From contig CALGYB010000083.1 in NCBI GenBank assembly GCA_937935075.1, positions 1-33,866 on the forward strand: 33,866 nucleotides of DNA, in the 5' to 3' direction. The position numbers and the translations under genes are program-made. Of the stretch, positions 1-33,866 are shown one piece after another (within the stretch, counting starts at the first letter, position 1; each line of letters starts with the position of its first letter). The notes under the pieces are model-generated. The model saw nothing but the letters and a program-made list of their open reading frames with translations, did not search any database and had not been told where the DNA came from. The DNA is from an uncultured Roseiflexus sp. GTDB taxonomy: Bacteria > Chloroflexota > Chloroflexia > Chloroflexales > Roseiflexaceae.

Positions 1-105
1 TGCCTCCTGGTCCGTGCCGGTGCGCCGACTGACGGCGCGGAGAGTCGCAACGTCTTCACGCGGTACGATGTAACGATGCCGTGTTGTGCGAACGATTAGC
101 AACAT
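1..105 (-). CDS. N-terminus of an ORF cut by the window edge, possibly CheW-like
   Basis: An ATG at 105 on the minus strand opens a stop-free frame of 35 codons running off the window. It begins MLLIVRTTRHRYIVPREDV. The alternation of hydrophobic strand residues and a 'IVPREDV' turn resembles the first strands of a CheW domain, and it lies just downstream of a CheW gene on the same strand, so a second CheW-like or other chemotaxis protein is plausible. That identity is inference from 35 residues. No Shine-Dalgarno sequence is visible; a short tandem repeat lies immediately upstream. Confidence 0.45.
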   Translation of the reverse strand, partial: MLLIVRTTRHRYIVPREDVATLRAVSRRTGTDQEA

Positions 106-112
106 TGAGCCA

Positions 113-182
113 AGAACTGAGAACTGAGAACTGAGAACTGACGTTCAACGCATCACCTTCGCACCTGCAACCTGCAACCTTC
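113..182. repeat. Short tandem repeats between the two che-type ORFs
   Basis: A 9-base unit (agaactgag) is repeated more than three times at about 114-142. It is followed at about 164-181 by two copies of an 8-base unit (cctgcaac). Both lie in the gap between the CheW gene and the next minus-strand ORF. No function is evident; slippage-prone simple repeats are the simplest reading. Confidence 0.7.
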
Positions 183-224
183 CCGCCTTTCCGCCGGCCT
201 CTCGCCTCGCATCTTTTGCCTCTG

Positions 225-689
225 CTACGCTTCGCGCAGCGCTGCAACAATCTCCCTGACATCGAGGATGGCGACCGTCTGATCTTCATAGAACGCAACA
301 GCGCGGAGGAATCGGGCGCGCGCCGGATCGAGACCGGCTGGCGGTTGCCCGAAGGCGTCCTCCGGCAGCGCGGTCAGGTCGATGACCGAGTCGACCAGCA
401 GCGCCATGTCAATCTCCTCGTACACGACGGTCACCAGACGTGTCGAGCGGGTTGTCTCGACGGTTGGCATGCCCAGCACAAGGCGCAGGTTCACCACCGG
501 CAGGATGACGCCGCGCTGACTGATAATCCCAGGAATCATGGGCGGAGCGCCAGGGACGGGGGTGAACGCCCGGTAGCGCCCGACTTCGCGCACGTAGGCG
601 GACGGCAACCCGTAGATCTCATCTGCAAGGCGGATAAGCAGGATGTTTTGGTCGGTTTGTCCGGCAAAATCGGATCGTGTGTCGGTCAT
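225..689 (-). CDS. CheW-family chemotaxis coupling protein
   Basis: The product (154 residues from the start at 689) is a single CheW domain. The sequence runs from ILLIRLADEIYGLPSAYVRE through VPGAPPMIPGIISQRGVILP and VNLRLVLG to a final AILDVREIV strand, which is the CheW fold order with the usual 'P..i.G.i..RG.ilPvvnLr' core. CheW links chemoreceptors to the CheA kinase in the cytoplasm. An ATG ten codons further upstream (719) is in frame, but it would sit only about 5 bases after the predicted transcription start, so 689 is preferred. The next minus-strand ORF begins about 120 bases downstream, suggesting a chemotaxis or gliding-signalling cluster continuing off the window. Confidence 0.88.
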   Translation of the reverse strand: MTDTRSDFAGQTDQNILLIRLADEIYGLPSAYVREVGRYRAFTPVPGAPPMIPGIISQRGVILPVVNLRLVLGMPTVETTRSTRLVTVVYEEIDMALLVDSVIDLTALPEDAFGQPPAGLDPARARFLRAVAFYEDQTVAILDVREIVAALREA

Positions 690-731
690 GGCAAGGATCA
701 CAAATGAACAACAATTCATCCGCCCTGCGAA

Positions 732-761
732 AGCATACTATGGAAGATCGGCGAAGGTCAA
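732..761 (-). promoter_or_regulatory. Candidate sigma-70-type promoter for the CheW gene
   Basis: On the minus strand TTGACC (756-761) is separated by 18 bases from TATGCT (732-737). Transcription would start near 724, about 35 bases before the preferred CheW start. Assigned by consensus match and position only. Confidence 0.45.
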
Positions 762-1295
762 GCGCCCGACAGTACCGGAAATTGATCGGTTTGGGTGCGA
801 TTTCGTTAGCGCAGATAGAGGCAAAAAAGAAAAGAATAAGCGAGGAGATACGGGTAACCCGCCGGGCGGACCTGACGATGGCGCGAGTGTCGATGGCGGG
901 GCGCGCCGACGTTGCCCGATGTGGATCGTGTAGCGCCTGCGCCGTCACCGCCTGATCGATCAGCGCCCCAGGCGTTCTACACATCGCTCGGTCCGGTTGA
1001 GTCCACACCGATCCTGTTGCTGCTGCAACCGGCGTGGCCTGTCAACCAACCGTCGTTCGTCGTCCTGTCCCGCTGCGACCCGCCGCCCACGCCGCCTCCG
1101 CGCTCGATACGCTTCTGAGCGCCACAACGCTGCCCGTGTGAGTTGGACAGGCGAAGTCATTGCCTTCGCTTCGCCGGCGTCATGTTACATAGCGATTTTT
1201 CGTACAGCCGCTCACTACTCGTTGTCGTTCACTTTGGCGAATTCATAAGAGCGTATCCTGACGGTATGCTTCTGTAACCCACCAAGGAGGGCGTC
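762..1295. other. Gene-free stretch between CheW and the DsrE-like gene
   Basis: About 530 bases with only short overlapping frames of unlikely composition (Arg/Pro-rich on both strands). I see no gene, RNA or repeat that I can name. The last 80 bases become AT-richer and presumably hold the promoter of the plus-strand gene that follows, but no clear -35/-10 pair stands out. Confidence 0.5.
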
Positions 1296-1802
1296 ATGAA
1301 ACGCCGCTTTATCAGTGTGGTCAGCCTGGTGCTGTTTGGAATGATCGTCGGATTTTTGGGAAGTCTCGCGCTGGGAATGCCAGGCGCTATTGCGCAGCCA
1401 GCGCTGGCGCACGAGGATCAGTCAAAAGCAGGTTTGCTGGTGAATCTAACCACCGACGACACCTGGAGCGCGAATATGGCGCTGGACCTGGCGACGAAGG
1501 CGCGTGAACAGGGAATGGCGCCGGTCATCATCTTCCTCAACGTGCGCGGGGTCTACCTGGCCGACCGCGAGCGCCTGCCGGCGACGGAAGGCAATAGCAA
1601 GATGAACATCCACGAAAAGTTCCAGGCGTTCATCGCCGCCGGCGGTCAGGTCATTGCATGTCCGAGCTGTTCGCGGGAAGCGGGACTGAAGCAGGAGGAC
1701 TACATTGATGGGGTCGTGATCGGCGAGCCAGGCGGTATTCTGCGGTTCCTCCGCGACCCGAACGTGCAGGTTATCTCCTACCTGGAACGACATAAGCGCT
1801 GA
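1296..1802 (+). CDS. Exported or membrane-anchored DsrE-family protein with CxxC motif
   Basis: The start ATG follows a strong ribosome site (aaggagg, 1283-1289). Residues 1-38 form a signal peptide or N-terminal anchor (KRR, then a hydrophobic stretch to about 33). The remainder (45-165) is a DsrE/DsrF-like alpha/beta domain: GLLVNLTTDD, then a helix with ALDLATKAREQG, strand PVIIFLNVRGV, helix HEKFQAFIAAGGQVIACPSC, and a C-terminal strand. C122 and C125 form a CPSC motif at the position where the sulfur-handling cysteine occurs in DsrE relatives. A sulfur-transfer or thiol-redox role outside the cytoplasm is inferred. It lies 320 bases upstream of a CydDC-like thiol exporter on the same strand, but a hairpin follows its stop, so co-transcription is uncertain. 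Confidence 0.8.
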   Translation: MKRRFISVVSLVLFGMIVGFLGSLALGMPGAIAQPALAHEDQSKAGLLVNLTTDDTWSANMALDLATKAREQGMAPVIIFLNVRGVYLADRERLPATEGNSKMNIHEKFQAFIAAGGQVIACPSCSREAGLKQEDYIDGVVIGEPGGILRFLRDPNVQVISYLERHKR

Positions 1803-1830
1803 TTGCCACGCCGATCTCGTTATTCCCCCC

Positions 1831-1862
1831 AGGCGGCGCGCCGGTCATACGGTGCGCCGTCT
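1831..1862 (+). terminator. Hairpin after the DsrE-like gene
   Basis: A 12-base arm (aggcggcgcgcc) pairs with ggtgcgccgtct across an 8-base loop (two positions as G-U in RNA). The stem is followed by a moderately T-rich stretch, ending 60 bases after the stop codon. Likely a transcription terminator, though the T-tract is weak. Confidence 0.5.
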
Positions 1863-2052
1863 GGCATTCTTCTCGTCTCGACATTGTACCGTGTCACAGG
1901 ATACCGTTGAGTATGCACTGGTTGTCTGCACATGGATGCTCTGCTCCGAATCGTTTGTTTGCGAATCAACGACCAGATCACTGCCCAGTGCTCATCGGTT
2001 CCATCTTGTCTGCCATGCGATCGGTTATTCAGTGAATATTGGAGGATTCTTA

Positions 2053-2081
2053 TTGACAGTTTCTATCATTGTTGCTACCAT
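2053..2081 (+). promoter_or_regulatory. Candidate promoter for the CydDC-like operon
   Basis: A perfect TTGACA (2053-2058) is followed after 17 bases by TACCAT (2076-2081). Transcription would start near 2089, about 30 bases before the cydD-like ATG. The 250 bases upstream, back to the terminator, hold no recognisable gene. Confidence 0.55.
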
Positions 2082-2120
2082 ACAGGCGCAGTTCATGCAG
2101 CCTTATTGACAGAGTAGCGT

Positions 2121-3848
2121 ATGTTAGGCATTGACAGACGTCTCTTCTCTCGCCAGACACGAGTATGGGTTGCAGTCGCCGCTGTTGCCGGACTGGTGAC
2201 AGTAATGCTGAATATTGTGCTCTTCGCTGCACTGGGTTGGGTGATCGAAGCAGTCTGGACTGGCGAGTCCGTCTTTTCCCTCAACGTCCTTATTGGCGCG
2301 TTAGCGCTCATTGCGAGCAAGGGATGCGCTGGATGGCTTGAACGTATTGCAGCAGCACAGGCTGCCGCCGATACCAAAATCGCCGTCCGCGACACCATAT
2401 ACGCCCATGCCCTGCGGATCGGACCAGGCGGTCTTGATCGCGAACGCACGGGGGAACTGGTCAATACCGCCGTTGATGGTATGGACTGGCTCGAACAGTA
2501 CTACAGCGTCTACTGGGTGCAGTTTATTGTTGGTATGCTCAGCCCGGCGCTGGTGATCGGGTATATTGCCACTCAGGACATTCTGACGGCGCTCATCCTG
2601 CTGGTGACCCTGCCACTGCCGCCGCTCTTGTTGGGAGTGACCTCGCAGCGGTTCAAGGCTGTAAGTGATCGTTTCTTTGCAGCGGCAAACCGCTTGAGCG
2701 CACAATTCCTTGATAGTTTGCAGGGATTGACGACCCTCAAGATGTTTAATCAGGGAAGAGCGCGTGGTGAGCAGTTTCGCCAGGAAAATGAGGCGCTTCG
2801 GCGAGAGACGATGCGCCTGCTGGCGGTCAATCAGGTAATGTTGTTCATCGTCGATAGCGGATTTGCGCTAGCAACCACAACGGTGCTGACCCTGACGTCG
2901 CTCTGGCGACTCTCGACGGAGAGCATCGCTCTGGGCACAGCCGTAACGTTTGTTCTGCTCAGTTTTGAGCTGGCGCGACCGCTGAATCTTATCGGTCAGT
3001 TCTTCTTCGCCGGGGCGATTGGGCGCTCGGTTGCGAAAAGGATTTCGGCATTTCTTGATATGCCTCTAGGAGCAGCTGAGCCAGGGCAGTCGGCAGGACC
3101 AATCGTTGGCGCACCTGAGATCCGCTTCGAAGGAGTGACGTTCCAGTACGGCGGCAGAGACGCCCCTGCTCTAAATCATTTTTCGCTCATCATTCAGCCT
3201 GGTGAGCGAGTTGCACTTGTCGGCGCAAGCGGCGCAGGGAAAAGTACGGTATTTCAGTTGTTGCTGCGTTTTATTGCCGCACAGCAAGGGACGATCCTGA
3301 TCAACGGCATTCCTATTACAGCATACTCTTCTGATCATCTGCGCGCTGGTATTGCGCTGGTGTCGCAGGACCCGTACATTTTCTACGGGACCGTTGAGGA
3401 AAATCTGCGCATTGCGAACCCCAACGCTTCTGCAGAAGAACTGGAGCGCGCTTTGCGCGCAGCCCACTTCGACGATGTTGTAGCACAACTTCCCAACGGA
3501 TTGAAGACGGTCATCGGCGAACGTGGCAGCACGCTGAGCGGCGGGCAGGCACAACGCCTGGCGCTGGCGCGCGCGTTTTTGAAGGATGCGCCTGTTGTGT
3601 TGCTTGATGAGCCGACGTCGCAACTCGATAGCCAGACGGAAGCGATTATCCAGGACTCTATCAATCATCTCTTCCGGGGCAGGACAGTACTCATCATCGC
3701 TCATCGCCTGAGCACAGCCAGTCGTGCGGATCGCGTCGTAGTTCTGGAGAGCGGACGAATTATCGAGACAGGCGCCCCCGCCGATCTGCTGCGGCAAAAT
3801 GGCGTATTTGCACGTCTGGTTCACCTTGCCACAGGAGGTGGGCATTGA
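2121..3848 (+). CDS. cydD: ABC exporter, CydD-like (thiol/heme-linked exporter half)
   Basis: A 575-residue half-transporter: six membrane segments in about residues 15-300, then one ATPase domain. Walker A is GASGAGKST (about 368-376), the signature LSGGQ (about 471-475), Walker B VVLLDEP (about 492-498) and the switch histidine is in IIAHR (about 525). The membrane half carries CydD-type features, notably WLEQYYSVYWVQ and LDSLQGLTTLKMF. CydDC exports cysteine/glutathione to the outside and is needed for cytochrome bd maturation in the bacteria where it has been studied. No cytochrome bd genes are in this window. The stop overlaps the start of the partner by 4 bases, so the two are translationally coupled and probably form a heterodimer. 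A generic multidrug/lipid exporter is the alternative. Confidence 0.8.
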   Translation: MLGIDRRLFSRQTRVWVAVAAVAGLVTVMLNIVLFAALGWVIEAVWTGESVFSLNVLIGALALIASKGCAGWLERIAAAQAAADTKIAVRDTIYAHALRIGPGGLDRERTGELVNTAVDGMDWLEQYYSVYWVQFIVGMLSPALVIGYIATQDILTALILLVTLPLPPLLLGVTSQRFKAVSDRFFAAANRLSAQFLDSLQGLTTLKMFNQGRARGEQFRQENEALRRETMRLLAVNQVMLFIVDSGFALATTTVLTLTSLWRLSTESIALGTAVTFVLLSFELARPLNLIGQFFFAGAIGRSVAKRISAFLDMPLGAAEPGQSAGPIVGAPEIRFEGVTFQYGGRDAPALNHFSLIIQPGERVALVGASGAGKSTVFQLLLRFIAAQQGTILINGIPITAYSSDHLRAGIALVSQDPYIFYGTVEENLRIANPNASAEELERALRAAHFDDVVAQLPNGLKTVIGERGSTLSGGQAQRLALARAFLKDAPVVLLDEPTSQLDSQTEAIIQDSINHLFRGRTVLIIAHRLSTASRADRVVVLESGRIIETGAPADLLRQNGVFARLVHLATGGGH

Positions 3849-5638
3849 GTCGATCCCATATTCTTGCGCGTCTGCTCATGCTCCTGCGTCCCATGTATTG
3901 GGTCATGGTCGTTTCCATTGCGGCGCGTATCTTGAACCTTCTTGCCGGAACCGCCCTGCTTGCATTTGGCGTCTATGCTATCGTGCGGCTTGCGGTCGGC
4001 GAGCCGCTGTCGCTGGCGACAGTCGTAGCGACGCCGGCAGCGCTTGCGCTGTTCAAGGGTGCAGTGCGTTACATCGAGCAGTATACGGGTCACTATGTCG
4101 CATTTCATCTGCTTGCACAGTTGCGGTATCAGTTCTACAACGCACTGGAACCGCAGGCGCCGGCCGGGTTGCAGCATCTACGCAGCGGCGATGCCGTCTC
4201 TCGCGTGATTGCGGATATTGATCGAATCGAACCCTTCTATGCGCACACGATTGCCCCTTTCTTTGCGGCAGTTATCGCACCGCTGACGCTGCTCATCGTG
4301 CTGGGATACTACAACGTCATTCTCGTGATCGGACTGTTGCCCTTTTTGTTGCTGGTCGGCGTTATCGTGCCGTGGATCGCCTATCGTGCAAGTCGGACTC
4401 CTGCTGCATACACACGACACCTGGCAGGAGAGATCAGTGCACTGCTGACAGAAAGTTTCCAGGGCATCCGCGATGTCCTGGCGTTTGACTACGGCGAACG
4501 TCGCCGTGCGCTGTTGCGGGAGTCGGGTGAACGTCTGCGCAACGCTCAGGTCAGGATGGCGCGCATTAGCGCCATTCAGAACGGTGTCATCGAAGCTTCG
4601 CTGGCAGGTGGTACATTGACGCTCCTCGCACTCGGCGTCTGGCTTGTCCAACAGGGCATGCTGGCGTTTAGCGACGTTCCGGTAGTCGTCACGCTGGGCT
4701 GGATGGCGTTTCAGCCGCTGCTAGGGGTTACTGGCGTGATCAACGATTTCAACAGCGCCATGGCGAGTGCGAAGCGGCTATTCGAGTTGATGGATCGTCC
4801 GCCGGTTGTCCGGGAAACTGACTCCCCCCAACCGTTTCCCGTTAATCAACCGCTGCATGTGCGGTTTGAGCGTGTCTCATTTCGCTATCCGCAGGCGCTC
4901 AGGGAAGAAAATACAATGCTTGTCCTGGATGATGTAACAATCGATATTCCATTTGGCCGCACCATTGCCATTGTGGGCAGGAGCGGCGCAGGAAAATCAA
5001 CGTTGCTTGCGCTTTTGCTACGGTTCTGGGACCCGACGGCCGGACGGATTACCGTGAGCGGCATTGACATCCGCGAGTTTTCGTTGACCGCGCTCCGTGA
5101 CCATATTGCAGTCGTTTCGCAAAACGCACATGTGTTCAATACATCGATCCGCGAGAATATCCGCCTGGGCAGGCCGTCCGCTTCAGACGGCGAGATTATC
5201 GCAGCCGCTAAGGCTGCTCGCCTGCACGACTTCGTGACGACGCTGCCGCATGGCTACGATACGCTGGTCGGTGAACTTGGCAGTCGGTTTTCAGGAGGTC
5301 AGCGGCAACGGCTGGCGCTGGCGCGCGCGCTTTTGAAGGATGCGCCCATTCTTGTGCTTGATGAAGCGACCGCAAATCTCGACTCAGAGACGGAACGCGA
5401 CATTCAAGATGTGCTGCACGAGATACGGAGAGGGCGCACAACAATCATTATAGCGCACCGGCTTTCGGCAGTGCACACCGCAGACGAGATTCTGGTCCTC
5501 GAAAATGCTCGTCTGATCGAGCGCGGCACGCATGAAGCGTTGCTTGAGCGCAACGGAATATACGCACAACTCTTTGCACAGCAACGTGATCTATGGGAAG
5601 ACATCCACCAGGAGAGGGTTCAGTATGAACGATTGTGA
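3845..5638 (+). CDS. cydC: ABC exporter, CydC-like partner
   Basis: 597 residues, membrane domain first and ATPase second. It starts at a TTG (3845) preceded by aggaggt and overlaps the stop of the upstream gene (ttga). CydC-like features are RYIEQYTGHYVAFHLLAQLR and the following LRSGDAVSRVIADID. The ATPase has Walker A GRSGAGKST (about 377-385), FSGGQRQRLALARALL (about 482-497), Walker B ILVLDEAT (about 502-509) and IIAHR (about 536-540). The signature motif begins FSGGQ rather than LSGGQ, a common variant. It is expected to form the working exporter with the preceding half-transporter in the cytoplasmic membrane. The downstream DUF454 gene starts inside its last codons. Confidence 0.8.
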   Translation: MSRSHILARLLMLLRPMYWVMVVSIAARILNLLAGTALLAFGVYAIVRLAVGEPLSLATVVATPAALALFKGAVRYIEQYTGHYVAFHLLAQLRYQFYNALEPQAPAGLQHLRSGDAVSRVIADIDRIEPFYAHTIAPFFAAVIAPLTLLIVLGYYNVILVIGLLPFLLLVGVIVPWIAYRASRTPAAYTRHLAGEISALLTESFQGIRDVLAFDYGERRRALLRESGERLRNAQVRMARISAIQNGVIEASLAGGTLTLLALGVWLVQQGMLAFSDVPVVVTLGWMAFQPLLGVTGVINDFNSAMASAKRLFELMDRPPVVRETDSPQPFPVNQPLHVRFERVSFRYPQALREENTMLVLDDVTIDIPFGRTIAIVGRSGAGKSTLLALLLRFWDPTAGRITVSGIDIREFSLTALRDHIAVVSQNAHVFNTSIRENIRLGRPSASDGEIIAAAKAARLHDFVTTLPHGYDTLVGELGSRFSGGQRQRLALARALLKDAPILVLDEATANLDSETERDIQDVLHEIRRGRTTIIIAHRLSAVHTADEILVLENARLIERGTHEALLERNGIYAQLFAQQRDLWEDIHQERVQYERL

Positions 5639-6044
5639 ACACCGTTCAACCACGCTTGCAAAACCGTCTCATCCGCTCTTGCGTCCACTTTTGTTGATCG
5701 GTGGGACATGTTTCCTTATTCTTGGATTTCTAGGCGCTTTTTTGCCTGTCCTTCCATCCACGCCATTTTTTCTGTTGGCTGCGGCGTTATTTTTTCGGTC
5801 ATCGCCTCGACTGTACGGCTGGATGACCGGTCATCCGCTGATCCGTCCACATCTTCAGCGCTTTCAGCAGGATCGCTCGATGACGCTGCGTGCAAAGGCG
5901 ATGGTCTTAGGGCTTGCCTGGATGATGCTGCTTGCAGCAGCGATCTTCGCAGTCGAGAGCCTGTTCATGCGCGTGTTTCTGATCGGATTGGCGATTATCA
6001 AGACCATCGTCATCTTGCGCCTGAAGACCGCCAGATCGCCGTAG
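5625..6044 (+). CDS. YbaN-like DUF454 inner-membrane protein
   Basis: 139 residues. The start at 5625 is chosen because it has a ribosome site (aggagagg, 5610-5617) and the sequence before it is simply the out-of-frame end of the ABC gene, with which it overlaps by 14 bases. It matches the DUF454/YbaN pattern: LGFLGAFLPVLPSTPFFLLA, then FRSSPRLYGWMTGHPL, a basic stretch with RAKAM, and a second pair of hydrophobic helices at about 95-130. The family is of unknown function. The tight coupling suggests co-expression with the CydDC-like exporter. Confidence 0.87.
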   Translation: MNDCEHRSTTLAKPSHPLLRPLLLIGGTCFLILGFLGAFLPVLPSTPFFLLAAALFFRSSPRLYGWMTGHPLIRPHLQRFQQDRSMTLRAKAMVLGLAWMMLLAAAIFAVESLFMRVFLIGLAIIKTIVILRLKTARSP

Positions 6045-6085
6045 CCGCACTATTTCGTTTGAAACAGCTCCCGTACCCCTTAACC

Positions 6086-7441
6086 TCACACCATCCGCGC
6101 CAGGCGTTCAGCCAGACCGGTGTACGTTTCCGGCGTCAGTGCGCGCAGCTCATCTTTGATCTCCGGCGCGACATCGAGTTCGTCGATGAACGTATGCAGC
6201 ATCGCAACCGTCAGCGTCCGCCCGCGCGTCAGGCGCTTGAGCGCCTCATACGGCTCAGGATACCCGACGCGGCGCAGGATCGTCTGCACCGCTTCCGCCA
6301 GCACCTCCGGGTGACGGCGCAGATCGTCGAGCAGACGTTCCCGGTCAACGTTGATCTTTCCCAATCCCCTGCTAATGCGCCGATAACCGAGCAGGCAGTA
6401 CCCAAACGCCACGCCAAGGTTACGCAACACGGTACTGTCGGTCAGGTCGCGCTGCAGGCGCGAAACCGGCAACTTGCGGCTAAAGTGTTCCAGCAAGGCG
6501 TTTGCCAGCCCCAGGTTGCCTTCGGCATTCTCGAAATCGATCGGGTTGACCTTGTGGGGCATCGTGGACGACCCGACCTCGCCGGGGGGCGCGGTCTGCA
6601 CCAGGTAGCCGTCGCTGACATAGCGCCACATATCCTGGCAGAGGTCGATCAACACGGTGTTGAGCCGTCGCAGCGCGTCACACAGTTCGGCGAGCGTGTC
6701 GTGCGGTTCGATCTGCGTGGTCAACAGCACCGGTTCCAGGTCGAGGAACCGGATGAACCCGCGGCTGAACGCGATCCAGTCCACCTGCGGCAGCGCCGCG
6801 ACGTGCGCGGCGAATGTGCCGGTGGCGCCGTTCAATTTGCCGGTGAGTCGAATGTCGGACGCCTGTTCATAAGCGCGTTTGAGACGCGCGGCGAACACTG
6901 CCATCTCCTTGCCGAAGGTCGTCGGCGTGGCGGGTTGTCCGTGGGTGCGCGCCAGCATTGGCGTTTCGGCTTCGGTGAACGCCAGGTCGCGCAGTGCCGC
7001 AATAATCTCGCCAACTGCGGGCATGAGGATCAGGTCGCGCGCCTCGCGTGTCATCAATGCGTATGCAAGATTGTTGACATCTTCCGACGTGAGCGCAAAA
7101 TGCACTGCTTCCTTCCAGGCGCCGAGACCGAGCGCATCGAGCCGTTCGCGCAGCCAGTATTCGACCGCCTTGACATCGTGGTTGACCTTGCGATCCCATG
7201 CGGCGATCGCTTCAGCGTCATCGATGGAGAATGAGCGGTACAGATTACGCAATGCCGCTGCCGCGCGCGGATCGAGTTTCGGCACGAAATCGACGTCCCG
7301 CGCGCGTGTCAGAAACAGCAGATACTCCACCTCGACGCGCAGCCGATAGCGAAGCAACGCCGCCTCGCTGAAATAGGCTTCGAGATCGGCGACATCGGCG
7401 CGGTAGCGGCCATCGAGCGGCGAAAGAGCGGTCAGCGACAT
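6086..7441 (-). CDS. purB: Adenylosuccinate lyase
   Basis: 451 residues, the usual length of the E. coli-type enzyme (about 456). PurB splits SAICAR to AICAR and adenylosuccinate to AMP, both with release of fumarate, in purine synthesis. Visible motifs are LSPLDGRY at the N-terminus, TSEDVNN (about 112-118), ARTHGQPATPTTFGKE with the catalytic histidine (about 162-177) and the fumarase-superfamily signature GSSTMPHKVNPIDFEN (about 287-302). An aaggag ribosome site lies 7 bases before the ATG at 7441. It converges with the DUF454 gene, 41 bases separating the stops, with no clear terminator between. A 508-codon open frame on the opposite strand is only its shadow. Confidence 0.97.
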   Translation of the reverse strand: MSLTALSPLDGRYRADVADLEAYFSEAALLRYRLRVEVEYLLFLTRARDVDFVPKLDPRAAAALRNLYRSFSIDDAEAIAAWDRKVNHDVKAVEYWLRERLDALGLGAWKEAVHFALTSEDVNNLAYALMTREARDLILMPAVGEIIAALRDLAFTEAETPMLARTHGQPATPTTFGKEMAVFAARLKRAYEQASDIRLTGKLNGATGTFAAHVAALPQVDWIAFSRGFIRFLDLEPVLLTTQIEPHDTLAELCDALRRLNTVLIDLCQDMWRYVSDGYLVQTAPPGEVGSSTMPHKVNPIDFENAEGNLGLANALLEHFSRKLPVSRLQRDLTDSTVLRNLGVAFGYCLLGYRRISRGLGKINVDRERLLDDLRRHPEVLAEAVQTILRRVGYPEPYEALKRLTRGRTLTVAMLHTFIDELDVAPEIKDELRALTPETYTGLAERLARMV

Positions 7442-7507
7442 CTCGTTTCTCCTTCAATAGCGACGTTGTCGCATGTTTGCAATGATTCCGAACGTTTACC
7501 ATCCATG

Positions 7508-7641
7508 ACTGCACTCCAAAAAGCTGTAACCACGAAGGTAACCACGAAGGTCACCAAGGGACACGAAGGAAGTGCGCTTCGTCTTTATTCCCCTTCGTGC
7601 GCTTCGTGTCCTTGGTGGTGAAGCCTTTGTGCAGTGGACTC
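7508..7641. repeat. Palindromic MITE-like repeat, copy 1
   Basis: About 134 bases with inverted ends: it begins GACTGCACTCCAAAAAGC and ends with a form complementary to GAGTCCACTGCACAAAGGC. The interior consists of accacgaagg / ccttggtggt palindromes. A 6-base flank ATCCAT on the left and ATTCAT on the right could be a target duplication with one mismatch. The left half carries a small internal duplication (aaccacgaaggt twice). Other copies are at 13064, 20497 and, as a fragment, 33459. Confidence 0.8.
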
Positions 7642-7662
7642 ATTCATAAGCGTGCGTATAAT
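7635..7662 (+). promoter_or_regulatory. Candidate promoter partly supplied by the repeat end
   Basis: TGGACT (7635-7640), the last bases of the MITE-like repeat, is spaced 16 bases from a perfect TATAAT (7657-7662). The frameshifted TPR gene begins 58 bases downstream. The repeat may therefore provide the -35 element; this is inference from spacing. Confidence 0.4.
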
Positions 7663-7719
7663 TGAAGCCGGACGCTCAACCCGGCGTCTGCACCAAGGTA
7701 TCTACCGTCGGAGGTTGCT

Positions 7720-7813
7720 ATGTCGCCTCTCATGTCACCCAACGCCGACCAAACGGTGAACGACGCCATCGCCGCGATTCGCTCAGGAGCGCGGACGCAT
7801 ACTTCTCACCCGG
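7720..7813 (+). pseudogene. Detached 5' end of the first TPR/zinc-ribbon gene
   Basis: An ATG with ribosome site (cggaggttgct) opens a frame reading DQTVNDAIAAIRSG, matching DKTL-type residues of the paralogue at 10925 (DKAIAAIRAG). It then goes out of frame. Relative to the paralogue, 8 bases are missing at about 7788-7793: the four codons for ETER are represented by only 4 bases. The remainder of the protein continues in the next frame from about 7793. Either the gene is broken or the rest is translated from an internal GTG. A sequencing error is possible but would need an 8-base gap. Confidence 0.65.
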
Positions 7814-8878
7814 GTGTTGCGCCTCAACCCGCAGCACGAACAGGCGTGGCTCTGGATGTCCGCTGTCGTTGAGACGCCTGAACAACAGCGTGAATGCCTG
7901 AATCGCGTGCTGGCGATCAATCCGCACAACGATACTGCACGCCAGGGGTTGAAGATGTTCGACCGAACTCAAGCGCCGTCTGCACCGGTACCGCATCTTG
8001 GGCAGACGTCTACCACGCCCATGCACGATCACACCCGCCTGACAGACAGTATGGCAAAGCCGATGGATGCCGACGCGGCGCGTGCGACTTCCCATCCGGT
8101 AAGCACATCTGTTTCACGTGAAACATCCCTTCTATCGACGCACGAGTGCAATCCAATAGCGCAGCGTTGTCCACAATGCGGCGCTGTGCTGAGTCACAAC
8201 GACTCCTCGTGCGCTTTCTGCGGCAGCCGTGTTGCGCACGCTGCGGAACCCGCCCTTGCTTCATTCCATGCTTCTTCCTCATCATACTCGAAACGTCGCG
8301 CCTTGACCAGCAACGACCAACGACGCCTCGCCGGAGAGTCAGAAAAGCGAACCGGTGCAGCACATATTTTCAATCCGACGACCATTGTCGGTATGCTTGT
8401 GCTGGCTCTTGGCATAGCACCCATTATTTTAGCGTTCTCAGAAACGGCTTCGACAGACCTCGACCGGCTGAATGCTCTGCCTGTCCATATGGCTGTTGTC
8501 TTGGCATTGATAGCCTTTTCATTTTCATTGCCGATAGCATTTGCGGGAATAGGAGTCAAGCTGATCGTCGAGGGAATACAGCAGTATCGTTACGCACAGC
8601 TGCTACGCACCGCAAGCGCCGTCACCGACGCGCCGATCCTTGACGTCTGGCAGGAACGAGGGTATGAAGGCGAGCCGTATATCGTCGCCTGGGAACTGAC
8701 CTTCTCCGACGGCAAGAGACGTCCCGTGCAACACCGGGGAGCGCAGCGCATCAGCAAGAAGCTTTTCCATCAGCTTCAACAGCGTGACGCGGTGCAGGTG
8801 CGCTTTGTTCCCGATCAACCGGCTATCGCTGCGCTAGACCCGCAGTGGGTTGCGGCAATCGAGCAGCATAGCGCGTGA
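7814..8878 (+). CDS. TPR / zinc-ribbon / two-TM / DUF3592 protein (5'-frameshifted)
   Basis: From a GTG at 7814 the frame encodes 354 residues with four parts. First is the rest of a TPR-like repeat (NPQHEQAWLWMSAVVETPEQ...CLNRVLAINPHN, residues 1-40). Second is a zinc ribbon with CPQCG and CAFCG about residues 118-138. Third are two hydrophobic segments at about 190-260. Fourth is a C-terminal DUF3592-like domain (APILDVWQERG, YIVAWELTF, ISKKLFHQLQQRDAVQVRFVP). Such proteins are common in Chloroflexota and have no established role. GTG 7814 has no ribosome site, so the true start is unclear; the native start at 7720 is separated by a frameshift. A paralogue lies 3.2 kb downstream in the same orientation. 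Confidence 0.7.
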   Translation: MLRLNPQHEQAWLWMSAVVETPEQQRECLNRVLAINPHNDTARQGLKMFDRTQAPSAPVPHLGQTSTTPMHDHTRLTDSMAKPMDADAARATSHPVSTSVSRETSLLSTHECNPIAQRCPQCGAVLSHNDSSCAFCGSRVAHAAEPALASFHASSSSYSKRRALTSNDQRRLAGESEKRTGAAHIFNPTTIVGMLVLALGIAPIILAFSETASTDLDRLNALPVHMAVVLALIAFSFSLPIAFAGIGVKLIVEGIQQYRYAQLLRTASAVTDAPILDVWQERGYEGEPYIVAWELTFSDGKRRPVQHRGAQRISKKLFHQLQQRDAVQVRFVPDQPAIAALDPQWVAAIEQHSA

Positions 8879-8926
8879 TGAGCCTGATAGTCGTGTGCTG
8901 TGGTGCAGTTATGGATGCAATGTGTG

Positions 8927-10663
8927 TTAGCCATAGAAATCGGTAAACCCATCGGCGTCGAGGCGTTCGAGCATGCGCCTCACTTTCTCCGCCGACTCTG
9001 GAAAGGGCGCTGCGGTCATCGCTGCGGACGCCACTTGCGCAGCGTGTTTCCAGGTATGCTGTGGCGCGCCAAGGAACAGTTCCAGCAGTTCGGTTAGCGC
9101 CCGCCGCAAACGCGGCGTGTCATCGCCGCGCAGTTTTGGCAGCACTTTCTGCTTGATCTGCAGGTCCAGCGCCTGCTGTGGCATCAGTATCCCCTGTGAT
9201 TGCTCGACATAACGCAGCATCTCGCTCAGGACGCGATACCCGAACGGTTGCCCTGCGCGCGCCATGATGCCGTGAACCTGAACAATCACCTTCCAGAGGG
9301 CGTCGTTGATCGCGCCGGAGTAGGCGGCGCGGAACCCTTCCAGATCGACATCGGTCAGTTCAATCACATTCGCGCGATCAAGCAGTTTGTCAGAAAGTGC
9401 GTGCGCACTCTCGTCAACGTTAACAGTGCCGATGATGACCACGTTCGGTGGCAGGCGAAAGGGATTGCTCAGAACGTCGCCGGTCACCGTCTCCACAGTC
9501 GCAGCAGGCGCTCCCAGGTCAATCAGGCGGTCGTCGGTCTCCATTGCCGACAGGATCGGCGCCAGGTAGTATTCCGGGCGCGCCAGGTTCATTTCGTCGA
9601 GGCAGACGAAATAACGTGCAGTCGGATCAGTTGCAGCGCGCTGCAGGAAGCGCAGAAACGGCGTGGCATGGTATTTCCCCGTGATCGCATTATAGTACCC
9701 CAGCAGATCGCGCGCGCTGTGCCAGTCGGGTTGCACCGCCACCAGCAGGTAGCGCTCATTCTCCTGTCCGGGCGCCAGATGTTCGCCGATCAGCGCATCG
9801 GCGTACAGGCGGGTCAGGCGGGTCTTGCCGACGCCGGAGATTCCCGGCAGGATGACCAGTGGACGGGTGCGGAGCGCGACATGGTAGGCGCGAATGATCT
9901 GTTCCGACACCGTCAATCCGCGCGCGCGCATGCGTTCGATGATCACCTCGATCGGCGGTTCTTCCGCCATGAGATAGGCGACGCGCTGCTCACGCAACCA
10001 GGCGGCGCCGGTCGGATCACGCGCCTCGGCGCGCTCCATCAGCGCCTCGTTGAGCGGCAGCAACGCGAGCGCATCCTCGATCAGGCGTTCGATGAACGCC
10101 GGCTGAAAGACCTGCGGGTCGTCCCAATGGTAGGCGAACCCTGCCAGAAGTGACGATGCCGTGCGGTTTGCCAGGTAACGGTCGACCCACAGCGCTCCCG
10201 GATCGATCATGCGCTCGCGGTCTGCGAAGCGCACCTCGCGGATGTTTTCTACCAGCGGCAACCAGATCGCGCGCGATTCCTCCCACACGCGCGCCAGGTC
10301 GGCCTTGCGGCGGCGTGCAACCTGGAGGGCGACGAGGATCAGGCGCTCGACGCCGCTGACCGCCAGGTAGACCCCTGCGCCGCGCGGTGGTCGATCAATG
10401 ACCAGGTAGTAGTCGTCGATCGGATCGCGCACGCCGCGACCGCGGTTGACATAGCGCTGCGTGCGGTAACTGATCTCGTAGAGGCTCCAGATACGCGAAA
10501 AACGTCGGGATGCCTCGGCGCTAAAGCGGGCAGCGAATCCCGCCAGCACCGGCTGCAACCGTTCCTGAACGGCATTCCAGCGCTCCGTAGCGCCGGGGAC
10601 CGTCAGTGCAGCGAGCGCCTCCGGGGTGAATACGACCTGATCCGGCACGGTGGAAATCGCCAT
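8927..10663 (-). CDS. McrB-like AAA+ ATPase
   Basis: 578 residues. Residues 1-250 are a helical N-terminal region I do not recognise (WSLYEISYRTQRYVNRGRG near 65-83). The C-terminal half is an AAA+ module of the McrB/MoxR type: Walker A GISGVGKT (about 272-280), Walker B VCLDEMNLARPEYYLAP (about 353-369, with the extended 'DEMNLA' McrB signature), sensor-1 IIGTVNVDES (about 408-417) and DKLLDRANVIEL (about 424-435). McrB proteins are nucleotide-driven motors that partner the McrC nuclease, but no McrC-like gene lies beside it. The gene is divergent from, and lies between, two paralogous TPR/zinc-ribbon genes. A DNA-translocating or chaperone function is possible; substrate unknown. Confidence 0.82.
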   Translation of the reverse strand: MAISTVPDQVVFTPEALAALTVPGATERWNAVQERLQPVLAGFAARFSAEASRRFSRIWSLYEISYRTQRYVNRGRGVRDPIDDYYLVIDRPPRGAGVYLAVSGVERLILVALQVARRRKADLARVWEESRAIWLPLVENIREVRFADRERMIDPGALWVDRYLANRTASSLLAGFAYHWDDPQVFQPAFIERLIEDALALLPLNEALMERAEARDPTGAAWLREQRVAYLMAEEPPIEVIIERMRARGLTVSEQIIRAYHVALRTRPLVILPGISGVGKTRLTRLYADALIGEHLAPGQENERYLLVAVQPDWHSARDLLGYYNAITGKYHATPFLRFLQRAATDPTARYFVCLDEMNLARPEYYLAPILSAMETDDRLIDLGAPAATVETVTGDVLSNPFRLPPNVVIIGTVNVDESAHALSDKLLDRANVIELTDVDLEGFRAAYSGAINDALWKVIVQVHGIMARAGQPFGYRVLSEMLRYVEQSQGILMPQQALDLQIKQKVLPKLRGDDTPRLRRALTELLELFLGAPQHTWKHAAQVASAAMTAAPFPESAEKVRRMLERLDADGFTDFYG

Positions 10664-10695
10664 TTCAAGGCTTTCTGATGGGATAAATCCTTTCT

Positions 10696-10725
10696 ATTAT
10701 AACACCGTTGGCGATGTTCTGAGAA
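10696..10725 (-). promoter_or_regulatory. Promoter of the McrB-like gene
   Basis: Reading the minus strand, TTCTCA (10720-10725) is followed after 18 bases by a perfect TATAAT (10696-10701). The start codon is 32 bases beyond the -10 element, giving a leader of about 26 bases. Confidence 0.6.
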
Positions 10726-10756
10726 CCAGAGCGGTTGTGCCCGTCTAGTGATTGGT

Positions 10757-10781
10757 GTTGGCTGTGACAGGCTCAGCCAAC
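10757..10781. repeat. REP-like palindrome (gacaggctc loop), copy 1
   Basis: GTTGGCT and AGCCAAC arms enclose an 11-base loop, gtgacaggctc. It shares the dispersed 'ggctTCGACAGGCTCAgcc' core seen at 15234, 15312, 17260 and 19589. Confidence 0.6.
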
Positions 10782-10924
10782 GCCTGTTCGGGAGCGAGTA
10801 TCGGAAGATTGCGACTTTATCGCAATGCTGCAATCGAATCGGAGCGCTCTGCGTACATGACTCCGGCTACAATCATGGTGACGCGCTACCTGATTGAGAT
10901 GGTTCCCGACATCGGAGGTTGCCA

Positions 10925-11881
10925 ATGTCACTCCCTCCATCACAAGACTCCGAACAGACGCTGGACAAAGCCATTGCCGCGATTCGTGCGGGTGAAACGG
11001 AGCGTGGACGCGCGTTGCTTGCGCAAGTGCTGCGCGACAACCCATCCTGCGAAAACGCCTGGCTCTGGATGGCGACCGTTGTTGAAACGCCGCAGCATAA
11101 GCGTGAATGCCTCGAGCGCACTCTGGCAATTAATCCGCAAAACAGCATGCACGGCGTAAGTTGCGGTCGCTTGGCGTGACGGCGCCGCCTGTTGCGCCTG
11201 CATCAGCGCAGCGCATCGCAGGTCCGGCGTATGGCAGTCCATCTCTGCCCGCTGGCGCCGGTCGTTGCCCGAACTGCGCTGCGGAAATTGATGCAGCAGA
11301 CCGGCGGCGCCGCTTCTGCGGATCGCTTCTACGCATATTGCCGCACAGTCCCGCTTCGAGATCAAAGCGAGAGTCGTTGAGTCAGATTGAGCGATGGAAA
11401 CTTACCGGAAGATACATTCCGCCCTTTTTACCATTTGCCATTTTGACCTATGTGTTCGTAGGGATAGTGATAGGAGTCCTCGGGGCCTTCTTCGGAAAAG
11501 AACACCTTACATCTATCGTCATGACGCTACTCTTTCTTCCGTTTGCGGCTATGTGGGTCTTTATTATGATAATACATTCCTGTCCTGTCACTCGTCGAGA
11601 AAATACGATTAATGAGCGGGTCGAGAGCCGAGGCGCGTATTATTGATATTTGGGTGGAAGAAGGGGAAAAAGCAAGCGAAACATCCTATTACATCGCGTG
11701 TGAATTTACCGTACCCGATCAAAGAGGTGACGCCGTTCACTTCAGAAAGGCGCAATCAATTAGCAGAAAAATCTACTCTATGCTTGCAGCACGTGATACA
11801 GTGTTCGTGCGTTATGTCCCGCGCGAACCACAATGCTCCGGATTGGACAAAAAGTGGCTCCGTGAACTCGAGAAACGGTAA
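10925..11881 (+). pseudogene. Second TPR / zinc-ribbon / TM / DUF3592 gene, split into three frames
   Basis: The ATG at 10925 follows cggaggttgcca. Frame 1 (10925-11179) gives a full TPR-like motif (DKAIAAIRAGETERGRALLA, then NAWLWMATVVETPQ and LAINPQN). At about 11145 one base is missing relative to the paralogue, and the homologous reading (ARRKLRSLGV) continues in another frame, open from 11161 to 11646. That frame holds a zinc ribbon with CPNC but only one cysteine in the second knuckle (RRFCGS), and two membrane helices. A second shift near 11590-11615 moves into a third frame (11612-11881) with a DUF3592-like domain (RIIDIWVEEGE, YYIACEFTV, SISRKIYSMLAARDTVFVRYVP). The protein is therefore probably broken, and the zinc site is degraded too. 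Each piece could in principle be translated separately. Confidence 0.72.
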
Positions 11882-12023
11882 GATGTCCATGGATTCATCT
11901 CTCCCTGCCGCCTTCGAATTCGATCCTCCTGCGTGTGACCTCTCGACTTTTGCCTCGCGCTCCGCTTCGCCTTCCGTTGTTGCGGAACGCATGTTCATAT
12001 CACCCCCGCCACCCGGCGATATG

Positions 12024-12032
12024 TGATATAAT
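12024..12032 (+). promoter_or_regulatory. Extended -10 element before the 12069 gene
   Basis: TGATATAAT matches an extended -10 (TGnTATAAT). The -10 hexamer ends 36 bases before the start codon. No -35 match is present at 17 bases, as is usual for extended -10 promoters. Confidence 0.55.
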
Positions 12033-12068
12033 ACAAGGGTTGTGTGATGACATCTTTAGAGCGCCAGT

Positions 12069-13040
12069 ATGCGGCAACCTGCCTCGATTATCGACACGTT
12101 GAGCGAAGGATATCGCGCTATTCACCGAAGGCCGGCTGCGCTGCTCCTGGTGTTCGCATTCAACCTGGCGTTGCTGCTGACGGCGCCGGTTTCGTTTGCG
12201 CCGCTGTTTGATCGCTTCGATAGCTTCCTGACCAGGCTGGCAGGCGCGTCGGCGGAATACGACGGCGAGGCGCAGAGCCAGATGAGCGCACTGCTGGCAG
12301 AACTCGGTCAGACTGACCTGCGTCAGGCGCTGGCACTGATGAGCGTAATGCCGCGGTTCATTATTCCGCGTTTTGCACCGGGCGCGCTGGCGACCAATAG
12401 CGCAGGCGCGGCGATCACGATTGCCAGCGTGCCAGCCGCAGTGCTGACCTTCGTTGTGATCAATGTGATCGTTTTTCCCATCGGTGTGCTGTTTCTGGCG
12501 CTGGTTGGCGCCGCAGTACGCGGTGAACCGGCATGGCAGCGCGACCTGTGGCGTATCATAGCACGCATTGGCGCTGCGGTCCTTGGGGTAATGGCCATTC
12601 TGTCAACCGCATTCGTTCTGATCGGTGTGCCGTTCACCTTTGTGGCAGCGCTCCTTATGGCGGTTAATGAAGTGCTGGGAGTGCTGGCGTTCAGCCTGAT
12701 CCTGGTCGTGATCATCTGGGTGCAGATCTACGTTGGCTTCGCCAACGAGGCGATTGTGATGAGCCGCGTCGGACCGCTGCGCGCGCTGCGGGCGAGTTTT
12801 GAACTCGTGCGTCGCAATCTGTGGGGCGTTGTCGGGTTCTTGCTTCTCTCGCTGTTGATCGTTCGCGGCACCGAGGTGATCTGGGAGATGCTGGGAACAT
12901 CGACGCTTGGCGGCGTGGCGGCGGCGCTCGGCAGCGCCTACATCGGCGCCGGTCTGGCAGCGGCGCGAATGGCATTCTACCGCGAACGCCTGCGCCGTTT
13001 GCGTGAACAACAGGCGATCCGTCCAGGAGCGGCGCCCTGA
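12069..13040 (+). CDS. Multi-pass membrane protein of unknown function
   Basis: 323 residues with a cytoplasmic-looking N-terminus (IIDTLSEGYRAIHRRP), a first membrane helix at about 23-45, and a soluble, mildly acidic loop at about 46-105. Four to five further hydrophobic segments follow between about 115 and 300, ending in a basic tail (YRERLRRLREQ). The 'EGYRAIHRRP' start and the 'GPLRALRASFELVRRNLW' segment are like those of integral membrane proteins distantly related to the glycerophosphodiesterase membrane-domain group. I cannot assign a substrate. It precedes gyrB but is separated from it by a repeat element, so they are probably not one operon. Confidence 0.8.
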   Translation: MRQPASIIDTLSEGYRAIHRRPAALLLVFAFNLALLLTAPVSFAPLFDRFDSFLTRLAGASAEYDGEAQSQMSALLAELGQTDLRQALALMSVMPRFIIPRFAPGALATNSAGAAITIASVPAAVLTFVVINVIVFPIGVLFLALVGAAVRGEPAWQRDLWRIIARIGAAVLGVMAILSTAFVLIGVPFTFVAALLMAVNEVLGVLAFSLILVVIIWVQIYVGFANEAIVMSRVGPLRALRASFELVRRNLWGVVGFLLLSLLIVRGTEVIWEMLGTSTLGGVAAALGSAYIGAGLAAARMAFYRERLRRLREQQAIRPGAAP

Positions 13041-13063
13041 GCCTGCCAAAGGGTAGAACTATT

Positions 13064-13171
13064 GACTTCACTGCAAAAAGCGAACCACGAAGGTCACAAA
13101 GGAAATGCGCTTCATTTTTTACCTTCGTGCGCTTCGTGTCCTTTGTGGTTAAGCCTTTTTGCAGTGGACTC
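13064..13171. mobile_element. MITE-like palindromic element, copy 2, with target duplication
   Basis: 108 bases with terminal inverted repeats: GACTTCACTGCAAAAAGC at the left, and at the right the complement of GAGTCCACTGCAAAAAGG. They are followed inward by AACCAC(G/A)AAGG on both sides. ACTATT occurs directly on both flanks (13058-13063 and 13072+100, i.e. 13172-13177), a perfect 6-base target-site duplication. There is no coding capacity. It sits 15 bases before the gyrB start and so forms part of the gyrB leader. Confidence 0.85.
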
Positions 13172-13185
13172 ACTATTGCAATCAT

Positions 13186-15147
13186 ATGAATGAACGATTC
13201 GAGTCGTCTATGACAACAGAACCGCTGCGATCGGTCGATGTGACCGGCTACGATGAAGATCAGATCCAGGTGCTCGAAGGGATGGAGGCGGTTCGCCGTC
13301 GTCCCGGGATGTATATCGGCCCAACCGATGTCAACGGCTTGCACACCATGGTGCGCGAAGTCGTCGATAACTCGGTCGATGAAGTCATGGCTGGGCGCGC
13401 AACCACCGTCGAGGTCACGATCCATAAAGATGGGTCGGTGACGGTCGCCGATGATGGCTATGGCATCCCGACCGGTCCGCATCCCAAACTCGGCGTCAGC
13501 ACGCTTCAGGTGGTGATGACGGTCCTCCATGCTGGCGGCAAGTTCGACAACAAAAGCTACAAAGTGTCGTCCGGGTTGCACGGCGTCGGCGTGTCAGCCG
13601 TCAACGCACTCTCGTCTTATATGCGCGTTGATGTCCATAATGCGCGTGATGGGATGCACTACTATCAGGAGTACCGCTGTGGCGCGCCGCAGTGCGAGGT
13701 GCAGAAGGTCGGTCCCACCACCCGGCGCGGGACGATCACGCGCTTCCTGCCGGATACGACGATCATTCAGACGCTGGACTACCAGTTCAAGACTCTGGCG
13801 CAACGCTTCCGCGAGATGGCGTACCTGAACAAAGGGCTGCGCTTTAAGTTCGTCGATGAGCGTGATGGGAATGAGGTGAACTTTTATTTCGAGGGCGGCA
13901 TTCGCTCGTATGTGCGTCACCTCAACAAAGACCGGAATGTGTTGCACAAGCAGCCGTTCTATGTCGAACGCGTCGTCGATGATGTGCTGGTCGAGGTGGC
14001 GTTGCAATACACCGAAAGCTTCGACACCGATTCGGTGTACGCATTTGCTAATGGCATCAACAATACCGATGGCGGCGCGCACGTCGCCGGTTTTCGCAGC
14101 GCGTTGACGCGGGTGATCAATGCGTATGCGCGCAGCAAAGGGTTCCTCAAGGAAAACGAGGGGAACCTGACCGGCGATGATGTGCGTGAAGGGTTGACCG
14201 CCGTGATCAGCGTGAAACTGCGCGACCCGCAGTTCAGTTCGCAAACCAAGGAGAAACTGGTCAGCCCTTCCGCCACTGGCGCGGTCAACACGGTGTTTGG
14301 CGACGCCTTCAGCGCCTGGCTTGAGGAAAACCCGCAGGAAGCGCGGCGCATCGTCGAGAAGTGCATCTCAGCGGCACGGACTCGCATCGCGGTGCAGAAA
14401 GTGCGGGAAACGGCGCGCAAGAGCGCGATGGAAGGGTTCTCGCTGCCGGGCAAACTGGCCGACTGCTCGGATACCAGCCCGGCGCGCACCGAGTTGTTCA
14501 TCGTTGAGGGTGATAGCGCCGGCGGGAGCGCAAAGCAGGGGCGCGACCGGCGCTATCAGGCGATCCTTCCGCTGCGCGGCAAAATCCTGAATGTCGAGAA
14601 GAGCCGGCTCGACAAAATGCTGTCCAATAACGAGGTCAAGGCGCTGATTACCGCCATCGGCGCCGGCGTCGGCGAGCAGTTCGACCCGTCCAAATTGCGC
14701 TACCATCGCATCATTCTGATGTGCGACGCCGATGTGGACGGGAGCCACATTCGCACGCTGTTGCTCACGTTCTTCTTCCGCTATATGCGTCAAATCATTA
14801 CCAACGGGCACCTCTACCTGGCGCAGCCGCCGCTGTATCGCATTGTCCATGGGAAGACCGAGAAGTATGTCTTTACCGACGCCGAGCGCGATCAGTATCT
14901 GTCAACCCTTTCGCCTTCGGAACGGAACAAAGCGGTCGTGACGCGCTACAAGGGGCTGGGTGAGATGAATGCGGCGCAACTGTGGGAAACGACGATGAAT
15001 CCGCTCAATCGCCTGCTCTTGCAGGTGACGCTCGAAGATGCACAGCAGGCGGACGAGACCTTCACCATGCTGATGGGCGATCTGGTTCCGCCGCGCAAAC
15101 GCTTCATTCAAACCCACGCGCTCGAGGTGCGGAACCTGGATATTTGA
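13186..15147 (+). CDS. gyrB: DNA gyrase subunit B
   Basis: 653 residues from the ATG at 13186 (an alternative ATG is at 13210; neither has a good ribosome site). The GHKL ATPase shows RRRPGMYIG, the catalytic glutamate in VREVVDNSVDE, DDGYGIP and GLHGVGVSAVNALS. The transducer domain follows. The TOPRIM region begins EGDSAGGSAKQGRDR (about 441), with PLRGKILNVEK and the metal-binding MCDADVDGSHI (about 511-521). The C-terminus has RYKGLGEMNAAQLWET. It supplies the ATPase half of the type II topoisomerase that introduces negative supercoils together with GyrA. The short form without the enterobacterial insertion is usual outside Gammaproteobacteria. ParE is the alternative, but the intact gyrase-like TOPRIM and tail favour GyrB. 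Confidence 0.95.
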   Translation: MNERFESSMTTEPLRSVDVTGYDEDQIQVLEGMEAVRRRPGMYIGPTDVNGLHTMVREVVDNSVDEVMAGRATTVEVTIHKDGSVTVADDGYGIPTGPHPKLGVSTLQVVMTVLHAGGKFDNKSYKVSSGLHGVGVSAVNALSSYMRVDVHNARDGMHYYQEYRCGAPQCEVQKVGPTTRRGTITRFLPDTTIIQTLDYQFKTLAQRFREMAYLNKGLRFKFVDERDGNEVNFYFEGGIRSYVRHLNKDRNVLHKQPFYVERVVDDVLVEVALQYTESFDTDSVYAFANGINNTDGGAHVAGFRSALTRVINAYARSKGFLKENEGNLTGDDVREGLTAVISVKLRDPQFSSQTKEKLVSPSATGAVNTVFGDAFSAWLEENPQEARRIVEKCISAARTRIAVQKVRETARKSAMEGFSLPGKLADCSDTSPARTELFIVEGDSAGGSAKQGRDRRYQAILPLRGKILNVEKSRLDKMLSNNEVKALITAIGAGVGEQFDPSKLRYHRIILMCDADVDGSHIRTLLLTFFFRYMRQIITNGHLYLAQPPLYRIVHGKTEKYVFTDAERDQYLSTLSPSERNKAVVTRYKGLGEMNAAQLWETTMNPLNRLLLQVTLEDAQQADETFTMLMGDLVPPRKRFIQTHALEVRNLDI

Positions 15148-15369
15148 GGGCGTGGGCATGCACGCGGCGAAACTGCCGGGTGCATGCCGTTCTCGCAGTG
15201 CTTGAACCCCGCATGGGTCGTCATGCAGTCAGGGTGGGCTGAGCCTGTCGAAGCCCACTCTGCGCTATCAGGCAGCAATCTCGCACATGTTGCGCTCAAC
15301 GATTGAGTGATCTGAGCCTGCCGAAGCCCACCCTGCGATCAGGGGCAAGCCTTGTCAGAAATGTTGCCA
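15148..15369. repeat. gyrB downstream spacer with REP-like palindromes
   Basis: At 15234-15258 GTGGGCT and AGCCCAC arms enclose gagcctgtcga. A second, partial copy at about 15312-15332 reads tgagcctgccgaagccca. Both belong to the same family as 10757, 17260 and 19589 and could act as transcription or mRNA-end structures between the convergent gyrB and peptidase genes. No gene in this spacer. Confidence 0.65.
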
Positions 15370-16515
15370 TTACGGTCGCACAATAATACTGGCAACCGTT
15401 ACCCACTCGCCCGCATTACCGGCATAATCAATCGGCTGTATGCGCAACAGGTGCTCGCCAATGGCAAGCGGCGGCGCTTCGACCTCCGGCAGAGGGGTGA
15501 ACCACTCCGAGACTCCAGTGGGGTCGCTGCCGATGTAGATGCGGTAACCGGCAACCCCGGAAGCGGCGTCGCCTGCCGGTTCCCAGGCGATGAGCGTCGA
15601 TTGCCCGGCTTTCAGTGCGATTGGCTCGATTGCCGGCGGGGACTCCGGCGGGGTCGTGTCATACCCTATCGGACCGAACGTGGCGACCGTCTGTTGACCG
15701 TTGCGGTCCCATCCGCGCACGAAGAGCGTATGCAACCCTTCGCCCGCCTCGGCGAGGCGTATGCTCCCATTCGGCGTTGGCATCTCTGGCGCCGCGCCGG
15801 CGGGATCGGCGCCCCACGCTGCGCGATACCCCGCCGTCATTGCTGTGCCGCTGAATTCAATGCGTACATCGCCACTGTACCAGCGACCGGTTTCCGCTCC
15901 GGCAAAACCGATCCCCTCGATGTTCGATAGCGGTGTGCTGCCGGCCTCCAGCACCCTGCCGCCGTGCTGGTTGCACCCGCCAATCTCCGGCAAGTCATAC
16001 CCTTCTGCAAAGCGCAACGGCACAGAACGCCGATTGCGCGCCCAGGGTCCCTCTGCGGTGAATGCCGTGAAATGCAGATGCACCACCCCCGGCGACCCGC
16101 GATCACCAACGGCGCCGATCACTTCGCCGCGCGCCACAATCCGCCCGACCTGCGGATGTTCCGCGCGCTGCATATGCGTATACATGGTGTAGAGATTGCC
16201 CTCGTGACGGAGGATGAGTGTGCCACTTCGCCGCGCCCAAACGAAGATGACGCCGTCGGCGGCGGCGCGTACCGGAGCGCCGGCGCTTGGACCTCCAACC
16301 CGAACCAGATCGAGTGAGTAGCGATCCCAGCCATTATGCGTGCCACAGGCGTATCCCTGAATGATGCGCCACTGCTCACCGGGGGGCGTCGGCAACCAGA
16401 GTTCAGGGGCGACGCCAGCGTGGTCTGCTGCCGCAATCGGCGCTGCCTGCACGAACGCAACAAGAACGATCACCAGCGCAAGCCAACGCCGCAGCTGTCT
16501 GCTTCGTGATTTCAT
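15370..16515 (-). CDS. Secreted M23-family peptidase with C-terminal Fn3-like domain
   Basis: 381 residues. A signal peptide spans about 1-30 (basic start, hydrophobic core, APIAAADHAG cleavage region). The M23/LytM domain spans about 45-165 with HNGWD (H60, D64), YTHM (H114) and HLHF (H146, H148), the set of zinc and catalytic histidines expected of an active peptidoglycan endopeptidase. Two beta-rich regions follow; the last, about 290-380 (QSTLIAWEPAGD...GVAGYRIYIGSDPTGV), resembles a fibronectin type III module. It probably acts outside the membrane, cutting cell-wall cross-bridges or an extracellular substrate. No partner gene is adjacent. Confidence 0.87.
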   Translation of the reverse strand: MKSRSRQLRRWLALVIVLVAFVQAAPIAAADHAGVAPELWLPTPPGEQWRIIQGYACGTHNGWDRYSLDLVRVGGPSAGAPVRAAADGVIFVWARRSGTLILRHEGNLYTMYTHMQRAEHPQVGRIVARGEVIGAVGDRGSPGVVHLHFTAFTAEGPWARNRRSVPLRFAEGYDLPEIGGCNQHGGRVLEAGSTPLSNIEGIGFAGAETGRWYSGDVRIEFSGTAMTAGYRAAWGADPAGAAPEMPTPNGSIRLAEAGEGLHTLFVRGWDRNGQQTVATFGPIGYDTTPPESPPAIEPIALKAGQSTLIAWEPAGDAASGVAGYRIYIGSDPTGVSEWFTPLPEVEAPPLAIGEHLLRIQPIDYAGNAGEWVTVASIIVRP

Positions 16516-17681
16516 AGTGTCGCCGTGGACCTATTTACTTTTTGTTTACAGATTGCGAGACGCGGAGAAGATACCATAGAGTCGTGTGCGCGTCAAACGC
16601 AGGTTGTGCGTGTTCAGCGTTGGGGTAACGCTGCAAACCCGGGAGCAGGGCGCTTACAACACGTGAAGCCTTTTTAGCAAGCCTCCACGTCGTATCAGCC
16701 GTTTCAGGCATCAGGATGTAGGCACAGTCGAGGCGGCGCATCGCTCCAACACATGTCGCGTTGCGTTATCGATCCCATTCCTTGCAGGCATGCGCCGTAT
16801 CAGATCACACGCGCGGGCGCCACTCCCCGCGCCGATCATCCGAAACCCCGTGCGTGCGCGGAGCCTGCGTTAACGCAGAGACGCAAAGGCGCAAAGCGGT
16901 TGCGCCTCTGCGTGCGCGCGGGGCATGAGATACGTTGGTCAGGCGCAGACTGTACGCACTCGACGAAACCGCGTGCGTGCGGGCATGCGTGTTGGCAGCG
17001 GCGCGCTCTCAATTATTGGCGTCCGAATCTCCAGGTGCGCGGGGCTGGCGTGGAGGTTGATGATCTATGCCGCGCTGTACTGACCTGCCTGGCGACTAAA
17101 GCGGACTGACGCCCTCCCCAAGCCCCGTAGGGTCTTGAACGTCCTCAGCGAGGGCTTATGGAGATCAACTAAAATCGGCATACCATACCGTGGCTGGCGG
17201 TTGAAACCGCGCCTTATAGAGCGATCAAAAAAACCTGGACGCTCAAGGACGTGGCGCGACTGACGTTGGCTTCGACAGACTCAGCCAACGTCAGCCGCAA
17301 GACGGTCGGTCACCACGGACGAGTATTGCGCAACATTTGGTTGATCACTCTATTAGGGCGCATGCGCGCCGGGCGTTGGCCTGCGCCGACGCTTTCCTGG
17401 CTGCGCAGGCAGGTGGCTGACCAGAGGCCCATAGGCGCGAATGTATTCGCCAGCCCGCATGCCGGATTTAATTCTTTAATGTTCATAAGTCGCAGGCTCC
17501 GGCAAGCGAAGCCCGCGCAGACAGGCTTGACCAGGCGATACCAGCCAGATTGTTGTCTCGATATTCATCAAGGTCGGGCTAGAGTGCGGCGGATTTCCTC
17601 AAGAAACCTGCGGGAGTCGCCATCACACACTCTTCTGCACACATTCTCTCAGGCGCACAATACCCAAGAAATCGTGCGTGG
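16516..17681. other. 1.2-kb gene-free, repeat-rich region
   Basis: No convincing gene: all frames are short, Arg/Cys-rich and unlike proteins. It contains a small inverted repeat at about 16873-16916 (acgcagagacgcaaaggcgc with tgcgcctctgcgt). It also holds a REP-like palindrome at 17260-17294 within a longer dispersed repeat (17244-17308), and a 'gcaggctccggcaagcgaagcccgc' type block at about 17490-17515 that recurs inverted near 19750-19795. The right end abuts the STAS gene. Decayed intergenic or former mobile DNA is the best description. Confidence 0.6.
17244..17308. repeat. Dispersed 65-bp repeat with REP palindrome, copy A
   Basis: It includes the 12-base arms CTGACGTTGGCT (17260-17271) and AGCCAACGTCAG (17283-17294) around an 11-base loop. 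The flanks (caaggacgtgg... and ...ccgcaagacggtc) match the region 19568-19637 in opposite orientation, with a few differences. Confidence 0.75.
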
Positions 17682-18842
17682 TCAAACGTCTTCCACCTTT
17701 GACGATTGGGCATTCATGCTGGTGGACATATTCTGTTGACGTGCCATAGACACAAGACTCAGCGCGATCACCGCCTGTTGCAGGTTTGCAAAGGTGCGCA
17801 TCCGATTGAGCGCAACCCCCAAACCCACGACCGTCTGCGCCACTTCGGGGCGAATGCCGACGACGATGACCTGCGCTCCCAGGAGACGTGCGGCATCGGC
17901 AGCCCGAAGGATCATGCGCGCGACTTGCGTATCGACAAGTGGAACGCCGGTGATGTCGAAGATGATATGATGTGCGCGTTCGCGCTCAATAGCGTGGAGG
18001 ACATTCGAAACGAATGTCTCTGCGCGCGCTTCATCGATGGCGCCGACGAGTGGTGCAATGAGCACGCCAGGCAACACGGGGAGAACCGGGGCGCTCAGTT
18101 CGCGGATCGCTTCCTGGCTTGCACGCAGATCGGCAAGCGTTTGCTGCAACTGCGCTTCGCGCTGCTCAACGGTATGGAGCGCTTCCTGAAGTTCAGCGGT
18201 TCGTTCCTGCACCGTCTTCTCAAGCGTATCTCGCAAATGAGCAAGTTCCTGTTCACGTGCCAGCGCAGCCACGAGTGATTGCCGCAACACCGGACCGAAC
18301 GATGCAATGATCGTCGTGACCACAAACAGCACAAGCAGAAACAGTGCCACTGCGACAACCGTGAGATCGCCGGGCGGTTGGACTGTGGCGACAAACGGGG
18401 CGATCACCGGCTTAAGGAAGAAGACAAGGGCGGGGATCAAGCCGCTTGCTGCCGAGACCGCAATCAATCGACTGGTTTCTATCAAGAGACCGGTTAAGAT
18501 GACCGGTATCAGCGTCACCAGCAGGAATGGCGTCGCTGCCGGGTAGCCATAAATGACCGTCACAAAGAACACTGCTGCTACCAGACCGGCAGATGCCGCC
18601 AGAACCGCCGGGCGAAAACGCCCGCGGCGAAGGACTGCCACTCCTGCCATACTGGTCAGCATGACCACGACGGCGCCGACAGCAGGCACGCCGCCGGTTG
18701 GGTTGATGCCCAGCGCTGCAAGGAAGACGATCAGCGCGACCAGTGCTGCGCCGCTGATAGCGAGCAGGATGCGTTGTAATGCTGGCGCCTGCTGACGTTC
18801 AATGATGTCGCCAGACCATTCAAGATGATCAGTAGCCTGCAT
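17682..18842 (-). CDS. RsbR-like membrane protein with coiled coil and STAS domain
   Basis: 386 residues. Six hydrophobic helices lie in about 22-182, followed by a charged coiled coil (about 194-248, with KTVQERTAELQEALHTVEQR) and a STAS domain at about 254-362. The STAS part has the RsbR/RsbS type signature: LSAPVLPVLPGVLIAPLVGAID, then DITGVPLVDT with T298 and T305 at the positions where phosphorylated threonines occur in RsbR. RsbR-type proteins form stressosome-like complexes and are phosphorylated by an RsbT kinase; no RsbS or RsbT gene is adjacent. The membrane domain would replace the usual N-terminal sensor. The exact role is unknown. Confidence 0.85.
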   Translation of the reverse strand: MQATDHLEWSGDIIERQQAPALQRILLAISGAALVALIVFLAALGINPTGGVPAVGAVVVMLTSMAGVAVLRRGRFRPAVLAASAGLVAAVFFVTVIYGYPAATPFLLVTLIPVILTGLLIETSRLIAVSAASGLIPALVFFLKPVIAPFVATVQPPGDLTVVAVALFLLVLFVVTTIIASFGPVLRQSLVAALAREQELAHLRDTLEKTVQERTAELQEALHTVEQREAQLQQTLADLRASQEAIRELSAPVLPVLPGVLIAPLVGAIDEARAETFVSNVLHAIERERAHHIIFDITGVPLVDTQVARMILRAADAARLLGAQVIVVGIRPEVAQTVVGLGVALNRMRTFANLQQAVIALSLVSMARQQNMSTSMNAQSSKVEDV

Positions 18843-19075
18843 GTTCTCTCCTCACAAACAAGACGGCGCGCAGTCTGTTTAACTCGTTGCGCGCCGGTGC
18901 ATTAATGGCAGTCTGATGGCGCCGCTTCTCTTGCAGGCGTTGCAGTGACTGCTCCTGTCACTATTGTACCTCAGCGCTATTACCGTGGTTGTGTAACCTT
19001 TTGCCGATGGCTGCATTTCAAGAGTGATGCGGTTATCACACATATTTCTCAGCACACTAGAAAAGGAGCCCGACG

Positions 19076-19294
19076 ATGTTTGCAAAGAATGAGGGTCCGA
19101 TGGATCGTGGCGTTCGTGCAGTGCTTGGCATAGCAGTGCTGGCAGCGGCATTCACGCTGCTGAGCGGCGTCTGGCAGATTGTTGCCGGCGTGGTCGCGTT
19201 TATGCTGCTCGTCACAGCGGCGGTTGGCGTGTGCCCGCTCTACTCGGTGCTGGGCATCAATACCTGCCCGGTTAAGCCAGGGACGAGGGGTTAG
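19076..19294 (+). CDS. DUF2892 (YgaP-type) small membrane protein
   Basis: 72 residues, preceded by aaaaggagc. It matches the DUF2892 pattern: N-x-G-x-M-DRGVRAVLGIAVL, a glycine-rich second helix (WQIVAGVVAFMLLVTAAVGVC), then CPLYSVLGINTCPV. Two membrane helices form a hairpin. In other bacteria the domain accompanies rhodanese modules or stands alone and is linked to sulfur handling; the CP..TCP cysteines are kept. The stop codon lies inside a G-rich simple repeat. Confidence 0.88.
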   Translation: MFAKNEGPMDRGVRAVLGIAVLAAAFTLLSGVWQIVAGVVAFMLLVTAAVGVCPLYSVLGINTCPVKPGTRG

Positions 19295-19316
19295 GAGTTA
19301 GGGGTGAGGGGTGAGG
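19287..19316 (+). repeat. G-rich simple repeat over the DUF2892 stop codon
   Basis: Runs ggggttaggagttaggggtgaggggtgagg, with three GGGG tracts and further GG pairs. It could fold as a G-quadruplex in the mRNA or DNA. It overlaps the TAG stop at 19292-19294. Confidence 0.55.
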
Positions 19317-20011
19317 CGCCACGTTCACCCTATCTGGACTGTTCCTTAGGGGTGGATACTGCGGTGTGTGTCTGAGTTCTATCGTCCATTGCGAGCATCA
19401 GAATGTGCGTAAGGACAAGATGACGCCTTGCCCCAACATCCCCTTCTCCCGCAGTCGGTACAGTACCTTCACGTCTGATAATTACATTGCAGGCAGTCAG
19501 ACCGGATGTTCGAGCGTCCAGTTCGCAAGGACCAACGAACGCGCACCGGCCAGATGTTGCCCGATACTTGCTCGTGTTGACCGTTGTGCGGCTGACGTCG
19601 GCTGAGCGTGTCGAAGCCAACGTCAGCCGCTCCACGTCCTTGATGTTCCAGGTTGTGGCTGATCGCGCTATGAGCGAGGGGTTTCGCCCGCAGCGCCCCG
19701 GTGGCATTGTACAAATGACTGCACATTAGTACGGCATCGCCCGGTCTCGCCAGCGCAGGCGGGCTTGGCTCGCCGGAGCCTGCGACTTGAGTCGCCAGGC
19801 GAACCGGCGCAGAGCGGCATCGGTCGTCAACCTACCCGCAGCCCTGCACGCGGGGGATTGGTGACAACCATTGTCCATCTGGCGTCCGCAATCGCCCCGC
19901 AGCCCTGCGCGTGGGGTTTTGGTGATCGGCAACGCTCCGCTTGAGCGCAACCCTCGCGTCGCCTGCCCCTTGCCGCGCGCCTGGTTTTGCGCGCGTTCGT
20001 ATCTTCCTGCT
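19317..20011. other. Gene-free region with several dispersed repeats
   Basis: Nothing here looks coding. It contains the left copy of a degenerate repeat (about 19490-19735, see below) and the inverted copy of the 65-bp repeat. It also has a block at about 19750-19795 inverted relative to 17490-17515, and two direct copies of 'ccgcagccctgcrcg(c/t)gggg..ttggtga' at about 19848-19866 and 19901-19924. Confidence 0.6.
19490..19735. repeat. Degenerate dispersed repeat, left copy
   Basis: It starts cagtcagaccggatgttcg, continues with ccagttcgcaagg and cgcgcaccggc, and ends with gggtttcgcccgcagcgccccgg, attgtacaa and gcacatt. The same blocks in the same order and orientation recur at 22535-22865. 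The middle of this copy carries the 65-bp REP repeat (19568-19637, palindrome arms 19589-19603 and 19615-19629). Confidence 0.65.
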
Positions 20012-20332
20012 TCAGGCGCTTACAAGCGCCTTCACTGCCGTCCGATCGTACTTCTGTTTGCGGCGAATGTCGCGCAAGGCGCGGCGGTTGCGGTAAACGG
20101 TGATGAGTACCGGCGTCTTACCGGCGTCGTTGATGACCAGCGTGGCGCCTTCCAGATGATGATATTTTTGAAAGGTCGCCCGATCGGTTGGAATATCGCG
20201 CCGCCCGAGGAAGATGTGCAGCACGCCGCCGCTGCGGATGCGACGCCCATGTCGCATGATGAATGCCACCTCGTCGTCCTTCAGGTTGCGTTGTGCCTGT
20301 CGCAGGCGTGCGTGGTTGCTGATGGCGATCAT
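20012..20332 (-). CDS. DUF4258-like small protein
   Basis: 106 residues with an agaggaggc ribosome site before the ATG at 20332. The pattern is SNHARLRQAQRNLKDDEVAF, then a glycine-turn (RHGRRIRSGGVLHIFL), an acidic loop, and LVINDAGKTPVLITVYRN. This 'HA..R..qR....d.v..i...G' start and the final strand with a 'vitvy' core are those of the DUF4258 group, small proteins distantly resembling RelE/BrnT-like toxin folds. No antitoxin-like gene is paired with it on this strand. An 8-base perfect hairpin (20014-20031) covers its stop codon. Toxin activity is speculation. Confidence 0.7.
   Translation of the reverse strand: MIAISNHARLRQAQRNLKDDEVAFIMRHGRRIRSGGVLHIFLGRRDIPTDRATFQKYHHLEGATLVINDAGKTPVLITVYRNRRALRDIRRKQKYDRTAVKALVSA
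20014..20031 (-). terminator. Short hairpin at the end of the DUF4258-like gene
   Basis: aggcgctt pairs perfectly with aagcgcct across a 2-base loop and overlaps the stop codon. There is no T-tract, so it may stabilise or end the mRNA rather than act as a strict intrinsic terminator. Confidence 0.35.
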
Positions 20333-20458
20333 GCGAGCCTCCTCTATTCAGGTGCGACGCCCGCTCCTGTCTCTGGAGAGCGTCTATTTGCATTGAGCAT
20401 AGCCTGTTTCTATGAACAAGATAAGACAGTCGCGCGCTGCTTTTTTCATCTCTGTCGG

Positions 20459-20488
20459 TTGACAACCGCCAAAGCGATTGGGTATCAT
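20459..20488 (+). promoter_or_regulatory. Strong candidate promoter at the edge of the repeat array
   Basis: A perfect TTGACA (20459-20464) is followed after 18 bases by TATCAT (20483-20488). Transcription would begin about 20496, the first base of the repeat array, and would read through the array to the sigma-like gene at 21116. The DUF4258-like gene is divergent. Confidence 0.6.
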
Positions 20489-20496
20489 CCATGAAT

Positions 20497-21029
20497 GAGT
20501 CCACTGCACAAAGGCGTAACCACCAGGGGCACGAAGCGCACGGCGGGTGATAAAGATGAAGCGCATTGCCTTCGTGTCCCTTAGTGACCTTCGTGGTTCG
20601 CTTTGTGCGGTGAAGTCATGGAAGGCTTCACCACCGAGGACACGAAGCACACGAAGGGGAATAAAGATGAAGCGCACTTCCTTCATGTCCCTTGGTGACC
20701 TTCGTGGTTCGCTTTTTGCCGTGAAGTAACCACCAAGGACACGAAGCGCACGAAGGGGAATAAAGATAAAGCGCACTTCCTTCGTGTCCCTTGGTGACCT
20801 TCGTGGTTCGCTTTGTGCCGTGAAGTAACCACCACGGACACGAAGCGCACGAAGGGGAATAAAGACGAAGCGCACCTCCTTCGTGTCCCTTGGTGACCTT
20901 CGTGGTTCCGCTTTGTGCCGTGAAGTAACCACCAGGGACACGAAGCGCACGGCGGGTGATAAAGATGAAGCGCATTGCCTTCGTGTCCCTTGGTGACCTT
21001 CGTGGTTACGGCTTTTTGCAGTGAAGTCA
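20497..21029. repeat. Array of five palindromic MITE-like units
   Basis: Ends are GAGTCCACTGC and GCAGTGAAGTC, as in the single copies. Inside are five head-to-tail units of about 95-111 bases. They begin near 20515, 20628, 20726, 20824 and 20925, each with 'accacc.(a/g)ggacacgaagcgcacg' and 'ccttcgtgtcccttggtgaccttcgtggtt' halves. Every unit can fold into a long hairpin. The minus strand is open for 317 codons through the array, but that reading is repeat sequence. ATCCATG occurs on both sides (3 bases from the left end, directly at the right). Confidence 0.88.
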
Positions 21030-21115
21030 TCCATGCACATCTGTTCAGAGAACCGAGAACCGGGATGCGTGATGGGTGCTGAGGCTCTGGCGCTCTGGTG
21101 AAGGTGGTTGATGAC

Positions 21116-21763
21116 ATGGCACAGGAACGTTCGTGGTATGAAGTGGTGCAGGAGTGTCAGGAGCGTGTGGTGCGCATCCGCGCAGTGCTCACGACGGGCG
21201 GCGAGTGGACGCCAGCGCTTCAGAAAGACCTCGACAACGTGATCCTTGCAGCGCGCAACTGGATCTACGGTCGGGCGCGCAAATCGGGACTCGATGAGGA
21301 TGCCTGCGCCGATGTGCTGCTCGCGTTCATCGAACAACTCCAGCGCGATCTGCGCAGTCCCGGATTCCGTAGTATGGAGCGCAAATTCGGCTCGTACATC
21401 TCGACGACGGTTAACCGCATCCTCTACGAACGAAAAAACAACCAGCAGAACATCTTATCTTCTCTTGAGAGTCTGGATGCGCCGATGGGTGACGATGGTC
21501 TGCCGCTCCACGAGGTCATCGAAGACCCGACGCTGGCGCGTCTTGCCGAAGAGCATGACGAAGAACAGGTTCGCAAACGATTGTACGAAGCGATCGAGGC
21601 GCTTCCTGAAATCGAACGTGTGGTTGTTACGCATCGCCTGAGCGAAGTACGCGGGATTGATATTGCACAGATGCTTAGCATGTCGCCCGCAAATGTTTCA
21701 CGTATCTACAAGCGCGCAATCAATCGGTTGCGTCAGGCATTGGCTGCCGGGGAATCATCATGA
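21116..21763 (+). CDS. Sigma-70-like transcription factor
   Basis: 215 residues from an ATG 9 bases after aaggtgg (an in-frame GTG at 21098 is less likely). Residues 38-110 resemble sigma region 2 (VILAARNWIYGRARKSGL, FIEQLQRDLRSPGFRSMERK, GSYISTTVNRILYERKN). Residues 116-140 have a region-3.2-like acidic linker (SLDAPMGDDGLPLHEVIEDP). Residues 152-212 form region 4 with a clear helix-turn-helix (IDIAQMLSMSPANVSRIYKR). It would direct RNA polymerase to special promoters. It is weakly like ECF factors and probably a lineage-specific sigma. It overlaps the following XRE gene by 4 bases (ATGA), so that protein is its likely regulator. Confidence 0.8.
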   Translation: MAQERSWYEVVQECQERVVRIRAVLTTGGEWTPALQKDLDNVILAARNWIYGRARKSGLDEDACADVLLAFIEQLQRDLRSPGFRSMERKFGSYISTTVNRILYERKNNQQNILSSLESLDAPMGDDGLPLHEVIEDPTLARLAEEHDEEQVRKRLYEAIEALPEIERVVVTHRLSEVRGIDIAQMLSMSPANVSRIYKRAINRLRQALAAGESS

Positions 21764-22380
21764 AAGACCGTTCGTATTTTATCGAGGCGGCGTTGCGTTA
21801 CGAGGAACTGCTCGAATCGGGGCAGATCATCAGCCTCGATGCATTTGTGGCGCAGGAACCGCCAGAGGTGCGCGAGGAACTGCGCGCGTTTCTCGAGTTT
21901 AACCTGACGCTCGGCGAATTGGACGAGCCGGCGGTGCTATCGCCGACGGAAGAGGCGGCGGCCGACCGTGTGATGGCGCTGGCGGGGGCGGCGTGGGAAC
22001 GCGAGCTGAGCGGCGAGCCGCTCCAGAATCTGACCGACCTGCGCAAGGCGCGTCATATGACAGTCGGGCGACTGGCGCGCCACTTGAAATTGCCGGTCGA
22101 TCTGCTGGCGCGCCTGGAGCGCGGCAAAGTGCGCGTTGCGACGATCCCCGAACGGTTGATTGAGCGCCTTGCCGATGCGCTGCAAACCGCTACGTCCGTT
22201 ATTCAAGCGGCATTGCTCGCGCCGCCGCCTGCCAGCACAGGAGCGCGTCTCAACGCCGAAGATGGAATCGTCGAGCCGGAAGAGACAGTGGTCAGCTTCG
22301 CACGGGCGTTCGTAGACAGCGCTCCGACCGACGAAGAGCGGGCAGCCTGGGCTGATGTGCTGCCAGAGGACCGACGATAA
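21760..22380 (+). CDS. XRE-type HTH protein coupled to the sigma-like gene
   Basis: 206 residues. The N-terminal 50 residues (FIEAALRYEELLESGQIISLDAF...PPEVREELRAFLEFN) are acidic and helical, like N-termini of sigma-associated proteins. Residues 90-147 form an XRE/Cro-type HTH (LTDLRKARHMTVGRLARHLK, LARLERGKVRVATIPERLIE). An acidic C-terminal tail ends FARAFVDSAPTDEERAAWAD. The start overlaps the sigma stop. It could be an anti-sigma-like partner, a repressor of the locus, or both. XRE proteins next to ImmA/IrrE proteases are typical cleavage targets, and one such protease domain is encoded 500 bases downstream. Confidence 0.75.
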   Translation: MKDRSYFIEAALRYEELLESGQIISLDAFVAQEPPEVREELRAFLEFNLTLGELDEPAVLSPTEEAAADRVMALAGAAWERELSGEPLQNLTDLRKARHMTVGRLARHLKLPVDLLARLERGKVRVATIPERLIERLADALQTATSVIQAALLAPPPASTGARLNAEDGIVEPEETVVSFARAFVDSAPTDEERAAWADVLPEDRR

Positions 22381-22882
22381 AACAGGTGAATGGTCATACC
22401 TGCATTGCCGCCCAACACGGATGCACTGTATAGAACGGCGCGGGGGAGTATGCGCGCGGTGAGTGATCGCGCCGGTTCTGAATTGGCGCAGGCGATGAAC
22501 CGGGTAAGACCTGTGCCGATGTGATACTGACTTGCGGTCAGTCAGACAAGATGTTCGCGCGCCCGGTTCGCAAGGCGCACCAGTCAACGCGCACCGGCAG
22601 TCCGTGTCGTGGACGCATGACTGCGCAGTGGCATCAGCAGCCCCGGCGGGGCTTCCACTTGCGGTGAGCACCGTCGAACCGCGTGCGGTGAGCATGTCGA
22701 ACCGCGTCCTCAGCGCGGGCTTTCGCCCGCAGCGCTGGTTATCTGAAGGGCGGAATGGCGCAGCAAAGCAAACTTTCATGTCCTTAGCACGGGCTTTCGC
22801 CCGCAGCGCCCCGGCGTCCCGCTGTGCGCCCCGGCAGTATTGTACGATTGACCGCGCATTGGTATGAGGAGCGACGGCGACC
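22381..22882. repeat. 500-bp spacer with right copy of the degenerate repeat
   Basis: From about 22535 the blocks gtcagtcagacaagatgttcg, cccggttcgcaagg and cgcgcaccggc match 19494-19550. From about 22780 the blocks gggctttcgcccgcagcgccccgg, attgtacga and gcgcatt match 19678-19735. Between them gcgggctttcgcccgcagcg occurs once more (about 22718-22737). A minus-strand open frame through the spacer is not protein-like. It separates the XRE gene from the protease-helicase gene, so they may have separate promoters. Confidence 0.6.
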
Positions 22883-25800
22883 ATGAGTGTGCGTTCAAGG
22901 CATATCCGCGCATTGGTGCGCGATATTCGTCGCGCTTACCTGGAACGCACCGGCGGTGCGTTCGACCATCCCCTGCCACTCGACGATCTGGCGGAGACGC
23001 TCTGGGAGTTGACGGTCGTTCCGACGGCGACGCTCGCCGAAGGCATTCAGGGGAAGGTCGAGCCGGAACTTCAGGTCATTCGGGTGCGGCGCGATCTTCC
23101 GCCGACCCGCCTGCGCTTCGTGGTGGCGCACGAAATTGGTCACGTGGCGCTCGAAGGACTGACCGCCGGTTCCTTCCGTGATACTGCCGATACCCTCGAT
23201 GAGCGCGCAGCCGGCGAGGGTGTCGATGAGTCGGCGGTGCGCACCTACAATACGCGCGAACGCCGCGAGCGAGAGGCAAACCTGTTCGCGCTCGAACTGC
23301 TCGTGCCGGCGGATGAACTCTGGCAGGCGGTGCAACAACCAGAATGGAGCATTGAAACCCTGGCGGCGCACTTCGCTGTGTCGTCCGATGCTCTGCGCGC
23401 GCAACTGGTGAATGTCTGCCTCCTCCAACCGCCAGCGCTATTGGAAGCGCCGGTTGAGGCGCGCGCCGCCTCATTCACCCCCGATCCAGAACAGCAGGCG
23501 GCGGTCGATGCGCCGCTGCCGCTGCTGCTCGCCGCTGGACCCGGCGCCGGCAAAACGCGCAGCATTGTGGCGAAGTATGTGTCATTGGCGCGTCAGGGGG
23601 TCGATCCGTCGTCCATTCTGGCGCTGACGTTCTCGAACCGGGCAGCGGAAGAGATGCGCGAGCGGATTGTCACGGCGCTTCGCCAGGAAGCGCCGCACCT
23701 CGCCGGTCGTGTCGAGATCAGCACCTTTCACTCGTGGGGCTTGAATGTGCTGCGGATCTACGGCACACGTCTGGGTCTGCCGGTCGATGTGCGCCTGCTC
23801 GACACTGCCGATCTCTTCATCCTGCTCTCGAAGCGCCTGAATGACCTGCGCCTGGAGCATTTCAAAGACCTGCGCGAGCCAACTCGCCATGTGCTGGCGA
23901 TCATTCAGGCGATCAGTCGTATCAAGGATGAACTGTGGTCGCCAGAGGAGTTTGCTCGCCTGGCAGACGTGGAGGCGCGTCGCCTGATCGAACAGGCGGA
24001 ACGGGATCACCCTGGCGCTACCCGCAGGGCGACCGAGGCGCGTGAACGTGCTGCGCGACAGGCTGCGGCGTTGCGGGAACTGGCGCAGGTCTACCCGCGG
24101 TACGAAGCCATACTCCGCGATGCAGGCGCGCTCGACTATGGCGACCTGATTGTGCTGCCGGTGCGGGCGCTGCGCGATTATCCGGCAATCGCCGCCGATC
24201 TCCGCTGTCGCCATCGCTATCTGCTGGTCGATGAGTTTCAGGACATCAACTATGCTTCGGGTGAGTTGATCCGGCTGCTCGACGGCGGGCGCGGGCAGGT
24301 GTGGGCAGTCGGCGACGCCTGGCAGAGCATCTACCGTTTTCGTGGCGCATCCGCAGCGAACCTCGACGAATTCACGCAGCATTATCCGAACGCGCGTATC
24401 TGCTATCTGACGCGCAACTATCGTTCGCTGCAATCGATCCTTGACGCCAGCGCTGCGGTGATGGCGAGCGATCTGCGCGCTGCCGAACGACCTCCCCTTG
24501 TGGCGCAGCGCAACGGCGGCGATGTCCACACGGTCGTTGAGTGGGCCGCGCCGCGCAGCCAGGATGAATATGCCGCCATTGCCTACGATATTCTGTGCCG
24601 GGTGCGCGCGCGCACCCGCCGGTTGTTGCCGGGCTGCGCGGCGCGGCGCCGGGGGGCGCGCTCTGGAAGAATGCGGCGGAGCGCGCGCCGTCTTCCACTT
24701 TCAATCCGTCGGTGGCGCTTTCGCGACCATGCCATCCTCTGTCGTACTCACGAGCAGGCAGGCGCGCTCGCTGCCGTGCTCGAAGCGTATGGCATTCCCG
24801 TTGATTACATCAGCGATGTGTTCGACACGCCGGAAGTCAAGGATGCCCTGGCAGTCTGCGCGCAGGTCGGCGCAACCAACAGCGTCGGATTGTTGCGCGC
24901 ACTGACCATGCCCGAACACCGGCTCGATCCCGCCGATCTCAACCGACTGGTCGATCTGGCGCGACGAAGCCGGCAGGCATTGCCGCGGGCTGCGCGCGAC
25001 CCGCAGATCGTTGCGCAGCTCAGCGAAGCAGGGCAGCGAACGCTCGCACAACTCCAGGCAATGGTCGAAGCGCTGGAGGGCGAGAGTGATGCCTGGCAGG
25101 TGTTGACCGCATATCTGTTCCGGTATAGCCGGGCAATGCGCGAGCGTTTGACCCGCGCCGCGCAGGGGGATGTCAGGGCGCAACGTGAACTCGCGGCGCT
25201 TGGTCAACTCCTTGCGAGTGCAAGTGCGTTCGTGCGCCTGGCAGCGCCAGACGAATGCGATATGTCCCATTTTATTGATTACATTCGCGCACTGCGCGCT
25301 GCCGGTGTGCGCCCGCGATCATCGAGCGGCACGCTGGCGGATGCCGTGCAGGTGATGACCATTCACGCCGCGAAAGGGCTGGAATTCCCGATCGTGTACG
25401 TACCGGGATTGCAGGAAGGACGCTTCCCGGCGCGTGGCAACCGGCGAGGCATCCAGTTGCCCGACAGTCTCATCCGCGGTCCAATCGAGAGCGAAGAGCA
25501 GGAGGAACGTTACCTGCTCTACGTGGCGATGACCCGCGCGCGCAACCGGTTGGTGCTCAGCCGGGCGCTGATGCGCGACGACGGCGCAAGACCGGTAGAG
25601 CGCTCGTCGCTGCTGCCCGGAGATGGTCAAGGGAATGGCGTTCCATGGCGCGTTCGCGTGCTGGAGGGTGCAGCGAACTGCCCGCCCCCGACGCCTGACA
25701 TGCGCCTGTACGACACGCCGCTGCCGCGTATGCCGCTGCCGGCGTCGAGCATTGATCTTGATGGCTGCAAACGGCGCTTTCTCTACCAGTACGTCTATCA

Positions 25801-26425
25801 GTTGTATGACGACCTCTCGCCCTTCTTGCGCATGCACCAGGCAATCCGCGAATGCGTCAAGACTCTGACCGAACAGGCGCGTGATGGCGTTCTTCCGGCT
25901 GATGAAGCCGCACTGCGCACCCTGGTGTTTGGCCAGTTGCAACGCTACGAACTCGACACCGTCTTGTATGCCGATGACTACGCTGCCGAGACGCTGCGGC
26001 ATGTGCAGACCGTATGGGACGACCTGCGCAACGGGCGGATCACGCCGGAACAGGTGGACCGGCGGGTGATCGTGCGGCGACCTGCCGGGACTATCGAGGT
26101 GCGGATTGATCGTGAGGAGACGCAGAACGGGATAACGCGCTGGGTGTGGGTGCGTCCGGGTATGCCGCGCAGTGACGATCACCTGGCGGAACGGGTGATG
26201 CTGTACGCTCTGGCGCGTCAGGAGACGGCTCATCCCCCTGACGAGATCGTCATCGCCTACACCGGAACCGGCGACATGCGACCCGCCATGCCGAGTGAGC
26301 GCGTGCTGGCGAACCATACCGAAAAGATCGACCGTCTGCTGGAAGCCATGCGCGCGCGACGTTGGGAACCGTCGTTCGGTCCGCAGTGCGATTCATGCCC
26401 GTTCAACCTGATCTGCCCGGTGTAG
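22883..26425 (+). CDS. ImmA/IrrE protease - UvrD/PcrA helicase - AddB-like Fe-S domain fusion
   Basis: 1180 residues; the ATG follows gaggagcgacggcgacc. Residues 1-190 are an M78 (ImmA/IrrE) metallopeptidase: HEIGH at 83-87, third-ligand region EREANLFALELLVP (129-142), then a small helical tail with LAAHFAVSSDAL. Residues 205-900 form a superfamily-1A helicase: TPDPEQQAAVDA, Walker A GPGAGKT (219-225), LTFSNRAAEEM, STFHSWG, VDEFQD (449-454), VGDAWQSIYRFRGA, YLTRNYRS, TIHAAKGLEFPIVYVPG and YVAMTRARNRL. Residues 955-1180 resemble the AddB/RecB-type PD-(D/E)XK domain: C962, C1169, C1172 and C1178 fit the iron-sulfur pattern. However, the place of the usual D...D.K strand reads IEVRID...WVWVRPG, so the nuclease is probably inactive. 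Residues about 573-613 are anomalously Arg-rich. It probably couples regulated proteolysis to DNA unwinding; roles in damage response or defence are inferred. Confidence 0.88.
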   Translation: MSVRSRHIRALVRDIRRAYLERTGGAFDHPLPLDDLAETLWELTVVPTATLAEGIQGKVEPELQVIRVRRDLPPTRLRFVVAHEIGHVALEGLTAGSFRDTADTLDERAAGEGVDESAVRTYNTRERREREANLFALELLVPADELWQAVQQPEWSIETLAAHFAVSSDALRAQLVNVCLLQPPALLEAPVEARAASFTPDPEQQAAVDAPLPLLLAAGPGAGKTRSIVAKYVSLARQGVDPSSILALTFSNRAAEEMRERIVTALRQEAPHLAGRVEISTFHSWGLNVLRIYGTRLGLPVDVRLLDTADLFILLSKRLNDLRLEHFKDLREPTRHVLAIIQAISRIKDELWSPEEFARLADVEARRLIEQAERDHPGATRRATEARERAARQAAALRELAQVYPRYEAILRDAGALDYGDLIVLPVRALRDYPAIAADLRCRHRYLLVDEFQDINYASGELIRLLDGGRGQVWAVGDAWQSIYRFRGASAANLDEFTQHYPNARICYLTRNYRSLQSILDASAAVMASDLRAAERPPLVAQRNGGDVHTVVEWAAPRSQDEYAAIAYDILCRVRARTRRLLPGCAARRRGARSGRMRRSARRLPLSIRRWRFRDHAILCRTHEQAGALAAVLEAYGIPVDYISDVFDTPEVKDALAVCAQVGATNSVGLLRALTMPEHRLDPADLNRLVDLARRSRQALPRAARDPQIVAQLSEAGQRTLAQLQAMVEALEGESDAWQVLTAYLFRYSRAMRERLTRAAQGDVRAQRELAALGQLLASASAFVRLAAPDECDMSHFIDYIRALRAAGVRPRSSSGTLADAVQVMTIHAAKGLEFPIVYVPGLQEGRFPARGNRRGIQLPDSLIRGPIESEEQEERYLLYVAMTRARNRLVLSRALMRDDGARPVERSSLLPGDGQGNGVPWRVRVLEGAANCPPPTPDMRLYDTPLPRMPLPASSIDLDGCKRRFLYQYVYQLYDDLSPFLRMHQAIRECVKTLTEQARDGVLPADEAALRTLVFGQLQRYELDTVLYADDYAAETLRHVQTVWDDLRNGRITPEQVDRRVIVRRPAGTIEVRIDREETQNGITRWVWVRPGMPRSDDHLAERVMLYALARQETAHPPDEIVIAYTGTGDMRPAMPSERVLANHTEKIDRLLEAMRARRWEPSFGPQCDSCPFNLICPV

Positions 26426-26509
26426 CGGGCAGAGCGTCGGTATGCCATCGCTCACACGCCTTCGCCCGAACCTGCATCGGGAGTGCGAACCGCAATGAGC
26501 GCAGCGCCG

Positions 26510-26515
26510 TATAAT
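26510..26515 (+). promoter_or_regulatory. -10 element before the flavin reductase gene
   Basis: A perfect TATAAT lies 33 bases before the start codon. The -35 region is weak (no TTG at the right spacing). The 120 bases from the helicase stop to here hold no gene. Confidence 0.45.
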
Positions 26516-26547
26516 ACAATGAGTTCTTGTGAAATAACGGAGCATCC

Positions 26548-27018
26548 ATGCCAGTCGATGAATCTCGTTTTCGCCAGTTGCTGGGTCATTTCGCCAGCGG
26601 GGTGACGGTTGTGACAACGGAACACGAAGGGCAACTGTTCGGATTGACGGTCAGTTCCTTCTGCTCGCTCTCCCTGCGTCCGCCACTGGTGTTAATCTGT
26701 ATTGATAAGAAAGTTCGGGCGCACGATGCGATTGCTGCCGCCGGGCGCTACGCGGTCAATATTCTCGAGAAACATCAGGAGTACCTTTCGCGCCGCTTTG
26801 CAACGCCGGAAATCGACAAGTTCATGGGCATCGCCTGGCGTTTCGGTCAACTGGGGTTGCCCCTTCTCGACGATACGCTGGCGGCGTTCGAGTGCCGGTT
26901 GACCGATACGTTTCCGGGCGGGGACCATTCGATCTTTGTCGGTGAAGTGCAGAATGCGGAGATCCGCGAAGGTTCGCCGCTGATCTACTATCGTCGCGGG
27001 TATCACGAGTTGAAGTGA
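26548..27018 (+). CDS. Flavin reductase-like FMN-binding protein
   Basis: 156 residues, start after acggagc. It is a flavin reductase-like (HpaC/RutF-type) domain over nearly its whole length: FRQLLGHFASGVTVVTT, LFGLTVSSFCSLSLRPPLVL, then VNILEKHQEYLSRRFA and a final FVGEVQNAEIREGSPLIYYRRGYHEL. Members reduce FMN/FAD with NAD(P)H for a partner monooxygenase, or bind FMN as electron carriers. No monooxygenase gene is adjacent, so the partner is unknown. It overlaps the next gene by 4 bases (GTGA), so the two are co-transcribed. Confidence 0.9.
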   Translation: MPVDESRFRQLLGHFASGVTVVTTEHEGQLFGLTVSSFCSLSLRPPLVLICIDKKVRAHDAIAAAGRYAVNILEKHQEYLSRRFATPEIDKFMGIAWRFGQLGLPLLDDTLAAFECRLTDTFPGGDHSIFVGEVQNAEIREGSPLIYYRRGYHELK

Positions 27019-28085
27019 CCAATCACATCCCAACCCGCGTTCTCACTGTCGATCCGTCTGCGCCTGACCCGCAGATCATTGCAGAAGCCGCTGCGGTGAT
27101 CCGGGCGGGCGGACTGGTGGCGTTTCCCACCGAAACGGTCTATGGTCTGGGCGCCAATGCGCTCGATGAGCGAGCAGTGGCACGGATCTTCCACGCCAAG
27201 GGGCGACCGGCAACCGACCCGATCATTGCACACATCGCTGACCTTCAGCAGCTCGACGCGCTGGCGTATGACGTGCCATCGGTCGCGTATGCGCTGGCGC
27301 AGCGTTTCTGGCCCGGGCCGCTTACGCTGGTGGTGCTGCGACGACCGGTTGTGCCCGCCAATCTCTCTGCCGGGCGTGCGACGGTGGCGGTGCGGATGCC
27401 GGCACACCCGGTGGCGCTGGCGTTGATCGCTGCGGCTGATGCGCCGATTGCTGCGCCGAGCGCCAATCGTTTCAGCCGTCCCAGTCCGACGATGGCGGCG
27501 CATGTGCTCGATGATCTGGCAGGGCGCATTGACCTGGTGCTCGATGGCGGTCCCACGCCCATCGGTGTTGAGTCGAGCGTGGTCGATCTGACTGCCGACC
27601 CGCCGGTGCTGCTGCGCCCCGGCGGTGTGACCGTTGCAGCACTGCTGGAACTGTTGCCCGGATTGACCTTTGCGCCCCGCTATCTGACCGTCGAAGACGA
27701 AGCGGCGCCGGCGCCGGGGATGTTGCTGCGGCATTATGCTCCCGATGCGGCGCTGATTGTGGTGGCGGGCAGGCGCGCGGCGGCGCTGGCGCGTATGCGC
27801 AGCGAGGCGTTGGCTGCCATTGCTGCCGGCAGGCGGGTTGGTGTGCTGGCATTTGATGAGGATGCGCCAGCCCTGACCGACCTTTCCGTGCAGTTGGTCA
27901 TGCTGGGTTCCGCAACCGATCCAGAGCAGGTGGCGCAGCGGTTGTTCGCCGCACTACGCGAGATCGAACGCACTGGCGTCGATCTGATCCTGGTGCGCGA
28001 TCCTGGTCAGGAAGGGTTGCGCCTGACCATTCGCGATCGGCTGATACGCGCCGCTGAAGGGCGGGTCATCATCGCCGAACCGTGA
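27015..28085 (+). CDS. L-threonylcarbamoyladenylate synthase, Sua5 type
   Basis: 356 residues, starting at a GTG overlapping the previous stop. The YrdC domain (about 12-205) shows GGLVAFPTETVYGLGANA, KGRPATDPIIAHI, the FWPGPLTLV turn, TVAVRMPAHP and APSANRFSRPSPT. The Sua5-specific C-terminal domain (about 230-350) follows the linker APGMLLRHYAPDA. It makes threonylcarbamoyl-AMP from threonine, bicarbonate and ATP for the t6A37 modification of ANN-decoding tRNAs in the cytoplasm. The two-domain length is typical of Sua5 rather than of single-domain TsaC. Confident call. Confidence 0.95.
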   Translation: MTNHIPTRVLTVDPSAPDPQIIAEAAAVIRAGGLVAFPTETVYGLGANALDERAVARIFHAKGRPATDPIIAHIADLQQLDALAYDVPSVAYALAQRFWPGPLTLVVLRRPVVPANLSAGRATVAVRMPAHPVALALIAAADAPIAAPSANRFSRPSPTMAAHVLDDLAGRIDLVLDGGPTPIGVESSVVDLTADPPVLLRPGGVTVAALLELLPGLTFAPRYLTVEDEAAPAPGMLLRHYAPDAALIVVAGRRAAALARMRSEALAAIAAGRRVGVLAFDEDAPALTDLSVQLVMLGSATDPEQVAQRLFAALREIERTGVDLILVRDPGQEGLRLTIRDRLIRAAEGRVIIAEP

Positions 28086-28139
28086 TAGCGCGCCCGTGGT
28101 ATACTTGCCGGAAAGAAGCGACCAGGCATAGTACCCAAG

Positions 28140-28481
28140 ATGAATTTCCTGCGACGACTGTTTGGCGGCAACGACAACAATCGTGAGCATGATGGCGCGA
28201 TCCATGTGTATGTCGAGTGTGGGCGCTGTCATGCGGTTGTGCATGTGCGCGTCGACCCACGCAACGATCTGATGCCGGAGTATGGTGATGGCGATGATCT
28301 CACCGGCTACCGGTTGATCAAGGAGATCATGGACTCGCGCTGTTTCCGGTTGATGCGCGCCGAGATTGAGTATGATGTGCGTCGCCGTGAGATCAACCGC
28401 ACGATCGAAGGCGGCGCATTTATCACGCGCGACGAGTATGAACAACGGCGGTCATCGCTATCCTCGCCGCCGCGCGACTGA
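28140..28481 (+). CDS. Small conserved hypothetical protein with a CGRC motif
   Basis: 113 residues. It begins MNFLRRLFGG, a pattern of short soluble bacterial proteins, followed by a strand pair around YVECGRCHAVVHVRV. An acidic loop and the segment GYRLIKEIMDSRCFRLMRAE follow, then RREINRTIEGGAFITRDEYE. The CxxC plus one further cysteine could bind a metal, but I count no full four-ligand set. A TATACT (28100-28105) is a possible -10. The next gene starts 8 bases after its stop, so they are one unit. Function unknown. Confidence 0.78.
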   Translation: MNFLRRLFGGNDNNREHDGAIHVYVECGRCHAVVHVRVDPRNDLMPEYGDGDDLTGYRLIKEIMDSRCFRLMRAEIEYDVRRREINRTIEGGAFITRDEYEQRRSSLSSPPRD

Positions 28482-28489
28482 GAGGAACC

Positions 28490-29074
28490 GTGTCCGAATC
28501 TATGACTGCCAATGCCACTCCTCCGCCGGTCTGTCCTCAGTGTGGGCAGAATGATCAGGTGCGCCGCGTCAGCGACCTTGTTCGGGACGAACCGGAGTCA
28601 TCGCTGGCGCAGAAACTTGCCGCGCCGCGATCGCCGCAGCCGGTTGCCGTTATCGGCTGCGCCACATCGTTCTTTGTCACGATGATCAGCCTGAGCGCCG
28701 CTATTCTCGCTACGGGATTGTCCGAACTGACCGCGACTGCGCCGCGCACCAGTCTGCTGTTCGGCGTGCGCGACACCTCGGTGTTCACCGGGATCATCAC
28801 CTTTCTGTTCGTTTTTGTTGGTGTGCATGCCATGTTCGTCTGGCGGCAGGCGCGGGCAAGTCGCTATTTCCGCCGGGCGTTCACCGCCTGGCATCGCGCC
28901 AGTGAACGCTGGCAGCAACTCTCCTACTGTAGTCGCTGCGATGGCGTCTTTCTTCCCGGTCAGGCGTCGCTGACGCCGGTTGATCAGGTTCAGATGCTGC
29001 TGTATGCGCGCCGTCCGCCGCAGCCGGCGGCATCCCCGGCGAATGCGCCGACATCGGCGGAGGCGGAAGGATGA
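28490..29074 (+). CDS. Zinc-ribbon membrane protein of unknown function
   Basis: 194 residues from a GTG (28490) preceded by gagagga; an ATG four codons later is the alternative. It has an N-terminal zinc-knuckle half (VCPQCGQND), two membrane helices at about 55-80 and 95-120, then a helical stretch. A second knuckle, YCSRCDGVFLPGQ, at about 147-159 completes a possible CxxC...CxxC zinc site across the membrane-helix pair. The C-terminus is Pro/Ala-rich. It is translated with the preceding CGRC protein. The design (zinc ribbon plus two helices) recalls the TPR/zinc-ribbon proteins at 7.8 and 10.9 kb, but it lacks their TPR and DUF3592 parts. Confidence 0.78.
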   Translation: MSESMTANATPPPVCPQCGQNDQVRRVSDLVRDEPESSLAQKLAAPRSPQPVAVIGCATSFFVTMISLSAAILATGLSELTATAPRTSLLFGVRDTSVFTGIITFLFVFVGVHAMFVWRQARASRYFRRAFTAWHRASERWQQLSYCSRCDGVFLPGQASLTPVDQVQMLLYARRPPQPAASPANAPTSAEAEG

Positions 29075-29207
29075 TGAGATGGTGTTCGCAACACACACGC
29101 GCGACGACATCTGAACAGTATCGAAAGTGACGACAGGATACGGCGTATGGACACAGCCACCCTGCAGCAGGTTCAGGGCGCCGCCGATCACTGGCAATCA
29201 ACATCGT

Positions 29208-29711
29208 ATGCACCTGCTCGGCATTCCCTGGCGTGTTGCGCTTGAACTGACCGGTCATCAGGGGTGGATTTTGCGCAATAGCGTCATCTGGAATAAGGTC
29301 AAAAGCGGCATGGACGCCGTAAAGAACCGTTTGGGAAACGTTCGCGAATATGTCTTCCATTTTGTGAAGCAATCCAAATACTATTATAATATCGACGCAA
29401 TCCGCTCGAAACCGAGATAATCCAGAGTCGTGAATGGTTTGGTAACATCGGTGACAGGAGTTTCAGGGGTGCGCTATCGCCGTCAAATTGAACTTTCCAC
29501 CGCTCTTTCTGACGAAGAGAAGCAGGAAGCGCTGCAGGAATTGAACAAAATGCTGGAAGATGGTGCTGCTGGTAGAATATCTGATTTTCGAATGATTATT
29601 CGTGGGCAGCAGCGCGCGACGCATTTGGATCGCGCACGTTTATCGGGGCGAGCACGTGAATTGAACGAAAAGGGGTTCTATCGAATTCACAGTGGAGTAC
29701 AGATACAGTAG
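29208..29711 (+). pseudogene. Remnant of a DNA (N4/N6) methyltransferase
   Basis: One frame reads LLGIPWRVALELTGHQGWIL, then RNSVIWNKVKSGMDAVKNR and YVFHFVKQSKYYYNIDAIR. This is the segment following the catalytic motif in N6_N4 site-specific methyltransferases. It meets an in-frame TAA at 29418-29420 and continues in the same frame with SDEEKQEALQELNKML, ISDFRMIIRGQQRATHLDRA and RLSGRARELNEKGFY, the next conserved section. The catalytic DPPY/SPPY part and the terminal FxGxG part are absent, so the gene is truncated at both ends and interrupted. It is evidence of a former restriction-modification or orphan methylase at this site. Confidence 0.75.
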
Positions 29712-29830
29712 GCGTCGCGCAGTGTTTGGGACTGCGCGCTAATCCACAGGTTGAACTTCAAAATAGTATACACGCGCTGGAAGCACGGCTATCATCGGCG
29801 CGACCCCTCACACGTGAGTAAGGAGTTTTC

Positions 29831-31822
29831 ATGGAAACCGTCGATCTTCTGCTCATCCACGGCGCTGTGGTCACCATGGACGCCGCATGGCACGTATTCC
29901 TCGATGGGGCGGTGGCGGTGCGGGGCAACGAGATCGTTGCGGTTGGTCCGTCCGACGATCTGGCTGCGCGATTCACCGCCAGCGAGACGGTTGATTGCCA
30001 GGGATGCGCGATCATACCCGGTCTGATCAATGCCCACGCCCATGTGCCGATGAGCCTGCTGCGCGGTTTGGTTGCCGACCAGCAACTCGATGTCTGGCTG
30101 TTCGGGTATATGTTTCCGGTCGAGAGCCGCTTCGTCGATCCGGAGTTCGTGTTCACCGGCACGCAACTCTCGTGCGCCGAGATGATCCGGGGTGGGACGA
30201 CGACGTTCGTGGATATGTACTATTTCGAGGAGGAAGTTGCGCGCGCCGCCGATCAGGCCGGGATGCGCGCGATCTGCGGGCAGACGGTGATGCGCCTGCC
30301 CACCCCCGATGCCGCATCGTTCGATGAAGGGCTGGAGCGCGCGCGCGCATTCATCGAGCAGTGGCATGGGCACGAACGCATTATTCCGACCATTGCGCCC
30401 CACGCGCCGTATACCTGCACCGACGCGATCTACCGCGAGGCGGCGGCGCTCTGCCGGCGCTACGGCGTGCCGCTGGTCACTCACCTCTCCGAGACCGAAC
30501 GCGAGGTTGAGGAGAGTCGCCAGGAGCGCGAGGTGACGCCGATTCGCTATGCCAGGCGCGTTGGTGCGTTTGACGGCAAGTGTATTGCTGCGCACTGCGT
30601 CCACGCCACGGAGGACGATATCCGACTGCTGCGTGAACATCACGTCGGTGTGGTTCCGTGTCCTTCCTCGAACCTGAAACTTGCCAGCGGCATTGCTCCC
30701 ATCCGCCGCTTTATCGAAGCCAGCCTGCGCGTCGGTCTGGGCACTGACGGACCGGCCTCGAACGATGATCAGGATATGTTCACCGAGGTTCACCTGGCGG
30801 CGTTGCTGCCGAAAGGGGTGAGCGGCGACCCGACGGCGGTTCCGGCGCGTGATGCGCTGGCGCTGGCGACATCATCAGGGGCGCGCGCCATCCACCTCGA
30901 CCACCTGATCGGCTCGCTCGAAGCGGGGAAGCGCGCCGACATCACGGTCGTCGTGCTGGGACGGTTGCACTCCGCGCCGCGGTACCACTACGCTCCCGAT
31001 GCAATCTACTCGCACCTGGTCTATGGTGCGCGCTCGGCGGATGTGCGTGATGTGCTGGTGGACGGACGCTTCCTGCTGCGGAACCAGCAGTTGCTGACCA
31101 TCGACGAGGAAGAAGTGTTGCAGCGCGCGCAGGCAATTGCCGATCGGGTCGACGTCTTTCTGGCGGCTCGCGAAGATAACCTGCTCGACAAAATCCTGGC
31201 AATCGGCGGTGTGCAGCAATCCGAGATCTTCGAGGTGCAGGCGAAGGCGCTCATCGATCCGCAGACCGCCGAACGGGTTGTGCAGTTGCTGCACGAGTCC
31301 GACATCACGATAACGAAAGCGAGTGAGCGCACGCAGTACGACACCTACTTCCTGTGGGACGATGAAGAGCGCGGGCGCATTCGCATTCGGGAAGATCACC
31401 GGACCGATCCGGGCGCGCGCGCCGAACCAAAATACACGATTACCCTGATGGCGCCCGCGCAGCGCGGCGAGTATCAGATGGCGGTGCTCTTCGGGCGGGC
31501 GCGCTACACTGCGCGCGCCGATCGCACGCTGCGCTTCTACCGTGAATACTTCCAGCCGGATCGGATCGTGGAGATCGAAAAGCGCCGCCGCCGCTGGCGC
31601 ATCCAGTACCGCGACGCCGATTTCGCGGTCAACCTCGATACGCTGGTCGGGCATGCGCGCCCTGGACCGTACCTGGAGATCAAGAGTCGCACGTGGAGCC
31701 GGAAGGATGCTGAGCACAAGGTCGAACTCATGAGCGAGCTGCTGTGGCGCTTCGGCGTTCCTGAGGATGCGCTGATCAAGCAGGAGTATGTTGAACTCGA
31801 ACTGGCGGGAGTCGAGCACTGA
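29831..31822 (+). CDS. MtaD-like amidohydrolase fused to a C-terminal CYTH-like domain
   Basis: 663 residues; taaggag precedes the ATG. Residues 1-440 are an amidohydrolase of the 5-methylthioadenosine / S-adenosylhomocysteine deaminase group: metal ligands H69 and H71 (NAHAHVPMSLLRG), H218 (THLSETEREVEE), H255 (AAHCVHATEDD) and D306 (GTDGPASND). These deaminate MTA/SAH-like adenosines. Residues about 465-660 form a second domain with alternating acidic and basic strands (EIFEVQAKAL, GRIRIREDHR, YLEIKSRTWSRKDAEHKVEL, LIKQEYVELEL), which fits the CYTH triphosphate-tunnel fold. The fusion is unusual; the typical deaminase ends at about 440. CYTH enzymes act on triphosphates or make cAMP, so the combination suggests a link between adenosine salvage and a nucleotide or polyphosphate signal. 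That link is inference. Confidence 0.85.
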   Translation: METVDLLLIHGAVVTMDAAWHVFLDGAVAVRGNEIVAVGPSDDLAARFTASETVDCQGCAIIPGLINAHAHVPMSLLRGLVADQQLDVWLFGYMFPVESRFVDPEFVFTGTQLSCAEMIRGGTTTFVDMYYFEEEVARAADQAGMRAICGQTVMRLPTPDAASFDEGLERARAFIEQWHGHERIIPTIAPHAPYTCTDAIYREAAALCRRYGVPLVTHLSETEREVEESRQEREVTPIRYARRVGAFDGKCIAAHCVHATEDDIRLLREHHVGVVPCPSSNLKLASGIAPIRRFIEASLRVGLGTDGPASNDDQDMFTEVHLAALLPKGVSGDPTAVPARDALALATSSGARAIHLDHLIGSLEAGKRADITVVVLGRLHSAPRYHYAPDAIYSHLVYGARSADVRDVLVDGRFLLRNQQLLTIDEEEVLQRAQAIADRVDVFLAAREDNLLDKILAIGGVQQSEIFEVQAKALIDPQTAERVVQLLHESDITITKASERTQYDTYFLWDDEERGRIRIREDHRTDPGARAEPKYTITLMAPAQRGEYQMAVLFGRARYTARADRTLRFYREYFQPDRIVEIEKRRRRWRIQYRDADFAVNLDTLVGHARPGPYLEIKSRTWSRKDAEHKVELMSELLWRFGVPEDALIKQEYVELELAGVEH

Positions 31823-31834
31823 GGATTGGGAAGC

Positions 31835-32443
31835 ATGCCGTACAAAGGGGTCTATCTGATTGGGCTGACCGGCAATATCGCCTGCGGTAAAAGCACCGTA
31901 CTGGCAATGCTTAGCGAGCGCGGCGCGGCGGTGATCGACGCCGATCAGGTGACCCGCCAGGTGCAGCAACCGGGAGAACCGGTCTACCGGCAGATTGTTG
32001 AGACATTTGGTGAGACGATCCTGTGCGAACCAGGCGGACCGATCGACCGGCAGCGATTGGGAGCGATTGTCTTCTCGGACCCGCAGGCATTGCGGCGACT
32101 GGAACAGATTGTCCACCCTGCGGTACACGCGCGCATTCTGGCGTGGCTCGATGACGCTGCAACATATGCGCGCGTCGCGGTGATCGATGCGGTCAAACTG
32201 CTGGAAGCGGGCTGGAAGCAGGTCTGCGATGCGGTGTGGGTGGTGACCTGCACCCCGGATCAGCAACTGCGCCGCCTGATGGAAACGCGCGGCATGAGCG
32301 AAGCCGAGGCCCGCATGCGCATTGCCGCACAGCCGCCGCAGGAAAGCCGGGTGGCGCAGGCGGACGTTGTGATTGATAACAGCGGGGCGCTCGATGCCAC
32401 TCGCGCGCAGATTGATGCGGCGTGGGCGCGCATTCCCGTCTAG
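31835..32443 (+). CDS. coaE: Dephospho-CoA kinase
   Basis: 202 residues from the ATG at 31835 (a TTG three codons earlier is less likely). It catalyses the last step of coenzyme A synthesis, phosphorylating the 3'-hydroxyl of dephospho-CoA. The P-loop is GNIACGKST (13-21) within IGLTGNIACGKSTV, followed by VIDADQVTRQVQQPGEPVY, the RLGAIVFSDPQALRRLEQIVHP segment and a C-terminal ADVVIDNSG. These are the family's CoA and lid motifs. It lies 12 bases after the amidohydrolase stop and is probably co-transcribed with it. Confidence 0.96.
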   Translation: MPYKGVYLIGLTGNIACGKSTVLAMLSERGAAVIDADQVTRQVQQPGEPVYRQIVETFGETILCEPGGPIDRQRLGAIVFSDPQALRRLEQIVHPAVHARILAWLDDAATYARVAVIDAVKLLEAGWKQVCDAVWVVTCTPDQQLRRLMETRGMSEAEARMRIAAQPPQESRVAQADVVIDNSGALDATRAQIDAAWARIPV

Positions 32444-32464
32444 CCGATGCCGGCTCTTAACATC

Positions 32465-32493
32465 TTGCGATCTTTCTAAAAGTCGTGTATCAT
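32465..32493 (+). promoter_or_regulatory. Promoter of the riboswitch-thiE unit
   Basis: TTGCGA (32465-32470), a 17-base spacer and TATCAT (32488-32493) give a start near 32500, about 45 bases before the riboswitch. A second TTGACA (32510-32515) has no matching -10. Confidence 0.55.
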
Positions 32494-32528
32494 GGTTGTT
32501 AATTACCAATTGACAAATGAATAATCAC

Positions 32529-32545
32529 GCGCTGCTTTGCAGCGC
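32529..32545 (+). other. Perfect hairpin immediately before the TPP riboswitch
   Basis: GCGCTGC and GCAGCGC pair across a ttt loop, ending one base before the first P1 base of the riboswitch. No T-tract follows. It could insulate folding of the aptamer or stabilise the 5' end of the leader. Confidence 0.5.
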
Positions 32546-32641
32546 CACTGGGGGAGCCGGGCGAGCCTGGCTGAGAGTGCGACCCGACCGATGTCGCAGA
32601 CCCTTTGAACCTGACCTGGGTTATGCCAGCGTAGGGAAGTG
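32546..32641 (+). ncRNA. TPP (thi-box) riboswitch
   Basis: Contains the conserved elements in order: ggggagcc, gcctggctgagagtgcgacc, then gaccctttgaacctgacctg, ggttatgccagcgtagggaa. The CACT at 32546-32549 pairs with AGTG at 32638-32641 as P1. Binds thiamine pyrophosphate and, with the terminator just downstream, represses thiE when TPP is plentiful. Confidence 0.95.
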
Positions 32642-32653
32642 TCCAGACGGAGT

Positions 32654-32692
32654 CTGCCGCTGATCCACGTTGGTTGGGTCGGCGGCAGTTTT
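32654..32692 (+). terminator. Attenuator terminator of the thiE leader
   Basis: CTGCCGC (32654-32660) pairs with GCGGCAG (32682-32688), followed by TTTT (32689-32692). Placed between riboswitch and gene, it is the likely expression platform, with the alternative structure formed when no ligand is bound. Confidence 0.7.
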
Positions 32693-32720
32693 GATTCTGG
32701 CGCTCCAGGAGAAGAAACTT

Positions 32721-33431
32721 ATGGCACTGTCCACACCTGTTGATCCATCTCCATCGGTTCTGACCGATCCGATCCCGTTTCCGTCCGAAGGAGGCATTGT
32801 CTACGTCATTACCGACCGGCGCGCGGCAGGTGAACGTTCGCTGGTTGACATTGTGCGCGCGGCGTTGCGCGGCGGCGCGCATGTCGTTCAACTGCGCGAC
32901 AAAGATGTTCCGGCACGCGACATGTGCGCGTTGGGGGAGGCGTTGCTGCCGCTTACCCGCGCGGCTGGCGTGCCGCTGATCGTCAATGATCGCGTTGACG
33001 TGGCGCTGGCGCTGGATGCCGACGGCGTTCACATCGGGCAGGACGATATTCCGGCGGATATGGTGCGACGGATCATTGGCCCAGAGCGCATTCTGGGAGT
33101 GTCGGTCGCAACTGTGGAACAGGCGCAGCAGGCGGTGCGCGATGGCGCGACGTATGTCAGCGTCGGCGACCTGTTTGGCACACCGAGCAAACCGGATGCC
33201 GGTCCGCCGATTGGTCTGGCGCCACTGACAGCGATTGCACACGCGGTCGATCTGCCGGTGCTGGGCATCGGTGGCGTCACGATCGCCAATGCGGCGTCGG
33301 TTGTGCGGGCGGGTGCGGTTGGTGTTGCAGTGATCTCGGCTGTGATCGGCGCGCCGGACCCCGAGGCGGCGACACGCGCGCTGCGCGATGCTGTGGCGTC
33401 GGCGCTCGATGAACGGATGCGCAGCGGGTAG
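32721..33431 (+). CDS. thiE: Thiamine phosphate synthase
   Basis: 236 residues from the ATG at 32721 (aggagaag ribosome site, 32707-32714). A TTG at 32670 is rejected because it lies inside the attenuator hairpin. It condenses the pyrimidine (HMP-PP) and thiazole phosphate halves to thiamine phosphate. Visible motifs are YVITDRR, GGAHVVQLRDKDVPA, IVNDRVDVALALDADGVHIG, ILGVSVATVEQAQQA, VSVGDLFGTPSKPDAG and GIGGVTIANAASVVRAGAVG. The usual 'GPif.T.tK' block is here VGDLFGTPSK, a common variant. Regulated by the TPP riboswitch. Confidence 0.95.
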   Translation: MALSTPVDPSPSVLTDPIPFPSEGGIVYVITDRRAAGERSLVDIVRAALRGGAHVVQLRDKDVPARDMCALGEALLPLTRAAGVPLIVNDRVDVALALDADGVHIGQDDIPADMVRRIIGPERILGVSVATVEQAQQAVRDGATYVSVGDLFGTPSKPDAGPPIGLAPLTAIAHAVDLPVLGIGGVTIANAASVVRAGAVGVAVISAVIGAPDPEAATRALRDAVASALDERMRSG

Positions 33432-33458
33432 CCGTTCACTCCAGAGCATCGTCCTGGA

Positions 33459-33492
33459 GTCATCCACGAAGTGCACGAAGGGACACGAAGGG
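33459..33492. repeat. Fragment of the palindromic repeat family
   Basis: agtcatccacgaagtgcacgaagggacacgaaggg matches half of a unit of the arrays at 7508 and 20497. Only one arm is present. It directly precedes the GTG at 33493. Confidence 0.6.
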
Positions 33493-33822
33493 GTGAACAG
33501 CTGTAGGGCCTGGTGCAATGAACTGCACTGGGACTTCGACGGCGGCGATGTTGACGCCGCCATTCGGGAGTACATCGCATTCGGGGTGCGAGCGGGCATC
33601 CCGAACGATGGGTTCGTTTCGCGCGCCTGGCGCGTTCTGGACGATGGATCGATCAAGTGGGACTATCGCTACGTCGATCTCAGCGAAGATGACGTGGCGG
33701 TGATCGAGTCAGGCGAGCCGCAGGTCTTCCTGCGCGAACTCGCGCGCGACGCGCGCGAGTGGCGCGAGGCGTGCGCACAGGCGGAGGCGCGCCAGGAGGC
33801 GGAGGCGAAAGAGTCGAACTAG
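33493..33822 (+). CDS. Small acidic protein of unknown function
   Basis: 109 residues from a GTG at 33493; the open frame continues upstream through the repeat fragment, so the true start is uncertain. Residues from about 12 onward look real: LHWDFDGGDVDAAIREYIAF, GVRAGIPNDGFVSRAWRVLD, IKWDYRYVDLSEDDVAVIES and an acidic, alanine-rich C-terminal helix (AREWREACAQAEARQEAEAK). No family is recognised. A perfect 13-bp hairpin follows its stop. The ribosome site, if any, would fall inside the repeat. Confidence 0.5.
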   Translation: MNSCRAWCNELHWDFDGGDVDAAIREYIAFGVRAGIPNDGFVSRAWRVLDDGSIKWDYRYVDLSEDDVAVIESGEPQVFLRELARDAREWREACAQAEARQEAEAKESN

Positions 33823-33831
33823 TCGAGCAAT

Positions 33832-33860
33832 GCGCGACGCGCGCTAGGCGCGCGTCGCGC
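33832..33860. terminator. Perfect GC-rich hairpin at the window end
   Basis: gcgcgacgcgcgc (33832-33844) pairs with gcgcgcgtcgcgc (33848-33860) across a three-base loop. It lies 10 bases after the preceding stop codon. The window ends before a T-tract could be seen, so terminator status is open. Confidence 0.45.
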
Positions 33861-33866
33861 GCGAAA

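Follow-up and report, generated by a model that had tools for sequence, protein, structure and literature searches.

The window, the whole 33,866-nt stretch of an uncultured Roseiflexus sp. contig to which all coordinates refer, carries an operon in which a gene for a protease-helicase fusion comes third, after genes for a sigma factor and an XRE-like protein, together with a small divergent gene upstream. The features are as follows:

20012..20332, minus strand: DUF4258-like small protein, 106 aa, divergent from the operon (Pfam; relatives at other loci)
20420..20448, minus strand: TGAAA-N16-GTCTTATC promoter-like site facing the divergent DUF4258 gene (motif scans)
20459..20488, plus strand: possible housekeeping promoter of the sigma operon, TTGACA-N18-TATCAT (seen in the sequence)
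21098..21763, plus strand: sigma-70/ECF-type sigma factor, a conserved partner (TIGR02937 5e-14, over cut-off; Sigma70_r4_2)
21760..22380, plus strand: XRE-like HTH protein, 206 aa, a conserved partner (HTH_31 2.1e-7)
22883..26425, plus strand: fusion of M78 protease, UvrD-type helicase and predicted Fe-S pseudo-nuclease, 1180 aa (ORF, Pfam, alignment, model)
23069..23407, plus strand: M78 (ImmA/IrrE) protease domain, residues 63-175 (Pfam; kept in 59 aligned fusions)
23129-23143, plus strand: HEIGH (residues 83-87), within the M78 domain
23267-23269, plus strand: third-ligand Glu129, within the M78 domain
23486..25564, plus strand: UvrD/PcrA-type SF1A helicase core, residues 202-894 (Pfam; structure match)
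25763..26419, plus strand: RecB/AddB-like PD-(D/E)XK domain without the catalytic D-x-K and Q-xxx-Y (Pfam, alignments)

The fusion protein and its history

Pfam recognises every part of the fusion above cut-off: Peptidase_M78 at residues 63-175 (E 1.8e-15, 57.3 bits against a cut-off of 22), UvrD-helicase at 202-502 (E 1.8e-57), UvrD_C at 612-894 (E 2.2e-33) and PDDEXK_1 at 961-1179 (E 2e-7). The expected motifs follow in order, with HEIGH at 83-87, EREAN at 129-133, GPGAGKT at 219, VDEFQD at 449 and CDSCPFNLIC at 1169, and in a 17-protein alignment H83, E84, H87, E129, the Walker A residues, DEFQDIN and C962, C1169, C1172 and C1178 are invariant. An earlier sequence-only reading, which had described an M78 protease joined to a UvrD-type helicase and an Fe-S domain, is thus borne out by Pfam and by the conserved motifs. 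Its description of the C-terminal domain as AddB-like also stands, in that the domain is RecB/AddB-like with four cysteines (predicted ligands of an Fe-S cluster), but to this must be added that the catalytic residues are lost and that the domain is, as judged from alignment, a dead nuclease. The fusion scores 302 bits against the UvrD/PcrA/Rep equivalog TIGR01073, below its cut-off of 911, with the motor motifs intact, and the M78 part matches IrrE by sequence, weakly (E 0.0035-0.03).

The same frame is open at 83-86% identity in three other Roseiflexus genomes, and the ORF is therefore not a frame artefact. Full-length identity to the fusion relatives in named Roseiflexus records is 76-86%, and the start at 22883 is backed by alignment (MSVR..IRA among relatives). 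The AlphaFold model (pLDDT 82.7, pTM 0.80) gives the domains with confidence and shows disorder in the M78-helicase linker (184-197) and at residues 577-608. A compensated frameshift at about 24600-24740 was considered and rejected, since the linker is likewise basic, poorly conserved and in frame in the relatives, and the model shows disorder over this stretch. In a PDB comparison that spanned residues 195-1135 only, the helicase part resembles UvrD/Rep/PcrA (Z 33-36) and, more weakly, AddA/AdnB (Z 28-31).

Homologues of the fusion occur in Chloroflexota, Actinomycetota, Armatimonadota, Abditibacteriota, Cyanobacteria and Proteobacteria, and many are plasmid-borne. I aligned 59 of them, 41 from Chloroflexota and other chromosomes or MAGs and 18 from plasmids. 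The HExxH motif, the third-ligand Glu and the four cysteines are kept in 59/59, as are the helicase motifs, so that the conservation of HEIGH, which the earlier reading had left to be checked, extends to all relatives. A degenerate M78 domain in Ktedonobacteria was rejected, because the first pattern had missed the site and the alignment gives HELGH and the ligand Glu. The catalytic D/E-x-K and Q-xxx-Y residues of RecB/AddB-type nucleases are absent from the fusions; the acidic residue of the D/E-x-K site is lost in all 59, and its lysine is gone in nearly all. In contrast, all 14 unfused Chloroflexota relatives examined keep an intact (V/I)xDYK(S/T)G-type nuclease site alongside the same cysteines.

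A helicase-core tree that left out the M78 and nuclease parts places all 60 fusions, including one viral-contig copy, in one clade (SH-aLRT 100), which indicates a single origin. M78 is fused to the helicase in every member, and the search across genomes that the earlier reading had proposed thus returns a single old architecture. The simplest history, as far as alignments and tree can tell, would be that a helicase-nuclease acquired the protease and gave up its nuclease in a single event. Given one founding event, the nuclease contrast of 59 against 14 does not amount to 73 independent points.

PLSDB holds 93 records with the protein at E < 1e-60, 80 of them with at least 80% coverage, from host genera including Acinetobacter, Rhizobium, Agrobacterium, Klebsiella, Leptolyngbya and others. 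A complete module copy lies in one E. coli chromosome among 5426 genomes, and phage genomes gave only matches to the UvrD core, none spanning 80% of the fusion.

The operon, its neighbours and two promoter-like motifs

In the window the sigma and XRE genes overlap by 4 bp and a gap of 502 bp separates XRE from fusion; in many relatives the end of the XRE gene runs into the start of the fusion gene. The sequence-only reading had expected an XRE or sigma gene to accompany the fusion consistently, and a sigma gene followed by an XRE-like gene does precede it in this same order, overlapping or near-abutting, in Roseiflexus, Chloroploca, Viridilinea and three more genomes of the order. The order recurs in several other Chloroflexota families, in one record each from Actinomycetota, Armatimonadota and Abditibacteriota, and in 18/18 plasmid loci, at one of which (L253) the sigma factor was not detected by profile. 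A nested clade of 20 fusions (Ktedonobacteria and family f17) has mostly lost the adjacent sigma and XRE genes and keeps the protease site intact, which suggests other or distant substrates for its protease.

Two motifs lie between the sigma gene and the divergent gene. The first, TTGACA-N18-TATCAT, is a possible promoter, and two other Roseiflexus upstream regions have a similar one. On the opposite strand, the site at 20448-20420 precedes the start of the DUF4258 gene at 20332. The product of that gene scores 24.4 bits against the DUF4258 profile, just below the cut-off of 25, and its relatives lie beside the module in Roseiflexus, Chloroploca, Viridilinea and several distant loci (including L032, L034, L077, L078, L115, L130 and L148). 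GATAAG-N18-TTTCA, the form in which the second motif was first found, was rejected as a promoter of the sigma operon because it points away from sigma in Roseiflexus and lies 3' of the fusion in Chloroploca.

TGAAA-N16-GTCTTATC is present in all ten genomes with the window-lineage module versus 4/70 others of the order (Fisher 6e-10, kinship ignored). Besides its place before the divergent DUF4258 gene beside sigma, it follows directly on the fusion in Chloroploca and Viridilinea, lies within a restriction/DUF262 region in Chloroploca mongolica, and stands 5' of the type I-B cas operon (Cas8b1, Cas7, Cas5, Cas3) in each of the four Roseiflexus genomes having one, among them the window's own, where the operon is on contig C16. 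The two Roseiflexus genomes without the cas operon are also without an extra motif site, and the motif is at the cas operon in 0/19 type I-B cas-bearing genomes without the window-type module (Fisher 5e-4, kinship ignored). One genome with both module and type I-B cas operon, G401, has no exact motif at that operon, and one genome pair (G000:C59, G005:C186) shares a conserved copy with no obvious target. The spacers vary among genomes and both boxes are fixed, as promoters would show, though the promoter-like motif could instead bind the XRE protein or another regulator.

Plasmid copies have other neighbours. A ubiquitin-like (Ubl) immune operon adjoins the module in 17/18 loci read; most consist of Multi_ubiq (PF14452), an E1 with DUF6791 and ThiF, and DUF6527, and five loci carry a Bil-type set, identified in one by PADLOC (BilD 6.4e-174, BilB 4.1e-63) and in the rest by similarity. 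A Ubl, E2-like and E1/JAB operon also lies directly 3' of the fusion in L079, a Chloroflexota genome of the window's order; no Ubl genes occur near the window. The plasmid copies lie in defence islands with AbiEii, SbcCD and R-M genes. A GajA (OLD/TOPRIM) gene is not named among the annotated neighbours of the plasmid loci, as far as annotations go.

Almost all Ubl-linked plasmid loci have TT(A/T)CCGG-N16/17-CGATT in the interval from the fusion stop codon to the first Ubl gene, and in four Bil-type loci TTACCGG-N16-CGATT additionally precedes sigma. Over 786 kb, counting both strands, the loose pattern turns up 71 times where a first-order Markov model predicts 24, and its weight lies in its fixed position. 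Where TACCGG-N16-CGATT falls within the 3' part of plasmid sigma genes it coincides with a conserved stretch of the protein, and I left such copies out of the promoter count. Together, the promoter-like motifs suggest a link between the sigma factor and its putative targets.

A predicted DNA-sensing controller and its rivals

What might a helicase-protease that travels with a sigma factor do? Architecture, single origin, the trade of nuclease for protease, operon, neighbours and motif placement can all be read in the DNA itself; DNA sensing, cleavage, sigma release and recognition of the motifs by the module's own sigma are steps that I infer. My preferred reading, which I hold to be probably correct, is that the module is a DNA-sensing controller of immune genes, with the helicase as sensor and the sigma factor as output, and that the window holds its three-gene switch and one target gene. 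The helicase and pseudo-nuclease body, to judge from its fold and conserved motor motifs, would load on single-stranded or broken DNA, and loading would activate or position the tethered M78 protease. The protease would then cut the co-encoded XRE-like protein, which would otherwise hold the sigma factor or its promoters silent, and the freed sigma factor would transcribe genes behind a lineage-specific -35/-10 pair. In Roseiflexus the pair would be TGAAA-N16-GTCTTATC, with the divergent DUF4258 gene and the operon for type I-B CRISPR-Cas as output, and on proteobacterial and cyanobacterial plasmids TTACCGG-N16-CGATT, with the ubiquitin-like immune operons as output. DNA-triggered cleavage is proposed by analogy with PprI/IrrE-DdrO and CapP-CapH.

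The XRE-like protein is accordingly predicted to be a repressor or anti-sigma factor and the substrate of the protease. Overlapping genes for a sigma factor and then its partner are the usual sigma/anti-sigma order, and the plasmid proteins sampled at the XRE position have no recognisable Pfam HTH although the gene is still in place. Since gene order and the fading HTH point the same way, an anti-sigma role appears more likely than that of a DNA repressor only. These same observations weigh against a circuit of the CapH kind, in which the fused protease would cut an XRE protein that simply represses by binding DNA, and sigma would be only one of the repressed genes; the motif, too, resembles a -35/-10 pair and not a palindrome. 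The precedent of CapH/CapP speaks for such a circuit, as does the HTH of the window's XRE-like protein, which resembles the HTH domains of CapH and DdrO (Foldseek, with weak E-values), and I consider it unlikely but the most serious of the rivals.

The fusion might instead be an immune effector itself, its helicase acting on invading DNA and its protease processing the fusion or attacking phage proteins. The island setting of the plasmid copies would fit, and the top PADLOC matches of the fusion are GajB helicases, but those matches reflect the generic UvrD core, the nuclease is apparently dead in all members, the fusion shares its operon with regulators and not with variable effectors, and one module stands before different effectors (Bil, Multi_ubiq, cas I-B, DUF4258). 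This role is improbable. Between the roles of DNA-damage sensor and defence effector, which the sequence-only reading had offered side by side, neighbours and shared promoter motifs favour an immune-gene controller and disfavour the effector. Least probable of all is an SOS-type DNA repair protein whose M78 part is a structural or chaperone-like leftover: the helicase body is similar to UvrD/AddA/AdnB and some lineages are without the neighbouring sigma and XRE genes, but the HExxH and third ligand persist in 59/59 across phyla and deep divergence, and LexA is present in the genome, so an SOS-type fusion would be an extra system.

Returning to the controller, a bolder form of the idea is that a helicase-nuclease was rebuilt as a DNA-reading helicase-protease that cleaves an anti-sigma factor, a single mobile switch thereby running any immune arsenal that carries its promoter, whether CRISPR-Cas, ubiquitin-like systems or others. 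I put this forward tentatively, as somewhat short of an even bet. The module bears on an open question, that of when bacteria express immune systems that are costly or toxic, and the DNA-damage-linked controllers described so far in the literature searched are few (CapW, CapH/CapP, CapK/CapS). If the model is true, it would add a further class of controller, in which a helicase does the sensing and a dedicated sigma factor provides the output. It predicts promoter sequences, target operons including CRISPR-Cas and a named substrate, and it can be tested in laboratory strains, since plasmids and the one E. coli chromosome provide complete copies with a linked ubiquitin-like operon. The fusion also offers a clean evolutionary case of nuclease chemistry swapped for protease chemistry on one motor.

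Comparison with known systems

No description of the M78-helicase fusion architecture was found in the literature searched, most subscription papers and two key Bub papers being outside its reach. The motor followed by a RecB-like domain with four cysteines is shared with AddA/AdnB/RecB-type helicase-nucleases, but the fusion has lost the nuclease site and gained an N-terminal protease. The Bil and the Multi_ubiq/E1/DUF6527 (Bub-like) systems adjoin the module on plasmids and are predicted to be its output and not part of the switch. CapW/BrxR and CapK with CapS respond to DNA damage and control operons of the same kinds (PMC13373217), but their described mechanisms are without protease, helicase or sigma factor.

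Closer parallels come from the M78 proteases. In Deinococcus, IrrE/PprI likewise pairs an M78 protease with an XRE protein, and ssDNA activates cleavage of DdrO by PprI (PMC10904395), a precedent for ssDNA-linked activation; there, however, the ssDNA domain is a GAF-like one at the C-terminus, whereas here a UvrD helicase and a PDDEXK-like pseudo-nuclease take its place and a sigma factor is added. CapP is ssDNA-activated and, according to PMC13373217, cleaves CapH, the HTH repressor encoded with it ahead of CBASS, Bub and other immune operons. The likeness to CapH and CapP lies in an M78 protease beside an HTH protein, a place next to immune operons including ubiquitin-like ones, and a DNA trigger (predicted here); an HTH protein and an M78 protease are encoded beside an immune operon in 17/18 plasmid loci, the window having the DUF4258 gene only. 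The CapH/CapP protease is small and stands alone, however, whereas the present one is part of a 1180-aa helicase/Fe-S protein, and here the operon begins with a sigma gene and has distant genes (the cas operon) among its predicted targets. Thus, because its protease is not stand-alone, a helicase replaces the GAF-like domain and sigma leads the operon, the module is analogous to both CapH/CapP and IrrE/DdrO but belongs to neither.

Non-coding sequence and candidate promoters around the operon

In the window, a unit of about 99 bp occurs five times in tandem (20519-21026), after the promoter region and ahead of the sigma gene. Other Roseiflexus genomes do not have these units in their upstream regions. 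The XRE-like gene and the M78-helicase fusion are separated in the window by 502 bp (22381-22882), whereas many relatives have the two overlapping. Short repeats inside this gap recur about 3 kb away, near 19487-19731.

In L079, a Chloroflexota genome of the window's order with a Ubl operon directly behind the fusion, GGTAAC...CCAGTA(G)ATACAGA is present upstream of sigma and also upstream of the Ubl operon; it is possibly the locus's own sigma promoter.

The promoter-like motif of the window's lineage also occurs elsewhere. One Roseiflexus genome (G003:C1, L292) has two identical copies, 74 bp apart at 2306974 and 2307048, ahead of its cas operon. A conserved copy near nadC-nadA-nadB in two genomes (G000:C59:823-851, L320; G005:C186:4304-4332, L321) faces away from those genes, and I found no clear target gene there.

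Related genes and settings

Two genomes of the window's order (L077 and L078) have a Cas3-like gene near the module, and the window's own genome encodes both LexA (L263) and a second M78 domain protein:

L077, about 35-2812, minus strand: Cas3-like gene, confirmed by Pfam
L078, about 1-2547, minus strand: Cas3-like gene
G000:C146:45421-45699 (L262): second M78 domain protein, 33 bits

A full M78-helicase fusion is also carried by a contig filed as viral (L163, IMGVR_UViG_3300022818_000183), on which sigma is matched in part and an XRE-like gene is also present.

Unfused proteins resembling helicase-nucleases

Other Chloroflexota encode unfused, single-chain UvrD and RecB-like Fe-S proteins of about 930-1070 aa (L131-L144), which look like intact helicase-nucleases.
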